Origin: an uncultured bacterium
GTDB taxonomy: Bacteria > Bacteroidota > Bacteroidia > Bacteroidales > Bacteroidaceae
Direction: 5' to 3'
NCBI GenBank assembly: GCA_946188155.1
Contig: CAMHUC010000004.1
Location: forward strand, 1 to 64,000
Length of the DNA: 64,000 nt
The notes below the pieces were generated by a model, which did no database searches, was not told where the DNA came from, and worked only from the letters and a program-made list of their open reading frames with translations. A program made the translations under genes and the position numbers. Position 1 is the first letter of the stretch. Every line of letters starts with the position of its first letter. This document shows, one piece after another, positions 1-64,000 of the stretch.

Positions 1-26
1 GTTAAACAAATTAACGAATGGAAATG

Positions 27-152
27 TTAACTCACACTAAATCCAGTAGAACCAATATTATCTTTATTCGCTTCAATATAATTTTTGACAATCCGCAGAA
101 GTAGTTCGTTGTCTTTTTTATGAGAATACACAGATTTTGGAATGAGACTCAT
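27..152 (-). CDS. small hypothetical protein, 41 aa
   Basis: This short frame is not in the ORF track. It starts with MSLIPKSVYSHKK and ends at a TAA, 11 bases after the stop of the 513-aa gene, so it could be the third gene of the same minus-strand operon. It is lysine-rich and has a predicted helix around LLLRIVKNYIEANK, with no signal peptide or membrane segment. I do not recognise it. There is no strong ribosome binding site, which is normal in Bacteroidota. It may be a real small partner protein or a chance frame in AT-rich DNA. Confidence 0.4.
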   Translation of the reverse strand: MSLIPKSVYSHKKDNELLLRIVKNYIEANKDNIGSTGFSVS

Positions 153-163
153 AGGATAATAGT

Positions 164-1705
164 TTACACATAACCAATTTGATGAACGCCTATTACACCC
201 CTTCGAAGAATTTTAATAATATCTCCTTCATATTTGTCTAATTCAAATTCATCAAACGAAAACTCGTCTGTCTCATATTCATCAACGTCAAATTCATCTA
301 CCTCAAAAATATCAAAACCTAATTGCTTGATGATTTCATCTGGCAAATGATAGTCTTGTTTAACAAGACCAAATAAGGTCCATCCAGATTCTATGCAGAA
401 AGAAATTACTGCTTTGTCAACTGAAATAAAAGCAAAAGAACCGACGAATGACCCAACAAAATTTCCCAACAGATATGCACCCGGAATCATTGGGAGACAA
501 AGTTGTGTGAGACCACCAAGACCTAACGCACATGATGTTACAAAAATATTTCGAGAAAGATTGGTCGTCATTTCATATTGGGTCATTGTACCCTTTACCA
601 CAAAAAATGCATCTTTCATCATATTCATAGCAATAACTGTCAATCCTGCAATAACATTAGGATTAACTGTTTTGAGCACTTCCCCCCATACTCCACTCTC
701 GCAAGCAGTTGTTAATGATGCAGATACAAAACCTCTAATAAATCCTTCTGATGATCCGCTAAGAGCAGCGAATCCAAGGTTCTTAAATTGATTATCTTCT
801 ATTTGACCTTCTTTAATTAATTGCTCAAAACATTTGTATATTTCTGGGGCTGTTTTGAGAACAAACGAAATGACAGCTGCAGTCATACCAGCTTTTACAC
901 CCTGTTTAAGAATATGATTTAATTTTATCAATTCCTCAGTTGTGAAGCCATATTCTTTAGCATCAAATTTTCCTTCTTTCGCAAGGCGAGCAATCTCTTC
1001 TGCTTCTTCTCTTGATAATTCCACAGATTGGGTTCCATCAGGAGATTCAATTTTAGCCTCTAATTTATTAAGGGTTTCTTGTAGTCTTGCCACCTGTTCT
1101 GGCCTGTTCCCAGACTCTTTTGCAATCTTTATTTTGAGGTAGGAAATAGCTTCTTCCAACTGGTCTTTTGGAATAATACGTATTTGCCCACTGTAGATTG
1201 GATCGTATTTTAGAACATCATTGGGGTCAATATTCCTTTCCTTCAAAAATTCATCAAAAGTCAAATCTGCTCTGCCTGATATTACTTTATATTCGCAATA
1301 ACGCTCAAAATAACTTGTTGCTTGAGCATCAGCTGATGCTTGAGCATTTCTATAGTATTTTAGCCCAAAACGATCTCCCCAATTACTCGTTATATCAGCC
1401 GATGCAAATCCATGGCTTCTGTCAACAACCGTCTTGAACCTCGAATCGTTAAGAGCTGCATTAATATTAAATGTGTCAGAATGCCAAAATTCGGCAATAT
1501 CTCCCTTAAGTTGCCCTACACTTGTATTAAATCCATTAAAAGCGTTTATATCTTCGTTTAATGCATCAATTGCTGTGTTTATATTACTAATATAAGTATC
1601 AGCCTGTTGGCTTCCTAATTGTGACATCGAATTATGAATGAAGGAATAATATCCTTCTTTCATAGAATTTAGGCTATTTGTTCTGCAATTTATAGAAGAT
1701 TTCAT
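164..1705 (-). CDS. hypothetical glycine-rich membrane protein, 513 aa
   Basis: I do not recognise this family. Residues 1-150 are soluble, with a GLKYYRNAQASADAQA stretch that looks like a conserved motif. Residues 190-260 are charged and helical. Residues about 265-430 are hydrophobic and rich in Gly, Ala and Ser (for example AGAYLL- and GSFVGSF-like runs), suggesting several membrane helices or a pore-type bundle. The C-terminus has five acidic pentapeptides followed by a basic end. There is no signal peptide. It lies 6 bases after the TIR-like gene and shares its promoter. A membrane effector paired with a sensor, as in a defence or conflict system, is an inference from architecture and AT-rich context only. 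Confidence 0.75.
   Translation of the reverse strand: MKSSINCRTNSLNSMKEGYYSFIHNSMSQLGSQQADTYISNINTAIDALNEDINAFNGFNTSVGQLKGDIAEFWHSDTFNINAALNDSRFKTVVDRSHGFASADITSNWGDRFGLKYYRNAQASADAQATSYFERYCEYKVISGRADLTFDEFLKERNIDPNDVLKYDPIYSGQIRIIPKDQLEEAISYLKIKIAKESGNRPEQVARLQETLNKLEAKIESPDGTQSVELSREEAEEIARLAKEGKFDAKEYGFTTEELIKLNHILKQGVKAGMTAAVISFVLKTAPEIYKCFEQLIKEGQIEDNQFKNLGFAALSGSSEGFIRGFVSASLTTACESGVWGEVLKTVNPNVIAGLTVIAMNMMKDAFFVVKGTMTQYEMTTNLSRNIFVTSCALGLGGLTQLCLPMIPGAYLLGNFVGSFVGSFAFISVDKAVISFCIESGWTLFGLVKQDYHLPDEIIKQLGFDIFEVDEFDVDEYETDEFSFDEFELDKYEGDIIKILRRGVIGVHQIGYV
227..313 (-). repeat. 15-bp repeats coding acidic pentapeptides
   Basis: Inside the 513-aa gene, five units of the form xxDE[F/Y] (EVDEF, DVDEY, ETDEF, SFDEF, ELDKY) follow one another. 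At the DNA level these are 15-bp degenerate repeats rich in attcatc. They make a strongly acidic, aromatic tail that can change length without breaking the frame. Confidence 0.8.
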
Positions 1706-1711
1706 AATCTG

Positions 1712-2254
1712 TTAAACCTTTAGCTTATCTTGCACAAAATCTAACATTAATTTGTTATCAAACTCATCGATTGCTTTCATTAAAAGGTAAAATTTAGCTC
1801 TTTTATTTTTGAATGTCGTTAAAATGACCCCAAGTATGGCAGAACCGACTAAACCTCCTGTGACAAGACCTAAAACAAACTTTCCCCAATCTTCTTTAAA
1901 TAATTGTCCAAGTAAATCCGCAGTCTTTATGACATTTGCATTTTTATCTATATATAGACCTATTTGATGTCCTTGCTTCTTATACAAAACACCTTGAATA
2001 ATTTCATTCTGTTTGAGTATTGGATCTGCCAAATTTTTATTTATAATATTCTTGCTTAATATTACCAAATAGTTAAAATTTGTAATTGAAGCTTTGTTGT
2101 GTTTGTATTCATTTTCATCCCAAGTAGTACTAGTTATATTCTTATCTACAGCTCTATTTGATAATGACTGTGCTATTGGTTCTGTAAAACTATCGTAAAC
2201 TACAATAAACTTGTAGTCGATTTTCTCTGTTTGATTATTTGAATTGTTGAACAT
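1712..2254 (-). CDS. TIR-like domain plus membrane helix, hypothetical, 180 aa
   Basis: Residues 14-115 read as an alpha/beta domain: strand KFIVVYD, then a helix, a WDENEY segment, strand NFNYLVILSKN, a helix with a Glu (QNEII) and strand QIGLYID. This order resembles TIR or related nucleotide-binding folds, where a strand ending in a Ser-rich loop precedes a helix with a catalytic Glu. The match is by eye and weak. Residues about 127-152 form a glycine-rich membrane helix, followed by a charged tail. It is the first gene of the operon, 6 bases before the 513-aa membrane gene. A sensor/effector pair is plausible but not shown. The gene itself looks real. Confidence 0.6.
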   Translation of the reverse strand: MFNNSNNQTEKIDYKFIVVYDSFTEPIAQSLSNRAVDKNITSTTWDENEYKHNKASITNFNYLVILSKNIINKNLADPILKQNEIIQGVLYKKQGHQIGLYIDKNANVIKTADLLGQLFKEDWGKFVLGLVTGGLVGSAILGVILTTFKNKRAKFYLLMKAIDEFDNKLMLDFVQDKLKV

Positions 2255-2452
2255 AATTATTCTGTTTTAGTTACTAATTAACGTTTCAAATTTTATTTAT
2301 CGACATGAAGAGAATGACCAAGGACTGGCTCGACTAGACTTGTTTTGACACCTATTTCAAATTTTTCAGATTAACTAGGTCAAAGCTTGTCAGCCTGTCA
2401 TGCAATATGTCAAATAGAGCATTGCCACTCGTCTTCTCTAAGATTGCAGAGG

Positions 2453-2483
2453 CAAAGATAGGGAATATTTCTGAAACGACAAA
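2453..2483 (-). promoter_or_regulatory. Bacteroidota promoter for the TIR-like operon
   Basis: On the minus strand TTTG is followed after 19 bases by TATCTTTG, a full match to the Bacteroidota housekeeping promoter. Transcription would start near 2446, giving a leader of about 190 bases before the 180-aa gene. In the 274-base gap 2255-2528 I see no gene other than this promoter and leader. Confidence 0.75.
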
Positions 2484-2528
2484 GCATTTACTCACTTTTT
2501 TCATATCACGGACTGGTTTATATTGTAG

Positions 2529-3134
2529 TTACAAACTACTATTGCCATCTTTCAGGCGGTAGATGATGTGATTGATCATGCTGCCTACTGTATTCAGCGT
2601 ACGACGGTCTGCCGCTGAGAGATAGATGTGGTAATCGTTGTAAAGATGCTGGTTCAACTCACGATAATCTATATCCGTAAAGGCTGGGTTGCTGTCAAAG
2701 TGCAACTTCTTCTGCTTGTTACAGAAGACAAACAGGTCTAAGAGTTCCTGCCTCTGCTTATCGTAGTTCTCCATCTCGATGGCCAGCATCTCTCTGTACT
2801 CTGGTTTCGTTTCTACCTCAATACGGAGCATCAGTTCCTTCATGCTTTCGAGCGTCCAGTCTGCATCATGATCTACTCCGATACCGAAATTGTGTCGAAG
2901 GAGAAAGAGGAATTTGTCATTGTCGAAATCATAGCCAACAAGTTCATCGAAGTTTGATTCTTCTATATAACGGCGACGGCAAAACTCAAATGTGTACAGG
3001 AAATTGCGCATGAGTGGGGTGTTTGGCACCTCGTCAGACTCAATCAGTTTATAAGGAATATCCTTCAAATACGGTGATGATAGTACTTCAGCAAGTATTT
3101 CTTCTCTTTTGGACTGTATTTCTTCTTTCGTCAT
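2529..3134 (-). CDS. hypothetical protein, 201 aa
   Basis: Not recognised. The protein is soluble, acidic and mostly helical, with many Glu, Asp and Tyr residues and no signal peptide or membrane segment. It begins MTKEEIQSKREEILAEV and has a cluster of Arg and Tyr at FEFCRRRYIEES. It is the last gene of a three-gene minus-strand operon, 18 bases after the 85-aa membrane protein. The AT-rich composition and lack of known neighbours suggest an accessory gene, possibly part of the element that carried the truncated integrase. Confidence 0.65.
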   Translation of the reverse strand: MTKEEIQSKREEILAEVLSSPYLKDIPYKLIESDEVPNTPLMRNFLYTFEFCRRRYIEESNFDELVGYDFDNDKFLFLLRHNFGIGVDHDADWTLESMKELMLRIEVETKPEYREMLAIEMENYDKQRQELLDLFVFCNKQKKLHFDSNPAFTDIDYRELNQHLYNDYHIYLSAADRRTLNTVGSMINHIIYRLKDGNSSL

Positions 3135-3152
3135 GATTCTTTATTCATTAAA

Positions 3153-3410
3153 TTAAACACTCTGTGAAATCATAAAGCAAATTCCCAAGCCAAACAGATG
3201 TCTGTATCGCCATAAGGAGGGAAATTCCAAGTAGAACTCTTCCTCAGTGAGAGGAATTGACATGATGGCACATGCGCCCCAGAACATTGCTGTGTATGAA
3301 ATGATTCTGGGGACACCTGCCAACACCATAGCTGTAACAATAGCCATGTGAAGGAACGGGATACCTTTGGTTACAATATCTAACGTCATAATCGGTCTGT
3401 TTATCACCAT
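3153..3410 (-). CDS. small membrane protein, 85 aa
   Basis: Not recognised. It has two or three hydrophobic segments: about residues 17-33 (HMAIVTAMVLAGVPRI), 38-53 (YTAMFWGACAIMSI) and 72-84 (LFGLGICFMIS). They are separated by an acidic loop TEEEFYLEF. There is no cleavable signal. It lies 7 bases after the 145-aa gene and before the 201-aa gene, so the three are probably made together. Confidence 0.55.
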   Translation of the reverse strand: MVINRPIMTLDIVTKGIPFLHMAIVTAMVLAGVPRIISYTAMFWGACAIMSIPLTEEEFYLEFPSLWRYRHLFGLGICFMISQSV

Positions 3411-3417
3411 TATTATC

Positions 3418-3855
3418 TTACTTCAACACAAAGGACAAGTTGATATAGTCTGGCTCAAAACTGATGCTTTGCATTTCCACTTTCTCTAAAATGGTATTCA
3501 GCTTATCAATCTTATCGACATGAACTAACACTGTATGATTGTCTTGTACCTCCAGCATGTCTTTAACAACATCCTCACACAATTCCAATACCTGTTCCCA
3601 CTTCAGATCAAAAGCCATTCCCGCATGTGTCAACGTAATGTCACTGTCAGCCACCATCTTAACAGAGACTTTTTCTTTAACAGGAATTGTTGCTTCCGCT
3701 ACCTTCAGTTTTATTTTAACTACGGCACTCACCTGTATGGTGCTCTCATCTACATACGCCAACTTAATTTGGCGAATCATCTTCTGCTGAAAATACTTAC
3801 TGAGTAATTGCTCAAACTCGTTGTAAGGAATCTGTAATCTCATATACCTTATCAT
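3418..3855 (-). CDS. hypothetical protein, 145 aa, first gene of operon
   Basis: Not recognised. The sequence alternates beta-type stretches (STIQVSAVVKIKLKV, EKVSVKMVADSDITL, YINLSFVLK) with one helix (QVLELCEDVVKDML), which suggests a beta-rich binding fold. There is no signal peptide. Start choices are the Met at 3855 or the one four residues later. The promoter motif at 3904-3911 gives a leader of about 45 bases. It is followed by the 85-aa membrane protein and the 201-aa protein. Confidence 0.6.
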   Translation of the reverse strand: MIRYMRLQIPYNEFEQLLSKYFQQKMIRQIKLAYVDESTIQVSAVVKIKLKVAEATIPVKEKVSVKMVADSDITLTHAGMAFDLKWEQVLELCEDVVKDMLEVQDNHTVLVHVDKIDKLNTILEKVEMQSISFEPDYINLSFVLK

Positions 3856-3888
3856 ATTTTACTTGTTTCATATCTTTATCACTCCATT

Positions 3889-4224
3889 TCAAGTTTCTGG
3901 GTGCAAAGATATGGGGAGGTACGGACATAATGTGTCCGACCTTGATATTTTTTGCAATACGAAAGCCTCACGATCCGATAGGTGCTGATAATGCTTGATG
4001 ATCTGCGCCTTGATATTATCCAGTTCGCGGTTAATCTGCAATGCCTCCTTGCTGCGACCTTTAGCGCAATTGCCCTTTACATCCCACATGTCAAGCGGGA
4101 TTGTCTTCTTACAACTGAACTGCGATTGCGTTCCGTTAATCGTCACTCTGCCCATCACAGGAACCACACCGTTCTTCTCCTTACTCTTGTTCACATAGAA
4201 CAGAATGTTAAAAGTACTTCTCAT
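3889..4224 (-). pseudogene. truncated tyrosine recombinase, N-terminal fragment
   Basis: MRSTFNILFYVNKSKEKNG followed by a VTINGTQ and FSCKKTIPLDMWD pattern is the arm-type DNA-binding N-terminus of integrases from Bacteroidota mobile elements. Homology appears to stop after about 88 residues (SDREAFV). The last 22 residues look unrelated, and the core-binding and catalytic domains (R..H-x-x-R, Tyr) are missing, where a full protein has about 400 residues. The start at 4224 is preferred over 4281 because AAAAGGAG lies just upstream and a promoter motif sits between the two. It marks the edge of an old element. Confidence 0.8.
3904..3911 (-). promoter_or_regulatory. -7 box for the 3418-2529 operon
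   Basis: TATCTTTG on the minus strand, 45-50 bases before the 145-aa gene. No good TTTG is seen at the usual spacing. A 6-bp inverted repeat, CGGACA-TAATG-TGTCCG (3922-3938), lies just upstream and could be an operator. The box is inside the last codons of the integrase remnant. Confidence 0.55.
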
Positions 4225-4253
4225 GTTTCTTACTCCTTTTTTAATTTTGGCTG

Positions 4254-4261
4254 CAAAACTA
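4254..4261 (-). promoter_or_regulatory. -7 box for the integrase remnant
   Basis: TAGTTTTG on the minus strand, about 30 bases before the ATG at 4224. It supports that start over the upstream in-frame Met at 4281, which would lie before the promoter. Confidence 0.45.
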
Positions 4262-4281
4262 CTATTTCTTTTGGCGTCCAT

Positions 4282-4519
4282 CGCTATTCAAAATATAGCA
4301 GTTTGCTGAATAAGAAACTGGCGGTGAAAGGTGCACCATTCTTCACCATTTTGCGTGATAACTTTACTCGGCTCCAAGGACATAAATTGGGTTACGAATA
4401 AGAAACCTAACTCCTTCACCAATCCTCCCCAATTTGCTTTTAGTCCCTATTTGAACTTCCTCGTTCTTCCCCGTCTTGCCTTTATTTCAGGCCGAATTGC
4501 GTTAATCTTCCAAAATCGC
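4282..4519. other. intergenic, no gene seen
   Basis: Between the integrase remnant and the promoter of the first AAA-ATPase-like gene I see no convincing reading frame, repeat or RNA. Base composition changes here from AT-rich on the left to GC-rich on the right, which fits the border of an acquired segment. Confidence 0.5.
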
Positions 4520-4550
4520 TTCGCTTTTACAAGCTTTTTTCCTAACTTTG
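4520..4550 (+). promoter_or_regulatory. promoter of the AAA-ATPase-like gene
   Basis: TAACTTTG at 4543-4550 with a near-match TTCG 19 bases upstream. The expected start point leaves a leader of only about 15 bases before the ATG at 4570. Confidence 0.6.
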
Positions 4551-4569
4551 CCCCAAAAATAGCAGAGGT

Positions 4570-6126
4570 ATGATAAATTATCCTATTGGAATACAAGATT
4601 TCCTGTCCCTCCGCAAGGGCGGCTTCGTCTATGTGGACAAGACAGACATCATCTACAAACTGACCCGGGGCCACATCTTTTTCCTCGGCCGTCCGCGCCG
4701 CTTCGGCAAGAGCCTCCTTGTGAGTACCCTGAAGTACTACTTCCAGGGCCGCCGCGACCTGTTCGAGGGCCTGCGCATCATGGACTTGGAGCAGGAGTGG
4801 CAGCAGCATGCAGTGTTCCATTTCGACTTCAACAGCGTGGCACAGAAAGGGGCCATGCAGGAGTATGTCAGCAGGAAGATAGATGCGTGGCAGCAGGAGT
4901 ACCCCTTTGCTGCCAAATTCGAGAGCCTGGCCCTGCGCTTCCGCTGGCTCCTCGAGGCCGCCCATAAGAAGACAGGCCGTCAGGTGGTGGTGCTCATCGA
5001 CGAATACGACAAGCCCCTGCTCGACCTGCTTGAGACTGGCGATGCCGCCGACGAGCGGCAGCTTGAGGAGAACCGCGCATTCCTCAAGGACTTCTTCTCC
5101 GTGTTCAAGGCCGCCGACGAGCACCTGCGCTTCGTGCTGCTCACGGGCATCACCAAGTTCTCGCAGGTCACGATGTTCAGCGGCTTCAACCAGCCCGACG
5201 ACATCTCCATCGACACCCGCTACGAAGCCCTCTGCGGCATCACCGAGGAGGAGCTGCACACCGTGTTTGCCGAGGGCATCAGCGAACTGGCCGAAGCTTA
5301 CGACATGACGGTAGCGCAGATAAAGGAATTGCTAAAAGCCATGTACGACGGCTACCACTTCAGCACCCGCATGAAGGACATCTACAACCCCTTCAGCATC
5401 ATCAACTGCTTTGCCAAGAGCAACATAAGCAACTACTGGTTCCGCTCGGGCACACCGTCGCTCATGGTGCGCCTGTTGGCCAACTGCAGCGAGGAGGTGA
5501 TGCAGTACACGGGCCAGTGGTACCGGGAGAGTATGTTCATGGACTACAAGACCGACCGCGAGATGCCGCTGCCCATGATCTTCCAGGCCGGCTACCTCAC
5601 CATCAAGGCAGTCAATAAGGAGTTTGGCACCTACCTGCTCGACTTCCCCAACCGCGAGGTGCGCGAGGGTTTGACCACAATACTGGCCAGCAACTATCTG
5701 CAGCCGAAGAAAGCCCCCGGTTCGTGGGTCCTTGACATGGTGCTTGCCATGCGGCAGGGCGACACCGAGCAGGTGCGCCGGCTGTTCACCTCCTTCCTGG
5801 CCGAGACACCCTACTCCATGCGGCCGAAGAAAGACAGTGAGCTTTACTTCCACTACACCTTCTATCTGCTGATGCGCCTCATCTCCTGCTACACCGTCTA
5901 CACCGAGAAGCAGCTCAGCGAGGGCCGTGCCGACTGCATCGTGGAGACGCCGCAGTACGTCTACATCTTCGAGTTCAAGCTCGACGGCACTGCCGAGGAG
6001 GCCCTTCAGCAGATCCGCGACCGTGGCTATGCCCGTGCCTACGAGGCCGACAGTCGGCGGTTGTTCTGTATCGGGGCCTCGTTCAGCAGCAAGACGGGCA
6101 CCATAGAGGAGTGGCAGAACTCATGA
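4570..6126 (+). CDS. AAA-ATPase-like / PD-(D/E)XK nuclease family protein
   Basis: The N-terminal two thirds is the predicted AAA-ATPase-like domain (PF09820 type). It opens with YPIGIQDFLSLRKGGFVYVDKT, has a P-loop GRPRRFGKS near residue 40 and a Walker B strand VVVLIDEYDKPLL near residue 140. The C-terminus carries the linked PD-(D/E)XK-type domain (PF08011 type) with the core YVYIFEFKLDGTAEEALQQI. Length (518 aa) is normal. The family is often multicopy in Bacteroidota and its function is not established. It is a diverged paralogue of the triplicated genes at 9.4-14.1 kb. It ends 4 bases from the convergent VirE gene. Confidence 0.9.
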   Translation: MINYPIGIQDFLSLRKGGFVYVDKTDIIYKLTRGHIFFLGRPRRFGKSLLVSTLKYYFQGRRDLFEGLRIMDLEQEWQQHAVFHFDFNSVAQKGAMQEYVSRKIDAWQQEYPFAAKFESLALRFRWLLEAAHKKTGRQVVVLIDEYDKPLLDLLETGDAADERQLEENRAFLKDFFSVFKAADEHLRFVLLTGITKFSQVTMFSGFNQPDDISIDTRYEALCGITEEELHTVFAEGISELAEAYDMTVAQIKELLKAMYDGYHFSTRMKDIYNPFSIINCFAKSNISNYWFRSGTPSLMVRLLANCSEEVMQYTGQWYRESMFMDYKTDREMPLPMIFQAGYLTIKAVNKEFGTYLLDFPNREVREGLTTILASNYLQPKKAPGSWVLDMVLAMRQGDTEQVRRLFTSFLAETPYSMRPKKDSELYFHYTFYLLMRLISCYTVYTEKQLSEGRADCIVETPQYVYIFEFKLDGTAEEALQQIRDRGYARAYEADSRRLFCIGASFSSKTGTIEEWQNS

Positions 6127-6130
6127 ATGG

Positions 6131-7504
6131 CTACAGCTGTTCGGCATACCAGCCCCTGACGCGCTGATGGCGCCCGTAGGCGAAGTGGGCCGACTTCAGG
6201 GCCAGCGTGAGGGCTTTCAGGCTGGGCACGTCGGCCATCCTGACGTGCTCTCTGAGCACCTTCTGGATGTCGATGGCCCGCATGAAGTGCTCGGCATCGG
6301 GGTGGGCAGGCTTGAAGAACGACAGGAGCACCTCCTCGGGCGACGACTGGCGTTGGTAGGCCTGGTTGTGGTGTACAATCTCCGTCTCTTCCTCCTTGGT
6401 GTAGTGCCAGCGCTCACCGTGGCGCAGCTCGTGCAGTGCCTGGGCGTACATCTGGCGGTGGAGCCAGGGCGAGTCGGTGTCGATGGAGCCCGTCACCTCG
6501 CAGCACAGGTATCGGCGCGAGCCGCTGATGTCGCAGAGCGGCTCCAGGTCGTTGGTGGTGGCGATGAATGATGCCATGCGCGGGCGCAGCTCGTACTGGT
6601 CGCTGCGCATGCGGCGCGTCTGCACGTCCTTCTCGGTGAGCAGGCGCTTGATCTTGGCCTGCTCGCGGTCGGTCTTGGCGTTGTACTCGTCGATGTTCAC
6701 CAAGAGCATCCGGCAGAGCATGCGCTCCACCTGCTCGGCGGCGTCGAGCTTCACGTCGTCGATGTAGTACTCGCGCAGCTCGGGCGGCAGCAGCATTCGG
6801 CAGAAGGTGGACTTGTGGGTGCCCTGCTGTCCGATGAGCATGGGCACCACGGCGTTGCCATATTCGTGCGAGAGGTTGAGCCACTGGGCCACCACGGCCA
6901 GCAGCCAGCGGTGGAAGTGGTCGGGCCAGCGGTCGTAGGCCGTGGGCACGCGGCGCGCCGCCTGTCGGATGTGGTCGCAGCCGTCCCACGCCGGGCAGCT
7001 GTCGAGGAAGGCGGTCACGGGGTTGTACAGCGGCACGAGTGCGCTGCGCACATACAGCTCCACGTCGATGGACCACGCCACGCCCACCTGCTCCATCTGC
7101 TCGATGGCCATCTGCCGCAGCTTGCGGTCGGTGAGCGGTTGCCAGCTGCCGGCCTTTTCCTCTCCGAACGGAGCCTTCCCTTGGAAGAACGGAGCCTCCT
7201 CTTGGAAATTTGAAGGCTCCTCTTGGAAATTTGGAGCCTCCTTTTTGGCGAAAGGAGCCTTCTGTTGAGCGTAAGTAGCCTCCGCAGCACGGAGCGGGCG
7301 GTACTCTTCGGTCTGTTTCATCACATTGTAGCGCAATTCGTAGTTTTGTTCGAAGAACTTACGCACTCCCTGCACTATCCGGCGGCGCTCCTTGGTTGAG
7401 CTGTAGCCTTCGCCCGACGTCCTGGGAGTCGGTATGATGTTCCACAGGTCGATGATGTTCTTGATCACCACGCCTATTGTTTTCAGCATTTCTATCATCT
7501 TCAT
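6131..7504 (-). CDS. VirE/VapE family P-loop protein (primase-helicase C-terminal type)
   Basis: The core from about residue 150 is a VirE domain (PF05272 type): P-loop LIGQQGTHKSTF, Walker B-like MLLVNIDEYN, and the sensor region ASFIATTNDLEPLCDISGSRRYL. These ATPases act with primases in mobile elements. This copy lacks the BT4734-type N-terminal domain of the second VirE gene here. Residues 83-117 are a heptapeptide repeat tract. It is last in a minus-strand group with a zinc-finger protein and an M15 peptidase, a combination seen in Bacteroidota mobile modules. The gap to the zinc-finger gene holds a long inverted repeat. Most likely role is replication or maintenance of a mobile module; this is inference. 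Confidence 0.85.
   Translation of the reverse strand: MKMIEMLKTIGVVIKNIIDLWNIIPTPRTSGEGYSSTKERRRIVQGVRKFFEQNYELRYNVMKQTEEYRPLRAAEATYAQQKAPFAKKEAPNFQEEPSNFQEEAPFFQGKAPFGEEKAGSWQPLTDRKLRQMAIEQMEQVGVAWSIDVELYVRSALVPLYNPVTAFLDSCPAWDGCDHIRQAARRVPTAYDRWPDHFHRWLLAVVAQWLNLSHEYGNAVVPMLIGQQGTHKSTFCRMLLPPELREYYIDDVKLDAAEQVERMLCRMLLVNIDEYNAKTDREQAKIKRLLTEKDVQTRRMRSDQYELRPRMASFIATTNDLEPLCDISGSRRYLCCEVTGSIDTDSPWLHRQMYAQALHELRHGERWHYTKEEETEIVHHNQAYQRQSSPEEVLLSFFKPAHPDAEHFMRAIDIQKVLREHVRMADVPSLKALTLALKSAHFAYGRHQRVRGWYAEQL
7154..7258 (-). repeat. 21-bp repeats coding heptapeptides in VirE
   Basis: Five seven-residue units follow one another: APFAKKE, APNFQEE, PSNFQEE, APFFQGK, APFGEEK. The 21-bp DNA unit keeps the frame, so copy number can change without loss of the protein. 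The tract lies in the linker before the ATPase domain. Confidence 0.85.
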
Positions 7505-7535
7505 ACGTATTATAGTTGTTATTTACAGAAAAGAT

Positions 7536-7591
7536 GTGTGCCATCTGTACTATCTGACACCTTGGTGTGACACATGGTACAGATGGTACAC
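7536..7591. repeat. 15-bp inverted repeat upstream of VirE
   Basis: GTGTGCCATCTGTAC (7536-7550) pairs with GTACAGATGGTACAC (7577-7591), 14 of 15 matching. Between them is a second small palindrome, ACACC-TT-GGTGT. The right side also reads as two direct copies of ATGGTACA. It fills the gap between the zinc-finger gene and VirE and could be a binding site, an origin-type structure or an RNA hairpin. Confidence 0.8.
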
Positions 7592-7597
7592 GTGTTT

Positions 7598-7771
7598 TCA
7601 CCATTTCCCTACTATCACGCGCGCGCGTTGGCGCATCACCCACTTGTGGCGGCCGGCCTTGGTGTGCAGCTCGTAGTGGCAGTGGCGGCAGATGCGGCGC
7701 CGCGTGCCGGTAGGGTAGAGTTCGAAGTGCTCGTCGGGCAGCTCGCGCCCGCAGTTTCTGCAAGTCATCAT
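7598..7771 (-). CDS. small zinc-finger-like protein, 57 aa
   Basis: Too short for the ORF track. It starts MMTCRNCGRELPDEHF and has two CxxC pairs, CRNC and CRHC, separated by 24 residues, followed by a basic tail (KAGRHKWVMRQRARV). This is the pattern of a small zinc-ribbon protein of phage and mobile modules. It begins 15 bases after the M15 peptidase and ends 93 bases before VirE on the same strand. Binding of DNA or RNA is likely from the basic tail but not shown. Confidence 0.7.
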   Translation of the reverse strand: MMTCRNCGRELPDEHFELYPTGTRRRICRHCHYELHTKAGRHKWVMRQRARVIVGKW

Positions 7772-7786
7772 GGGATTTCCGATTTA

Positions 7787-8236
7787 CTATTTTCCGCTGC
7801 GGTAGTTCATGATGGCCTGGTGGCGGTTCTGCTTGGGGTCGAGGCACACGGAGCAGTGAATCCATACGGCACCGGCGCGGTTGTACTCGAAGAGCAGCTG
7901 GTCGAAGTCGATGTTCTTGCGGATGAAGAGGAACATCTGCTTGCCCTGCTCCACGGAGTCGATGCGTATGTCCATGGCCTCGCCGGAGAGGTGCTTCGAG
8001 GCGCCCACGCCGTGAACACCGTCGTTGACGGCCTCGGAGCGGAAGCCGCTGTTGACGCGGATGGGGCCGAAGGCCTCGTGCAGCGGCTCGCCGAGCTTTC
8101 GGCAGAGGTTGATCAGGGCGGCGAGCTGCAGCTCGTCGGGGGTATTGTCTATGCGGTGGGTCTGTGCCCATGTTGAGCGGGTCATCTCTTCGTAGCTGAA
8201 GTGCGGGGTCAGCATGAAATTCTTTTTCTTTGCCAT
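7787..8236 (-). CDS. M15-type peptidase (D-Ala-D-Ala carboxypeptidase-like)
   Basis: The sequence after MAKKKNFML has the M15 layout: LTPHFSYEEMTRS start, INSGFRS-like VNSGFRSEAVN, then SKHLSGEAMDIRI with the zinc-binding His and Asp. It is 149 aa, the usual size for the phage-type peptidase M15A family that cuts peptidoglycan cross-links. No signal peptide is seen, as in phage endolysin relatives. The start at 8236 is chosen because the residues before it are low in quality and the promoter lies at 8301. It is the first gene of the zinc-finger/VirE group. Confidence 0.85.
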   Translation of the reverse strand: MAKKKNFMLTPHFSYEEMTRSTWAQTHRIDNTPDELQLAALINLCRKLGEPLHEAFGPIRVNSGFRSEAVNDGVHGVGASKHLSGEAMDIRIDSVEQGKQMFLFIRKNIDFDQLLFEYNRAGAVWIHCSVCLDPKQNRHQAIMNYRSGK

Positions 8237-8300
8237 AACTTGTTTTGTTTTAATTCTTGATTTTCTGTTTTCAACTCTCATTCAATCGCGATTGTGAGTG

Positions 8301-8308
8301 CAAAGTTA
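8301..8308 (-). promoter_or_regulatory. -7 box for the M15-VirE module
   Basis: TAACTTTG on the minus strand about 65 bases before the M15 start. No TTTG is seen at the usual distance. Confidence 0.5.
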
Positions 8309-8432
8309 CGGCAAAAAAATCGCCGGCAGGAGTAAAAATCTGTCGGCGTAGCGTTTTCGGGAGAACGGCGTAGCGAAGTGGCCGCCCTCGGGAGTTTTGC
8401 CCTTCTGAGGGCCGTTTCCGCGTAGCGTTTTT

Positions 8433-9251
8433 CTACTTTTTCGGGAGTTTTGCCTGGTAGCCCCCGCCGATGTAGGCGATGCTGATGCCCTTCTCCCACT
8501 GTTCGCGGATGTAGTCCTTGGCATTGTCGGGATTGACCTGCAGGTTCTGGAAGCGCTCGTCGCCGTGGGCGTAGTTGCCGTAGGTCACCACGTAGAAGCC
8601 CCCGCCGTACTCCACCTGGTGCAGGTTGTAGCCCTTCTGCCACACCTCTTGAGGAATCTTGAGCATCATGTCGTTGGTGGAGTTGGTGGTGAAGTAGCCC
8701 TGCGAGACGTATGGCGAGTTCTGGCTCATCACCACCATCCAGCCGTGGCCGTCGTAGGCCAGGTCGGTGATGCAGTAGCCGTAGTTCTTCTGCTCGGCAA
8801 TCCAGGGCTCCAGGTTCTGCCAGGTGTTCTGCCATACGGTCTGGCGGGTGATGCCGCTGCCCTGCGAGAGCACCACGAGCCACTGCTTGGGGCTTCGCGA
8901 GAGGGCGGTGATGGCGTAGCCCTCGGCCATCTTCTGGCTGACCCACTGCTCTGGCCACTGCTCGCTCAGTAGATAGGTCTGCATGGTGTAGGGCGTTCCC
9001 TCGGCCATGATGACAAACCATCCCTCGTCGGTATAGGCGGCGGTGGTGATGCGCTTGCCCTGCTCCCAGGCGCCCGTGATGTCGCCCTGCTCGATGTCGC
9101 CGCTGCCGTAGGCGAACCACGTCTGGTGGGAGTAGGGCAGCCCCGACTCCGATACGAGCAGCGTCTTGACCTGTGCCACTGTCGCCGTCTGCGCCGTCAG
9201 CAGCAGAGCGGCAGCCAATAGGATGTGCTTGATTCTCTTCATGTCGTTCAT
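8433..9251 (-). CDS. secreted DUF7477-like repeat protein
   Basis: After a signal peptide (KRIKHILLAAALLLTAQTATVAQ) the protein is built from repeats of about 40 residues with a W..GY.IT...Y.G..W.VVMS pattern, for example GYCITDLAYDGHGWMVVMSQ. I recognise this as DUF7477-like, a repeat also seen in some eukaryotic kinases and in secreted Bacteroidota proteins; no function is known to me. Predicted beta-rich and exported. A second start, four codons in (9242), is equally good. It has its own full-consensus promoter at 9274-9304 and is transcribed away from the AAA-ATPase triplet. Confidence 0.75.
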   Translation of the reverse strand: MNDMKRIKHILLAAALLLTAQTATVAQVKTLLVSESGLPYSHQTWFAYGSGDIEQGDITGAWEQGKRITTAAYTDEGWFVIMAEGTPYTMQTYLLSEQWPEQWVSQKMAEGYAITALSRSPKQWLVVLSQGSGITRQTVWQNTWQNLEPWIAEQKNYGYCITDLAYDGHGWMVVMSQNSPYVSQGYFTTNSTNDMMLKIPQEVWQKGYNLHQVEYGGGFYVVTYGNYAHGDERFQNLQVNPDNAKDYIREQWEKGISIAYIGGGYQAKLPKK

Positions 9252-9273
9252 TATTTTAAATTAGCTTTGGGTG

Positions 9274-9304
9274 CAAAGGTACGAAATAATGTTGACACGG
9301 CAAA
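9274..9304 (-). promoter_or_regulatory. consensus promoter of the DUF7477-like gene
   Basis: On the minus strand TTTG, 19 bases, then TACCTTTG: a perfect Bacteroidota promoter. The leader is about 20 bases. Confidence 0.8.
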
Positions 9305-9392
9305 ATGATTTTGGAAGATTAACCTTTGTCCTCACAAATAAAGGCTTCTCCGGGTCAGAAACGGTAAGCCGCCGAAAGTAAACGGGAGAAAA

Positions 9393-9424
9393 TTTGGCGG
9401 TTAAAAGAAAAATGACTATCTTTG
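9393..9424 (+). promoter_or_regulatory. consensus promoter of the AAA-ATPase-like triplet
   Basis: TTTG, 20 bases, then TATCTTTG. The ORF-track start at 9422 is a TTG inside the -7 box, so translation must begin at the ATG pair 9449/9452. Only this copy has a promoter; copies two and three follow their predecessors by 8 bases. Confidence 0.8.
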
Positions 9425-9448
9425 CGCGTGAATAGAAACAGTAGTGGC

Positions 9449-10996
9449 ATGATGAAATATCCTTTAGGCATACAGACATTTGAGAACATCCGTACAGACA
9501 GCTATCTGTACGTGGACAAGACCGCGCTGGTATATGACATTGTCAAAGGCGGCAAGTATTATTTCCTGAGTCGGCCGCGCCGCTTCGGCAAGAGTCTGCT
9601 CATCTCCACACTGGAGGCCTACTTCCAGGGCAAGCGGGAGCTGTTCCGTGGGCTGGCCATAGACAGCCTGGAGCAGGAGTGGACGGCGTATCCTGTGCTG
9701 CATCTGGACCTGAATGCCGCCAAATACACTTCGCCGGAAGCATTGACATCGCTATTGGCTGCACAGCTGAGCAACTGGGAGGACATCTACGGCTCTTCAC
9801 CAGCCGAACAGACATTGTCGGAAAGATTCAAGGGCACCATCCGCCGTGCCTGTGAGCAGACGGGGCGGAAGGTGGTTATCCTCGTGGACGAGTATGACAA
9901 GCCGCTGCTGCAGACCTTCGGCAACAAACCGCTGCAGGATGACTACCGTGCTACGCTAAAGGCCTTCTATGGCGTGGAGAAGTCGATGGACGGCTACATA
10001 CAGTTCGCCTTCTTCACCGGAGTGACCAAATTCTCGAAGGTCAGCGTGTTCAGCGACCTGAACAACCTGACGGACATCACGATGGACCGCCGTTATGCAG
10101 AAATCTGTGGCTTCACGGAGGCGGAGATTCGTCGGACGCTGGATGCAGAGGTGGGCGAGCTGGCCCAGGCCAACCGCCTGAGCAAGGAGGCATGCTATGC
10201 GAAGCTGAAGACGAACTACGACGGCTACCATTTCGAGCACGACACGGCGGGGATGTATAACCCCTACAGCCTGCTGCGCGTGCTGGATGCCAAGACGTTC
10301 AAGGACTACTGGTTTGAGACGGGCACACCGACCATCCTGGTGGAGGCCCTGAAGCACAACAACTATAATCTGGACAATCTGACGCAGGAGGAGGTGACTG
10401 CCGACCTGTTAGGCAGTATCGACAGCGTGGCTACTAATCCGCTGCCCCTCATCTATCAGAGCGGCTATCTGACCATCAAGGGCTACGACGAGCGTTTTGA
10501 GTCGTATCGCCTGGGATTCCCTAACTGCGAGGTGGAGCGTGCCTTCACCCGTTTCCTAATACCGTATTACACAGCGCTGAAGTCCAGCCAGGGCCAGCTG
10601 TTCGTGGCCAATTTCGTCAAGGATGTGCGCGCAGGCCGTGTAGAACAGTTCATGCAGCGCTTAGAGTCGCTGTTTGCCTCGGGCGACTATCAGATAGCGA
10701 GCGACGCGGAGCTGTTCTTCCAGAACGTGCTCTATGTCATCTTCACCATGATGGGCTTCTACACTGAGGTAGAGCGCCACACCACCGACGGGCGCATGGA
10801 CATGGTCATCCAGACCAGCGACTACATCTACATCCTGGAGTTCAAGCTCGACCGCAGTGCCGACGAGGCCCTGCGGCAGATTGAAGAGCGCCAGTATGCC
10901 AAGCCCTTCGAGCACGACAGCCGGCGCCTATATAAGATAGGTATCAACTTCTCCACCACGACGCGCCGGATGGAGGGGTGGAAGATAGCGGAATAA
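9449..10996 (+). CDS. AAA-ATPase-like / PD-(D/E)XK protein, tandem copy 1
   Basis: 515 aa from MMKYPLGIQTFENI. P-loop SRPRRFGKS near residue 40, Walker B VVILVDEYDKPLL near residue 145, and a PD-(D/E)XK core with YIYILEFKLDRSADEALRQI near the end. The role of this family is unknown. It is the first of three tandem genes. Compared with copy 2 it is identical for about the first 450 bases, has scattered mostly silent changes between about 9897 and 10209 (including I/V, K/R changes), then is identical to the end. That patchwork suggests gene conversion. Translation probably starts at 9449, not at the track's 9422. Confidence 0.9.
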   Translation: MMKYPLGIQTFENIRTDSYLYVDKTALVYDIVKGGKYYFLSRPRRFGKSLLISTLEAYFQGKRELFRGLAIDSLEQEWTAYPVLHLDLNAAKYTSPEALTSLLAAQLSNWEDIYGSSPAEQTLSERFKGTIRRACEQTGRKVVILVDEYDKPLLQTFGNKPLQDDYRATLKAFYGVEKSMDGYIQFAFFTGVTKFSKVSVFSDLNNLTDITMDRRYAEICGFTEAEIRRTLDAEVGELAQANRLSKEACYAKLKTNYDGYHFEHDTAGMYNPYSLLRVLDAKTFKDYWFETGTPTILVEALKHNNYNLDNLTQEEVTADLLGSIDSVATNPLPLIYQSGYLTIKGYDERFESYRLGFPNCEVERAFTRFLIPYYTALKSSQGQLFVANFVKDVRAGRVEQFMQRLESLFASGDYQIASDAELFFQNVLYVIFTMMGFYTEVERHTTDGRMDMVIQTSDYIYILEFKLDRSADEALRQIEERQYAKPFEHDSRRLYKIGINFSTTTRRMEGWKIAE

Positions 10997-11004
10997 ACAG
11001 TAGC

Positions 11005-12552
11005 ATGATGAAATATCCTTTAGGCATACAGACATTTGAGAACATCCGTACAGACAGCTATCTGTACGTGGACAAGACCGCGCTGGTATATGACATTGTC
11101 AAAGGCGGCAAGTATTATTTCCTGAGTCGGCCGCGCCGCTTCGGCAAGAGTCTGCTCATCTCCACACTGGAGGCCTACTTCCAGGGCAAGCGGGAGCTGT
11201 TCCGTGGGCTGGCCATAGACAGCCTGGAGCAGGAGTGGACGGCGTATCCTGTGCTGCATCTGGACCTGAATGCCGCCAAATACACTTCGCCGGAAGCATT
11301 GACATCGCTATTGGCTGCACAGCTGAGCAACTGGGAGGACATCTACGGCTCTTCACCAGCCGAACAGACATTGTCGGAAAGATTCAAGGGCACCATCCGC
11401 CGTGCCTGTGAGCAGACGGGGCGGAAGGTGGTTATCCTCGTGGACGAGTACGACAAGCCTCTGCTGCAGACCTTCGGCAACAAGCCGCTGCAGGATGACT
11501 ACCGCGCTACGCTGAAAGCCTTCTACGGCGTGGAGAAGTCGATGGACGGCTATATACAGTTCGCCTTCTTTACCGGAGTGACGAAGTTCTCGAAGGTCAG
11601 CGTGTTCAGCGACCTGAACAACCTGACGGACATCACTATGGACCGCCGCTACGCTGAGGTCTGCGGATTCACGGAGGCAGAGATCCGTCGGACGCTCGAC
11701 GCGGAGGTGGGCGAGCTGGCGCAGGCCAACCGCCTGAGCAGGGAGGCATGCTATGCGAAGCTGCGGACGAACTACGACGGCTACCATTTCGAGCACGACA
11801 CGGCGGGGATGTATAACCCCTACAGCCTGCTGCGCGTGCTGGATGCCAAGACGTTCAAGGACTACTGGTTTGAGACGGGCACACCGACCATCCTGGTGGA
11901 GGCCCTGAAGCACAACAACTATAATCTGGACAATCTGACGCAGGAGGAGGTGACTGCCGACCTGTTAGGCAGTATCGACAGCGTGGCTACTAATCCGCTG
12001 CCCCTCATCTATCAGAGCGGCTATCTGACCATCAAGGGCTACGACGAGCGTTTTGAGTCGTATCGCCTGGGATTCCCTAACTGCGAGGTGGAGCGTGCCT
12101 TCACCCGTTTCCTAATACCGTATTACACAGCGCTGAAGTCCAGCCAGGGCCAGCTGTTCGTGGCCAATTTCGTCAAGGATGTGCGCGCAGGCCGTGTAGA
12201 ACAGTTCATGCAGCGCTTAGAGTCGCTGTTTGCCTCGGGCGACTATCAGATAGCGAGCGACGCGGAGCTGTTCTTCCAGAACGTGCTCTATGTCATCTTC
12301 ACCATGATGGGCTTCTACACTGAGGTAGAGCGCCACACCACCGACGGGCGCATGGACATGGTCATCCAGACCAGCGACTACATCTACATCCTGGAGTTCA
12401 AGCTCGACCGCAGTGCCGACGAGGCCCTGCGGCAGATTGAAGAGCGCCAGTATGCCAAGCCCTTCGAGCACGACAGCCGGCGCCTATATAAGATAGGTAT
12501 CAACTTCTCCACCACGACGCGCCGGATGGAGGGGTGGAAGATAGCGGAATAA
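11005..12552 (+). CDS. AAA-ATPase-like / PD-(D/E)XK protein, tandem copy 2
   Basis: 515 aa, nearly identical to copy 1 with the same P-loop, Walker B and PD-(D/E)XK core. The track start at 10978 (MEDSGINSS) lies inside the last codons of copy 1; the ATG at 11005, 8 bases after that stop, matches copy 1 and is preferred. It has no promoter of its own and should be read from the one at 9393. From about residue 230 it is the same as copy 3 except for a short stretch near 11700 that differs by silent changes. Confidence 0.9.
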   Translation: MMKYPLGIQTFENIRTDSYLYVDKTALVYDIVKGGKYYFLSRPRRFGKSLLISTLEAYFQGKRELFRGLAIDSLEQEWTAYPVLHLDLNAAKYTSPEALTSLLAAQLSNWEDIYGSSPAEQTLSERFKGTIRRACEQTGRKVVILVDEYDKPLLQTFGNKPLQDDYRATLKAFYGVEKSMDGYIQFAFFTGVTKFSKVSVFSDLNNLTDITMDRRYAEVCGFTEAEIRRTLDAEVGELAQANRLSREACYAKLRTNYDGYHFEHDTAGMYNPYSLLRVLDAKTFKDYWFETGTPTILVEALKHNNYNLDNLTQEEVTADLLGSIDSVATNPLPLIYQSGYLTIKGYDERFESYRLGFPNCEVERAFTRFLIPYYTALKSSQGQLFVANFVKDVRAGRVEQFMQRLESLFASGDYQIASDAELFFQNVLYVIFTMMGFYTEVERHTTDGRMDMVIQTSDYIYILEFKLDRSADEALRQIEERQYAKPFEHDSRRLYKIGINFSTTTRRMEGWKIAE

Positions 12553-12560
12553 ACAGTAGC

Positions 12561-14108
12561 ATGATGAAATATCCTTTAGGCATACAGACATTTGAGAACA
12601 TCCGTACAGACAGCTATCTGTACGTGGACAAGACCGCGCTGGTATATGACATTGTCAAAGGCGGCAAGTATTATTTCCTGAGTCGGCCGCGCCGCTTCGG
12701 CAAGAGTCTGCTCATCTCCACACTGGAGGCCTACTTCCAGGGCAAGCGGGAGCTGTTCCGTGGGCTGGCCATAGACAGCCTGGAGCAGGAGTGGACGGCG
12801 TATCCTGTACTCAAGCTCTCGCTGAACGTCGATAACTACAATTCAGCGAAAGTCCTGCTGGATGTGCTTAATGATGCCATTGACACATGGTGTAGGCAAT
12901 ACGGGATAAACGTTGCGGGCGAAACTCCGTCTGTACGTTTCAAGAATCTGCTGACCGCCCTCTATGAGACGACGGGCCGGAAGGTGGTGGTGCTGGTGGA
13001 CGAATACGACAAGCCGCTGCTGGCAACGATGGGCAACGACGCGATGCAGTCGGAGATGAGGGGGATGTTGAAAGCCTTCTACGGCATCCTGAAGCCTTTG
13101 GACGGCTGCGTGCAGTTCGGGTTCTTCACCGGGGTGACGAAGTTCTCGAAGGTCAGCGTGTTCAGCGACCTGAACAACCTGACTGACATCACTATGGACC
13201 GCCGCTACGCCGAGGTCTGCGGATTCACGGAGGCAGAGATACGCCGGACGCTGGATGCAGAAGTGGGCGAGCTGGCCCAGGCCAACCGCCTGAGCAGGGA
13301 GGCATGCTATGCGAAGCTGCGGACGAACTACGACGGCTACCATTTCGAGCACGACACGGCGGGGATGTATAACCCCTACAGCCTGCTGCGCGTGCTGGAT
13401 GCCAAGACGTTCAAGGACTACTGGTTTGAGACGGGCACACCGACCATCCTGGTGGAGGCCCTGAAGCACAACAACTATAATCTGGACAATCTGACGCAGG
13501 AGGAGGTGACTGCCGACCTGTTAGGCAGTATCGACAGCGTGGCTACTAATCCGCTGCCCCTCATCTATCAGAGCGGCTATCTGACCATCAAGGGCTACGA
13601 CGAGCGTTTTGAGTCGTATCGCCTGGGATTCCCTAACTGCGAGGTGGAGCGTGCCTTCACCCGTTTCCTAATACCGTATTACACAGCGCTGAAGTCCAGC
13701 CAGGGCCAGCTGTTCGTGGCCAATTTCGTCAAGGATGTGCGCGCAGGCCGTGTAGAACAGTTCATGCAGCGCTTAGAGTCGCTGTTTGCCTCGGGCGACT
13801 ATCAGATAGCGAGCGACGCGGAGCTGTTCTTCCAGAACGTGCTCTATGTCATCTTCACCATGATGGGCTTCTACACTGAGGTAGAGCGCCACACCACCGA
13901 CGGGCGCATGGACATGGTCATCCAGACCAGCGACTACATCTACATCCTGGAGTTCAAGCTCGACCGCAGTGCCGACGAGGCCCTGCGGCAGATTGAAGAG
14001 CGCCAGTATGCCAAGCCCTTCGAGCACGACAGCCGGCGCCTATATAAGATAGGTATCAACTTCTCCACCACGACGCGCCGGATGGAGGGGTGGAAGAAAT
14101 CAGAATAA
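12561..14108 (+). CDS. AAA-ATPase-like / PD-(D/E)XK protein, tandem copy 3, exchanged middle
   Basis: 515 aa. The first 120 and last 285 residues match the other copies, but residues about 120-230 are replaced by a diverged version, from VLKLSLNVDNYNSAKV through VVVLVDEYDKPLLATMGN to DGCVQFGFFTGVTK. The exchanged part includes Walker B and what may be the substrate-contacting half of the ATPase, while length is kept. The final residues are GWKKSE instead of GWKIAE. The track start at 12534 overlaps copy 2 and is rejected. The next gene, FAH-like, starts 6 bases after the stop. Confidence 0.9.
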   Translation: MMKYPLGIQTFENIRTDSYLYVDKTALVYDIVKGGKYYFLSRPRRFGKSLLISTLEAYFQGKRELFRGLAIDSLEQEWTAYPVLKLSLNVDNYNSAKVLLDVLNDAIDTWCRQYGINVAGETPSVRFKNLLTALYETTGRKVVVLVDEYDKPLLATMGNDAMQSEMRGMLKAFYGILKPLDGCVQFGFFTGVTKFSKVSVFSDLNNLTDITMDRRYAEVCGFTEAEIRRTLDAEVGELAQANRLSREACYAKLRTNYDGYHFEHDTAGMYNPYSLLRVLDAKTFKDYWFETGTPTILVEALKHNNYNLDNLTQEEVTADLLGSIDSVATNPLPLIYQSGYLTIKGYDERFESYRLGFPNCEVERAFTRFLIPYYTALKSSQGQLFVANFVKDVRAGRVEQFMQRLESLFASGDYQIASDAELFFQNVLYVIFTMMGFYTEVERHTTDGRMDMVIQTSDYIYILEFKLDRSADEALRQIEERQYAKPFEHDSRRLYKIGINFSTTTRRMEGWKKSE

Positions 14109-14114
14109 ACTGCT

Positions 14115-14762
14115 ATGAAGATATTTGCCATCGGCATGAACTATGCCGCCCACAATCAGGAACTCCACGGAACGCTCCGTCGGCCCGACGAGCCAGTCAT
14201 CTTCACCAAGGCCGACTCGGCGCTGCTCAATCAGGGCAAGCCCTTCTTCATTCCCGACCACTTGGGGCGCATCGACTACGAGGCGGAGCTGGTGGTGCGC
14301 ATCAGCCGACTGGGCAAGAGCATCCCCACGCGCTTTGCCCACCGCTACTACGACGCGCTGACGGTGGGCATCGACTTCACCGCCCGCGACCTTCAGCGAC
14401 GGGCCTCGGAGGCCGGGCAGCCGTGGACCATCTGCAAGGGCTTCGACGGCTCGGCGGCCATCGGCGAGTGGATACCCAAGGAGAAACTGCTCACGCAGCC
14501 CGATGCTCCCTGCACGGAGTCGGGGCTGCAGCGCCTCCACTTCCATCTGGACATCAACGGGCGCACGGTGCAGGAGGGCTGTACCGCCGACATGCTCTAC
14601 ACGGTCGACGAGATCATCGCCTACATATCCCAATATTTTACCCTCAAGACGGGCGACTTGCTCTACACGGGCACGCCGGCTGGCGTGGGCCCTGTGGCTA
14701 TCGACGACCGTCTGGAGGGTTGGATAGAGGAGCGGCGGGTGCTGGCGTTCAACTGTAAATAA
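14115..14762 (+). CDS. fumarylacetoacetate hydrolase family protein
   Basis: 215 aa with the FAH fold: start MKIFAIGMNYAAHNQEL, a metal-binding set DYEAELVV and GIDFTARDLQ, the KGFDGSAAIGEW segment and C-terminal GDLLYTGTPAGVGPV. Single-domain members of about 200 aa hydrolyse or decarboxylate beta-keto acids such as oxaloacetate or acylpyruvates; the exact substrate cannot be told. It starts 6 bases after the AAA-ATPase triplet and may simply be read through from it. It faces the M13 peptidase gene across a strong hairpin. Confidence 0.9.
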   Translation: MKIFAIGMNYAAHNQELHGTLRRPDEPVIFTKADSALLNQGKPFFIPDHLGRIDYEAELVVRISRLGKSIPTRFAHRYYDALTVGIDFTARDLQRRASEAGQPWTICKGFDGSAAIGEWIPKEKLLTQPDAPCTESGLQRLHFHLDINGRTVQEGCTADMLYTVDEIIAYISQYFTLKTGDLLYTGTPAGVGPVAIDDRLEGWIEERRVLAFNCK

Positions 14763-14763
14763 C

Positions 14764-14787
14764 TCGGGGGCGCGGAGGCGCCCCCGA
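14764..14787. terminator. bidirectional hairpin between FAH and M13 genes
   Basis: TCGGGGGCGC, loop GGAG, GCGCCCCCGA: a perfect 10-bp GC-rich stem in a 32-base gap between convergent genes. The T-tract is poor on both sides, so termination efficiency is uncertain. Confidence 0.65.
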
Positions 14788-14794
14788 ATCTCTC

Positions 14795-16765
14795 TTACCA
14801 GATTTCGATGCGCTTCTCCGGTGCGATGTAGCGCTTACCGCTCTTGATGTTGAACAGGCGGTAGAACTCGTTGAGCTGGTAAACATTGCCGTTGACGCGC
14901 AGCGGCGGCAGGGCGTGTACGTCGGTGATGTAGTCTGTGATGCTTCCATTGTCGATATTGCCCATCCAGGCGTAAGCGAAGGCACGGAAGTACTCGCGCA
15001 GCTGTCGGTCGCGCTCGGTGCCGGTGATGCCCTGCTTGTCGAGGTACTTGCAGAAGGCATCGTAGCCTATGTAGAGTCCGCCCAGGTCGGCGATGTTCTC
15101 TCCCACGGTGAGTTTGCCGTCGCAGCTGTAGCCGTTGCCGAAGGTCTGCTTGTCGAAGTGGGCGATGACCTTGTCGGCGAGGGTGTTGAAGGCCAGCGTG
15201 TCCTCAGGCAGCATCCATCCCTCCTCCTTGCCGTCCTTGTCGTAGTTCTTGCCTTTGGTGTCGAAGCCGTGGGTCATCTCGTGGCCGATGGTGGTGGCGC
15301 CGAGCACGGCATAGTTGATGGCGGCACTGCGGCTGGCGTCGAAGATGGGGGGCACGAGGTTAGACGAGACGAGGAGTATCTCGTTGTTGTTAGCGCTATA
15401 GAAGGCATTGCTGGTATAGGCGGGCTGGTCGAGCTCGTTGGCGTAGAACGACTCGGCGGGTCCTTTGGTGCCCTTCTTGCTGCGCATGATCTCGATGTTC
15501 TGCTTGAAGAGGTCGCATACGGCCTGATAGAATGAGAGTTTGCCGGCAGGCACCTTCACTGCCCAGGTCGAGCGATTGCTGTCATCGTCGGGCCATCCGA
15601 AGCTGAGGCTCATGGCGTCGACCTTCTCGATGGCCTTGGCCTTCGACCCGGCCGACATCCAGGTGCGCTTCTCTACGCGCTCCTTGAATACGTCGCGGAA
15701 CAGCTTGGCCATCTCGAGGGCTGCCGTGCGGTTGGCTTCAGGAATGGTCTTGTTGTAGACAGAGCTGAAGCGGATGGCCATCGGGCTGTAGGCGGTATTT
15801 GCCAGCGCATACAGTTGTGTTCTGAGATTTGTTTCCGGATTGGGGATGAAGTAGGTATCGCGATTGATTACGGCGTATTTGCAGAAGTACTTCAGCTCGT
15901 CGAGCGTGAGGCTTTCCAGGAATGTGTTAATCTCTTTGTAGCTTTTGGCGCCAAGCGTTTCCTCGTCACCGAGGTTCATCTTGTCGATGATGATGTCGAG
16001 GGCTGTCTCGGAGCTGCTGCCTCGGGTCAGCCTTGGCAAGCCCCGTTTGTGTATCTCGCGTTCGTGGGGCGTCAGTCTGCTGGTGGCCGGCTTGGAGATG
16101 CCTTCCTCCACGAGCATATTCTTCCACCTGTCGATGAGGCTGATAATCTTCTGGGCATCGGCAGCCTGCATGTCGCCATAGGATGCCACCAGCTTCACCG
16201 GGAGGCTGTAGTGTGACACTCTGTAGGGCAGGTCGAGGAATACGCCCACTATGTGCTGGTCGACATCGGTCCCCACATTGTAGGGGGTCATGTAGCCTTC
16301 GAGCATCAGTGTGCCCATCAGTGGCCACATCTCGTCGCGGCTCTTGACGGCATCGATGGTGGCGAGCTTCTCGCGGAGCACCTTCAGGTCGGCCTGCTGT
16401 GAGCCGGTGTCGTAGGCATCGATGAGGTATTTGAGCACCTCGTCGCTGTCGCCCCTCTTTTCGAGCGAGAGCAGGAAGTTGTCGGCATTGACGGACTGCT
16501 GCGCGTTGGTGCCGTTGCTTTTCTCGTCACCGGTCAGTGGGTTGTCGGCCAGCCACTTGCCGACGGCGTACTGGTAGAAGTCGTCGCCGGCGTAGGTTTT
16601 CATGTCCATGTACGAGGCGAAGTCAGATGGCTCCATGATATTACCGTTGTCAGCCTGTGGTGTGGTGCCGCTGTCGGCGGGGTTGTCGGCCTTGTCGGTA
16701 CACGAGGTGAGTGTCAGGCCGGTTGTCAGGATGGCGGCCAGCATCCATAGGAAGCGTTTTTTCAT
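14795..16765 (-). CDS. pepO: M13 family metallopeptidase, lipoprotein
   Basis: 656 aa with a lipoprotein signal (LTLTSC, Cys 22). The zinc motif is HEMTH (near residue 495) in TTIGHEMTHGFDTKG, and the third ligand lies in GENIADLGGLYIGY. These are the neprilysin/PepO signatures, and the C-terminal half is complete. The enzyme would cleave short peptides in the periplasm or at the cell surface. It has its own promoter (16833-16864) and is divergent from porU. The C-terminus YIAPEKRIEIW ends close to the hairpin shared with the FAH gene. Confidence 0.92.
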   Translation of the reverse strand: MKKRFLWMLAAILTTGLTLTSCTDKADNPADSGTTPQADNGNIMEPSDFASYMDMKTYAGDDFYQYAVGKWLADNPLTGDEKSNGTNAQQSVNADNFLLSLEKRGDSDEVLKYLIDAYDTGSQQADLKVLREKLATIDAVKSRDEMWPLMGTLMLEGYMTPYNVGTDVDQHIVGVFLDLPYRVSHYSLPVKLVASYGDMQAADAQKIISLIDRWKNMLVEEGISKPATSRLTPHEREIHKRGLPRLTRGSSSETALDIIIDKMNLGDEETLGAKSYKEINTFLESLTLDELKYFCKYAVINRDTYFIPNPETNLRTQLYALANTAYSPMAIRFSSVYNKTIPEANRTAALEMAKLFRDVFKERVEKRTWMSAGSKAKAIEKVDAMSLSFGWPDDDSNRSTWAVKVPAGKLSFYQAVCDLFKQNIEIMRSKKGTKGPAESFYANELDQPAYTSNAFYSANNNEILLVSSNLVPPIFDASRSAAINYAVLGATTIGHEMTHGFDTKGKNYDKDGKEEGWMLPEDTLAFNTLADKVIAHFDKQTFGNGYSCDGKLTVGENIADLGGLYIGYDAFCKYLDKQGITGTERDRQLREYFRAFAYAWMGNIDNGSITDYITDVHALPPLRVNGNVYQLNEFYRLFNIKSGKRYIAPEKRIEIW

Positions 16766-16832
16766 TCTGCTTGTTGTTTAAATGTTAATGATGCCATGAC
16801 TATTTGGTTGGGTTAATATAGTCCTTCCGCTG

Positions 16833-16864
16833 CAAAGGTAAGTATTTTTTTCGAATTGTGCAAC
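16833..16864 (-). promoter_or_regulatory. promoter of the M13 peptidase gene
   Basis: On the minus strand GTTG, 20 bases, then TACCTTTG. The leader is about 60 bases. Confidence 0.7.
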
Positions 16865-16964
16865 ATTCTGGCGTGGAAATTTCCGACGGCGATGCAACAT
16901 ACTTTCGTATAGGAAATACATAGCCAAAACAATAATTCGGCTCCCGACTACGTTATTAGCATAG

Positions 16965-19900
16965 ATGAATAGTGCCAAGAGGATGATAACGGGTTGCGTC
17001 GTCTTGTGCCTCTGTCTGTTGGCGGAGGCACAAGGGTTCGTTGACCTGACCGTCCGTGAGGTGGCCGTCGACTCGGTGCTGCCCGTCTACCGTTGGCAGA
17101 AGGAGCTGGGGCCTCACTATGCGGACTCGGTCTATCAGGTCAGCATCGAATACCCGGAGTTCGTGGACATGACGGCCGAGGAGGTGCGGCGGCTGAAGCG
17201 TATCGGTGGCGACCGGCTGCCGGAGCTGCCCGTGGTGGAGCAGCACGTGGGAACGGCACGCAAGCGCGGCGTGCTCGATGTGTCGCTGGTGCCCCTCGTG
17301 TATCGCGAGCAGCGCTATCAGAAGCTGGTCAGCTTCAAGCTCAACGTGCAGGCAACAGGCACCAGCCGCTCCATGACGCGCTCTGGCGGCAGCGACCGCT
17401 ATGCGTCGCACAGCATCCTGGCCAGCGGGGCATGGGCAAAAATCAGCATCCCGGAGAGCGGATTCTACCAGCTGACCGATGCCCTCATCAGGAAGGCCGG
17501 ATTCAGCGACCCATCGAAGGTGAGAATCTACGGCTACGGCGGTGCCCTGCAGCCCGAGGTCCTGACGGGCGACTACCTGACAGAGACCGACGACCTGCCG
17601 GAGGTGCCCACGGCGACCATCGGCGGCAAGCGCGTGTTCTACGGCGTGGGCCCCGTGACGTGGGCTGCCGCCGATGCCCTTGTGCGCACGCGCAATCCTT
17701 ATTCAGACTACGGCTACTACTTCCTGACCGAGGCCGACGGCGAGCCGCTGACGGTGAGTGCCGAGGAGCTGACCGCCGCCCACTATCCTGCTGCCGACGA
17801 CTATCACCAGCTCTACGAGGTGGACAACTACTCCTGGTATCACGGCGGGCGCAACCTGTACCAGAAGACACCCTACACCGTCGGTACGCCCCAGAGCTAC
17901 ACCTTCACGGCCCCCACGAGTAGCGGCACGCTGGCGCTGGCACTGAGCTACGGCGGCGACTTTGCCGCCGAGGTGACCGTCAACGACTCCGTGGTGGGCA
18001 CCATCAGCGTGCGCACCGCCTTTGACAGCTATACCGAGGGAGCTGTGCAGACGTGGACATACCAAATCCCAAATCTCAAATCTCAAACCTCAAACACGGT
18101 GACGGTGACGCAGACACAGGGTGCCGAGGTGCGCCTGGACTACCTGGCGATGACCTTCAGCGAGCCCTTTCCGCTCGAAGACCTGGCCGCCGCCACGCTG
18201 CCCGTGCCGGAATACGTGTACCGCATCACCAACCAGGACCACCACGCCGACGAGAACGTGGACATGGTGATCATCATACCCACCACGCAGAAATGGCTGT
18301 CGCAGGCAGAGCGAGTCAAGCAGCTCCACGAGCAGCGCGACGGCCTGACGGTGCGCATCGTGCCTGCCGACGAGCTGTACAACGAGTTCGCCAGCGGCAC
18401 CCCCGACGCCAATGCCTACCGCCGCTACATGAAGATGATGTACGACCGCGCGGCGAGCGACGACGAGCTGCCGCGCTACCTGCTGCTCTTCGGCGACGGT
18501 GCCTGGGACAACCGCATGCTCACCGACGACTGGAAGAACTATTCGCCCGACGACTTCCTGCTCTGCTTCGAGAGCGACAACTCGTTCAGCCACGTCTACT
18601 GCTACGTAAGTGACGACTACTACTGCCTGCTCGACGACGGGGAGACCATCGAGACCACCGTCGGCAGCAGCACGAGCTATCAGGGAAAGCCCGACGTGGC
18701 CGTGGGACGACTCTCGGCACGCTCATTAGAGGAGGCCACCGTGCTGGTGGACAAAATAGAGAGCTACGTCGGCAACGCCGAGGCCGGTGCCTGGCAGAAC
18801 ACCGTCTGCGTGATGGGCGACGACGGCAACAACAACTCGCACATGTCGACCGCCGACCGCGTGGCCACCCTGGTGGAGAACACCTACCCCGGCTACACGG
18901 TGCAGAAGATATACTGGGATGCCTACGCCCGCACCACCTCGTCGACGGGCAACAGCTATCCCGACGTGACGCGACTCATCAAGGCACGCATGCAGGCGGG
19001 CGCACTGATGATGAACTACTCAGGCCACGGGGCTGCCTACGCCATCTCGCACGAGCTGGTGCTGCAGACGCCCGACTTCGCCGAGGCCACCTCGCTGCGC
19101 CTGCCCCTGTGGCTGACCGCCTCGTGTGACATCATGCCCTTCGACGGACAGGAAGACAACATCGGCGAGACGGCCATGAATAATAAGAACGGCGGGGCCA
19201 TCGCCTTCTTCGGCACCACCCGCACCGTCTATGCCAACTACAACGAGCAGATGAACCTGGCCTTCACCCGCTATGCACTGGGCCCCGACGGCGACAAGCC
19301 GCGCATGGCCATCGGCGAGGCCGTCCGACGGGCCAAGTGCGACCTGGTGACATCAGGTCGTGACACGTCGCCCAACAAGCTGCAGTACACCCTGCTCGGC
19401 GACCCCGCGCTGACACTGGCCACGCCGACGCTGCAGATGACCGTCGACAGCATCGGCGGCCGCAGCATTGACAGCGGCGAGACCGTGCAGCTGACTGCCG
19501 GCAGCGTGGTGACGGTGAAGGGACACGTCGGCGGCGCAGAGGTGCAGAGCGACTTCACGGGCGTGATGACAGCTACCGTGCGCGACGCCCTGGAGACCAT
19601 CACCTGCCGACTCAACGACGAGGGAAGCGACGGGGCATCGACACCCTTCGTGTACAACGACCGCACCAAGACCCTCTACAACGGCTCCGACAGCGTGGTA
19701 GGCGGGCGCTTCGCACTGACCTTCGCCGTGCCCAAGGACATCAGCTATGCCGAAGGCTCAGGACAGATGACGCTCTACGCCGTCAGCAACGACAAGGCGC
19801 TGGAGGCCCACGGCCTGACGGAGAACTTCGTGCTCAGCGGCAGCAGCGACGTGGCCAACGACAGCATCGGCCCCAGCATCTATTGCTATCTGAACAGTCC

Positions 19901-20522
19901 ATCGTTCACCAACGGAGGACGGGTGAACGCCAGGCCATACTTTGTGGCAGAGCTATACGACGACAGCGGCATCAACGCGTCGGGCAGCGGCATCGGCCAC
20001 GACCTGGAGCTCATCATCGACGGCCAGCTGTCGACGACCTACAACTTGAACAGCTACTTCGCCTACGACTTCGGCGACTACCGCAGCGGCAAGGTGCAGT
20101 ACAGCATACCCGAACTGTCGGAGGGCAAGCACAAGCTGCTCTTCAGGGCGTGGGACGTGATGAACAACTCGTCGACGGCAGAGCTGGCGTTCGAGGTGGA
20201 CAAGGGTGAGGCCGGCAGCATCAGCGTGGACTGCCTGCGCAACAGCGCCTCGGGCGGCACCACCTTCATCATCACCCACGACCACGCCGGCTCGCAGCTC
20301 GACGTGCGGCTCGACGTCTACGACACCTCCGGGCGACATCTCTGGCGCCATACGGAGTCGGGCGTGTCATCCGGCAACACCTACACGATGGACTGGGATC
20401 AGACCATCAGCGGCGGGCGACCCCTGATGACGGGTGTCTACATCTACCGCATCACGGTGAGCAGCAATGGAGGCGGTGAGGCTTCCGAAGCGAAGAAACT
20501 GATTGTGATAGGCAATAAATAG
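16965..20522 (+). CDS. porU: type IX secretion sortase PorU (C25 peptidase)
   Basis: 1,185 aa with a signal peptide (CVVLCLCLLAEAQG). The middle is a gingipain-type C25 domain: LLFGDGAWDNR, a catalytic His in MMNYSGHGAAYAISHE (about residue 688) and Cys in LWLTASCDIMPFDGQ (about residue 721). The C-terminus has an Ig-like region ending GVYIYRITV...KKLIVIG. PorU removes the C-terminal signal from T9SS cargo at the cell surface and works with PorV, which follows directly. Residues around 366-377 are coded by heptamer repeats. No clear promoter was found; the gene is divergent from the M13 gene. Confidence 0.93.
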   Translation: MNSAKRMITGCVVLCLCLLAEAQGFVDLTVREVAVDSVLPVYRWQKELGPHYADSVYQVSIEYPEFVDMTAEEVRRLKRIGGDRLPELPVVEQHVGTARKRGVLDVSLVPLVYREQRYQKLVSFKLNVQATGTSRSMTRSGGSDRYASHSILASGAWAKISIPESGFYQLTDALIRKAGFSDPSKVRIYGYGGALQPEVLTGDYLTETDDLPEVPTATIGGKRVFYGVGPVTWAAADALVRTRNPYSDYGYYFLTEADGEPLTVSAEELTAAHYPAADDYHQLYEVDNYSWYHGGRNLYQKTPYTVGTPQSYTFTAPTSSGTLALALSYGGDFAAEVTVNDSVVGTISVRTAFDSYTEGAVQTWTYQIPNLKSQTSNTVTVTQTQGAEVRLDYLAMTFSEPFPLEDLAAATLPVPEYVYRITNQDHHADENVDMVIIIPTTQKWLSQAERVKQLHEQRDGLTVRIVPADELYNEFASGTPDANAYRRYMKMMYDRAASDDELPRYLLLFGDGAWDNRMLTDDWKNYSPDDFLLCFESDNSFSHVYCYVSDDYYCLLDDGETIETTVGSSTSYQGKPDVAVGRLSARSLEEATVLVDKIESYVGNAEAGAWQNTVCVMGDDGNNNSHMSTADRVATLVENTYPGYTVQKIYWDAYARTTSSTGNSYPDVTRLIKARMQAGALMMNYSGHGAAYAISHELVLQTPDFAEATSLRLPLWLTASCDIMPFDGQEDNIGETAMNNKNGGAIAFFGTTRTVYANYNEQMNLAFTRYALGPDGDKPRMAIGEAVRRAKCDLVTSGRDTSPNKLQYTLLGDPALTLATPTLQMTVDSIGGRSIDSGETVQLTAGSVVTVKGHVGGAEVQSDFTGVMTATVRDALETITCRLNDEGSDGASTPFVYNDRTKTLYNGSDSVVGGRFALTFAVPKDISYAEGSGQMTLYAVSNDKALEAHGLTENFVLSGSSDVANDSIGPSIYCYLNSPSFTNGGRVNARPYFVAELYDDSGINASGSGIGHDLELIIDGQLSTTYNLNSYFAYDFGDYRSGKVQYSIPELSEGKHKLLFRAWDVMNNSSTAELAFEVDKGEAGSISVDCLRNSASGGTTFIITHDHAGSQLDVRLDVYDTSGRHLWRHTESGVSSGNTYTMDWDQTISGGRPLMTGVYIYRITVSSNGGGEASEAKKLIVIGNK
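18063..18095 (+). repeat. CAAATCT heptamer array inside porU
   Basis: Units CAAATCC, CAAATCT, CAAATCT, CAAACCT and a partial CAAAC follow each other inside the reading frame, translated as IPNLKSQTSN. The stretch is unlike the GC-rich codons around it. Confidence 0.8.
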
Positions 20523-20532
20523 GGCTGGCTTA

Positions 20533-20637
20533 CGTTTATAGTTTACGGTTTACAGTTTATAGTTTACAGTTTATAGTTTATAGTTTACAGTTTATAGTTT
20601 ACAGTTTATAGTTTACGGTTTACAGTTTACAGTTAAC
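20533..20637 (+). repeat. TTTAYAG heptamer array between porU and porV
   Basis: About fifteen units of TTTATAG or TTTACAG, with a few TTTACGG, fill the whole porU-porV gap. It leaves no room for a usual promoter, so porV is either read through from porU or started within the array. Two further TTTACAG units occur near 41992. Confidence 0.9.
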
Positions 20638-20639
20638 AG

Positions 20640-21833
20640 ATGATTACATTGAGATTCAGAGATACGTGGGTGCTGAGGGTGGTAGTGATATTATTCACTA
20701 TTCACTATTCACTATTCACTGCCCAGGCACAGGACGACGACGCGAAGATGATGTTCAATCCCGTGGAGCATGCCGTCATCTCGCAGACCATCGCCCCCGA
20801 TGCCCGTGGCGCTGGTATGGGCGACGTGGGCGTGGCCACCGACCCCGACGTCACTTCGCAGCACTGGAACCCTGCCAAATACCCCTTCTGCATCAGCCGT
20901 GCCGGTGTGGCTCTTAACTACACGCCGTGGCTCCGCAAACTTGTGGGCGACATCGACTTGGCCTACCTGGCAGGCTACTACCGCATCGGCGACTACTCAG
21001 CCCTTTCGGGTTCGCTGCGCTACTTCTCGCTCGGCGAGGTGTACACCTATGACGGCTCGGACATGACGGTGAAGCCCTACGAGATGGCGTTCGACGTGGC
21101 CTACTCGATGATGCTCAGTGAGAAGTTCTCGCTGGGTGCGGCCATACGTTTCATCCACAGTGACCTGCGCTATGACTACTCGGAGGACTCGAAGCCTGCC
21201 TCGGCCTTCGCAGCCGACCTGTCGATGTACTACAACAACTACGTGATGCTCGGCAGCCGTGAGAGCCAGCTGGGCCTGGGCGTGAACATCTCCAACATCG
21301 GTTCGAAGATCTCCTTCTTCGGCGACGAGGAGAGCCAGTTTCTGCCTGCCAACCTTCGTCTGGGCGCGTCGCTGATGATACCTGTCGATGAGTACAACCG
21401 TTTCAGCATTGCTGCCGATGCCAATAAGCTGCTGGTGCCCACCGTGCCCAGGCAGGAGGAGGGCGAGTCGAACACCGACTATCAGGACCGCGTGCGCCGT
21501 CAGTATAGTGACGTGAGCAGCATCAGCGGTATCTTCAAGAGCTTCGGCGATGCCCCCGGCGGTTTCAAGGAAGAACTCGAGGAGATACAGTGGAGCATCG
21601 GTGCGGAGTATGTGTACCACGACCAGTTCACCCTGCGTGCGGGCTATCACCACCAGGCGGAGTCAAAGGGTAACCTGAAGTACTTCACCGTGGGCGGCGG
21701 CTTCCGTATGAGCGTCTTCTCGCTCGACGTGGGTTACGTCATCTCTACAGCCCGCTCGAACCCCCTCGACCAGACACTCCGGTTCACCCTTGCCTTCGAT
21801 ATGGATGGCATCAAGGACTTGTTCCGCAGATGA
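20640..21833 (+). CDS. porV: type IX secretion outer-membrane protein PorV
   Basis: 397 aa. PorV (LptO) is a beta-barrel shuttle that brings T9SS cargo from the translocon to PorU. Family marks are DARGAGMGDVGVATDPDVTSQHWNPAKYPF near the mature N-terminus and aromatic-ended strands to the C-terminus FTLAFDMDG. The signal peptide core (FTIHYSLFT) is made of four ATTCACT heptamers. Start at 20640 lies just after the TTTAYAG array. Gene order porU-porV is typical. Because the heptamers are in frame, gain or loss of one would silence the gene. Confidence 0.92.
   Translation: MITLRFRDTWVLRVVVILFTIHYSLFTAQAQDDDAKMMFNPVEHAVISQTIAPDARGAGMGDVGVATDPDVTSQHWNPAKYPFCISRAGVALNYTPWLRKLVGDIDLAYLAGYYRIGDYSALSGSLRYFSLGEVYTYDGSDMTVKPYEMAFDVAYSMMLSEKFSLGAAIRFIHSDLRYDYSEDSKPASAFAADLSMYYNNYVMLGSRESQLGLGVNISNIGSKISFFGDEESQFLPANLRLGASLMIPVDEYNRFSIAADANKLLVPTVPRQEEGESNTDYQDRVRRQYSDVSSISGIFKSFGDAPGGFKEELEEIQWSIGAEYVYHDQFTLRAGYHHQAESKGNLKYFTVGGGFRMSVFSLDVGYVISTARSNPLDQTLRFTLAFDMDGIKDLFRR
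20693..20720 (+). repeat. four ATTCACT heptamers in the porV signal peptide
   Basis: Four perfect ATTCACT units code residues 19-27 of PorV. The heptamer is not a multiple of three, so slippage by one unit shifts the frame. Confidence 0.95.
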
Positions 21834-21869
21834 TACCCCCAACATTTAATTATATGTATAATAGAATCT

Positions 21870-22349
21870 ATGATAAGAGTAGGCTTTGGATTTGATGTAC
21901 ACCGGTTGGTTCCCAATAGGGAACTGTGGATGGGCGGCATCCGCTTGGATTATCAGTTAGGACTGCTGGGCCACAGCGATGCCGACGTGCTGCTGCACGC
22001 GGTGTGCGACGCCCTGCTGGGTGCCGCCAATATGCGTGACATCGGCTACCACTTCCCTGACACCTCTGCCGAGACCGACGGCATGGACAGCAAGGTGATT
22101 CTGAAGAATACCATCGACCTGATAGCCACCAAGGGCTATCGGCTGGTCAACATCGATGCCACCATCTGTGCCGAGCGGCCGAAGATGAATCCCCATATCC
22201 CCCAGATGAAGGCGTGCATGGCCCAGGTCATCGGCTGTGATGAGGATGCCGTCTCCATCAAGGCTACCACCACCGAGAAGCTCGGCTTCACAGGACGCGA
22301 AGAGGGCATCTCGGCTTACGCCGTTGCCCTCATCGAGAAGATAGAGTAA
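21870..22349 (+). CDS. ispF: 2-C-methyl-D-erythritol 2,4-cyclodiphosphate synthase
   Basis: 159 aa, normal length. It has the metal-binding GFDVHRL, the GHSDADVLLHAVCDALLGAA motif, FPDTS, and the C-terminal TTTEKLGFTGREEGISAYAVALI. The enzyme forms the cyclic diphosphate of the MEP isoprenoid pathway in the cytoplasm. It starts 36 bases after porV and may share its transcript. It faces GH97 across a 9-bp repeat array with inverted ends. Confidence 0.97.
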   Translation: MIRVGFGFDVHRLVPNRELWMGGIRLDYQLGLLGHSDADVLLHAVCDALLGAANMRDIGYHFPDTSAETDGMDSKVILKNTIDLIATKGYRLVNIDATICAERPKMNPHIPQMKACMAQVIGCDEDAVSIKATTTEKLGFTGREEGISAYAVALIEKIE

Positions 22350-22360
22350 TATTTTAGCAA

Positions 22361-22425
22361 GCAACGGATAGACCGGATATCCCGGATAACCCGGATATTC
22401 CGGGTTTTCCGGGTTCTTCCGTTGC
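22361..22425. repeat. CCGGATATT nonamer array with inverted ends
   Basis: Five 9-bp units (CCGGATATC, CCGGATAAC, CCGGATATT, CCGGGTTTT, CCGGGTTCT) lie between GCAACGGA and its complement TCCGTTGC. The ends can form a stem and may end transcription of ispF and GH97. The same 9-mers occur in frame inside the MFS gene at 28072-28143. Confidence 0.85.
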
Positions 22426-22444
22426 TGGGTATCTCCCATTAGGA

Positions 22445-24691
<2,247 letters not shown>

Positions 24692-24700
24692 TTATGAACT

Positions 24701-24900
24701 GAAGTTTCCCACCCCTTGTTCTTCCTAAAAACAACGAATTGAAACGGATTTCACGAATTTGCGACTTATTCTTGATTTCACAAATTGTTGCCGCAAGCGG
24801 CGGTTGCCTGCGCGTAGCTAATTCGTGTAATTTAAAACCATTAGGTTTCATTCGTTTCATTCGTTTTAATTCGTTGTTCTTAAAAAAGGTGGGAAACTTC
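24701..24900. repeat. gene-less inverted-repeat element, 200 bp
   Basis: GAAGTTTCCCACC at 24701 is matched by GGTGGGAAACTTC at 24888-24900. Pairing continues inward through AACAACGAATT and AAACG-type units, with ATTCGTTTC-like short repeats in the right arm. It is MITE-like, has no reading frame and sits between malQ and GH97. Confidence 0.85.
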
Positions 24901-24919
24901 GGTTGTGAATGATGCATTA

Positions 24920-27361
24920 TCACTTCCGCCCGCTGTGCAGGATGAGGCTGCTGATCTCCTCGTTGAGTTCATCGGCGGCGAGGAGCTGCTCGATGGTCAG
25001 GTGCATGCGGTAGCGCCAGTAGTGGCGCGGGTTGGCGGGGATGTTGATGCGCTCGGCGTTCTCGTCGGGCAGGCGCAGCTTCTCGTCGATGGAGAGCCAG
25101 TCTTGCAGGGAGAGCAGGCAGAGCATCGAAGGCGACGTCAGGTGGCGGCTGACGATGTCCTTGGCCAGCCAGCCGGGCAGCGGGCGGGGTGCGGGGCCTC
25201 CGCGGCGCAGCGTGGTGTTGAAGTAGGCCTGTGAGCGCTCCTCGTCCTCGTCCCACCACTGGCGGAGGGTCGGCATGTCGTGGGTGCTGATGGTGTCCAC
25301 CGAGCGGTAGGGGTTGTGTGAGAGCTTGCCGAAGCGTGTCGTCGGGTCCTTAGGCATCGACTGGATTTCGAGCGAGAGGATGCGCAGCTCGTTCATCACC
25401 CAGGGCACGCAGTCGGGCACCATGCCCAGGTCCTCGGCACAGACGAGCATACGGGTGGCCTGTGTCAGTCGGGGCAGCTTCTTCATGGCCTCCTGATACC
25501 AGAACTGGTTGTTGCGGCGGTAGAAGTAGTCGTTGTAGAGCTGGTTGAAGCGGAACTTCTGTTCCTCGCTGAGCTGCTCGTAGGCCTGCTGGTACTGCAC
25601 GGCGATGCGCGGGTGCCAGCGGTCGTTGCGCTTATGGTCTACGAGGAACAGGCCCTCGTTGAACTGCACGCCGTAGCCCTCTATCTCTTCTCGGCTCATG
25701 CCCAGGGCAGGGGCGAACTGCCCCATCAGCCCCGACTTCTCAGGCATGGGAATCTCCCAGATACGGAAGAATCCCAGCACGTGGTCGATGCGGTAGGCGT
25801 CGAAGTACTGTGCCATCTTCTTGAAGCGGCGCACCCACCAGGCGCAGTCGTCGCGGAGCATCTCGTCCCAGTTGTAGGTGGGGAATCCCCAGTTCTGTCC
25901 GTCGGTAGAGAAGGCATCGGGCGGTGCGCCGGCCTGTCCGTTGAGGTTGAAGTAGCGGGGCTCCACCCAGGCCTCTACACCGTCGCGGCTGATGCCGATG
26001 GGAATGTCGCCCTTCAGTACGACGCGATGCTTCCGGGCATATTCGTGGGCGGCGCGCATCTGCGTGTCGAGGCAGTACTGCACGAAGTACCAGAACTGAA
26101 GTTCCTTCTTACCTTTGAACGACGGATTCTGTACGGCCTCCACCGTGGCCGTCTGTGGCCACTCGGAGAAGACGGCGGTGCTGTAGAGGTCGCGGTAGTA
26201 GCAGAAGGCGGCGTAGGGCACGAGCCATTCCTGGTTCTGCTCGAAGAATGTCTTATAGGCAGGCGAGCGTTGTGTCTTGGTCCATTCCTGTTCGAAGATG
26301 ATGCGCAGGTAGTCCATCTTGGCCTTGAACATCCGTTCGTAGTCGATTTGCGGCAGCGCATTCAGTTCTTGGCGCAGTTGCTCCATCTCCTGGCGCTTCT
26401 GCTCGTCCTTGATGGGCGGCAGCTGGCGGAAGTCGCAGTACTGCGGGTGGAGGGCGTAGATGCTGATACTATTATAAGGATAGGAGTCCTGCCAGGTGCC
26501 AGTCATGTTGGTGTCGTTGATGGGCAGCACCTGAAGGAAGCGCTGGCGCGTCTTGTCGCACCAGTCGATCATCAGCTTCAGGTCGCCGAAGTCGCCTACG
26601 CCGAAGCTGCCCTCGCTGCGCAGCGAGAAGATGGGTATGACGGTGCCGGCACCCTTCCACGGGTAGACGGGGAAGTAGGCCTGTGGCAGCTCGTAGACCA
26701 CCACCTCGCCCTGTTCCATCTCAGGCAGTGCGATGGTGCGGTTCATACCGTTCTCCCAGAGGGGTGTCACGTCGACCTCGTCATCGAGGGCCACGAACTT
26801 GAACTCGAAGGTCTGTGGCAGCCTGTCGGCATCGAGGCTGATGGCCCACTCGTTGTTCTCGTGCTCGTCCATGTCGAGGGCGCGCTTGGCCTCCCAGTTG
26901 CCGAGGGCCTCGCCGCCACCGATGATGGCCAGCCGCTCGTTGCCGCGGAGCTGTGGGGCGCGTACCTTGATGCGCACCGTCTTGGCATATTCCGACGGTT
27001 GGCTCATCTTCCCCTCACGGGCGAAGATACACTCAGTGAAGGCCGAGGAGTACATGTAGCTGTCCTCGGGAATGTCGAGCCAGTGGTCATAGACCAGATA
27101 AGTGGTGGCCTTGGCAGCGGCAAACTCCAGGCGGTGGGGCATGACGAGCCACTCGTGGCGCATCTCCTGTTCCCCACGGTAGAGACTGTAGTGATAGTCG
27201 ACATAAGTGTTAGTCTTGATGGTCTTGCTGATGTCGCACGACCAGTGGAGACCGTCGTGGGTAGACATCTTGTGCTGTTCTACCTTTTCTCCCGTTTTCA
27301 GATTCAGTACCAGCTCTTCTCCGAACTTGGTCTGATACTCAAGGTTGAATTGTAACTTCAT
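24920..27361 (-). CDS. malQ: 4-alpha-glucanotransferase with two N-terminal starch-binding domains
   Basis: 813 aa. Residues 1-110 and about 125-235 are CBM20-like (the second has IIGGGEALGNWEAKRALDM). The GH77 barrel follows, with VLPINDTNMTGTWQDSYPYN, KGDIPIGISRDGVEAW, AYRIDHVLGFFRIWEIP holding the nucleophile Asp, LVCAEDLGMVPDCVP with the acid/base Glu, and STHDMPTLRQWW. It transfers glucan chains between maltodextrins in the cytoplasm. A LacI-type operator lies 37 bases upstream. It is downstream of the MFS gene and upstream of GH97. Confidence 0.95.
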   Translation of the reverse strand: MKLQFNLEYQTKFGEELVLNLKTGEKVEQHKMSTHDGLHWSCDISKTIKTNTYVDYHYSLYRGEQEMRHEWLVMPHRLEFAAAKATTYLVYDHWLDIPEDSYMYSSAFTECIFAREGKMSQPSEYAKTVRIKVRAPQLRGNERLAIIGGGEALGNWEAKRALDMDEHENNEWAISLDADRLPQTFEFKFVALDDEVDVTPLWENGMNRTIALPEMEQGEVVVYELPQAYFPVYPWKGAGTVIPIFSLRSEGSFGVGDFGDLKLMIDWCDKTRQRFLQVLPINDTNMTGTWQDSYPYNSISIYALHPQYCDFRQLPPIKDEQKRQEMEQLRQELNALPQIDYERMFKAKMDYLRIIFEQEWTKTQRSPAYKTFFEQNQEWLVPYAAFCYYRDLYSTAVFSEWPQTATVEAVQNPSFKGKKELQFWYFVQYCLDTQMRAAHEYARKHRVVLKGDIPIGISRDGVEAWVEPRYFNLNGQAGAPPDAFSTDGQNWGFPTYNWDEMLRDDCAWWVRRFKKMAQYFDAYRIDHVLGFFRIWEIPMPEKSGLMGQFAPALGMSREEIEGYGVQFNEGLFLVDHKRNDRWHPRIAVQYQQAYEQLSEEQKFRFNQLYNDYFYRRNNQFWYQEAMKKLPRLTQATRMLVCAEDLGMVPDCVPWVMNELRILSLEIQSMPKDPTTRFGKLSHNPYRSVDTISTHDMPTLRQWWDEDEERSQAYFNTTLRRGGPAPRPLPGWLAKDIVSRHLTSPSMLCLLSLQDWLSIDEKLRLPDENAERINIPANPRHYWRYRMHLTIEQLLAADELNEEISSLILHSGRK

Positions 27362-27397
27362 AGATATAGTGCTTTTAATTCGAATTCATAATGGCGC

Positions 27398-27409
27398 GCA
27401 ATCGGTTGC
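27398..27409. promoter_or_regulatory. LacI-type operator upstream of malQ
   Basis: GCAATCGGTTGC, part of the longer palindrome GCGCAA-TCGG-TTGCGC. It matches the pattern G[C/T]AANCGNTTGC also present before susC at 30622, and has the central CG typical of LacI-family sites. Confidence 0.55.
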
Positions 27410-27420
27410 GCATAAATCAT

Positions 27421-27462
27421 ACCTCTCACCTCTCACCTCTTACCTCTTACCTCTCACCTCTA
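27421..27462. repeat. six ACCTCTC heptamers over the MFS stop codon
   Basis: Units ACCTCTC, ACCTCTC, ACCTCTT, ACCTCTT, ACCTCTC, ACCTCTA. The stop of the MFS gene and its last residues (RGER) are inside the array, so copy-number change would alter the C-terminus. Confidence 0.9.
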
Positions 27463-28811
27463 ATAAAGAACACACAGGCAGAGCCGATGATGAAGCTGAT
27501 ACCGGCCACGGTCATCATCGTCGACTGATGGCTGCCGACGAGCGAGAGGATGGAGCCACCACAGACGGCCGCCACAATCTGGGGCAGACAGATGGTGCCG
27601 TTGAACAGGCCAAGGTATGCGCCCATGTGGCCGTAGCCCTGCAAGGCGTTGGTGACGAAGGTGAACGGCATGGCCAGCATGGCTGCCCAGCCGCAGCCAA
27701 TGAGCAGGAACGGCAGAATCTGCAGGTACTTGTCAGCGCAGAAGGGTATGAGAAGGAAGCCTATGCCTCCCAGTATCAGGCTGACGCTATAGGCCATCTT
27801 CGTGTTCGTGAAGCGCGGCAGCAGGGCGGCCCAGGCTACGGAACCCATGGCCTGGATGGCATAGAGCACGCCCGTCCAGTTGGCGGCTTCCTGATAGGCA
27901 TCGGTGGTCGGGTCGATGGTGCCCCAGACGGTCTCTGAGACGGCATCCACCACGTAGGTCCACATATAGAGCATGCCCGCCCAGCAGAAGAACTGCACCA
28001 GGCCCACCTTCCAGAAGGTGGAGGGGGCATTCTTCAGCAGGGTGAACCAGTTGGCGCTTTCGCTGGATTTCTCGGATTCTCCGGATTTCCCGGGTTTTCC
28101 GGATTCTCCGGATATTCCGGGCTTTCCGGATTCACCAGATTTCCCATTATACTCCTCGTACTCCTTCGGGGGCCACTCCTTCACCTTGGCCGTGGTATAG
28201 AGCACGCAGAGAATCAGGATGGCGGCTCCGATATAGAACGACCAGATGACCGAGTCGGGCACCACGCCCTCTGGGGCCACATTGCTCAGGCCGATGGCCG
28301 TGAATACAAAGGGAAAGAGGAATCCCACCACGCTTCCGGCATTGCAGAGGAACGACTGGATGCTGTAGGCCTTGGCCTTCTGACGCTCATTGACCATGTC
28401 GCCCACCAGCATCTTGAACGGCTGCATGGCCATGTTGATACTGGTGTCGAGCAGCATCAGGGCTATCAGCCCGAAGATGAGGGCAGCGCCCACGGCCATG
28501 CCGAGCGACCCGGCGTTGGGCAGCAGGCACATCACGGCCACGGCCACGGCGGCCCCGATGAACAGATAGGGGATGCGGCGGCCGAAGCGTGTCCACGTCC
28601 TGTCGCTCAGCGTGCCCACAATCGGCTGCACCAGGATGCCCATCAGTGGGGGGAGGATCCAGAAGAAACTCAGCGAGTGGGGGTCGGCGCCAAGGGTGCG
28701 GAAGATGCGCGAGATATTCGCCGACTGCAGGGCGTAGGCTATCTGCACACCGAAGAACCCGAAACTCAGGTTCCACAGGTTCCAAAATGACAAATCAGGC
28801 TTCTGTTTCAT
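27447..28811 (-). CDS. MFS sugar importer (SLC45/GPH type), probable maltose or maltodextrin
   Basis: 454 aa with twelve predicted membrane helices. The start SFGFFGVQIAYALQSANISRIF, the loop VGTLSDRTWTRFGRRIPY and GDMVNERQKAKAYS are marks of the SLC45-like sucrose/maltose transporter group in Bacteroidota. The central cytoplasmic loop contains a Gly-X-Y tract (GKSGESGKPGISGESGKPG) coded by 9-bp repeats. It stands between malQ and a GxxExxY gene, downstream of the LacI gene. It should take periplasmic maltose or glucose oligomers into the cell; the substrate is inferred from context. Confidence 0.88.
   Translation of the reverse strand: MKQKPDLSFWNLWNLSFGFFGVQIAYALQSANISRIFRTLGADPHSLSFFWILPPLMGILVQPIVGTLSDRTWTRFGRRIPYLFIGAAVAVAVMCLLPNAGSLGMAVGAALIFGLIALMLLDTSINMAMQPFKMLVGDMVNERQKAKAYSIQSFLCNAGSVVGFLFPFVFTAIGLSNVAPEGVVPDSVIWSFYIGAAILILCVLYTTAKVKEWPPKEYEEYNGKSGESGKPGISGESGKPGKSGESEKSSESANWFTLLKNAPSTFWKVGLVQFFCWAGMLYMWTYVVDAVSETVWGTIDPTTDAYQEAANWTGVLYAIQAMGSVAWAALLPRFTNTKMAYSVSLILGGIGFLLIPFCADKYLQILPFLLIGCGWAAMLAMPFTFVTNALQGYGHMGAYLGLFNGTICLPQIVAAVCGGSILSLVGSHQSTMMTVAGISFIIGSACVFFIRGER
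28072..28143 (-). repeat. 9-bp repeats coding a Gly-X-Y tract
   Basis: Eight 9-bp units of the CCGGATTCT or CCGGGTTTT type lie in frame in the MFS gene and give seven collagen-like triplets. The same unit forms the intergenic array after ispF. Confidence 0.85.
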
Positions 28812-28834
28812 ATACTACAACTATTATTTTTATT

Positions 28835-28979
28835 TACAACTTCTTATTTTAACGACAACTTTGACAACTTCTTATTTTAACGACAACTTTGACAACTTTG
28901 ACAACTTCTTTTTAAACTACAACTTCTTATTTTAACTACAACTTTGACAACTTTGACAACTCTTTTTGTTTGACAACTT
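28835..28979. repeat. left inverted array of GxxExxY locus 1
   Basis: Repeated GACAACTTT and ACAACTTCTTATTTTAAC units between the MFS start and the GxxExxY stop. The array on the other side of the gene has the opposite orientation. Confidence 0.85.
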
Positions 28980-28980
28980 A

Positions 28981-29412
28981 TTAAATGACTTGTTTTACCT
29001 TGCCATCGGTGCCAACAATTTCATTTCGCTGCTTATCAAGGAAATATCGTTCGATGACCGCAAACTTTGGAGAGAAATTCACCAAGATACCGCACGGACA
29101 TCCTAAAAGCCGCATGTAATTATACAACTGGGCCCTGTGATTGCTAACTATTTCGGCCACAGCCTTACACTCTATAATAATGTCTCCCTTGCACAGGAAG
29201 TCTATGCGATATTCGGCAGACATCTCACGGCCATGATACAACGGATGAAACTTTAGTTCACGTCTGAAAGGTATCCCACTCTCCTCCAACTGAATCTGAA
29301 GCCCCTCCTGATAGCAGTATTCATTGAGTCCTGCACCAAGTTCCTTGTGAACTTCATACAAAGCTCCTACCACATCATAAATATGTTCCTTATGTCTTGC
29401 TATATCAATCAT
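28981..29412 (-). CDS. GxxExxY protein (PD-(D/E)XK-like)
   Basis: 143 aa. It has the name-giving GLNEYCY motif, the conserved HKELGAGLNEY start and a PD-(D/E)XK-like core YRIDFLCKGDIIIECKAV, ending with PCGILVNFSPKFA. The family (TIGR04256/PF13366 type) is widespread in Bacteroidota and has no known function. Composition is more AT-rich than the neighbours, and the gene interrupts the starch operon between the LacI and MFS genes. Both sides carry short repeats in opposite orientation, so gene plus arrays look like one inserted unit. Confidence 0.9.
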   Translation of the reverse strand: MIDIARHKEHIYDVVGALYEVHKELGAGLNEYCYQEGLQIQLEESGIPFRRELKFHPLYHGREMSAEYRIDFLCKGDIIIECKAVAEIVSNHRAQLYNYMRLLGCPCGILVNFSPKFAVIERYFLDKQRNEIVGTDGKVKQVI

Positions 29413-29430
29413 CTTATAATATGTCTATTA

Positions 29431-29507
29431 AAGTTGTCCTAATATTAAAAAGTTGTCTTAGTTGTCCAAGTTGTCGTTTTTAAATAAACACTCCAAGCTT
29501 GTCGTCT
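29431..29507. repeat. right inverted array of GxxExxY locus 1
   Basis: AAGTTGTCC, AAGTTGTC, TTAGTTGTC, CAAGTTGTC and GCTTGTCGTC units. These are the complement of the GACAACTT units on the left side. Confidence 0.8.
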
Positions 29508-29513
29508 CAAGAC

Positions 29514-30539
29514 TTACTTCGTTGTACCTCTTATAATGAGCCGCGTGCGCACGATGCGCTTCTCCACCTTGTCTATCGGGGTGAGGCCCTCCACCTTGTC
29601 CATCAGGATTTCGGCGGCTTCCTCGCCCACGCGGTGGCCGCGCTGCTCCACGGTGGTGAGCATCGGGTCGCAGGCGATGGCACGCTGGCCGTTGGTGAAG
29701 CCACAGATGCTGATGTCCTCCGGCACCCGCAGCCCGGCACGCTTACAGGTGTAGAGGATGCCGATGGCCGTGTCGTCGTTGACGGCGAAGAAGCCGTCGG
29801 GGCGGTGGTCGAGGGTCAGAATCTCTGGGGTGATAGCTTCTGCATCAGAACGATTGTCGCAGAGGCGCACGATGCTCTCGTCTATGGCCATTCCGTGCTT
29901 CAGCAGCGCGTCCTTGTAGCCGTTGAAGCGGTTCTTCGAAATCTCTAACTGCATCGGACTGCCGTAGAAGGCGATGCGCTGGCAGCCCGTCTCTATCAGA
30001 TGGGTCACGGCGTTGTAGGCCCCCATATAGTCGTCCACCACCACGCGGCTGGCGTTCACGCCGGTGCAGATGCGGTCGTAGAACACCATCGGTATGCCGG
30101 CGTCGATGAGCTTCTGGTAGTGGTCGTAGTTGCGCGTGTCCTTGGCCTGCGACACGATGACGCCGCACACCTTGTAGCGGTGGAACGTGTCGCAGATGCG
30201 GGCCTCGCGCTCATACTTCTCGTCGCTCGTGGCCACCATGATGTTATAGCCACGCGCCGAGGCCGCCCCCTCGATGCCTTTGAGGATGCTGGAGAAATAG
30301 TAGTGGGTGAACTCGGGCACGATGACGCCGATGATCTTCTGAGGCATCACCCGGCTGTGGCGCAGGGCCTCGCCGATGGCGTTAGGATAGAAATTATGTT
30401 CGCGCGCATACGCCTGGATGGCCTTGCGGCGCTCCTCGCTGATGCGGGGCGAGTCCTTCAGGGCACGTGACACCGTGGCCACGGAAATGCCAAACTCCCG
30501 TGCGATATCCTTCATTGTCAGTGGGCCGTTCTTCTCCAT
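29514..30539 (-). CDS. LacI family transcriptional regulator
   Basis: 341 aa. The helix-turn-helix and hinge are at the start (MKDIAREFGISVATVSRALKDSPRISEERR), followed by the periplasmic-binding-like sensor with IIGVIVPEFTHYYFSSILKG, VFYDRICTG and CGFTNGQRAIACDP. It sits between the divergent SusC-type operon and the minus-strand MFS-MalQ-GH97 genes, so it most likely controls both in response to maltose or a related sugar. Two matching palindromes (27398 and 30622) support this. Start at 30539; the Met at residue 9 is possible. Confidence 0.93.
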   Translation of the reverse strand: MEKNGPLTMKDIAREFGISVATVSRALKDSPRISEERRKAIQAYAREHNFYPNAIGEALRHSRVMPQKIIGVIVPEFTHYYFSSILKGIEGAASARGYNIMVATSDEKYEREARICDTFHRYKVCGVIVSQAKDTRNYDHYQKLIDAGIPMVFYDRICTGVNASRVVVDDYMGAYNAVTHLIETGCQRIAFYGSPMQLEISKNRFNGYKDALLKHGMAIDESIVRLCDNRSDAEAITPEILTLDHRPDGFFAVNDDTAIGILYTCKRAGLRVPEDISICGFTNGQRAIACDPMLTTVEQRGHRVGEEAAEILMDKVEGLTPIDKVEKRIVRTRLIIRGTTK

Positions 30540-30558
30540 CAGCTTTTATTTTCATTTG

Positions 30559-30566
30559 CAAAGGTA
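30559..30566 (-). promoter_or_regulatory. -7 box of the LacI gene
   Basis: TACCTTTG on the minus strand, about 20 bases before the start. The place of the -33 element is taken by an ATTCACT heptamer array. Confidence 0.65.
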
Positions 30567-30571
30567 CAACT

Positions 30572-30599
30572 TTTCACTATTCGCTATTCACTATTCACT
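30572..30599. repeat. four ATTCACT-type heptamers in the LacI promoter
   Basis: TTTCACT, ATTCGCT, ATTCACT, ATTCACT directly upstream of the LacI -7 box. Copy-number change would alter the promoter spacing. Confidence 0.8.
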
Positions 30600-30621
30600 T
30601 AGAAAGTTGACATATATCAAT

Positions 30622-30633
30622 GTAAACGTTTGC
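30622..30633. promoter_or_regulatory. LacI-type operator upstream of susC
   Basis: GTAAACGTTTGC with the perfect core AAACGTTT, 57 bases before the susC -7 box. It shares the pattern G[C/T]AANCGNTTGC with the site before malQ. Confidence 0.6.
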
Positions 30634-30689
30634 GCAACTGTAATAACATTTTTAAACTGAAAAAAGAATAACGTATCGAAAAGAGCATT

Positions 30690-30697
30690 AACTTTGC
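30690..30697 (+). promoter_or_regulatory. -7 box of the susC operon
   Basis: TAACTTTG; the start point would be near 30702, leaving a leader of about 73 bases. No TTTG is seen at the usual distance, which fits a regulated promoter. Confidence 0.65.
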
Positions 30698-30708
30698 ACC
30701 GTGAAACA

Positions 30709-30722
30709 GTCTGCAAAGACTA
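30709..30722 (+). other. leader hairpin with GCAA loop
   Basis: AGTCT-GCAA-AGACT near the 5' end of the susC transcript: a 5-bp stem with a GNRA-type loop. It may protect the transcript end. Confidence 0.45.
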
Positions 30723-30774
30723 ACTGCGAGCTAAAAACGATTAACAATATAACGAATTAACTCTAATTAATGTA

Positions 30775-33700
30775 ATGATGAAGCAGGTAAACATGCAAAT
30801 GCCTCTTAGGATGCTCGGCCTTCTGTTGGGCCTCTTCCTATCGGTAGGAGCCTTCGCCCAGATTGAGGTGAGAGGCTTTGTGAAAGATGCTACAGGCGAA
30901 CCCATTATCGGAGCTACGGTGCGCGTGGCCGGCACACAGACGGCCACCATCACCGACTTCGACGGTAACTTCGTGCTGAAAGCCAACCAGGGTGCCGACA
31001 TCACCGTGAGCTACGTCGGCTATCAGACGCAGACGGTGAAGGCCGCCCCCACTCTGACAATTACACTTCAGGACGACCAGACGGTGCTGCAGGACGTGGT
31101 GGTCATCGGTTACGGCGCTGTGAAGAAGAGCGACCTGACCGGATCGGTGACGGCCCTGAAGCCCGACTCGAAGAACAAGGGTCTCGTGGTCAATCCCCAA
31201 GACATGATGCAGGGTAAGATTGCCGGTGTCAGCGTCACCAGCGGCGGCGGTACCCCCGGTGGCGGCGCTACCATCCGCATCCGTGGAGGCTCGTCGCTGA
31301 ATGCCTCCAACGACCCGCTGATTGTCATCGACGGCGTGCCGATGGACAACAATGGTGTGAAGGGCCTCGCCAACCCCCTTTCGATGGTCAACCCCCAGGA
31401 CATCGAGTCGTTCAACGTGCTGAAGGACGCATCGGCCACCGCCATCTACGGTAGCCGTGGTTCTAACGGTGTCATCATCATCACCACCAAGAAGGGCCGT
31501 AAGGGCAGTGCCCCGCAGGTATCCTACTCGGGTAGCGTCACGATGAGTACTAAGAAGAAACTCACCGACGTGATGGACGGCGACCAGTACCGCACGGCCG
31601 TGGCCGAGATATATAAAGGTAACTCGCGCGAAGGCGTGGTGATGGGCTACTATCAGGATGCCGACGGGAATATCGCGATGAACACCGTGGAGAACGGCAA
31701 GCTGGTGCGCCACGACAATGGTGGCACCTACTACCCCGGTGTGCTCGGCGATGCCAACACCGACTGGCAGAAGGAAATTTACCGCACCGCATGGAGCCAC
31801 GACCACAACGTGACCGTGGCTGGTGCAGCAGGCATGGTGCCCTACCGCCTCTCGCTGGGCTACACCAACCAGCAGGGTATCGTGAAGACCTCTGGCTTCG
31901 AGCGCGTCACGGCAGCCCTCAACCTGAACCCCTCGCTGCTTAACGACCACCTCGTGCTCAACCTCAACGCCAAGGGCATGTGGGCACGCTCGAAGTACTC
32001 TGACGGCGGTGCCATCGGAGCTGCTGTCAGCTACGACCCCACGAAGCCCGTCTATGACGAGACGGCTTCCGACGCTGCCAACTTCAGTGGCTACACCACA
32101 TGGAAGGTGCCCGGCGGCTCGCTCAACGACCCCACATGGCCCAACACCTACAACCGTAACGCTACGGCCAACCCCGTGGCCCTGCTCAACCTGAAGAGTG
32201 ACCGCGCCATCAGCCGCTCCTTCATCGGCAATGCCGACATCGACTACAAGATCCACGGCTTCGAGGACCTGCGCCTCCACCTGACCCTCGGTGCCGACAT
32301 CTCCAAGGGTAAGCAGTCTACCGACGTCGACCGCACCTCTCCGGGTGCCATCTACTACGGCTCCCACGGCTGGGAGGAGATCCTCAAGCGCAACCTCACC
32401 CTCTCTGCCTACGCCCAGTACTATAAGGACTTCTCCAAGGCACACCACCTCGACGTGATGGCCGGTTACGAGTGGCAGCACTTCTGGCGCGACCTGAAGA
32501 ACACGTGGTGGGGAGCCTATCCCAGCACCAACGCCCAGAACCCCAACGAGTACCACGACTGGTCGACGTACCACTATAAGACCGAGAACTACCTCGTGTC
32601 GTTCTTCGGACGTCTGAACTACACCCTCTTGGAGCGCTACTACCTGACGTTCACCATGCGTAACGACGGTTCGTCGCGCTTCCAGGACCACTGGAAGCTC
32701 TATCCCTCGGCAGCACTCGCTTGGAAGGCCAACGAGGAGAAGTTCCTCAAGAGTGCCGACTGGCTCTCCGACCTGAAGCTCCGCCTGAGCTACGGTAAGA
32801 CCGGTCAGCAGGATGGTATCGGCGACTACAACTACTTCGCCGTCTACAGCATGAACACCGGCGTGGGCAGCTACTACGACGTGGCCGGCGACGGCACGCT
32901 GGCACGCCCCGACGCCTACGACCCCTCACTGAAGTGGGAGACCACCGACACCTATAACGTGGGTATCGACTTCGGAGTGCTCAACCAGCGCATCACCTTC
33001 AGCATCGATGCCTACTACCGTAAGACCACCGACCTGCTGAACTCGGCCAACGTGGCCGCAGGCTCCAACTTCCGCAACTCTGTGATGACCAATATAGGCT
33101 CGATGACCAACAAGGGTATCGAGGCCACCATCGGCCTGAAGCCCATCCAGACCAACAACTGGTACTGGACCATCGACTACAACATTACCTATAATAAGAA
33201 CGAGATCACCGAGCTGATTGGTGGTGATGACAAGGACTACTTCGTGCCCACAGGCGGCATCGGAGGCGGTACGGGCGTCAACGCACAGGCTCACGCCGTA
33301 GGCCATCCGATGAGCTCCTTCTACGTCTACCAGCAGGTGTACGACAAGGCTGGCAAGCCCATCGAGGGACTCGTGGTAGACCGCAATGGCGACGGTGTCA
33401 TCACCGAGGCCGACAAGTACTTCTACAAGAGCCCGATGGCTCCCGTGACGATGGGCCTGAGCTCTCGCCTGGAGTACAAGAACTGGGACCTGGGCTTCAC
33501 ACTCCGCGCCAGCCTCGGCAACTACGTGTTCAACAACCTGCTCTCGGGCAACGTCAACATGAGCGCCGGTGAGGTCTACTCCAGCGGTAACAACTTCCTG
33601 GGCAACCGCCCCGTGAAGGCCCTCGACTACATGTGGCAGACCTACGACCTGGAGGCCAAGCTCTCCGACCACTGGGTGCAGAACGGCTCGTTCCTGAAGT

Positions 33701-33909
33701 GCGACAACATCACGCTGGGCTACTCCTTCGACAGCCTCTTCAAGGGCGGCAGCTACAAGGGCATCTCCGGACGTATCTACGCCACGGCCTCCAACGTGTT
33801 CTGCATCACAAAGTACGACGGCATCGACCCCGAAGTGTTCGGAGGTATCGACAACAACCTCTACCCCCGTCCTATCTCTTACATTCTCGGACTGAATCTG
33901 AACTTCTAA
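30775..33909 (+). CDS. susC: SusC-like TonB-dependent outer-membrane receptor
   Basis: 1,044 aa. Signal peptide to AFAQ; an N-terminal carboxypeptidase-like beta domain (VRGFVKDATGEPIIGATVRV), plug with DVVVIGYGAVKKSDLTGSV and the SusC-type IRIRGGSSLNASNDPLIVIDGVP, then a 22-strand barrel ending YILGLNLNF. It imports starch oligomers with SusD using TonB energy. Next to SusD, two SusE/F-like lipoproteins, GH97 and MalQ, so starch or maltodextrin is the likely ligand. A regulated promoter and a LacI-type site lie upstream. Confidence 0.95.
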   Translation: MMKQVNMQMPLRMLGLLLGLFLSVGAFAQIEVRGFVKDATGEPIIGATVRVAGTQTATITDFDGNFVLKANQGADITVSYVGYQTQTVKAAPTLTITLQDDQTVLQDVVVIGYGAVKKSDLTGSVTALKPDSKNKGLVVNPQDMMQGKIAGVSVTSGGGTPGGGATIRIRGGSSLNASNDPLIVIDGVPMDNNGVKGLANPLSMVNPQDIESFNVLKDASATAIYGSRGSNGVIIITTKKGRKGSAPQVSYSGSVTMSTKKKLTDVMDGDQYRTAVAEIYKGNSREGVVMGYYQDADGNIAMNTVENGKLVRHDNGGTYYPGVLGDANTDWQKEIYRTAWSHDHNVTVAGAAGMVPYRLSLGYTNQQGIVKTSGFERVTAALNLNPSLLNDHLVLNLNAKGMWARSKYSDGGAIGAAVSYDPTKPVYDETASDAANFSGYTTWKVPGGSLNDPTWPNTYNRNATANPVALLNLKSDRAISRSFIGNADIDYKIHGFEDLRLHLTLGADISKGKQSTDVDRTSPGAIYYGSHGWEEILKRNLTLSAYAQYYKDFSKAHHLDVMAGYEWQHFWRDLKNTWWGAYPSTNAQNPNEYHDWSTYHYKTENYLVSFFGRLNYTLLERYYLTFTMRNDGSSRFQDHWKLYPSAALAWKANEEKFLKSADWLSDLKLRLSYGKTGQQDGIGDYNYFAVYSMNTGVGSYYDVAGDGTLARPDAYDPSLKWETTDTYNVGIDFGVLNQRITFSIDAYYRKTTDLLNSANVAAGSNFRNSVMTNIGSMTNKGIEATIGLKPIQTNNWYWTIDYNITYNKNEITELIGGDDKDYFVPTGGIGGGTGVNAQAHAVGHPMSSFYVYQQVYDKAGKPIEGLVVDRNGDGVITEADKYFYKSPMAPVTMGLSSRLEYKNWDLGFTLRASLGNYVFNNLLSGNVNMSAGEVYSSGNNFLGNRPVKALDYMWQTYDLEAKLSDHWVQNGSFLKCDNITLGYSFDSLFKGGSYKGISGRIYATASNVFCITKYDGIDPEVFGGIDNNLYPRPISYILGLNLNF

Positions 33910-33930
33910 TCATATAAAGATAAGGTAACA

Positions 33931-35520
33931 ATGAAAACATATATCAAGCATATCATTCCGGCGGCTGCCCTACTGATGGCAGTGGGTATGACATCCTGCA
34001 CGAAAGACCTGGATGTGACACCTATCGACCCGAACCTCAACACGGAGATTCAGCCGGAGCAACTGTTCAACAAGTGCTATGCCAACATCGCCGTGGCTGG
34101 CAACGGCGGTGCCAACGGCGACAGCGACGTCGACGGCATCGACGGCGGTACGTCGGGCTACGTGCGCCAGCTGTGGAACGCCAACGAGCTGACCACCGAC
34201 GAGTCCATCTGCGGATGGGGCGACGAGGGTATCTCTGCCTTCTGCTACAACAGCTACGACGCCAGCCACCCCATGCTCCGAGGCTTCTACTACCGCCTCT
34301 ACGTGGGCATCTCCTTCTGCAACCAGTACCTGCAGGAGTTCAGCGACTACAATGCCACCATGGCGGCCGAGATCCGCTTCATCCGCGCCCTCAACTACTA
34401 CTACCTGCTCGACGGCTGGGGCAACGTGCCCTTCGTCACCACCATCTCCTCGGAGAAGCCCGTGCAGTACAGCCGTCAGCAGCTCTACGACTTCATCGAG
34501 AGCGAGCTCCTCGAGATTGAGCCGCAGCTGAGCAATGCCACCGCCAAGAAGTCGAGCGACACCGGCTACGGCCGCGTGGACAAGGCTGCCGCCTGGATGC
34601 TCCTGGCACGCCTCTACCTGAACGCCGAGGTCTACACCGGCACCGCTCAGTGGCAGAAGGCTGCCCAGTACGCACAGCAGGTGATGAACTCCAGCTATAA
34701 GCTCAACACCGCCGGCAGCGGCAAGTGGAGTGCCTACCAGATGCTGTTTATGGCCGACAACGGTGAGACCAACGCAGCCTACGAGGCCGTGTTCCCCATC
34801 CTGCAGGATGGCGTGCGCACCACCTCATGGGGTACCACTCTCTTCCTCATCGCCTCTACCCACGATGCCGAGATGACCAGCTCCAACGGTACTACTGAGG
34901 TATGGGGCGGCAACCGCGCCCGTCCGCAGCTCATCCAGAAGTTCTTCCCCAACCTCGATGCCCCTGAGGGTGATCCCTACGAGGTGGCCGAGGCTGCCGG
35001 CGACGACCGCGCCCTGTTCGACACCAAGGGCCGCACCCTCGACAACGAGGACGTGAGCAACTTCAAGAGCGGCTATGCCGTGGGCAAGTTCAACAACTTC
35101 ACCACCACCGGCGCGGCCACCAAGAGCGGACAGTTCCCCGACACCGACTTCTTCCTGATGCGCGTGGCAGAGGCCTATCTGACCTACGCCGAGGCACAGG
35201 CCCGCATGAACGGCGGTGCCACCAACAGCGAGGGAGCCAACGCCATCAACGCCCTGCGCGAGCGTGCCAACGCATCGACCAAGGCCAACTACTCGCTCGA
35301 AGAGATCTGCGACGAGTGGTGCCGTGAGTTCTACTATGAGGGACGCCGCCGAACCGACCTCATCCGCTTCGGCAAGTTCGGAGGCAGCAGCGACTACGTA
35401 TGGCAGTGGAAGGGCGGCAGCTTCAATGGCCGTAACTTCGACGCTACCAAGAACCTCTTCGCCATCCCCACCACCGACCTGACGGCCAACCCCAATCTGG
35501 TCCAGAATCCGGGATACTAA
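33931..35520 (+). CDS. susD: SusD-like starch-binding lipoprotein
   Basis: 529 aa with lipobox MTSC (Cys near residue 23) and the RagB/SusD fold: TPIDPNLNTEIQPEQLFNKCYANI, EIRFIRALNYYYLLDGWGNVPF, the TPR-like helices and the C-terminal EFYYEGRRRTDLIRFGKF. It forms the lid over SusC and binds glycan at the cell surface. It begins 21 bases after susC in the same operon. Confidence 0.95.
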   Translation: MKTYIKHIIPAAALLMAVGMTSCTKDLDVTPIDPNLNTEIQPEQLFNKCYANIAVAGNGGANGDSDVDGIDGGTSGYVRQLWNANELTTDESICGWGDEGISAFCYNSYDASHPMLRGFYYRLYVGISFCNQYLQEFSDYNATMAAEIRFIRALNYYYLLDGWGNVPFVTTISSEKPVQYSRQQLYDFIESELLEIEPQLSNATAKKSSDTGYGRVDKAAAWMLLARLYLNAEVYTGTAQWQKAAQYAQQVMNSSYKLNTAGSGKWSAYQMLFMADNGETNAAYEAVFPILQDGVRTTSWGTTLFLIASTHDAEMTSSNGTTEVWGGNRARPQLIQKFFPNLDAPEGDPYEVAEAAGDDRALFDTKGRTLDNEDVSNFKSGYAVGKFNNFTTTGAATKSGQFPDTDFFLMRVAEAYLTYAEAQARMNGGATNSEGANAINALRERANASTKANYSLEEICDEWCREFYYEGRRRTDLIRFGKFGGSSDYVWQWKGGSFNGRNFDATKNLFAIPTTDLTANPNLVQNPGY

Positions 35521-35524
35521 GCAT

Positions 35525-35559
35525 TAATAATTAGTAATGAGTAATTAGAAATTAATAAT
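35525..35559 (+). repeat. TAGTAAT-type heptamers between susD and the SusE-like gene
   Basis: TAATAAT, TAGTAAT, GAGTAAT, TAGAAAT, TAATAAT: five 7-bp units in the 40-base gap, ending at the start codon of the next gene. They may also set translation efficiency of the SusE-like gene. Confidence 0.7.
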
Positions 35560-35560
35560 T

Positions 35561-36673
35561 ATGATTACCAAAATCAGTAAATTCCTTTGCGCCGGTTTAG
35601 TATGCTGCGGTATCTCCGCAGCCCTCACCGCCTGCTCCGACGATAACGGCTCCAACCCCACCCTGGGCGAGCCCTCCACCTTCGTGCTGAACACACCGGC
35701 CTACTCGACGGTGCCCGTCGACCTGGCCACCTCTACCGAGATTCCCTTCACCTGGTCGTCGCCCGACTACGGCTTCCCCGTAGCCGCCGAGTTCCAGCTG
35801 GAGGCATCCATCGACGGCAGCTTCACCATTTCCGTGGCTGAGGCCGAGGCCGATGAGAGCGGCACCACCATCCCCAACTACGTCACCCTGCCCGCCACCT
35901 TCTTCGGAGGCAGCGGCACCATCGCCTGCAACACCCTGGCACAGGCCCTCAACCTGATGGGCAACTGGGACGAGGGCGAGACACCTGCCACGCAGACACT
36001 CGTGGTGCGCGCCAGTGCCACCGCCGGCAGCCAGAAGATCTACTCCAACACCGTCAATATCACCGTCGTACCGACGGCAGAGGTGGCACCGGCCTGGCCG
36101 ATGTACATCTATGAGATAGGCAACGAGAGCGGATGGGCTACGGCACACGTTCTCTGCAGCCCGGCACAGGACGGCATCTACACCGGTTACTACTGGCTCG
36201 ACGGTGGCTTCAAGTTCAAGCCCAATGCCGACAACTGGGACGGCGACTGGGGACAGAATCCCGCAGGCCCCTACGGCACACTCGTCGTCGACGGTGAAGA
36301 GGATTGCAACGACCCTGGCAAGAGCTTCCCCGACCAGGCTCTGCCCGCCGGCTTCTATAAGATCACCGTCGACCTCAACGAGATGACATGGGCCATCGAG
36401 CCTATCACCAATATCAGCATCATCGGCGGCTTCAACGATTGGGCCGGCGACGTGGAGATGGCCTACAATATCGAAGGCGGCTACTGGGAGGCTACTACCG
36501 ATGCCGTATCGGGCGAGTACAAGTTCCGCGCCAACCACGACTGGGCCATCAACTGGGGCGGCACCGAGGATAACCTCGTGCAGGACGGCGCCAACCTCTC
36601 CAGCGACGGAGGCACACAGACCTTCAAGCTCTACATCACCTACGATGGCAACCATCACGTAGTTATTGAGTAA
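35561..36673 (+). CDS. SusE/SusF-like surface starch-binding lipoprotein
   Basis: 370 aa with lipobox ALTAC (Cys 25). The N-terminal Ig-like domain (VLNTPAYSTVPVDLATSTEIPFTWSS region) is that of SusE, followed by two starch-binding modules; the last has SIIGGFNDWAGDVEMAYN and a conserved Trp-rich NHDWAINWGG end. It would hold starch at the cell surface for SusC/SusD. The signal region is nearly the same as that of the next gene, pointing to duplication. Confidence 0.9.
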   Translation: MITKISKFLCAGLVCCGISAALTACSDDNGSNPTLGEPSTFVLNTPAYSTVPVDLATSTEIPFTWSSPDYGFPVAAEFQLEASIDGSFTISVAEAEADESGTTIPNYVTLPATFFGGSGTIACNTLAQALNLMGNWDEGETPATQTLVVRASATAGSQKIYSNTVNITVVPTAEVAPAWPMYIYEIGNESGWATAHVLCSPAQDGIYTGYYWLDGGFKFKPNADNWDGDWGQNPAGPYGTLVVDGEEDCNDPGKSFPDQALPAGFYKITVDLNEMTWAIEPITNISIIGGFNDWAGDVEMAYNIEGGYWEATTDAVSGEYKFRANHDWAINWGGTEDNLVQDGANLSSDGGTQTFKLYITYDGNHHVVIE

Positions 36674-36704
36674 TTGATAATAGATAATCGAAAAGCTGAA
36701 AATT

Positions 36705-38459
36705 ATGAATACTAAGATAATGAAATCCCTTTCAGCAGGTCTCGTATACTGCGGTATCTCCGCAGTCCTCACCGCCTGTACCGGCGACTATACCGACTGG
36801 GCCACTCCCTTCAAGACTGACCCCGAGGCTGCCAAGACCATGACGATGGCCGTAGCCCCCGTTGCCACCATCGACTTCGCCAACGTCACTGCTGAGACCG
36901 TGCAGATATTTGTGCCCTCAGTCACCATCGACGATGAGTCGGAGAACTCCTTCACCGCCCTTCTCGCAGGCCCCGAGGAGGAAGATAATGCTACGTTTGA
37001 AACCGATGCCAACGGCTATGTGGCCACTGCCGACCTCGAGACTGCTATCTACGCTCTCTATGGCCAGCGACCCGTTACTCGTCAGATTCCCGTCACCGTC
37101 ACCGGATTCATCAAGGTGGGCGGACAGACCTTCAAGGGCGTGGGCACCACCACGCTCACCGTCATCCCCTCTGCACCCGACATTGACGTGGCCTACTATC
37201 TGACTGGCAGCATCAACGGCTGGGACAACACCGACAAGACCTACCAGCTCTCCAACGGCGGCGCGGATCCCTACGAGAACCCCGTGTTCACCTGTCGCAT
37301 CCCCGCTCCCGAGGACGGCTCCAACGTGGAGTTCAAGTGTACCCCTGAGTCTGGACTCGGCGGCGACTGGAGCAAGTGTCTCGCCGCAGGCAATGCCGAG
37401 GGCAAGTTCAACTACAACAACGACGGCGGCAACCTCGTCATACAGGCCGTCGAGGGTGCCAGCTACTACGACCTGACCTTCAACATGATGGAGCAGACCT
37501 GGGAGGCCAAGGCCCTGATGGTCAACATCGAGCCAGCCTACTACTTCACAGGTAGCCTCAATGGCTGGAACAACAGCGACACCACCTACAAGATGACCAA
37601 CAACGGCGGCGACCCCTACGAGAACCCCACCTTCACCTTCCGTATCCCCGCATCCGAGGACGGCTCGAACATCGAGTTCAAGATGACGCCAGAGTCGGGC
37701 CTGGGCGGCGACTGGAGCAAGTGCCTCACGGCTGGCAATGCCGATGGTGAGTTTGCCTACAACAATGCCGGCGGCAACCTCGTCATCGAGGCCGTAGAGG
37801 GTGCCAAGTTCTACGACGTCACCTTCAACATGACCGAGTTCACATGGTCGTATAAAGCCGTCAGCTTCGACCAGTACGTATACTTCATCGGAGCCACCGA
37901 CGGATGGAGCGCTTCCGACCAGAAGGTAGCTGCCGTCAGCGACGGTGTCTATACGGGCTATCTCTACATCGCCGACCCCAACGGATGGGGCGTGGAGTTC
38001 AAGTTCCAGAAGCGTGCCGGCGACTGGGCCGACGACTCGCAGCTGAACAGCAACAACATGGCTGAGGTGACCGGCGACTTCGAGAAGACGGGCGACAACT
38101 TCAAGGCTTCGGCCGGCGAGGGTGTCTACTACGTGGAGCTCGACCTGAATGCCAATACGCTGAAGGGCACGAAGATCACTAACATGAACCTCGTGGGCGA
38201 CTTCAACGGCTGGAATGCTGCCGACGACAGCCAGCAGATGACGTGGGATGCCGAGAACTTCTGCTATGTCATCACCGGTGCCGGTGTGACGGCTGCCGGC
38301 TGGAAGTTCACAACCAACAACTCGTGGGATGTCAACCTCGGTGGCGACACCCTCGACAACCTCGTGGCCAACGGCTCCAACATCTCAGCCGTGGGAACCA
38401 CCATCAGGCTCTATCCCACTCGCAAGACCTCTGACAACATCTACTGCACGGTAGAGTAA
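36705..38459 (+). CDS. SusE/SusF-like surface starch-binding lipoprotein with duplicated module
   Basis: 584 aa with lipobox VLTAC (Cys 25). After an N-terminal domain there are three SusE/F-type modules: residues about 164-270 and 279-385 are near copies of each other (both with DPYENP, EDGSN and PESGLGGDWSKCL), and the C-terminal part has NLVGDFNGWNAADDSQQMTW. Each module should bind an alpha-glucan helix. It is the last gene of the susC operon and is followed by a strong terminator. Confidence 0.9.
   Translation: MNTKIMKSLSAGLVYCGISAVLTACTGDYTDWATPFKTDPEAAKTMTMAVAPVATIDFANVTAETVQIFVPSVTIDDESENSFTALLAGPEEEDNATFETDANGYVATADLETAIYALYGQRPVTRQIPVTVTGFIKVGGQTFKGVGTTTLTVIPSAPDIDVAYYLTGSINGWDNTDKTYQLSNGGADPYENPVFTCRIPAPEDGSNVEFKCTPESGLGGDWSKCLAAGNAEGKFNYNNDGGNLVIQAVEGASYYDLTFNMMEQTWEAKALMVNIEPAYYFTGSLNGWNNSDTTYKMTNNGGDPYENPTFTFRIPASEDGSNIEFKMTPESGLGGDWSKCLTAGNADGEFAYNNAGGNLVIEAVEGAKFYDVTFNMTEFTWSYKAVSFDQYVYFIGATDGWSASDQKVAAVSDGVYTGYLYIADPNGWGVEFKFQKRAGDWADDSQLNSNNMAEVTGDFEKTGDNFKASAGEGVYYVELDLNANTLKGTKITNMNLVGDFNGWNAADDSQQMTWDAENFCYVITGAGVTAAGWKFTTNNSWDVNLGGDTLDNLVANGSNISAVGTTIRLYPTRKTSDNIYCTVE
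37194..37859 (+). repeat. tandem duplication of a starch-binding module
   Basis: Two units of about 345 bases, read from residues 164 and 279 of the SusF-like protein. Both share the order SINGW/SLNGW, DPYENP, PESGLGGDWSKCL, GGNLVI.AVEGA and FNM.E.TW. Confidence 0.9.
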
Positions 38460-38483
38460 TCAACCATTACTCTATATTTCCGG

Positions 38484-38524
38484 TATCAGGCGGGCCGCTC
38501 TCCAACGACCCGCCTGATATTTTT
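38484..38524 (+). terminator. terminator of the susC operon
   Basis: TATCAGGCGGG and CCCGCCTGATA form an 11-bp stem around a 14-base loop, followed by TTTTT. Confidence 0.9.
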
Positions 38525-38540
38525 CTCCACACTTGGCAAG

Positions 38541-38575
38541 AAAAAATCGGCACCGCCTGATGAAGGCGGTGCCGA
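38541..38575 (-). terminator. terminator of the rplM-rpsI-rpsB-tsf operon
   Basis: On the minus strand TCGGCACCGCC, a 7-base loop, GGCGGTGCCGA, then TTTTTT. It is a perfect 11-bp stem with a T-tract, facing the susC operon terminator. Confidence 0.92.
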
Positions 38576-38601
38576 CTGCTATAATCACTGCTGTAGGGGG
38601 A

Positions 38602-39597
38602 TTAGTCTGCCACGAGCGTGAAACGCTTGAAGGCGCAGATCTTCAGGTCCTTGTCCTGCTTGGCGAGCCACTGCGATACAGTGGCCTTGTCGCCGTCGCC
38701 GAACTGGAACTCCTGGTCTACGAGGCAGTTCTCCTTGAGGAACTTCTGCACGCGGCCCTTGGCGATGTTCTCAATCATAGGCATCTTCAGCTGGGCCTCG
38801 CCCTCGGCCTTGGCCTCCTCCTTGATCTTGCGGGCCTCGTCGGCCTGCTCCTGTGTGAGCCAGCCCTTGGCCATGTTGCTCTCGATGTGGTCATCGCTGT
38901 CAACGAGGTTGGGGTTCAGGCCAGCCTTCTTGAGCTTCATCTCGATGAACTTCTCCACCTGCTCCAGCTTGGTCTTCTCAACGGCGGTCTTGTACTCCTC
39001 GTCGAGAATCTTCTGGTCTACGCTCTCCTTGTCGAGGGCCACGGGCTTCATGGCAGCCACCTGCATGGCCACGAGGTGTCCCTGCTCGGCAGCGGGCTTG
39101 TTGGTCTGTACCATCGTGCAGAGGGTGTGCTTGCCCATGTGGTCGTACACCTCAATGTTGTCACCCTCGAGTGTCAGGTAGCCGTCCAGCTCCATCTTCT
39201 CACCGGTGATGCCCGAGCGCTGTGTGACAGCCTCCTGGGCCGTCTGGCCGTTGATGTCGAGAGCCTTTACAGCCTCGATGTCCTGAGCCTTGGCGGCAAC
39301 GGCGGCATCGAGGATGCTCTGGGTCAGAGCGATGAAGTCGGCACCGTTGGCCACGAAGTCGGTCTCGCACTTCAGGGCGATCATGGCGGCGAAGCCGTCG
39401 ACAGCCTTTACAAGTACACAACCATTTGATGTCTCACGGTCGCTACGCTTGGCAGCGATGGCCAGTCCGCGCTCGCGGAGCAGCTCCTTGGCCTTGTCGA
39501 AGTCGCCCTCGGCCTCGGTCAGGGCCTTCTTCACGTCGGCCAGACCGGCACCGGTCATGGCGCGGAGCTTCTTGATATCGTCAATTGAAATTGCCAT
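38602..39597 (-). CDS. tsf: elongation factor Ts
   Basis: 331 aa. It begins MAISIDDIKKLRAMTGAGLADVKKALTEAEGDFDKA, the conserved UBA-like N-terminus, and continues with the EF-Tu-contacting core (ALKCETDFVANGADF). It recycles EF-Tu from GDP to GTP form. Length fits Bacteroidota EF-Ts. It is the last gene of the ribosomal operon, separated from rpsB by an octamer array. Confidence 0.97.
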   Translation of the reverse strand: MAISIDDIKKLRAMTGAGLADVKKALTEAEGDFDKAKELLRERGLAIAAKRSDRETSNGCVLVKAVDGFAAMIALKCETDFVANGADFIALTQSILDAAVAAKAQDIEAVKALDINGQTAQEAVTQRSGITGEKMELDGYLTLEGDNIEVYDHMGKHTLCTMVQTNKPAAEQGHLVAMQVAAMKPVALDKESVDQKILDEEYKTAVEKTKLEQVEKFIEMKLKKAGLNPNLVDSDDHIESNMAKGWLTQEQADEARKIKEEAKAEGEAQLKMPMIENIAKGRVQKFLKENCLVDQEFQFGDGDKATVSQWLAKQDKDLKICAFKRFTLVAD

Positions 39598-39613
39598 TGT
39601 TATTCCTTTTTTT

Positions 39614-39653
39614 CGTTATTACGTTATTTCGATATTACGTTATTTCGTTGTCT
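39614..39653. repeat. octamer array between rpsB and tsf
   Basis: CGTTATTA, CGTTATTT, CGATATTA, CGTTATTT, CGTTGTCT. Related octamers (TTATAACG, TCATTTCG) fill the gap between two ABC permease genes at 57127. Confidence 0.75.
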
Positions 39654-39656
39654 CGA

Positions 39657-40505
39657 TTACTCAGCGGCGGGAGCCTCTTCCTCAGCAGCGGGAGCCTCTT
39701 CCTCGGCGGCAGGAGCCTCGGCATCCTTGCGGGCCTTGCGGGCCTGCTGGCGGCGGGGCTTCTCCTCGTCGTCGCCCTCGGCCTGAGCCTCGGCAGCCTT
39801 CTCGTCGGCCTTCTCAGCCTTGCGCTCCTCCAAGCCCTCGGCGATGGCGGCGCAGCAGGCGTTGAGGATGATCTCAACAGAGTCCTTGGCGTCATCGTTG
39901 GCGGGAATGACGAAGTCGATGTTGTTGGGGTCGGAGTTGGTGTCGACGATACCGAACACGGGGATACCCAGACGGTTGGCCTCGCGGACAGCGATCTGCT
40001 CCTTCAGCACATCCACCACAAAGAGGGCGCTGGGCAGACGGGTCAGGTCGGCGATAGAGCCGAGGTTCTTCTCGAGCTTGGCGCGCTGGCGAGTGATCTG
40101 CAGCAGCTCGCGCTTGGAGAGGTTACCGTATGTACCATCGTTCATCAGCTTGTCGATGTTCGCCATTTTCTTCACGGCCTTGCGGATGGTGGGGAAGTTG
40201 GTGAGCATGCCGCCCGGCCAGCGCTCGATGACGTAGGGCATGTTGACGCTGGCAGCCTTCTCGGCAATCACTTCCTTGGTCTGTTTTTTAGTAGCGACGA
40301 ACAGAATCTTCTTGCCACTCTTGGCAATCTGCTTCAGGGCATCGGCAGCCTCGTCGATCTTGGCGGCTGTCTTGTGCAGGTCGATGATATGTATACCGTT
40401 GCGCTCGGTATAGATGTAGGGAGCCATTGCGGGGTTCCACTTGCGCTTCAGGTGGCCGAAGTGGCAGCCGGCCTGGAGCAACTGGTCAAAATTTGTTCTT
40501 GACAT
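39657..40505 (-). CDS. rpsB: 30S ribosomal protein S2
   Basis: 282 aa. Core motifs FDQLLQAGCHFGHLKRKWNPAMAPYIY, FVATKKQTKEVI and GIPVFGIVDTNSDP are those of S2. After residue about 230 there is a charged low-complexity tail ending in three APAAEEE-type heptapeptides coded by 21-bp repeats. The tail is longer than in typical S2, though acidic extensions occur in Bacteroidota. The gene is separated from rpsI by a large repeat array. Confidence 0.97.
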   Translation of the reverse strand: MSRTNFDQLLQAGCHFGHLKRKWNPAMAPYIYTERNGIHIIDLHKTAAKIDEAADALKQIAKSGKKILFVATKKQTKEVIAEKAASVNMPYVIERWPGGMLTNFPTIRKAVKKMANIDKLMNDGTYGNLSKRELLQITRQRAKLEKNLGSIADLTRLPSALFVVDVLKEQIAVREANRLGIPVFGIVDTNSDPNNIDFVIPANDDAKDSVEIILNACCAAIAEGLEERKAEKADEKAAEAQAEGDDEEKPRRQQARKARKDAEAPAAEEEAPAAEEEAPAAE

Positions 40506-40612
40506 TTTGATAATTCTTTTTAAATTGTTGTTTACTTTCCTTTAAATCTTTTTTAGACCAGCCGACGAGTAATCTTGACGAGTCTCGACGGTTTGGATGC
40601 TAAACTGTTCAG

Positions 40613-40834
40613 TCTGACGGTTGTACTTCTTTTAGACGATTGTACGATTATACTTTCTTTTTAGACGGTTGTACGGTTGTACGATTATACCTTTTTTTAG
40701 ACGGTTGTACGGTTGTACGGTTGTACGATTTATATTCGTCAAAACGTCCATTCGTACATTCGTCTAAAAACGTCTATTCGTACATTCGTCTTAAAACATC
40801 TCGTCCTCTCGTCATAAAATCTCGTCAATTCGTC
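40613..40834. repeat. gene-less inverted arrays inside the ribosomal operon
   Basis: The left half repeats TTTTTAGACGGTTGTACGGTTGTACG units; the right half repeats the opposite strand form, CGTCCATTCGTACATTCGTC followed by TAAAA. The right units match those at GxxExxY locus 2 almost exactly, but there is no gene between the arms here, only about 5 bases. It fills the 332-base rpsI-rpsB gap. Confidence 0.9.
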
Positions 40835-40837
40835 AGA

Positions 40838-41224
40838 TTAACGCTTACTGAACTGGAAGCGGCGGCGAGCCTTGGGCTGGCCCGGCTTCTTGCGCTCCAC
40901 CTCGCGGCTGTCGCGCGTCATGAATCCGGCATCCTTCAGCTTCTTCTTGTCCTCCTCGTTGATCTTAACCAGGGCACGGGCGATGGCCAGGCGCAGAGCC
41001 TGGCTCTGGCCGGTGAAGCCACCACCGTCGAGGTTAGCCTTGATATCGTACTTCTCAGCGACCTCCAGCAGGTTCAGCGGCTGCTTCACCACATACTGCA
41101 GGATGGCTGAGGGGAAATAAACTTCTAAATCCTTCTTGTTGATCGTGATCTTGCCGGTACCCTCTTTGACGTATACGCGGGCGATGGAGCTCTTGCGACG
41201 ACCTATTGCGTTGATTACTTCCAT
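40838..41224 (-). CDS. rpsI: 30S ribosomal protein S9
   Basis: 128 aa, standard length. It starts MEVINAIGRRKSSIARVYVKEGTGKITINKK and ends with the basic tail KKPGQPKARRRFQFSKR that reaches the P site. It follows rplM by 43 bases. Confidence 0.98.
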   Translation of the reverse strand: MEVINAIGRRKSSIARVYVKEGTGKITINKKDLEVYFPSAILQYVVKQPLNLLEVAEKYDIKANLDGGGFTGQSQALRLAIARALVKINEEDKKKLKDAGFMTRDSREVERKKPGQPKARRRFQFSKR

Positions 41225-41267
41225 AATCTCTTATTCTATAAACTTTAAACTATAAACTCTAAACCAA

Positions 41268-41729
41268 TTACTTGTACTGGTTGATATCAATTGCCTTAGG
41301 CTTCTGGGCCTCGTGGGGATGCTCTGTACCCTCGTAGATGTAGAGGTTGTTCAGCAGGCTGCGACCGAGGGGACCCTTGGGCAGCATACCCTTGACGGCA
41401 TGACGGAGGAACTTCTCCACACCACCATTGCGCTTGCGCAGCTCGGCAGGAGTCTGGAAGCGCTGGCCACCGGGATAGCCCGTGTAGCGGGTGTAGACCT
41501 TGTCGGTCTCCTTCTTACCAGTGAATACCACCTTATCGGCATTGATAAGGATGACATTGTCGCCGCAGTCAACGTGCGGGGTGAATGTTGGCTTGTACTT
41601 TCCGCGAATCAGCTTTGCTACCTTCGAAGCGAGACGGCCGACCACCTGGTCTGTGGCGTCGATCACCACCCACTCCTTCTTTGCTGTTTCCTTGTTCACG
41701 GAAATAGTCTTGTAACTTAAAGTGTTCAT
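41268..41729 (-). CDS. rplM: 50S ribosomal protein L13
   Basis: 153 aa. Family marks are WVVIDATDQVVGRLASKVAKLIRGK, the VILINADKVVFTGKKETDK strand and the MLPKGPLGRSLLNNLYIYEG motif. It is the first gene of rplM-rpsI-rpsB-tsf, preceded by a 225-base GC-rich leader. Confidence 0.98.
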   Translation of the reverse strand: MNTLSYKTISVNKETAKKEWVVIDATDQVVGRLASKVAKLIRGKYKPTFTPHVDCGDNVILINADKVVFTGKKETDKVYTRYTGYPGGQRFQTPAELRKRNGGVEKFLRHAVKGMLPKGPLGRSLLNNLYIYEGTEHPHEAQKPKAIDINQYK

Positions 41730-41955
41730 TTTAATCTTAACTACTAAAAAACAGTTTAACTTATTAATTCATGTACGCACTTCAACCCACATCCGAGGTC
41801 TAACTCCCGGCTGCAAGTCTAACGAGCGTTCCCGAGGGCACTTGGCACGCATCGGGTGGATACCAGAGACACTGATTCACGAACCGCTTCGCCCGGCCAA
41901 AGACGCCGCTATTCACACACTGCCTCGCGGGGATTCTAAGACTCTCCCCTAAATC
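41730..41955 (-). promoter_or_regulatory. structured leader of the ribosomal operon
   Basis: Between the expected start point and rplM there are about 225 bases of GC-rich DNA with no reading frame, unlike the AT-rich gaps elsewhere. On the minus strand it holds several possible stems (for example around CCTCGGGAACG and GGCCGGGCGAAG) and repeated GTTAGAC segments. An autoregulatory ribosomal-protein leader is likely; the ligand cannot be told from sequence alone. Confidence 0.5.
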
Positions 41956-41961
41956 GGACTG

Positions 41962-41969
41962 CAAAGGTA
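41962..41969 (-). promoter_or_regulatory. -7 box of the rplM operon
   Basis: TACCTTTG on the minus strand, placed upstream of the 225-base leader. Confidence 0.65.
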
Positions 41970-42108
41970 CTCATTTTTTTGATTACGGCTGACAGTTTAC
42001 AGTTTACAGATGACAACTTTTATGAATTATTAACAGTCGCCGACGGGCTGCGGCGGTGAAAACTATTAAAAAAAGCCTACGGATGATACGCATTATGCGG
42101 ATTTTTAC

Positions 42109-42116
42109 TAACTTTG
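42109..42116 (+). promoter_or_regulatory. -7 box of dinB
   Basis: TAACTTTG ends only 9 bases before the ATG at 42126. The track start at 42114 is a TTG inside this box and is rejected. The transcript would have a leader of about 6 bases or none. Confidence 0.65.
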
Positions 42117-42125
42117 CACTGGATT

Positions 42126-43223
42126 ATGAGTCAGCGGCGAATCATACATGTGGATATGGACCAGTTCTTCGCTGCCGTGGAGCAGCGCGAACAGCCGGAA
42201 CTGCGGGGTAAGCCCATTGCCGTGGGCTACGATGCGGAGCGCGGCGTGGTGTCCACTGCCAGCTACGAGGCGCGCAAGTATGGTGTCCACTCGGCGCAGT
42301 CCATACAGCTGGCCAAGCGGCTCTGCCCGCAGCTCATCATCGTCGAGCCTCACTTCCATAAATATAAAGAGGTGTCGCAGCAGATACGCAGCATCTTCAG
42401 CGACTATACCGACCTGATAGAGCCGCTCTCGCTCGACGAGGCATTCCTCGACGTAACGGAGAACAAGAAGCAGATTTCGCTCGCCGTTGACATCGCCCGC
42501 GAGATCAAGCAGCGCATACTCGACACCACGGGGCTGACGGCATCGGCAGGCGTGAGCTACTGCAAGTTCCTGGCCAAGATTGCCTCCGACTGGCGAAAGC
42601 CGGATGGGCTGACGGTCATACATCCCGACCGCGCACAGGAGTTCATCGAGCGGCTCGACGTGCAGAAGATCTGGGGTGTCGGGGCGAAGACCGCCGACAA
42701 GCTCCACCGCATGGGCATCTTCACCGGAGCCGACCTCAGGAAGGCGTCGCTGCAGCACCTGTCGCAGGAGTTCGGCAAGATGGGGCGCGTGTTCTACCAG
42801 TTTGCCCGAGGTATCGACGAGCGGCCCGTCGTCGCCGAATGGGAGCGGAAGTCGGTGAGCTGCGAGCGCACCTTCGAGAAGGATATCAGCGACCCGGCAG
42901 CCGTCACCATCGAGCTCTACCACACCGTTCTTGAACTGGAGCGGCGCATTGCCAAGAGCCAGTTCCTGGGGCGTACGCTGACGCTGAAAGTCAAGTTCCT
43001 CGATTTCCAGCAGATCTCCCGTAGCATCACCGTGAACCGTATCCTCCGAACAAAAGACGAGATCCTGCCGCTGGCCAAGCAGTTGCTAAGCGAGGTAGAG
43101 TACCATTCCCACCCCATCCGGCTGATGGGCCTGGGCGTCTCCAACCACCGCGATGAACTCCCCGACGAGAAGCCTCGCTGGATACAACTGGAACTGGAAT
43201 TCGAGGCGTGGCCGGAAGGCTGA
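42126..43223 (+). CDS. dinB: DNA polymerase IV (Y family)
   Basis: 365 aa from MSQRRIIHVDMDQFFAAVE. The catalytic acids are in VDMDQFF and SLDEAFLDVT; YEARKYGVHSAQSI and the little-finger domain (LTLKVKFLDFQQISRS) are complete. It copies past damaged bases and is often damage-induced, but no LexA-type site was recognised here. It is convergent with the MATE gene, 11 bases away. Confidence 0.95.
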   Translation: MSQRRIIHVDMDQFFAAVEQREQPELRGKPIAVGYDAERGVVSTASYEARKYGVHSAQSIQLAKRLCPQLIIVEPHFHKYKEVSQQIRSIFSDYTDLIEPLSLDEAFLDVTENKKQISLAVDIAREIKQRILDTTGLTASAGVSYCKFLAKIASDWRKPDGLTVIHPDRAQEFIERLDVQKIWGVGAKTADKLHRMGIFTGADLRKASLQHLSQEFGKMGRVFYQFARGIDERPVVAEWERKSVSCERTFEKDISDPAAVTIELYHTVLELERRIAKSQFLGRTLTLKVKFLDFQQISRSITVNRILRTKDEILPLAKQLLSEVEYHSHPIRLMGLGVSNHRDELPDEKPRWIQLELEFEAWPEG

Positions 43224-43234
43224 CAGCATGTCGG

Positions 43235-44521
43235 TCAGTAGTTCTTTCGGTACCAAAGTGTCTGAACCAGTCCGCGCATAGCCAGGTACACGACTTGTGC
43301 CAGCCAGAGCCCGTGGTTGCCCAGCTGTCCGACAGAAGCCTGATAGACTGCGAAGAACAGGATGGCCGCGACGGCAGAGGATACAAGCATGCCCCGCGTG
43401 GCAGTGATGCCCACGAACACGCCGTCCCAGATGAAGGCCACGGCACCTGCCACGGGTATCAGGCAGGCCCAGAACAGGTACTCACCGGAGGCGGAGAGCA
43501 CCTCCGGCTCGTCGGTGAGGAGGCTGAAGATCCAGTGGCCTCCCAGCACATATAATAAGGTGTAGGCCCCTGTCACCAGCACCATCCAGAGGAAGAGTCG
43601 GCGGAGCGTCTCACGGAAGGCAGTGGCGTTGCGGGCCCCGTATGCACGGCCGCAGAGTGCCTCGCCGGCGTATGCAAAGCCGTCCATGAAGTAGGAGAAG
43701 AAGAGGTAGAGCTGCATCATCACCGTGTTCACAGACAGGATAACGGCCCCCTGACGTGCCCCTGCCGAGGTGAAGAAGAGGTTGACGGCCACCAGGCAAA
43801 GCGTACGCAGGAAGATGTCGCCGTTGACACGGAAGAATGCGCCAAGCCCCTTCGTCAGGCCGGCCAGCCATTCCTTCCGGAGCAGCCGGCGGTAGTATCT
43901 CCACAGTAATCCCAGGGCCACCAGCAGCCCCGCATACTGCGCGATGACGGTGCCCAGGGCCACCCCCTCGATCTTCATGCCCAGCCCGTAGACCAGTGTC
44001 AGCGATGCCAGGATGTTCACCACGTTCTGTCCGATGGATATCAGCATCGGGATGCGCGTATTCTGCATGCCGATGTACCACCCCGAGAGACTGTAGACGC
44101 CGAGCACGGCAGGAGCACCCCAGATGACGATATAGAAATAGACGGTGGCGTAGGGAGCAACGTCTGCCGTAGGTCCGATGAGCCAGAACATCAGCCACTT
44201 CAGCGGCACCTGAAGCACCATCAACAGCAGGGCGATGGCAAAGGCTATCATCAGCGAGCGTGCCAGCAGTCGCAACACTTCGGGCAGGTCACGCCGCCCG
44301 AGGGCCTGTGAGGTGAGTCCGCTGCTGCCCATCCGGAGGAACCCGAAGAGCCAGTAGACCAGGCTGAAGATCATCGACCCCACAGCCACAGCCCCGATAT
44401 AGACAGAACTGCCCATGTGGCCCACGATGGCCACGTCGATCATCCCCAGCAGCGGCACGGTGATGTTCGACACAATCGACGGCAGGGCTATCTTCAGAAT
44501 CTGACGGTCGCGGATGTTCAT
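43235..44521 (-). CDS. MATE family efflux transporter (DinF-like)
   Basis: 428 aa with twelve predicted membrane helices. It starts RQILKIALPSIVSNITVPLLGMIDVAIVGHMG, a DinF-branch MATE mark, and has the second-half repeat VNLFFTSAGARQGAVILSVNTVMMQ. It should export organic cations or toxic metabolites using a sodium or proton gradient. It starts 3 bases after the HU-HIG stop, so the two genes are probably co-transcribed. Confidence 0.92.
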   Translation of the reverse strand: MNIRDRQILKIALPSIVSNITVPLLGMIDVAIVGHMGSSVYIGAVAVGSMIFSLVYWLFGFLRMGSSGLTSQALGRRDLPEVLRLLARSLMIAFAIALLLMVLQVPLKWLMFWLIGPTADVAPYATVYFYIVIWGAPAVLGVYSLSGWYIGMQNTRIPMLISIGQNVVNILASLTLVYGLGMKIEGVALGTVIAQYAGLLVALGLLWRYYRRLLRKEWLAGLTKGLGAFFRVNGDIFLRTLCLVAVNLFFTSAGARQGAVILSVNTVMMQLYLFFSYFMDGFAYAGEALCGRAYGARNATAFRETLRRLFLWMVLVTGAYTLLYVLGGHWIFSLLTDEPEVLSASGEYLFWACLIPVAGAVAFIWDGVFVGITATRGMLVSSAVAAILFFAVYQASVGQLGNHGLWLAQVVYLAMRGLVQTLWYRKNY

Positions 44522-44524
44522 CTC

Positions 44525-44917
44525 TTATCGCTCTTTTGAGGCTTCAAACCGGATTCCCTTGTAGAGCGCCGGACTACCCTTGCTGCTCTCCGGCAAGATA
44601 TGCAGACGCACGCCCTTGATATGCTCCCGGGGATTAAACTCCTCGGGAGCATCCACCTTGTCGCTCAGAATTTCCAGCTTCAACAGTCCCAGGCGGTCTA
44701 TACGAACCTTTTCTCCACGCCGCAGGTGCTGGTTGATGACGTTGATGAAGTCCGTCAGGATTCCACCGAGAGCCCCGGGCATCACACCGTTGAGCTTACC
44801 CACCTCATCAATGATGCTGGCGGTGTCGACCTCCCCTTGGGGATGGTCGGCTACCGCTTTATACCGGCCGAAGTTCTTCAGCGTCGGCTTGTTCTCTTTA
44901 ACAATTTTATATTTCAT
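44525..44917 (-). CDS. HU-HIG family DNA-binding protein
   Basis: 130 aa. HU-like layout of the Bacteroidota HU-HIG group: a short N-terminal extension (KYKIVKENKPTLKNFGRYKAV), the helical part with ALGGILTDFINVINQHLRRGEKVRIDRLG, and a beta region, without the usual DNA-grasping RNP motif of classic HU. These genes commonly sit next to VirE-type genes, as here. It lies just outside the left 79-bp inverted repeat of the VirE cassette and may be read from the VirE promoter through that repeat. Confidence 0.88.
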   Translation of the reverse strand: MKYKIVKENKPTLKNFGRYKAVADHPQGEVDTASIIDEVGKLNGVMPGALGGILTDFINVINQHLRRGEKVRIDRLGLLKLEILSDKVDAPEEFNPREHIKGVRLHILPESSKGSPALYKGIRFEASKER

Positions 44918-44937
44918 AACTCTGAAAATCGGAAAAT

Positions 44938-45016
44938 AGGTTGTAACGTTGTAACATCGCCCGTCTACAAAGGGCGTGCAACCTGTTTCGGAGGTTGTAA
45001 GGTTGTAACGAGGTTG
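44938..45016. repeat. left 79-bp inverted repeat of the VirE cassette
   Basis: AGGTTGTAACGTTGTAACAT to GAGGTTG. It is the inverse of 47285-47363 with six mismatches in 79. Its inner end touches the VirE stop codon. It carries CGCCC and GGGCG that can form a hairpin, with GTTGTAAC short repeats on both sides. Confidence 0.95.
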
Positions 45017-47107
45017 CTACGCATACATCGCCACCAGATAGCGTCGCCCCTGACGACCTTTGCCCCGCTCAAACCCGTTGCGATGCAGGTAACTGCCTAA
45101 GAGTGTGGCGTTTGCGCGACTCTTCGGATCCATCTTCAGCCTCGTCAGGATTTCTGTCGGACTCAGCAGCAGCACTTCGTCATCACCCTGAGGTTTTCGG
45201 AAGTGGTCCTCAAAGATGGCAATCACGTTGGGCACTTCATAGTAGTCGGCATTCCGCTCGACGATCTGCCGCTCACGCTCACCCGTGAAGGCATATTCCT
45301 CGCCGCTCTCTATCTCACTGATAATCTGGGCATAGAGTTGCGGGTAGTCGATGGCGCGGTCGCCCTGGGTATCGGTGTCTATCACGCCCGTCACCTCTAC
45401 CACCATGTAGCGGCGCGAGCCCGACTCGTCCTTCAGCGGCACCAGCGAGTTGGTGGTGGCGCAGAAGGCGGCATAGCGCTGCTGCTGCTCGAACACGGTG
45501 GAGTACATCTTGCGCTCCTTCACGTCGGTGCGCTGGATGAGGTGCTTCAGGAAGGCCGTTTGCGCCTTAGATATCTGGTCGTACTCATCGATGTTGATCA
45601 GCAGGAATCGGCTCAGCGCCCTGAGGGCCTCCTTCTTGTTGGCGAAGTCGATGCGGTCGATGTAGAAGGGCATCAGCTCGCGGGGCAGGAGCATGCGCAT
45701 GAAGGTCGACTTGCGGGTGCCCTGCCCGCCGACGAGCATGAGCACCATCTGTGCGCCGTACATCGCGTCGCGCCCCGAGCGCCACTGGCTCACCATCGAG
45801 CGCATCCACACCTTGAAGTTGTCGCGCCAGCCGGGAGTCTCGGTCCTCACGCGGTCGGCCAGCTCGCCCAGGCGGTCGCGGCCGTCCCACTGGGGCAACC
45901 GGTCGAGCCACTCGCGCACGGGGTCGTACTCGCTGATGCGCTCGGAGACGAGGATGCGCTCCAGGTCCTGCGGCCACACCTTGATGCCCTCGCGGATGGC
46001 GGCGTTGTTGATGTCGTTCTTGATCTCAGGGGTCAGCGGGCGCCAGTCCAGCTGGTAGCGGTCCTTCTCCTGATAGTCGATGTCGCCCGTCACGCGGTTC
46101 CGGCGGAACATATAGCGCCGTTTCAGGAAGGCCTCCAGCAGCTGCTGGTGCATCAGGCTCCTGTCCAGCGGGCTGGCCGTGCCCAGGCGATGGCCCTGAT
46201 AGGCATTCTCGAAGCAGGAGCGCACCAGCGTCTCCTTGTCGCCCCAGTCGCCCAGATAGATGGTCATCTTCACGGCCAGTTCCTGGTCGATGCCGGCCTT
46301 CCGGCACTCGGCGGCCAGCAGCAGCAGGTGCTCGTCGGGCTGGCGATGGCGGTCGAAGGCCAGCTGGCGGCAGATGGCGTTGTAGTTCGTGATGTCCATC
46401 TCCCGGCGGGTGTAGCCTGGCAGCACCTCGGTGTCGAGTGCCGGCTCCGACTGGCGTCCGAGGACTCCGGCAGTGGCGTCCGTGAGCGGCTCTGTGGGCT
46501 GGCTCATCTCGATGGCCTTCGCAGCGGGGTTCAGCCAGGCCTGCGGGTCGTGGGAGATGCGGAATCCCTCGCTGCCGTCGTGCAGGACTTCCTCAGGACG
46601 GATGCCCGTGGACTGGAATACATACTCCGATGCCCGCTTGTAGGCATACTGCTGGAACAGAGCCACTTGCCGAGGCTCCTCGGGCAGCCCGCCGCCAGGC
46701 AGGCAGTATGGTATGAGCACCTTCAGTGACCGTCCGCTGCTGCCCACAAACGACATCAGCGTCTGTTCCCACACGTTCACCATCCGCCGCAGCTGTTCAA
46801 GCCGCTCCAGCCCGTCGTCTACACGGAGCGACAGCAGCACCAGGCCCGTCGGGGCCCCCTTGTCGCTCTCGGCAGGCCGGATGCGGGGCAGGTCGGCCGC
46901 CGCCAGTGGCCCCGAGGCCAGGCCAAAGCCCGTCGAGACTGCGGCGTGGCCGCGCACAGCCTCTACGCGTTGCGCATACTTGCCGCTGCGGGTCCAGTCG
47001 AGGATCTCGTTCAGCGTCACTCCCTTCTCTTTCCGCTCCCGGCGGTAGAGATACTCCATCATAAGTCTTGTATTGCCTGTCATCATGCTTGTAGTAATAC
47101 TATCCAA
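45017..47107 (-). CDS. VirE family protein with BT4734-type N-terminal domain (primase-helicase-like)
   Basis: 696 aa. The N-terminal half is a BT4734/VirE_N-like domain (VLLSLRVDDGLERLEQL, GSSGRSLKVLIPY). The C-terminal half is a VirE ATPase with the P-loop LVGGQGTRKSTF, Walker B-like FLLINIDEYDQ and ATTNSLVPLKDESGSRRYM. These proteins are found in mobile elements and probably act in replication. The gene is framed exactly by 79-bp inverted repeats, with 177 bases between ATG and the right repeat. It is longer than the other VirE gene here because it keeps the N-terminal domain. The true start may be a Met up to 15 residues in. Confidence 0.9.
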   Translation of the reverse strand: MDSITTSMMTGNTRLMMEYLYRRERKEKGVTLNEILDWTRSGKYAQRVEAVRGHAAVSTGFGLASGPLAAADLPRIRPAESDKGAPTGLVLLSLRVDDGLERLEQLRRMVNVWEQTLMSFVGSSGRSLKVLIPYCLPGGGLPEEPRQVALFQQYAYKRASEYVFQSTGIRPEEVLHDGSEGFRISHDPQAWLNPAAKAIEMSQPTEPLTDATAGVLGRQSEPALDTEVLPGYTRREMDITNYNAICRQLAFDRHRQPDEHLLLLAAECRKAGIDQELAVKMTIYLGDWGDKETLVRSCFENAYQGHRLGTASPLDRSLMHQQLLEAFLKRRYMFRRNRVTGDIDYQEKDRYQLDWRPLTPEIKNDINNAAIREGIKVWPQDLERILVSERISEYDPVREWLDRLPQWDGRDRLGELADRVRTETPGWRDNFKVWMRSMVSQWRSGRDAMYGAQMVLMLVGGQGTRKSTFMRMLLPRELMPFYIDRIDFANKKEALRALSRFLLINIDEYDQISKAQTAFLKHLIQRTDVKERKMYSTVFEQQQRYAAFCATTNSLVPLKDESGSRRYMVVEVTGVIDTDTQGDRAIDYPQLYAQIISEIESGEEYAFTGERERQIVERNADYYEVPNVIAIFEDHFRKPQGDDEVLLLSPTEILTRLKMDPKSRANATLLGSYLHRNGFERGKGRQGRRYLVAMYA

Positions 47108-47284
47108 TCTCTATGCTGCAAATACTATGCCACTTTCAGATGGCAGAAGTCACCTATTGCCCCAATTTACTAGTAAATTCAGACATCAGGAGGCTTCTGA
47201 CATCTCTCAGCACGCTCTTCATAGAAGCGGGAAGCCTTGCAGGAACTGACAGAAAGTCGCTGTCACCCGTCTGCCAACATGTCA

Positions 47285-47363
47285 CAACCTCGTTACAACC
47301 TCACAACCTCCAAAACAGGTTGCACGCCCTTTGCTGCAGGGCGATGTTACAACGTTACAACCT
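47285..47363. repeat. right 79-bp inverted repeat of the VirE cassette
   Basis: Inverse copy of 44938-45016, with the internal CGCCCT...AGGGCG hairpin conserved although the loop differs. The 177 bases between this repeat and the VirE start, and the 119 bases beyond it to the symporter promoter, hold no other gene that I can support. Confidence 0.95.
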
Positions 47364-47482
47364 GTAAAGCAAAAAAAAGAATAAGCATAGCCGTCAACAG
47401 TATCGAACATAAAAGTGGATGCGTCACCAAAGGCGCATCTTCTTTTTTTGCTGTTTCAGGTTCTGGTTTCATGAATTTTGAC

Positions 47483-47490
47483 TACCTTTG
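47483..47490 (+). promoter_or_regulatory. -7 box of the symporter gene
   Basis: TACCTTTG ending 9 bases before the ATG at 47500. The track start at 47488 is a TTG inside it. The transcript would be nearly leaderless. Confidence 0.65.
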
Positions 47491-47499
47491 CACCCTGTT

Positions 47500-48930
47500 A
47501 TGATGATACTTCTGACAGTATTGGCGTATTTCGCCATCCTCTTCGGCATCAGCCGCCTTACCAGCAGGCGAGCCGACAACAATACGTTCTACCGCGCCAA
47601 CCGCCGCGCACCATGGTATATGGTGGCCTTCGGCATGGTGGGGGCCAGCATCTCGGGCGTGACGTTCGTCAGCGTGCCGGGCATGGTGCTGACGTCGCAG
47701 ATGACCTATCTGCAGATGTGTCTGGGCTTCATCGTGGGCTATCTGGTGATAGCCTTCGTGCTGCTGCCGCTCTACTACCGGCTGAACCTGACCACCATCT
47801 ACGGTTATCTGGGGCAGCGGTTGGGCGAACGCAGCTATCTGACGGGGGCCTCGTTCTTCCTGCTGTCGAAGATGACGGGGGCAGCCGTGAGGTTCTATGT
47901 CGTCTGCATCATCCTGCAGCAGTTCGTGTTCGAGCCCGCCGGCATACCGTTTATTGTTAATGTGGTGCTGATGGTGCTGCTCATCTGGCTCTACACGCGG
48001 CGTGGCGGCATCGGCACGCTGGTGTTCACCGACTCCTTCCAGACGCTCTGCCTGTTTACGGCCCTCATCCTGATTATCTTCGAGGTGATCAGCCAGCTGC
48101 GGTTCTCCCCAGGCGATGCCATCGACGCCATCGCTGCCAGCGGGATGAGCCGTGTGTTCGTGTTCGACGACTGTCTCTCGCCCCAGAACTTCTGGAAACA
48201 GTTCCTCAGCGGTGCCTTCATCGCCATCGTGATGACGGGGCTCGACCAGGACATGATGCAGAAGAACCTGACCTGCAAGAGTCTCAAGGACGCACAGAAG
48301 GACATGTGTACTTACGGCGTGGCCTTTGTGCCGGCCAACCTGCTGTTCCTCTCGCTTGGCGTGCTGCTGGCCATGTACTTCGGCGATGAGACTGCCACGA
48401 TGAAGGGCGACACGCTGCTGCCCGCCTTTGTAGAGCGCGGAGCGATTCTTCACTCTTCACTCTTCACTCTTCACTTGTTCATCATCGGCATCGTGGCAGC
48501 CTCGTTCTCCAGTGCCGACTCTGCGCTGACTTCGCTCACCACCAGCTTCTGTGTGGACATCCGCCGCAGGCCCGACGACGAGCGGCTGCGCAAGCGGACG
48601 CACGTCGCGATGTGCCTCTTCTTCGTGATGTTCATCCTGTTGTTCCGCGCCGTCAACTCCACGTCGCTCATCGATGCCATCTACACGATAGCCAGCTATA
48701 CCTACGGCCCGCTGCTGGGTCTCTTCACCTTCGGGCTGTGTACCCGCCACAGGCCCATCGACGCTTGCGTACCTTATATATGTATAGCCTCCCCCATCGT
48801 CTGCTACGCCCTCGATGCCGCCGCCCAATACCTCTGGGGCTATCGCTTCGGCTACGAGCTGCTGATGCTCAACGGGCTGCTCACCTTCGGCGGCCTATGG
48901 CTGTGCAGCCGACATCGTGCTACTGTTTAG
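47500..48930 (+). CDS. sodium:solute symporter (SSS family)
   Basis: 476 aa with about thirteen membrane helices. It begins MMILLTVLAYFAILFGISRL and has the SSS marks FYRANRRAPWYMVAFGMVGASISGVTFVSVPG and VASFSSADSALTSL. It uses the sodium gradient to import a solute, often a sialic acid, sugar or amino acid; the substrate is not indicated. Four CTTCACT heptamers code an ILHSSLFTLH stretch in a loop or helix near residue 317. It overlaps the end of the convergent lipoprotein gene by 11 bases. Confidence 0.9.
   Translation: MMILLTVLAYFAILFGISRLTSRRADNNTFYRANRRAPWYMVAFGMVGASISGVTFVSVPGMVLTSQMTYLQMCLGFIVGYLVIAFVLLPLYYRLNLTTIYGYLGQRLGERSYLTGASFFLLSKMTGAAVRFYVVCIILQQFVFEPAGIPFIVNVVLMVLLIWLYTRRGGIGTLVFTDSFQTLCLFTALILIIFEVISQLRFSPGDAIDAIAASGMSRVFVFDDCLSPQNFWKQFLSGAFIAIVMTGLDQDMMQKNLTCKSLKDAQKDMCTYGVAFVPANLLFLSLGVLLAMYFGDETATMKGDTLLPAFVERGAILHSSLFTLHLFIIGIVAASFSSADSALTSLTTSFCVDIRRRPDDERLRKRTHVAMCLFFVMFILLFRAVNSTSLIDAIYTIASYTYGPLLGLFTFGLCTRHRPIDACVPYICIASPIVCYALDAAAQYLWGYRFGYELLMLNGLLTFGGLWLCSRHRATV
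48448..48475 (+). repeat. four CTTCACT heptamers inside the symporter gene
   Basis: Four perfect CTTCACT units in frame. The inverse form (AGTGAAG), also four units, lies in both ABC permease genes. Confidence 0.95.
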
Positions 48931-49522
48931 GGCGGGGAGCATACTGTAGTCCGTTGCCAGGCAGATAGCGGAAGCGGTAGACGCCCGAACGGCCCTCCTC
49001 GTCGGTGAGTTCCTGGCCGTCGAGGAAGAAGTGGCGGTCGATGTCGGGGCTGCCGTCCGACTTCCAATTGAAGTTGTTGCTGTAGGCCAGTGTCACCTTG
49101 TGGCCGTCGGGCAGGCAGAGCGTCGCCTCGCGCCGGGCAATGTTTTGCGTCCCGTCGAACTCGCCGAAGTACAGCAGGTAGCCAGTAGGCATCATGGTGC
49201 TGGCATCCCTTACCTGCCCCAGCGTCAGGCCTAAGAATGTGGGCATGTAAGCTCTGGTCTGCGTCTGGCCTTGCCTCTTCTTCCAGGCTTCCTCCACTGT
49301 CAGCACAGGGTAGGTCTCACCTTCACTGTCGAGGGTGAGTGCCTTGAGCAGATTGTCCTGACGGGTGGAGTCGAGCAGGTCGTGCCCCTCGCTGTCGGTG
49401 ACAAGGATGCGAAAGCCTATGGGTGCTATGTCCCATATCACGTCGTTGTTACTCTCCTTGTTGCAGCCGGCCAGCATACTGACGGCCAGCAGTGCCATGA
49501 TGATTGTTTTCAGTTGTTTCAT
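48920..49522 (-). CDS. hypothetical lipoprotein, 200 aa
   Basis: Signal peptide and lipobox KQLKTIIMALLAVSMLAGC (Cys 19), then a mixed domain of about 180 residues with no family that I recognise. A beta-rich C-terminus (RHFFLDGQELTDEEGRSGVYRF) is visible. The start at 49522 is preferred to the track's 49552 because it gives a clean lipoprotein signal. It ends inside the last codons of the symporter gene on the other strand. Exported, probably anchored in a membrane. Confidence 0.75.
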   Translation of the reverse strand: MKQLKTIIMALLAVSMLAGCNKESNNDVIWDIAPIGFRILVTDSEGHDLLDSTRQDNLLKALTLDSEGETYPVLTVEEAWKKRQGQTQTRAYMPTFLGLTLGQVRDASTMMPTGYLLYFGEFDGTQNIARREATLCLPDGHKVTLAYSNNFNWKSDGSPDIDRHFFLDGQELTDEEGRSGVYRFRYLPGNGLQYAPRPKQ

Positions 49523-49689
49523 TGCGTTTCTGTTTTTATACGTTTCTGTCATTAGAACGCAGAAATCCGCAAACCTTGCACGCTGGGCAGGAGAAATTAA
49601 CGGATATTAACTTCTGGACGCAAAAAATATGGCGCGGCGATGCAAGATTCCTGGATTTTGCCGTTATAACAAGAAAAGGAACAAAGGAA

Positions 49690-50280
49690 ATGAAGAAGAT
49701 AATCACAATGTTAATATGCACGGCCATGCTGACGGGCTGCACCAAGGGTGAGGATGGCGATAGTGGCATGTCGAATGTAAACGCACCATCCGACATGCCG
49801 TATAACGGAGCGTTTGAAATTAACTGGACGGTGGACGGCCAGGCAGTGGGGACATCGACATTAGAGGTGATGTACACGGCCAACATCCTCTCGCTGCCTC
49901 ACGACTGGCTGCACCAGCAGCTCTTCCCAGGCCAGCAGGTGACGCTGCTCAGCGATGACATTGCCTGGATATGGGCCCTGCACCTCAGCCCGACGGGCTA
50001 TTCCGACGACAACAACTATTTCGCCATCGAGAACACACACTACGAACAGTTCGTCAGCGTGGGCGGACAGCGGCTCACCTACGACGTGTGCTTCTCACAG
50101 CGGCGCTCTACAGCCATCTGCAACAGGGTGACTGGCTTTTGGACGGGCGTGGCACCTATCGACAGCATCGTCATCAGGGACGAAGACAACAGGGTTGACC
50201 ATCGGCCCGTCGTGGTGAGCGTGAAACGCTACAGCCCGGCAGTGGTACTCGCTTTTAACACGACCAAGCGAACCAGATAG
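49690..50280 (+). CDS. hypothetical lipoprotein, 196 aa
   Basis: Signal MKKIITMLICTAMLTGC (lipobox, Cys 17), then a beta-rich domain of about 175 residues (ALHLSPTGYSDDNNYFAIE and VSVKRYSPAVVLAFN). Not recognised. AAAGGA stands just before the ATG, which fixes the start well downstream of the track's 49504. It ends 4 bases before the ECF sigma gene, so it may belong to that operon and could be a sensed or regulated envelope protein. Confidence 0.75.
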   Translation: MKKIITMLICTAMLTGCTKGEDGDSGMSNVNAPSDMPYNGAFEINWTVDGQAVGTSTLEVMYTANILSLPHDWLHQQLFPGQQVTLLSDDIAWIWALHLSPTGYSDDNNYFAIENTHYEQFVSVGGQRLTYDVCFSQRRSTAICNRVTGFWTGVAPIDSIVIRDEDNRVDHRPVVVSVKRYSPAVVLAFNTTKRTR

Positions 50281-50284
50281 GCTC

Positions 50285-50830
50285 ATGGAGACAGAGCAGC
50301 ATCTGCTGGAAGCCATCCGCAGTGGCGACCGTCAGGCCATGCGCCGGCTCTACGAACGCTACGTGGGATATGCCATGGCCATCGCGCTGAGGTATATCCC
50401 GGATCGCGACGAGGCAGAGGACGTGGTGCAGGACAGCTTCGTCAGGATTCTGACCACCATCGCGCAGTTCAGCCACCAGGGCGAGGGCTCGCTGTCGGCA
50501 TGGGTGTCGAGAATCGTGGCCAACCAGGCCGTCGACCACCTGAGGCGCCGAGAGCGGTTGAGCTTCGTCAGCGACCTGCCCGACGACATCGCCGACGACG
50601 AGGAACCCGACATCGGCGACCTGCCGCCCGACGTGCTCACCAGGATGATCAGCCGACTGCCCTCAGGCTACAGGATGGTGCTCAACCTCTACGTCTTTGA
50701 GCACTGCCCCCACCAGGAGATAGCGCGGCAACTGGGCATCAAGGAGAGCACATCGGCCTCGCAACTGCTAAGAGCCAGGAAGATGCTGGCAAGGATGATG
50801 AAAGAATACTTAAAACAACAAGGAATATGA
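50285..50830 (+). CDS. ECF-type RNA polymerase sigma factor
   Basis: 181 aa. Region 2 is at residues about 20-60 (YERYVGYAMAIALRYIPDRDEAEDVVQDSFVRIL) and region 4 at 125-175 (LPSGYRMVLNLYVFEHCPHQEIARQLGIKEST). It directs RNA polymerase to stress or envelope promoters. The stop overlaps the start of the next gene (ATGA), whose N-terminus looks like its anti-sigma partner. Confidence 0.95.
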   Translation: METEQHLLEAIRSGDRQAMRRLYERYVGYAMAIALRYIPDRDEAEDVVQDSFVRILTTIAQFSHQGEGSLSAWVSRIVANQAVDHLRRRERLSFVSDLPDDIADDEEPDIGDLPPDVLTRMISRLPSGYRMVLNLYVFEHCPHQEIARQLGIKESTSASQLLRARKMLARMMKEYLKQQGI

Positions 50831-52077
50831 AACAGGAAGACTGGGCACGACAACTGGAACACCGACTGGCCGACCACCAGGAGGCACCCTCCCATGACCT
50901 GTGGACGGACATCGAGGCCAGGATGGCCGAAGGCAGCGGGAAGGCGGCGCGCCTGGCGACACTGCGCCGATGGAGCGCCGTGGCGGCGGCCGTGCTGCTC
51001 GCTTTCGGGGGCGCATACCTGTGGTGGCAGCAACGGGAGCCGGATGCTGTGGCTGACGGCAGAGTGCAGACTGGCAAGGCAATAGCTGGAGCCGTTGAGA
51101 ATACATCTGACGCACCAGTGGCAGAACCGAACGAAAGGATATCTGGCGGACCAGTGGCTGAAGCCGTCAGCCATACAGCGATGCCCTTGACATACAGCAA
51201 CGAGGCAGCCCCTCATGTAAAGCATGCCGCACAGCAGGGGCAGACGGCATACGAGGACCCCAAGGCTGCAGGAAAGGAACCCGCATCAGCCCCTCCTGCA
51301 GAAGGAGAACCAGTCTCCCCAGCCACGGAACCCCGGCAGGCAACAACCATCACGGCCACATCACAGCACAAAGAGGTGCATTCCGCCACCATCGCAACGC
51401 CGCATCAGCGAAGCATCGCCCTCAGCCTCTACGCCAGCAACGGCCTCACCCGTTACAACGACCGCAGCCCCGTGATGATGAGTCCGCTGATGGCGGCTCA
51501 GTTCGACTACGGTCACCAGTCTGGCAGCAGTGCGGCACGGGCCAGGTCGGCCATCTATCTGGCCGACGTCGAGGAACGGCAACAGCACAGCCAGCCCGTC
51601 TCTTTCGGTCTCACAGCCAGTTATCCGCTCGGCCGCCGCTTCGCGCTGTCGGCGGGAGTAGCCTACACCCGCCTTAGTTCCACCTTCACCTCCATCGTAC
51701 ACGGCAGCGAGATAGACCGCCGGCAGACACTCCACTATCTCGGCATACCCCTCACGCTGCGCTGGGACGCCTGGCGCTACCACGGACTGAAGGTCTATCT
51801 CGCCGCCGGAGCCCAGGCCGACTGGAACATCAAGGCCAGGAGCGAGATACAGGGTGCGGTGCTCTCGATGGACAAGGACGGCATGCAGTGGTCTGTTGGC
51901 GGCAGCCTCGGCGTGCAGTACGACGTGCTGCCCCAACTGGGCATCTACGCTGAACCCGGCCTTCGCCACTACTTCGACAACGGCAGCCCTGTGCGCAACT
52001 ACTACAAGGACCACCCCACCAACTTCAGCCTGCAGATAGGCCTGCGCCTGAACCTGGGCTCCGGCCGGACGGAGTGA
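50827..52077 (+). CDS. putative anti-sigma factor fused to an outer-membrane-type beta barrel
   Basis: 416 aa. Residues 1-45 are cytoplasmic and charged, 50-66 a membrane helix (AVAAAVLLAFGGAYLWW), 70-200 a Pro/Ala/Glu-rich linker, and 200-416 a porin-like domain of the outer-membrane beta-barrel type with strands such as PVSFGLTASYPLGRRFALSAGVAY and the end FSLQIGLRLNLG. One protein would thus span from cytoplasm to outer membrane. It overlaps the sigma gene, so it most likely holds the sigma factor; no classic zinc anti-sigma motif was seen. Confidence 0.8.
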   Translation: MKQEDWARQLEHRLADHQEAPSHDLWTDIEARMAEGSGKAARLATLRRWSAVAAAVLLAFGGAYLWWQQREPDAVADGRVQTGKAIAGAVENTSDAPVAEPNERISGGPVAEAVSHTAMPLTYSNEAAPHVKHAAQQGQTAYEDPKAAGKEPASAPPAEGEPVSPATEPRQATTITATSQHKEVHSATIATPHQRSIALSLYASNGLTRYNDRSPVMMSPLMAAQFDYGHQSGSSAARARSAIYLADVEERQQHSQPVSFGLTASYPLGRRFALSAGVAYTRLSSTFTSIVHGSEIDRRQTLHYLGIPLTLRWDAWRYHGLKVYLAAGAQADWNIKARSEIQGAVLSMDKDGMQWSVGGSLGVQYDVLPQLGIYAEPGLRHYFDNGSPVRNYYKDHPTNFSLQIGLRLNLGSGRTE

Positions 52078-52132
52078 ACTACAATCGTGACACGCGGAAT
52101 TGTTAAAGGTGCTTAAATATTAGGCTCCTTTC

Positions 52133-52163
52133 ATTGTCAATCCAGAAATAGTTCATATCTTTG
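52133..52163 (+). promoter_or_regulatory. promoter of the SPFH gene
   Basis: ATTG, 19 bases, then TATCTTTG. The start point falls at about 52167, inside a perfect palindrome. Confidence 0.7.
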
Positions 52164-52164
52164 C

Positions 52165-52181
52165 GATATCAAATTGATATC
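52165..52181. promoter_or_regulatory. palindrome at the SPFH transcription start
   Basis: GATATCAA-A-TTGATATC, a perfect 8-bp inverted repeat around one base, placed at the expected start point. A repressor site is likely; the ribbon-helix-helix protein at 53952 is a candidate binder. Confidence 0.6.
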
Positions 52182-52200
52182 ACTTTAAACATTAATCGTT

Positions 52201-53166
52201 ATGGAGAATAAGGAGTATTCATTCAAGGGAACAGTGTTGAACGGCTTTCTGATGTTGTTTGTCAACTTCGCCGTTCTGGTATTGTCAATCGTAGGCATCG
52301 TCTATGCCATCATCCAGCTCGACGGCAGCGACGGGGCCCAGGGCGGCTGGCTGCTCGGCGGCAGCATCCTGCTGCTGATAGCTAATGTAATAATGTGGTG
52401 TGGACTGAACCAGTTGGAGCCCAACGAGGCCAAGGTGATGAACTGGTTCGGCAAGTATGCCGGCACGTACACCGAGACGGGCTTTTTCTGGATCAATCCC
52501 TTCTACGGCACGAAGAAGGTGTCGCTGCGCGCACGTAACCTCGATGCCGAGCCTATCAAGGTGAACGACAAGACGGGCAACCCCGTGATGATAGGCCTCG
52601 TGCTGGTGTGGAAACTGAAGGATACCTATAAGGCCCTCTTCGAGGTGGACACCCAGACGATGGCTGCCAATCCCAACACCGTGGGCAGCGACACCAAGGG
52701 GCTGATGAACGCCTTGGAGAACTTCGTCCGTGTACAGAGCGACGCTGCCCTGCGCCAAGTGGCCGGGCAGTATGCCTACGACGATGAGGACAACAGCGGC
52801 GACGAACTGACGCTGCGCTCGAGTGCCGACGAGATTAACCAGCAGCTGGAGGAGAAACTCGACGAACGACTGGCACTGGCAGGCATCGAGGTGGTGGAGG
52901 CCCGCATCAACTACCTGGCCTACGCTCCGGAGATTGCGGCCGTGATGCTGCGCCGTCAGCAGGCTACAGCCATCATCACGGCCCGCGAGAAGATCGTGGA
53001 GGGGGCCGTATCGATGGTGAAGATGGCACTCGACAAACTCTCTGACGAGAACATCGTGGAACTCGACGACGACAAGAAGGCTGCCATGGTATCGAACCTG
53101 CTCGTGGTGCTCTGCGGCGACGACTCCGCACAGCCCGTGGTGAATACCGGGACACTGAACCACTGA
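52201..53166 (+). CDS. SPFH (band 7) domain membrane protein
   Basis: 321 aa. Two membrane helices at residues about 12-38 and 48-64, then an SPFH domain (NQLEPNEAKVMNWFGKYAGTYTETGFFWINPF) and a helical tail with VEARINYLAYAPEIAAVMLRRQQATAIITAREKI. SPFH proteins form membrane scaffolds and microdomains. The next gene downstream after the GxxExxY cassette is a small ribbon-helix-helix protein that probably belonged to the same operon. Confidence 0.93.
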   Translation: MENKEYSFKGTVLNGFLMLFVNFAVLVLSIVGIVYAIIQLDGSDGAQGGWLLGGSILLLIANVIMWCGLNQLEPNEAKVMNWFGKYAGTYTETGFFWINPFYGTKKVSLRARNLDAEPIKVNDKTGNPVMIGLVLVWKLKDTYKALFEVDTQTMAANPNTVGSDTKGLMNALENFVRVQSDAALRQVAGQYAYDDEDNSGDELTLRSSADEINQQLEEKLDERLALAGIEVVEARINYLAYAPEIAAVMLRRQQATAIITAREKIVEGAVSMVKMALDKLSDENIVELDDDKKAAMVSNLLVVLCGDDSAQPVVNTGTLNH

Positions 53167-53189
53167 TAAGACGAAAGAACGAGAGCCTT

Positions 53190-53403
53190 AGACGAATGTA
53201 CGAATAAACGTTTTTACGGAAGATGTAGTTTTAGACGAATGTACGAATAAACGTTTTTTCGGAAGATGTAGTTTTAGACGAATGTACGAATAAACGTTTT
53301 TCGGAAGATGTAGTTTTAGACGAATGTACGAATAAACGTTTTTACGGAAGATGTAGTTTTAGACGAATGTACGAATAGACGATTTTACGGATAATATAGA
53401 CAG
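53190..53403. repeat. left inverted array of GxxExxY locus 2
   Basis: Five units starting AGACGAATGTACG at 53190, 53233, 53276, 53318 and 53361, i.e. 43, 43, 42 and 43 bases apart, nearly identical. They end 8 bases before the GxxExxY ATG. There are no spacers, so this is not a CRISPR array. Confidence 0.95.
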
Positions 53404-53410
53404 CACGAAT

Positions 53411-53791
53411 ATGGAGAACAAGGAGTTGATAGACTTGATTGCTGAGTGTGCAAAGAATGTACGAAAACAATTGGCAGCCGGCTACGAAGAGAAGATATAT
53501 AAGAATGCGATGTATATCGAGATGAAGAAGAATGGTATCCTGGTGGAAACGGAAGTACCCTTTAAGGTCTACTATGATGGCGTCATTGTTGGTGAATACC
53601 GTGCAGACCTGGTTGCCGACCATAAGGTCATCGTTGAATTGAAGGCTGTCAATGCCCTTGTTAAATACCATTCCGTGCAACTTGTCAACTATCTGACCGC
53701 CACAGGTCTCGATGATGGAATCCTCATCAACTTCGGAGCAGAGAGACTGGAGATTATCCCCAAGACTCGCCTCTACTATAAGCGTCTATAG
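53411..53791 (+). CDS. GxxExxY protein (PD-(D/E)XK-like)
   Basis: 126 aa. It has GYEEKIY (the GxxExxY motif), a PD-(D/E)XK-like core EYRADLVADHKVIVELKAVNAL and the end DDGILINFGAERLEI. It shares family with the gene at 28981 but differs in sequence and in flanking repeats. Function unknown. The gene and its two repeat arrays fill the space between the SPFH gene and a small regulator gene. The whole unit looks inserted. Confidence 0.9.
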   Translation: MENKELIDLIAECAKNVRKQLAAGYEEKIYKNAMYIEMKKNGILVETEVPFKVYYDGVIVGEYRADLVADHKVIVELKAVNALVKYHSVQLVNYLTATGLDDGILINFGAERLEIIPKTRLYYKRL

Positions 53792-53793
53792 AA

Positions 53794-53949
53794 CCGTTCA
53801 TTCGTACATCCGTCTAAAAAAATCCGTTCATTCGTACACCCGTCTAAAAAAAACGTTCATCCGTACAACCGTCAAAAGAAATCGTTCATTCGTACACCCG
53901 TCTAAAATAAACTTTTATCAGTACATCCGTCAAACAGTACACCCGTCAA
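53794..53949. repeat. right inverted array of GxxExxY locus 2
   Basis: Units of about 30 bases of the type CGTTCATTCGTACATCCGTC followed by TAAAA, about five copies, opposite in orientation to the left array. The array ends two bases before the ATG of the next gene. Confidence 0.95.
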
Positions 53950-53951
53950 AA

Positions 53952-54167
53952 ATGGCAGAAAAGAAGACTATCAAGAGTTTTATCCTCCGCGTCGACTCAG
54001 ACACGATGGACGCTATAGAGGCCTGGGCTGCGGACGAGTTCCGTAGCACCAACGGTCAACTGCAGTGGATCATCACCGAGGCGCTGCGCAAGGCCAAGCG
54101 TCTGCCAAAGAAGAAAACGAGTTCAGCTCGGCAGCCATCGAACAACGAAAACAATTCAGAATCATGA
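53952..54167 (+). CDS. small ribbon-helix-helix (Arc-like) protein
   Basis: 71 aa from MAEKKTIKSFILRVDSDTMDAIEAWA. The pattern of a short strand (SFILRVD) and two helices (TMDAIEAWAADEF and LQWIITEALRKA) with a basic tail is that of Arc-type DNA-binding proteins. The track start at 53712 is in the GxxExxY gene and is rejected. It overlaps the next small gene (ATGA). It may regulate the SPFH operon. Confidence 0.75.
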   Translation: MAEKKTIKSFILRVDSDTMDAIEAWAADEFRSTNGQLQWIITEALRKAKRLPKKKTSSARQPSNNENNSES

Positions 54168-54346
54168 ACAGAAAGAAAGCCCTCCTATTCATCGCGCTAC
54201 TCGAAGCGATGTTCTTTGCCATCTTCACCATGCTCTTTATGCGTGGTGCCATCAAGCTGGCAACCTTCATCGCCGTCATCCTCACGTTCAGCGTCATTGT
54301 CAACGTCCTGTTGGTGGTGGCCATCCGTAAACTTCCAAATGACTGA
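54164..54346 (+). CDS. small membrane protein, 60 aa
   Basis: Starts MNRKKALLFIALLEAMFFAIFTM and has two membrane helices (residues about 6-26 and 31-54). The ATG overlaps the stop of the Arc-like gene, so the two are translated together. Not recognised; two bases separate it from the next membrane protein. Confidence 0.65.
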   Translation: MNRKKALLFIALLEAMFFAIFTMLFMRGAIKLATFIAVILTFSVIVNVLLVVAIRKLPND

Positions 54347-54348
54347 TT

Positions 54349-54783
54349 ATGAACAAGAATAATATCAACTTCCAGGTTCATCGCACGACGGAGGGTACCA
54401 TCTGCGAGGCCGTCAGTGGGCTGCTGCTACTGCTGTCGCTCATCTTCAGCATTATCATCATGTACCATTCCAAACAGGTTGGTGGCGGCATGCTCATACA
54501 GACGGGCATCATCGCCTTTTGCGTCGTGCTGATACTGGTGCTGGCCTATCATCCCAGCACGTTTAACATCCCCGATGACTCCAATGCCGAGATGTTCATC
54601 GCCACCGTGCGCTTCCTCCGCTATACGGCTGTGCTGGTATCAATGCTCTCGCTGACCATCACCCTCAGCTCCTTCCTCGGCTTCCTTGGAGAAATCGTGC
54701 CTTCACTATTTGGCATCTGCTTCGTGCCCCTTATGTGCTGGTACTTCTTCGTGTATTTCAAAGCAAAGCGGCGGCATGGTTAA
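54349..54783 (+). CDS. membrane protein, 144 aa
   Basis: Four predicted membrane helices (about residues 20-40, 46-66, 89-109, 114-137). Not recognised. It lies in a tight operon between a small membrane protein and an alpha/beta hydrolase, with an 8-base overlap to the hydrolase start. Confidence 0.7.
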   Translation: MNKNNINFQVHRTTEGTICEAVSGLLLLLSLIFSIIIMYHSKQVGGGMLIQTGIIAFCVVLILVLAYHPSTFNIPDDSNAEMFIATVRFLRYTAVLVSMLSLTITLSSFLGFLGEIVPSLFGICFVPLMCWYFFVYFKAKRRHG

Positions 54784-56002
54784 CATCAAAAGAATACTCA
54801 TATCTGCCTTGGCTGCATTCGCCTTGCAAGTCTCGGCACAGAACATCAGCGGCACATGGAACGGTGAACTGAATGCCGGCATACAGAAAATCCCGTTGGT
54901 GCTGAACCTGACAGCCGACGGCATGTGTACGCTCGACAGTCCACAACAGGGAGCCAAGGGAATACCTGCCGACATCGTATTCCGCTCGGCCGACTCGCTG
55001 AATGTCAGCATCACAGCCCTGAAAGCCTCTTTTGCAGGCAGGCTGCAGGATGGTGAACTGAAGGGTGTATTCACGCAACACGGCTTTAAGCTGCCGCTCA
55101 ACCTGAAGCCGGGCGAGAGGGCTGAGGCCAAGCGCCCACAGACGCCCAAGCCGCCCTATCCCTACCAGACGGAAGAGGTGACTTTCGTCAACGCGGAGGC
55201 AGGGGCCACCCTGGCAGGCACGCTCACCCTGCCGAAGGATGCCCGATGCGTGGTGCTGATGGTGACGGGCAGCGGACAGCAGAACCGCGACGAGGAACTC
55301 TTCGAGCATAAGCCGTTCGCCGTGATTGCCGACTTCCTGGCCCGTCAGGGTATTGCCACGCTGCGCTATGACGACCGTGCCACGGGAGCCTCTGTCGGAG
55401 GCGAGGTGAAGAGTGCCACCACGCCCGACTTCATGGGCGACGCCGCAGCAGGCCTCGATTTCCTACGCAGCAGGAATACATTCTACAAGGTGGGGATACT
55501 GGGTCACAGCGAGGGCGGAACCATTGCCTTTATGCTTGGCGCACAACAGAAGCCCGACTTCGTCATCTCGCTGGCAGGCCCCGGCGTGAAAGGCGACACG
55601 CTGCTGGCGGCTCAGGCCAACCGTATACTGGCCCTGCACGGAGTGCCGGAGAGTATGACCGTCGAGAAGTATCGCCAGCAGCAGTCCGTTCAGTCTGTTC
55701 CGTGGCTCAAGTGGTTCATGGACTACGACCCCACGGACGACATCCGACGAACCAGCTGCCCCGTCATGGCCATTAACGGCGACCGCGACTGCCAGGTCAT
55801 CTCCTCACAGAATCTCACGGCCATCCGCCAACAGCTTCCCCCGTCGGAAAAGAACCTCATCAAGGAATACCCAGGTCTTAATCATCTCTTCCAGCACTGT
55901 CAGACAGGACTGCCCACGGAGTATGGTCTAATAGAAGAGACCATCTCGCAGGAAGTGCTGAAAGACATGGCCGACTGGCTGAAACAGATAGCAGTCCAAT
56001 AA
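54776..56002 (+). CDS. exported alpha/beta hydrolase
   Basis: 408 aa from MVNIKRILISALAAFALQVSAQ (signal peptide). A lipocalin-like N-terminal domain (GTWNGELNAGIQKIPLVLNL) precedes the hydrolase domain with MVTGSGQQNRDEE, nucleophile GHSEGG, Asp in NGDRDCQV and His in LNHLFQHC. Substrate unknown; relatives are esterases or peptidases. The start at 54776 overlaps the previous stop, and the track's 54686 is rejected because it would spoil the signal peptide. Confidence 0.88.
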   Translation: MVNIKRILISALAAFALQVSAQNISGTWNGELNAGIQKIPLVLNLTADGMCTLDSPQQGAKGIPADIVFRSADSLNVSITALKASFAGRLQDGELKGVFTQHGFKLPLNLKPGERAEAKRPQTPKPPYPYQTEEVTFVNAEAGATLAGTLTLPKDARCVVLMVTGSGQQNRDEELFEHKPFAVIADFLARQGIATLRYDDRATGASVGGEVKSATTPDFMGDAAAGLDFLRSRNTFYKVGILGHSEGGTIAFMLGAQQKPDFVISLAGPGVKGDTLLAAQANRILALHGVPESMTVEKYRQQQSVQSVPWLKWFMDYDPTDDIRRTSCPVMAINGDRDCQVISSQNLTAIRQQLPPSEKNLIKEYPGLNHLFQHCQTGLPTEYGLIEETISQEVLKDMADWLKQIAVQ

Positions 56003-56033
56003 GGCCGTTCCATCAGCGTTAAACCATTCGTCG

Positions 56034-57122
56034 TCAGCTGTTCTTCTTGTAGCTCTGAACGGCCCAGGTAGCCATGAAGAGTCCGATGGCGAGGAGGGCC
56101 AGCACCTGATGGGCCACGTCGCGAAGGCCGCCGCCACGGATGAACACGGTGCGGATGGCATCGATGAAGTAGTGCATCGGGTTGACGTAGGTGGTCAGGT
56201 AGGCCCAGTCGGGCATGGAGCGGGTGGGCGTGAAGAGTCCGCTGAGCAGCATGATGCAGACGATGAAGAACCACATGACGAACATGGCCTGCTGCATGGT
56301 GTCGCTGTAGTTGGAGACGATGAGGCCGAAGGAGGAGAAGAACAGTGCCAGCAGCATGGCGAGCAGGTAGACGAGCCAGAGCGGTCCGTCGGGAGCGAGG
56401 CCGTAGATGAGCCAGGCCAGCAGTAGGCATACGGTGACCACGAAGAGGGCGATGAGCCAGTAGGGTATGAGCTTCGACAGGATGAAGGCCCACTTCGATA
56501 CGGGTGTGACGTTGATTTGCTCGATGGTGCCTGCCTCCTTCTCGCCCACGATGTTGAGCGTAGGCAGGAATCCCGTCATCAGCATCATCACGATGGCCAG
56601 CAGGGCGGGAATCATGTAGAGCTTGTAGTTCTGGTGAGGGTTGTAGAGGAGTGAAGAGTGAAGAGTGAAGAGTGAAGAATTTGCTGCCGCCGCAGTTGGG
56701 AGGGCGGCAGCGAATTCTTCATTTAAGATCTGCGAGAGATAGGCCGAGCCCATTGAGCCCTTGGTGCCGTTGACGGCGTTGGCGGCGATGAGATACTGGC
56801 CGTCGCGGATCTCCAGGATGATGTCGGCCCGGCCGTTCTCGATGTCCTTCATGGCCTCGGCGTAAGTGGCTTTTTGGCCGTTGAAGATGAAGTAGCTGCT
56901 GGCGGCTATCTTGCCGACCAGCCGCTGCGACTCGACGGTATGGTCGATGTCGACAACGTCGACACGGATGTTCTTCACCTCCATATTCATGACCCACGGC
57001 ATGACGCACATAATCATAATCGGGAATATGATGATGAGCCGTGGCAGAAAGGCATTGCGGCGAATCTGCAGGAATTCCTTTTGAATCAAATATTTTATCA
57101 TTGCATTCTTTTCTTTCGTCAT
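56034..57122 (-). CDS. ABC-2 type transporter permease (second permease of efflux operon)
   Basis: 362 aa. N-terminal helix (FLPRLIIIFPIMIMCVMPWVMN), a large periplasmic domain, then five helices with the conserved IVGEKEAGTIEQINVTPVSKW and NPMHYFIDAIRTVFIRGGG. It is the YhhJ/YbhR-type permease. A stretch ANSSLFTLHSSLLYNP is coded by four AGTGAAG heptamers and a near-palindrome. Start is 57122 or the Met at 57101. It is the last gene of the five-gene operon. Confidence 0.9.
   Translation of the reverse strand: MTKEKNAMIKYLIQKEFLQIRRNAFLPRLIIIFPIMIMCVMPWVMNMEVKNIRVDVVDIDHTVESQRLVGKIAASSYFIFNGQKATYAEAMKDIENGRADIILEIRDGQYLIAANAVNGTKGSMGSAYLSQILNEEFAAALPTAAAANSSLFTLHSSLLYNPHQNYKLYMIPALLAIVMMLMTGFLPTLNIVGEKEAGTIEQINVTPVSKWAFILSKLIPYWLIALFVVTVCLLLAWLIYGLAPDGPLWLVYLLAMLLALFFSSFGLIVSNYSDTMQQAMFVMWFFIVCIMLLSGLFTPTRSMPDWAYLTTYVNPMHYFIDAIRTVFIRGGGLRDVAHQVLALLAIGLFMATWAVQSYKKNS
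56650..56677 (-). repeat. four AGTGAAG heptamers inside permease 2
   Basis: Four perfect units, followed by an inverted pair GAAGAATTTGCTGCCGCC / GGCGGCAGCGAATTCTTC (about 56674-56721). All is in frame, giving EEFAAALPTAAAANSSLFTLH. Confidence 0.9.
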
Positions 57123-57126
57123 TTCA

Positions 57127-57182
57127 TTATAACGTTATATCGTAATGTCGTCATTTCGTTATAACGTTATAACGTCATAACG
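57127..57182. repeat. octamer array between the permease genes
   Basis: TTATAACG, TTATATCG, TAATGTCG, TCATTTCG, TTATAACG, TTATAACG, TCATAACG: seven octamers filling the gap. Some are palindromic (ATAACGTTAT). The permease 2 start at 57122 borders it. Confidence 0.8.
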
Positions 57183-57195
57183 TGATCAACTCGCC

Positions 57196-58335
57196 TCACT
57201 CCAGCCTCGTCCTGAACTTCTTCAGTGCGACGGTGAGCAGCAGGGCGGTCATGGCGGCGAGTACGGCGACCTCCTTCATCACCTCACTGATGCCCACGCC
57301 CATGATCATCAGCTTGCGCATGGCGTCGATATAGTAGCGGGGCGGCACCACGGCAGCTATCCACTGCAGCACCTGTGGCATCGACTCCACGGGGAACATC
57401 ATGCCCGAGAGCATCACCACGGGCATGAGCAGCACCATCGCCGAGAGGAGCAGGGCCACGAGCTGCGTCTGGGCGACGTTGGAGATGAGCAGACCCAGCG
57501 AGAGGGCCAGTAAAATATATAAGGTGGAGATGGCGACAATCCAGAACAGCGAGCCGGCGAGGGGCACGCCGAGCACGTAGCGGGCCATCATCAGGATGAC
57601 GATGAGGATGGCGAAGGCCAGCACCAGATAGGGCACGGCCTTGGCAATGATCACTATCAGCGGCCGCACGGGCGATACGAGCAGCACCTCCATCGTGCCC
57701 CGCTCCTTCTCGCGGACAATTGAGATGGAGGTCATCATGGCGCAGATGAGCATCAGCAGCATGCCCATGATGGCCGGCACGAAGTTGTAGGCCGACTTCA
57801 TCTGGGGGTTGTAGAGAAGTGAAGAGTGAAGAGTGAAGAGTGAAGAAGGTTTATTCACTCTTAACTCTTCACTTAAAATGGTCTGCTGCGCATAGGTAGT
57901 CCACTGCTGGGCCATGTTGGGGTCGGAGCCGTCGACGATTAGCTGCAGCCCGCTCTTACGGCTGGCGAAGTCGCTGGCGAACACCACGGCCATGTCGGCC
58001 TGCTGGCTGCGGATGAGCCGCTCGGCCTGGCGTGGGGTGCCTACGGTGGCGGTGATGGTGAAGTACTCCGACTGCGCGAGTCGCTCCACGGCCTGCTGCG
58101 TCTGATGGTCCATCTGTGAGGTGACCACCACCGTCCGCACGTTCTTCACGTCGGTGGTGATGGCGAAGCCGAAGAGGAGCATCATCACCACCGGCATGCC
58201 GAAGAGAATGAGCATCGTGCGCTTGTCGCGCAGGATGTGCTTGGCTTCTTTGATGACAAACGAGAGGAAAGGCCCACCCAAGCCCTCCCAAAGGGAGGGA
58301 TGTTTGGTTACATTTTCTACAGCTTTATCACTCAT
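57196..58335 (-). CDS. ABC-2 type transporter permease (first permease of efflux operon)
   Basis: 379 aa. The native part begins at SFVIKEAKHILRDKRTMLILFGMPVVMMLLFGFAI and has IVREKERGTMEVLLVSPVRP and VVPPRYYIDAMRKL, as in YhhJ/YbhR permeases. The first 20 residues (MSDKAVENVTKHPSLWEGLGG) come from a repeat element that also supplies the start codon. A central SSLFTLHSSLLYNP is coded by AGTGAAG heptamers. It pairs with permease 2 and the double ATPase. Confidence 0.9.
   Translation of the reverse strand: MSDKAVENVTKHPSLWEGLGGPFLSFVIKEAKHILRDKRTMLILFGMPVVMMLLFGFAITTDVKNVRTVVVTSQMDHQTQQAVERLAQSEYFTITATVGTPRQAERLIRSQQADMAVVFASDFASRKSGLQLIVDGSDPNMAQQWTTYAQQTILSEELRVNKPSSLFTLHSSLLYNPQMKSAYNFVPAIMGMLLMLICAMMTSISIVREKERGTMEVLLVSPVRPLIVIIAKAVPYLVLAFAILIVILMMARYVLGVPLAGSLFWIVAISTLYILLALSLGLLISNVAQTQLVALLLSAMVLLMPVVMLSGMMFPVESMPQVLQWIAAVVPPRYYIDAMRKLMIMGVGISEVMKEVAVLAAMTALLLTVALKKFRTRLE
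57818..57873 (-). repeat. inverted heptamer arrays inside permease 1
   Basis: Four AGTGAAG units (57818-57845), a short middle, then ATTCACT-CTTAACT-CTTCACT (57853-57873) in the opposite orientation. This is a miniature of the inverted-array pattern, in frame. Confidence 0.85.
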
Positions 58336-58404
58336 GTCTATCTTATTGTTCTTTATTTGTTTATATCTATCTAAACATCCTTCCCTTGGGGGGCTTGGGT
58401 GAGC
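58271..58404. repeat. 134-bp inverted-repeat element carrying the permease 1 start
   Basis: Left arm GGCCCACCCAAGCCCTCCCA (58271 on) and right arm ending GGGGGGCTTGGGTGAGC (58404) are inverse copies of about 34 bases; each holds its own GGAGGG/CCCTCC palindrome. The gene start at 58335 lies between them. Confidence 0.85.
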
Positions 58405-58410
58405 TCTTCC

Positions 58411-59889
58411 TTATTCTTTCCTTTTGGCCTGCCGCGCCAGATAGGTAAATACGTGGTCCATGTCGGGCTGATGGAATCGCGCTTTCAGCTCGTCGGGCGT
58501 GCCGAGGGCGCTGATTTTGCCGTCAACCATGATGGAGATGCGGTCGCAGTATTCGGCCTCGTCCATATAGTGTGTGGTGACGAATACGGTGATGCCGCGC
58601 CGGGCAGCGTCGTAGATCAGTTCCCAGAACTGTCGGCGCGTGGCGGGATCGACACCGCCCGTCGGCTCGTCGAGGAACACCACGCCCGGCTCATGGAATA
58701 TCGAGACGGAGAACGCCAGTTTCTGTTTCCACCCCAACGGCAGACTCTTGACCAGCGTGTCCTTGTGCTCCGTGAACTGCAGACGCTCCAGCAGTTCGCC
58801 GGTCTTTCGGCGTATCTCGTCGTCCTTCATGCCATAGATGCCGGCGAAGAGCCGGATGTTCTCGCTGACGGTCAGGTCCTCGTAGAGCGAGAATCGCTGC
58901 GACATGTAGCCGATGTGCTTCTTGATTTGTTCGTGCTCCGTTCGGATGTCGAATCCGCAGACGGTGCCCGTGCCGCTCGTCGGCTGGTTCAGGCCCGTCA
59001 GCATGTGCATGGCGGTGGTCTTGCCGGCGCCGTTGGCCCCGAGGAACCCGAAGATCTCGCCTCGCCTGACGCTGAACGAGATGTCGTCTACGGCATGGAA
59101 CGTGCCGAAGGCTTTCACCAGATGCGACACCTCGATGACAGCCTCCCCAAGCCCCTCCGAAGGAGGGGATGTTTGATTAGATAAAGGGGCGGCTTTCAAT
59201 GGCGGCGGATTGAAGATGTCCCTGAACTCATCAAGGATAGCATCGGGCGTGCCGATGCCTCTCACCCGTCCGTGGTCGAGGAAGGCCACGCGCTCGCAGC
59301 AGCGCACCTCGTCGAGGTAGGGCGTGGAGGCCACGATGGTGATGCCCCGCTCCTTCAGCGAGAGTAGCATCTCCCACAGCTCCTTACGGCTCACGGGGTC
59401 AACACCCGTGGTGGGCTCGTCGAGGAAGAGCACGCTGGGCGAGTGAACCAGTGCGCAGGAGAGTGCCAGCTTCTGCTTCATGCCGCCCGACAGTGCCCCG
59501 GCCTTGCGGTTCTTGAACCGTTCTATCTGCGAATAGATGGCCCGGATCGAGTCGTAGCCCGCCTCGACGGTGGTGCCGAACAGTGTGGCGAAGAACTTCA
59601 GATTCTCCTCGACGGTCAGGTCCTGATAGAGCGAGAACTTGCCCGGCATATAGCCCACCCGACAGCGCACCTGGCGCATCTGACTGACGACATCGAAGCC
59701 ATCGACCGCAGCCGTGCCTGTCTCTGGCAGCAGCAGTGAGCAGAGTATGCGGAACATCGTGGTCTTGCCTGCGCCGTCGGGGCCGATGAGGCCGAACACC
59801 TCGCCCTTCGAGACGGAGAACGACACGTCGTCGAGGGCCTTCACCTGTCCGTACGACTTTGAAACATGATTCACTTCTATGGCTTTCAT
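58411..59889 (-). CDS. ABC transporter ATPase with two fused nucleotide-binding domains
   Basis: 492 aa from MKAIEVNHVSKSYGQV. First domain: Walker A GPDGAGKTT, signature LSGGMKQKLALS, Walker B VLFLDEPTTGVD. Second domain: Walker A GANGAGKTT, Walker B VVFLDEPTGGVD; its signature position reads LPLGWKQKLAFS, not LSGGQ-like. This is the YbhF-type arrangement. The linker contains PSEGLGE coded by a repeat element. The track start at 59916 is made of heptamers and is rejected. It powers the two permeases. Confidence 0.92.
   Translation of the reverse strand: MKAIEVNHVSKSYGQVKALDDVSFSVSKGEVFGLIGPDGAGKTTMFRILCSLLLPETGTAAVDGFDVVSQMRQVRCRVGYMPGKFSLYQDLTVEENLKFFATLFGTTVEAGYDSIRAIYSQIERFKNRKAGALSGGMKQKLALSCALVHSPSVLFLDEPTTGVDPVSRKELWEMLLSLKERGITIVASTPYLDEVRCCERVAFLDHGRVRGIGTPDAILDEFRDIFNPPPLKAAPLSNQTSPPSEGLGEAVIEVSHLVKAFGTFHAVDDISFSVRRGEIFGFLGANGAGKTTAMHMLTGLNQPTSGTGTVCGFDIRTEHEQIKKHIGYMSQRFSLYEDLTVSENIRLFAGIYGMKDDEIRRKTGELLERLQFTEHKDTLVKSLPLGWKQKLAFSVSIFHEPGVVFLDEPTGGVDPATRRQFWELIYDAARRGITVFVTTHYMDEAEYCDRISIMVDGKISALGTPDELKARFHQPDMDHVFTYLARQAKRKE
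59142..59176. repeat. single repeat arm in the linker of the double ATPase
   Basis: CCTCCCCAAGCCCCTCCGAA through GGAGGGGATGTTTGAT, the same family as the arms at 58271 and 58404. In frame it gives SNQTSPPSEGLGEA between the two ATPase domains. Confidence 0.85.
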
Positions 59890-59903
59890 TGCGGTAGCAA
59901 ATT

Positions 59904-59938
59904 CTTCACTCTTCACTCTTCATTCTTCACTCTTCACT
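59904..59938. repeat. five CTTCACT heptamers between HlyD-like and ATPase genes
   Basis: CTTCACT, CTTCACT, CTTCATT, CTTCACT, CTTCACT. They reach the stop codon of the HlyD-like gene and stand just upstream of the ATPase start. Confidence 0.9.
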
Positions 59939-60870
59939 TAAAACTTGGCTTCCCCGTACATACCTATCTTTATATATCCGTCGTTCCTGACGGCTATCTT
60001 CACGGCATACACCAGGTCGGCCCGCTCGTCGTCGGTCAGGATGGTCTTGGGCGTGAACTCCGAGCGCGATGAGATCCACGATACCGTGCCCTCATACTCC
60101 TTCTTCTGCTGGTCGCCGTAGTCGGCGAACACCTTCACCCGCTGGCCCAGCTTGACGGTCTGCAGCTGGGCCGAGGTGACGTAGGCCCGCAGATACATGT
60201 CCTGCGTGTCGGCCACCTTGAACAGCGGCTTGCCCACAGCCACGAACTCGCCACGCTCCACGTATTTCTCCAAGACGGTGCCCCGGGTGGGCGCGGTGAC
60301 GTGGCACTTGCGGAGCATATCCCGCAGCTGGCTCACCTGCACATCGGCAGCGGCGGTCTGCTTGTCGAGGGCGCGGGTGCTCGTGGTGAGCGAGGAGATC
60401 TGTGCGTCCAACTGCTTCTGCAGCACCTGCACCTGGCTCGACGCGTCGTCGAGCATCTTCGAGGGAGCCGCACCGTCGGCCACCAGCTCGCGGTAGCGCT
60501 GCTCCTCCTGCCGCGCCTTGGCCAGCTGCTGGCGCGTGGCGGCTATCTGCCGCTCCATGTCGGGCTTCTGGCTCTGATACACCTCCTTCGTGGCCCCCAG
60601 CTGCTGTATCTTCAGCCACGTCTGGGTGGTGTCTATCAGGCCCACCTCCTGGTCCTGGCCGATGCTGTCGCCCTCGTTGACGCTGAACGTCAGCAGGGCT
60701 CCGCTCTGCTCTGCGAACACGGTGGTCTCCGTGGCCTCAAATGTGCCGGTGGCATCATACGCTTTCTCACTCCCTCCGCAGGCGGCCAATAAAGGCAAAA
60801 GGGCAAAAAGGCAGAAGGGTAAGACACCTGCTCCCGTTTCCCGAACCATTGAAATCATTACTTTTCTCAT
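59938..60870 (-). CDS. HlyD-type membrane fusion lipoprotein of the ABC efflux system
   Basis: 310 aa with a lipobox LLAAC (Cys 31). Family parts: the first half of the lipoyl domain (TVFAEQSGALLTFSVNEGDSI), a coiled-coil hairpin of about 110 residues (PDMERQIAATRQQLAKARQEE on), and VTAPTRGTVLEKYVERGEFV. It links the inner-membrane permeases with TolC. The signal peptide core (FCLFALLPLLAA) is coded by AAAGGCA-type repeats. It lies between the TolC gene and the double ATPase. Confidence 0.92.
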   Translation of the reverse strand: MRKVMISMVRETGAGVLPFCLFALLPLLAACGGSEKAYDATGTFEATETTVFAEQSGALLTFSVNEGDSIGQDQEVGLIDTTQTWLKIQQLGATKEVYQSQKPDMERQIAATRQQLAKARQEEQRYRELVADGAAPSKMLDDASSQVQVLQKQLDAQISSLTTSTRALDKQTAAADVQVSQLRDMLRKCHVTAPTRGTVLEKYVERGEFVAVGKPLFKVADTQDMYLRAYVTSAQLQTVKLGQRVKVFADYGDQQKKEYEGTVSWISSRSEFTPKTILTDDERADLVYAVKIAVRNDGYIKIGMYGEAKF

Positions 60871-60916
60871 CTCGATATCTTTTTATAGTTATTATATTCA
60901 AGTTTTCCACCTTATA

Positions 60917-61121
60917 TTTTCAACACAGAGGTCGCAGAGGACACAGAGGTATTAGTGTCTTATTGAAGAGAAGGCAAGAGGAGCCTGACGGCTCTTCACA
61001 GAGACCTGTCACAGAAGCCTTCATGCGACAGCTCTCTGTGTAGGCCATCAAGCCGCTCTGTAAAACTCGTATTCTCATATATATTTCTTCTCTGTGCCCT
61101 CTGCGCCCTCTGTGGTGAAAA
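60917..61121. repeat. gene-less inverted-repeat element, 205 bp
   Basis: Left arm TTTTCAACACAGAGGTCGCA followed by GAGGACACAGAGG; right arm CTCTGTGCCCTCTGCGCCCT followed by CTGTGGTGAAAA, its inverse with few mismatches. The arms are CAGAGG short repeats. There is no reading frame inside. It fills the TolC-HlyD gap of 273 bases. Confidence 0.85.
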
Positions 61122-61143
61122 AGGGCAGGAACGTTCTGTTATC

Positions 61144-62427
61144 CTATTTCTCCCCAGTGGTAAATTTGTTGTCGTATATCTCCTTCAGCATCTCTATCTC
61201 GTGCATCGACTGCTGCACGCGGGCAGCGTTCTCCTGGTTGATCTCGCGCAGCAGGTCGTTCACGTCGATGATGCCGTGCGCCAGTTTCGACTCGGCAGCC
61301 TTCCTCACGGCCGAGCGCAGCGCGATGATCTCCTCGTCGTCGGCCATCAGCTTCCGGTAGCGGGCCATCTCCTCCTGCTGCTGAATCTGCTCTAAGCGGT
61401 TGTTGAAGAGAAACACCTCACGGTTCGACTCCGTCAGCTCGCGCTGCAACTGTAGCTTCGCCTTGTCGTTCTTGCGGGTGTAGAGTGCCCCGATGTTCCA
61501 CGTCAGCCGGGCGCCTATCACGCCGTTCAGGCTCCAGCGGTGGCGCATCATGTCCTCGAACATATTCAGCCCGGGATAGCCGTAAAACCCTTGGGCAAAC
61601 ACGCCCAGCCGTGGCCTCAGCGCCGCGTTGAGTCCTCGCTCCTGAGCATCAGCCAGCTGCCGCTGAGCATCAAAGAGCCGCATCTCAGGCCTCTGTCCCG
61701 TTGACTGCGACTGAGTCGCAGTCCCCTCCGGCTTCTTCGGGCTCGTCACCTCCATCCCGCAGAACGCCGAGAGCATCGCCGAGAGCATCCGCTTCTGCGA
61801 CTCCAGGCTGGTGGCCTGCTGAACAGCGTTCAGCCGCTCAGCCTTGACGTTCTGCCAGTCGCTCTCTGCCGCCGTGCCCCCTTTCACCATGGCCTGCAGC
61901 TTCCGCTCGTTGCCGGCCAGCAGCTCCTGCAGGTCACGGTTCAGCACCATCTGCTCTTCCAGCATGAGCAGCGAGAAGTACATCTCGTTAACGCGGCGGC
62001 GCACCTGATAGAGCGTCACCTCCGTCTGTGCTTCCTGCACCTTGCCCTGCTCACGGGCTATCGTCTGCTGACTGCTGATGGCACCGCCGTCGTAGACGGT
62101 CTGCTGCACGTCGATACCCACGCGGTACTGGTCTTTCTTCAGGCCCTTCATGTCGATACCCATGCCCGTCATCATCGTCTTCATCTCGTCGGGCCATGCC
62201 GTCACGTCGCTCTGGTAAGTGGCCTGGGCCTGGGCCGACACCTGCGGCAGCCAGCCCTTCCGGATGTTGGCCACCGTCAGCTGAGTGGTCTTTTCGATGA
62301 GACCGTACTGCCTGATCAGCGGATAGTTCTGCTCCGCTGCCCGCCAGCACTCCTCCAGTGTCTGCCCCAGCGCCGACATGCTGACGGCGGTGAAGGCGAA
62401 AGCGAGGATCCTTTTCTTCATATTCAT
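61144..62427 (-). CDS. TolC family outer-membrane efflux protein
   Basis: 427 aa from MNMKKRILAFAFTAVSMSALGQ (signal peptide). It has the TolC pattern of two long coiled-coil repeats: TLEECWRAAEQNYPLIRQYG, LYQVRRRVNEMYFSLLMLEEQ, NAALRPRLGVFAQGFYGYPG and HGIIDVNDLLREINQENAAR. The track start at 62706 lies past the promoter in the AraC gene and is rejected. It is the first gene of the operon, followed by the HlyD-type protein, double ATPase and two permeases. Confidence 0.92.
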   Translation of the reverse strand: MNMKKRILAFAFTAVSMSALGQTLEECWRAAEQNYPLIRQYGLIEKTTQLTVANIRKGWLPQVSAQAQATYQSDVTAWPDEMKTMMTGMGIDMKGLKKDQYRVGIDVQQTVYDGGAISSQQTIAREQGKVQEAQTEVTLYQVRRRVNEMYFSLLMLEEQMVLNRDLQELLAGNERKLQAMVKGGTAAESDWQNVKAERLNAVQQATSLESQKRMLSAMLSAFCGMEVTSPKKPEGTATQSQSTGQRPEMRLFDAQRQLADAQERGLNAALRPRLGVFAQGFYGYPGLNMFEDMMRHRWSLNGVIGARLTWNIGALYTRKNDKAKLQLQRELTESNREVFLFNNRLEQIQQQEEMARYRKLMADDEEIIALRSAVRKAAESKLAHGIIDVNDLLREINQENAARVQQSMHEIEMLKEIYDNKFTTGEK

Positions 62428-62449
62428 GTCGTTTTTGATTTCTGTGGTG

Positions 62450-62457
62450 CAAATATA
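62450..62457 (-). promoter_or_regulatory. -7 box of the efflux operon
   Basis: TATATTTG on the minus strand, about 22 bases before the TolC start. No good TTTG is found upstream, which fits dependence on an activator such as the divergent AraC protein. Confidence 0.55.
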
Positions 62458-62531
62458 CGGCTTTTCCCGGACATTTCCATTACCGAATTGTATGAAAAGA
62501 GTATGGATTTGTACGATTTCCGCTCTTTCCG

Positions 62532-62563
62532 CTTGCTTTTCTCCGAGAAAAGTATTAATTTTG
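62532..62563 (+). promoter_or_regulatory. promoter of the AraC-type gene
   Basis: CTTG, 20 bases, then TAATTTTG; about 30 bases before the ATG at 62593. It is divergent from the efflux promoter in a gap of 165 bases. Confidence 0.55.
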
Positions 62564-62592
62564 CAATCGAATCGTACAACCACGTAATTTTT

Positions 62593-63453
62593 ATGGGCGA
62601 CAACAGAGCTATCAACTACTTCTCCATCGATTCCGTTGACCTGCAGAAGATTGCCGGGGCCGAGAGTCATATCTTCAACAACGACGACCTCAGCATCATA
62701 CTGCATGGGAGGCCTTCAGACAAAAGCTTCTTCCGCGAAGGCGAGGTACATCAGCTGCCCGAACCCCGTATGCTCCTGTTCCTCAACGGCACTGCCGAAG
62801 TGCATCTTGACTTGGAACAGTATCACTTCGAACGAGGAACGGTGATACTCACGCCCCCCGACGTGATTCTGGAGTTCGAGCATATCGGGCCCGACGTGGA
62901 GGTGTGCGGCATCGCCATGAAGGAAGACATACACATTACCGAGCGTATCGTCACCAGTGTAAACCCCGAGGACTTCGAGCTGCTGCTGCGCTCGCTGTTT
63001 CTGCTGTGGGATATGGCAGTGCTGTCGCCCTACCGCCGCGAGGCCGTGCTGCAGATGGCCAGGACGATGGTGGCCAATGTGCAGTGCATCAAGCAAGCCT
63101 CCGAGAGTTCGGCCGGCAGGTCCCCCGTCACCCGTCAGCAGGAGCTGTTCCAGCAGTTCAAGACGCTGGTGAGCCGCCATTGCGAACGGGAGCGCCGCAT
63201 CCCCTTCTATGCCGACCAGCTCCGCATCACGCCCCACCACCTCTCGGCAGTCATCAGCCGGGCCAGCGGCCACAGCGTGATGTACTGGATCAACCGTGCC
63301 GTGGTGCTGCGTGCCAAGGTGCTCTTGCGCACCAGTGGCCTGCTGACCTACGAGATTGCCGAGCGGCTACGGTTCGCCAACCCTCCCGCCTTCAACAACT
63401 TCTTCAAGCGCGAGACGGGCCTCACGCCCAGAGAGTATCGGGAGAAGGCGTAG
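62593..63453 (+). CDS. AraC family transcriptional regulator
   Basis: 286 aa from MGDNRAINYFSIDSVDL. The N-terminal cupin-like sensor (FLNGTAEVHLDLEQYHFERGTVILTPPD) is followed by the two-helix-turn-helix domain (LRITPHHLSAVISRASG and YEIAERLRFANPPAFNNFFKRETGLTPREYR). It is divergent from the tripartite efflux operon and most likely controls it. The track start at 62488 lies upstream of the promoter and is rejected. Confidence 0.92.
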   Translation: MGDNRAINYFSIDSVDLQKIAGAESHIFNNDDLSIILHGRPSDKSFFREGEVHQLPEPRMLLFLNGTAEVHLDLEQYHFERGTVILTPPDVILEFEHIGPDVEVCGIAMKEDIHITERIVTSVNPEDFELLLRSLFLLWDMAVLSPYRREAVLQMARTMVANVQCIKQASESSAGRSPVTRQQELFQQFKTLVSRHCERERRIPFYADQLRITPHHLSAVISRASGHSVMYWINRAVVLRAKVLLRTSGLLTYEIAERLRFANPPAFNNFFKRETGLTPREYREKA

Positions 63454-63512
63454 TGCCTGCATTTCCCGTCGACTAAATCCAAAGAACGAGTAAATAGTAA
63501 TAATTATCAGCT

Positions 63513-64000
63513 ATGACAGAATTTGAAAAGATGCGCAGTGAAGAGTTTTACGACTTCTCCAGCGAAGAGTGCCTGGCGAGCTACTACAGGGCCAAGCACA
63601 TCTGTGCCAGACTGCAGACCATGACCGTCGAGGATGCCGACTATCGGCCGACGATAGAGGAGCTGATTCCCGGCATCCCGGAGTCATCGACCGTGTCGCC
63701 CCCCTTCCATTGCGACCACGGCCATGGCATCCGACTGGGCGAGAACGTGTTCATTAACTACAACGGCACGATGCTCGACGGCGGCCTGATCACCATCGGG
63801 CGCAACACGCAGGTGGGTCCCAACTGCCAGTTCCTCACGCCGAACCACCCCATCGACCACGTGGAGCGCCGCAAGCCCATCGAGCGCTGCTCGCCGATCA
63901 CCATCGGCGAGGACTGCTGGCTGGGAGGCGGCGTGACGGTATGCCCCGGCGTGACCATCGGCGACCGCTGCATCATCGGGGCGGGCAGCGTGGTAGTGAA
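63513..64000 (+). CDS. sugar O-acetyltransferase (Maa/LacA type), cut by the window end
   Basis: Not in the ORF track because it has no stop in the window. The 162 visible residues begin MTEFEKMRSEEFYDFSSEECL and show the left-handed beta-helix of hexapeptide transferases (ITIGRNTQVGPNC, ITIGEDCWLGGGVTVCPGVTIG). The catalytic His is in LTPNHPIDHVERR. It transfers acetyl from acetyl-CoA to maltose, galactosides or similar sugars. Only some 20-30 residues should be missing. Confidence 0.9.
   Translation, partial: MTEFEKMRSEEFYDFSSEECLASYYRAKHICARLQTMTVEDADYRPTIEELIPGIPESSTVSPPFHCDHGHGIRLGENVFINYNGTMLDGGLITIGRNTQVGPNCQFLTPNHPIDHVERRKPIERCSPITIGEDCWLGGGVTVCPGVTIGDRCIIGAGSVVV

Follow-up and report, generated by a model that had tools for sequence, protein, structure and literature searches.

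The window analysed here, a 64,000-nucleotide stretch from an uncultured member of the Bacteroidaceae, carries near its first base three open reading frames on the minus strand, ORF1, ORF2 and a 41-aa ORF, separated by gaps of 6 and 11 bases (Table 1), as the first-pass annotation had reported. The segment was also correctly described as AT-rich, at 33.7% GC compared with 56.4% for the whole window. The shared consensus promoter that had been proposed corresponds to an exact Bacteroidota-type sequence located approximately 200 nt upstream of ORF1, but a search of the region upstream of ORF1 for a σ70-type site found none. The window contains three exact matches to the Bacteroidota consensus, where 0.19 would be expected, and none of the shuffled sequences reached three; the other two sites are mutually divergent. 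The integrase remnant, said to adjoin the genes, is genuine but lies 1.6 kb from the pair, beyond three other ORFs that share its strand and have neither a Pfam nor a PADLOC match. On the far side of the remnant, an AAA-ATPase-like gene and then a VapE-like gene were identified by eye only. The 41-aa ORF, previously counted within the operon, has no convincing homologue in any fetched locus and none in 149 related genomes; it was rejected as a third component, and it probably does not belong to the system. Base 1 of the window is the end of the contig, and the sequence downstream of the 41-aa ORF lies outside the view.

Table 1. Features of the ORF1-ORF2 locus and its surroundings, in window coordinates, with the basis of each assignment.
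Feature	Position	Strand	Basis or remark
41-aa ORF	27-152	-	Without homologue; probably outside the system
ORF2 (513 aa)	164-1705	-	AlphaFold mean pLDDT 82; 50-sequence alignment; PDC-M09B match in 43/50 members
RRGVIGVxxIGYV C-terminal motif, ORF2	167-205	-	R502, G503, G511 and Y512 at least 90% conserved
Acidic repeat tail, ORF2 residues 464-498	212-316	-	Aromatic residue or Cys at every fifth position
Five long Gly/Ala-rich helices, ORF2 residues 262-440	386-922	-	AlphaFold model; zipper G414xxxG418xxxG422
Nuclease-like domain, ORF2 residues 58-198	1112-1534	-	Alignment, AlphaFold model and motif match to PDC-M09B
ORF1 (180 aa)	1712-2254	-	AlphaFold pLDDT 86; profile-detected homologue upstream of ORF2 in 53/53 loci
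Hydrophobic helix, ORF1 residues 127-145	1820-1876	-	Kyte-Doolittle 2.27; transmembrane candidate
Three β-α units and β-meander, ORF1 residues 15-102	1949-2212	-	DSSP on model; family alignment
Bacteroidota-type promoter consensus TTTG-N19-TATCTTTG	2453-2483	-	Exact match
Intervening ORFs (201, 85 and 145 aa)	2529-3855	-	
Integrase remnant (130 aa)	3889-4281	-	Arm-DNA-bind_5 domain only, E 2.5e-14
AAA-ATPase-like gene	4570-6126	+	By eye
VapE-like gene	6131-7504	-	By eye
Further promoter consensus	9274-9304	-	Exact match
Further promoter consensus	9393-9424	+	Exact match

Homologues of ORF2 were collected in two scans: a five-sequence alignment run against 84,980 genomes yielded 47 loci, and a viral scan contributed 3 more. 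Near relatives also came from the records of two plasmids and one phage, and a distant one from two Cronobacter plasmids. The homologues are 30-54% identical to the window protein, and an alignment of 50 ORF2 sequences contains eleven invariant columns, whose only charged residues are E72, D104 and K116; G68 and Q128 are likewise invariant. The AlphaFold model of ORF2 exceeds a pLDDT of 90 across most of residues 40-250, and DSSP assigns to it a helix (63-85), three strands (92-94, 105-107 and 112-115), a second helix (121-128) and a further strand (175-177). PD-(D/E)XK nucleases are built on an α-β-β-β-α-β core, with a Glu in helix A, an Asp in strand 2 and an xxK motif in strand 3. The elements of the ORF2 model follow the same order, and E72 falls within the first helix, D104 where the second strand begins, K116 where the third strand ends and Q128 at the close of the second helix. 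Alignment and model together lead us to predict that this domain is a PD-(D/E)XK nuclease, a motif set that the first-pass annotation had missed.

The position two residues before the lysine, occupied by D, E or Q in the xxK motif, is Gly in 34, Ser in 13 and Gln in 3 of the 50 members, that is, neither acidic nor Gln in 47 of them. Gln is present in the distant L004 and L009 and in PDC-M09B, and in the farther relatives G, E, D and K remain invariant alongside a more classical QxK. Since the third metal ligand position is mostly Gly or Ser, the nuclease domain could be inactive. Comparison of ORF2 with the Mrr_cat profile gave a probability of 0.1%; ORF2 had no sequence match in the PDB, and a whole-chain Foldseek search against the PDB and viral models returned no match at E ≤ 0.001. 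No Pfam family scored above cut-off for ORF1 or ORF2, and no NCBIfam family did so for ORF2.

Profile comparison indicates that ORF2 is distantly homologous to PDC-M09B, a component of the defence candidate PDC-M09. PDC-M09B (PADLOC model PDLC04409) is the sole library family matched by most ORF2 members (43/50 at E ≤ 0.1); the window protein scores 24.7 bits (E 2e-6), compared with over 580 bits for true M09B proteins. In hhalign, ORF2 residues 64-430 align with PDC-M09B at a probability of 97.6% (E 2.9e-12), and E72, D104 and K116 superpose in the profile alignment on the M09B motifs GEIAE, PEDY and VQSK. True PDC-M09 members (L080 and L081) carry PDC-M09A, with scores over 300 bits, directly upstream of M09B. 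A PDC-M09A match was found in none of 48 ORF1 members, and hhalign of ORF1 against PDC-M09A gave a probability of 0.1%. At another locus (L082, 4243-6398), the gene after an ORF2-like nuclease-membrane protein encodes a coiled-coil protein of 228 aa that has a TM at its C-terminus and weakly matches PDC-M40C. At two more (L083, 2287-5844, and L085, 4508-8047), three genes stand in a row, for an M09B-like protein, a Gly-rich membrane protein of 527 aa and a 134-aa product whose resemblance to TerB was judged by eye.

The Gly/Ala-rich, membrane-like region and the acidic repeat tail that had been attributed to the second gene were both confirmed. A GxxxGxxxG glycine zipper occurs in 53 of 56 ORF2 members, against a mean of 6.4 after shuffling, and a hydrophobic stretch scoring 1.6 or more on the Kyte-Doolittle scale over 19 residues in 52 of 54; the window protein is itself of moderate hydrophobicity (1.35-1.75). 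Its tail contains 16 D/E and 2 K/R residues, and the five-residue register is kept in 43 of 56 family tails. The C-terminus of ORF2 from one locus (L015) consists of near-perfect EPEMC repeats, with Cys at every fifth residue, and an NCBIfam Cys-every-fifth RiPP model weakly matches two tails of the family.

According to its model, ORF1 is a small Rossmann-like α/β domain followed by helices, and its family shares the motif W.E..Y..N...ISS..ILFIG ... YGM.YGWLGK.A. The membrane helix ascribed to it exists in the window protein as a hydrophobic helix, but such a helix reaches a hydrophobicity of 1.6 in only 24 of 52 family members and was dropped as a defining feature. The ORF1 family has no invariant polar residue of the kind expected in an enzyme, and its rate of evolution exceeds that of ORF2 (median pairwise identity of 0.25 versus 0.40). 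ORF1 is regarded here as a putative sensor or regulator of ORF2.

The pairing of the two genes was assessed by cross-validation, in which ORF1 clusters (55% identity) were halved and the profile of each half was used to search the loci of the other. Both searches recovered the ORF immediately preceding ORF2 at every locus (24/24 and 29/29, 53/53 in total) and matched nothing else among 3,241 and 3,189 ORFs (about 6,400). Some loci are near-duplicates (e.g., L003 and L047), which the clustering absorbed. The gaps between ORF1 and ORF2 are mostly of -8 to +22 nt, and two distant ORF2 relatives (L009 and L053) lack ORF1. Furthermore, the distance matrices of ORF1 and ORF2 are correlated with an r of 0.84, a value reached by none of 2000 permutations, the highest of which did not exceed 0.31. 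ORF1 and ORF2 are a conserved, co-evolving pair.

The pair repeatedly lies among defence genes. In L048, PglX, ORF1, ORF2, PglZ and BrxL follow one another on one strand, and 13 bases separate the end of PglX from ORF1; L054 shares this arrangement, except that PglX is followed by one additional gene. A type I restriction gene belongs to the same-direction run in L016, a type IIG enzyme to the neighbourhood of L023, R-M genes lie directly upstream of the pair in the phage locus L008, and DUF262/GmrSD-type genes are found nearby in L007. WYL regulators account for 7 of 149 near neighbours, a raw count from a scan limited to the loci of the pair, and further near neighbours match MADS, restriction enzyme, SpbK-like and GmrSD models. 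Within that same scan, association with defence genes, through BREX embedding and through WYL, R-M, MADS and GmrSD neighbours, was found in several lineages. The pair is present in Prevotella, Bacteroidales, clostridia, bacilli and streptococci, including S. pneumoniae and S. suis, and ORF2 homologues are carried on plasmids and phages. The defence reading of the pair is well supported by this genomic context. The first-pass annotation had proposed a small sensor with a membrane effector acting in defence and had named conserved pairing across genomes as a check; with the pair kept together in all 53 loci, inside BREX operons and beside restriction genes, that layout is well supported on its own terms. 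On a Cronobacter plasmid (L009, 4876-10458), a WYL regulator shares an operon with a distant relative of ORF2 (470 aa, QLK motif) and a protein of 1,068 aa that has no PADLOC match; this is possibly another unnamed defence operon.

In our judgement, the balance tilts slightly towards the pair being an anti-phage module on mobile DNA, in which ORF1 would sense infection and control ORF2, a membrane-anchored nuclease. This proposal draws on the computed pairing, co-evolution and defence neighbourhood, on the set of nuclease motifs and on the homology between ORF2 and PDC-M09B. The effector would be ORF2, whose glycine-zipper helical domain would anchor a PD-(D/E)XK-type nuclease in the inner membrane and whose variable acidic tail may hold the nuclease off. 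ORF1 would bind ORF2 and keep it inactive until infection is sensed, probably at the membrane, or via a small molecule or protein signal. Once freed, ORF2 may destroy at the membrane either the incoming phage DNA or, as a form of suicide, the DNA of the host. If this is correct, the pair would constitute an unnamed anti-phage system with a membrane-anchored nuclease effector, distributed across several bacterial groups.

A serious rival, which we consider possible though not probable, is that the pair acts against phages with a dead PD-(D/E)XK domain, which would serve as the sensor by binding a nucleotide or nucleic acid, and that the glycine-zipper helices would make a pore lethal to the infected cell. 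It is serious because Gly or Ser stands two residues before the catalytic lysine in nearly all members and no solved nuclease was matched; moreover, the membrane domain is the part most widely common to PDC-M09B-like proteins, some of which are matched there alone, and passages of a BREX survey describe inactive REase folds as sensors in BREX helicases (PMC12839542). However, the invariance of E, D, K and Q in 50 sequences at approximately 40% median identity would be unusual for a dead enzyme. We think it unlikely that ORF2 is one member of a wide and mostly undescribed superfamily of nucleases that are embedded in the membrane and can exchange their partners (the Rossmann ORF1, the Gly-rich M09A, the coiled-coil/TM protein of L082, and the 527-aa Gly-rich protein beside the TerB-like ORF of L083 and L085), in which the acidic five-residue repeat tail would be a built-in mimic of DNA, to be removed by the partner when infection occurs.

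Still less probable is a toxin-antitoxin-like or addiction module, in which ORF1 would neutralise ORF2 and the main role would be maintenance of a mobile element. A small gene upstream of its effector, their tight overlap, and carriage on plasmids and phages are consistent with such a module, which is functionally hard to tell from abortive infection. Nevertheless, repeated BREX embedding, adjacency to restriction genes and wide chromosomal spread fit defence better, and the faster evolution of ORF1 is what would be expected of a phage-facing sensor. We regard as very unlikely the notion that ORF1 is a degenerate TIR/SLOG signalling enzyme making or cleaving a nucleotide to which ORF2 responds. 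ORF1 does have three β-α units, and an Acinetobacter TIR appears among its weak Foldseek matches (E 0.13), but receiver and SIS domains match it equally, the Foldseek results being generic Rossmann, receiver and SIS matches alone (E ≥ 0.02). Against a TIR_2 profile built from 22 Bacteroidales TIR domains, hhalign gave a probability of 2.2%, with 100% for the TIR/TIR control, and no residue is conserved as the TIR catalytic Glu is. TIR homology of the first gene, which the first-pass annotation had called TIR-like, was rejected on these grounds: what it shares with TIR domains is strand order rather than homology, and the fold search returned only those generic matches. That the locus is a chance cluster of unrelated mobile genes, as the reliance of the earlier reading on one sequence and the silence of Pfam might suggest, is scarcely credible, being refuted by the 53/53 pairing and further contradicted by the co-divergence.

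Among known systems, those of the Kiwa type comprise two genes, a membrane sensor and a DNA-acting partner. The proposed nuclease module would share with Kiwa the two genes, the membrane location and the DNA-acting component, but PADLOC reports no sequence relation, and here the membrane part resides on the nuclease-like protein. As described in parts of a recent survey (Rakesh and Krishnan 2026, PMC12839542), BREX operons carry auxiliary nuclease effectors of the PD-(D/E)XK type. The present pair likewise places a predicted protein of this type between BREX core genes, whereas those in the survey stand alone or are fused to HARE-HTH, ATPase or helicase domains, and main-text passages of that survey (PMC12839542) mention no fusion to a glycine-zipper membrane domain that is paired with a Rossmann protein. 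The closest relationship is with PDC-M09 (PADLOC-DB v2, PDC-M09A and PDC-M09B). PDC candidates originate from a guilt-by-embedding screen, and experimental validation is absent for most of them (PMC12988326); literature searches, with preprints outside their scope, found no paper on PDC-M09. Both systems consist of two genes, with the partner upstream of an M09B-type protein. In contrast, the Gly-rich helical PDC-M09A is absent here, its place being taken by the unrelated ORF1, and the acidic pentad tail and the RRGVIG end are specific to the ORF2 branch. The pair belongs with the predicted candidate family PDC-M09 and is new in its partner and details. Should the proposed mechanism be correct, the PDC-M09 candidate would gain a common core, namely the same kind of nuclease-membrane protein combined with a different small partner.
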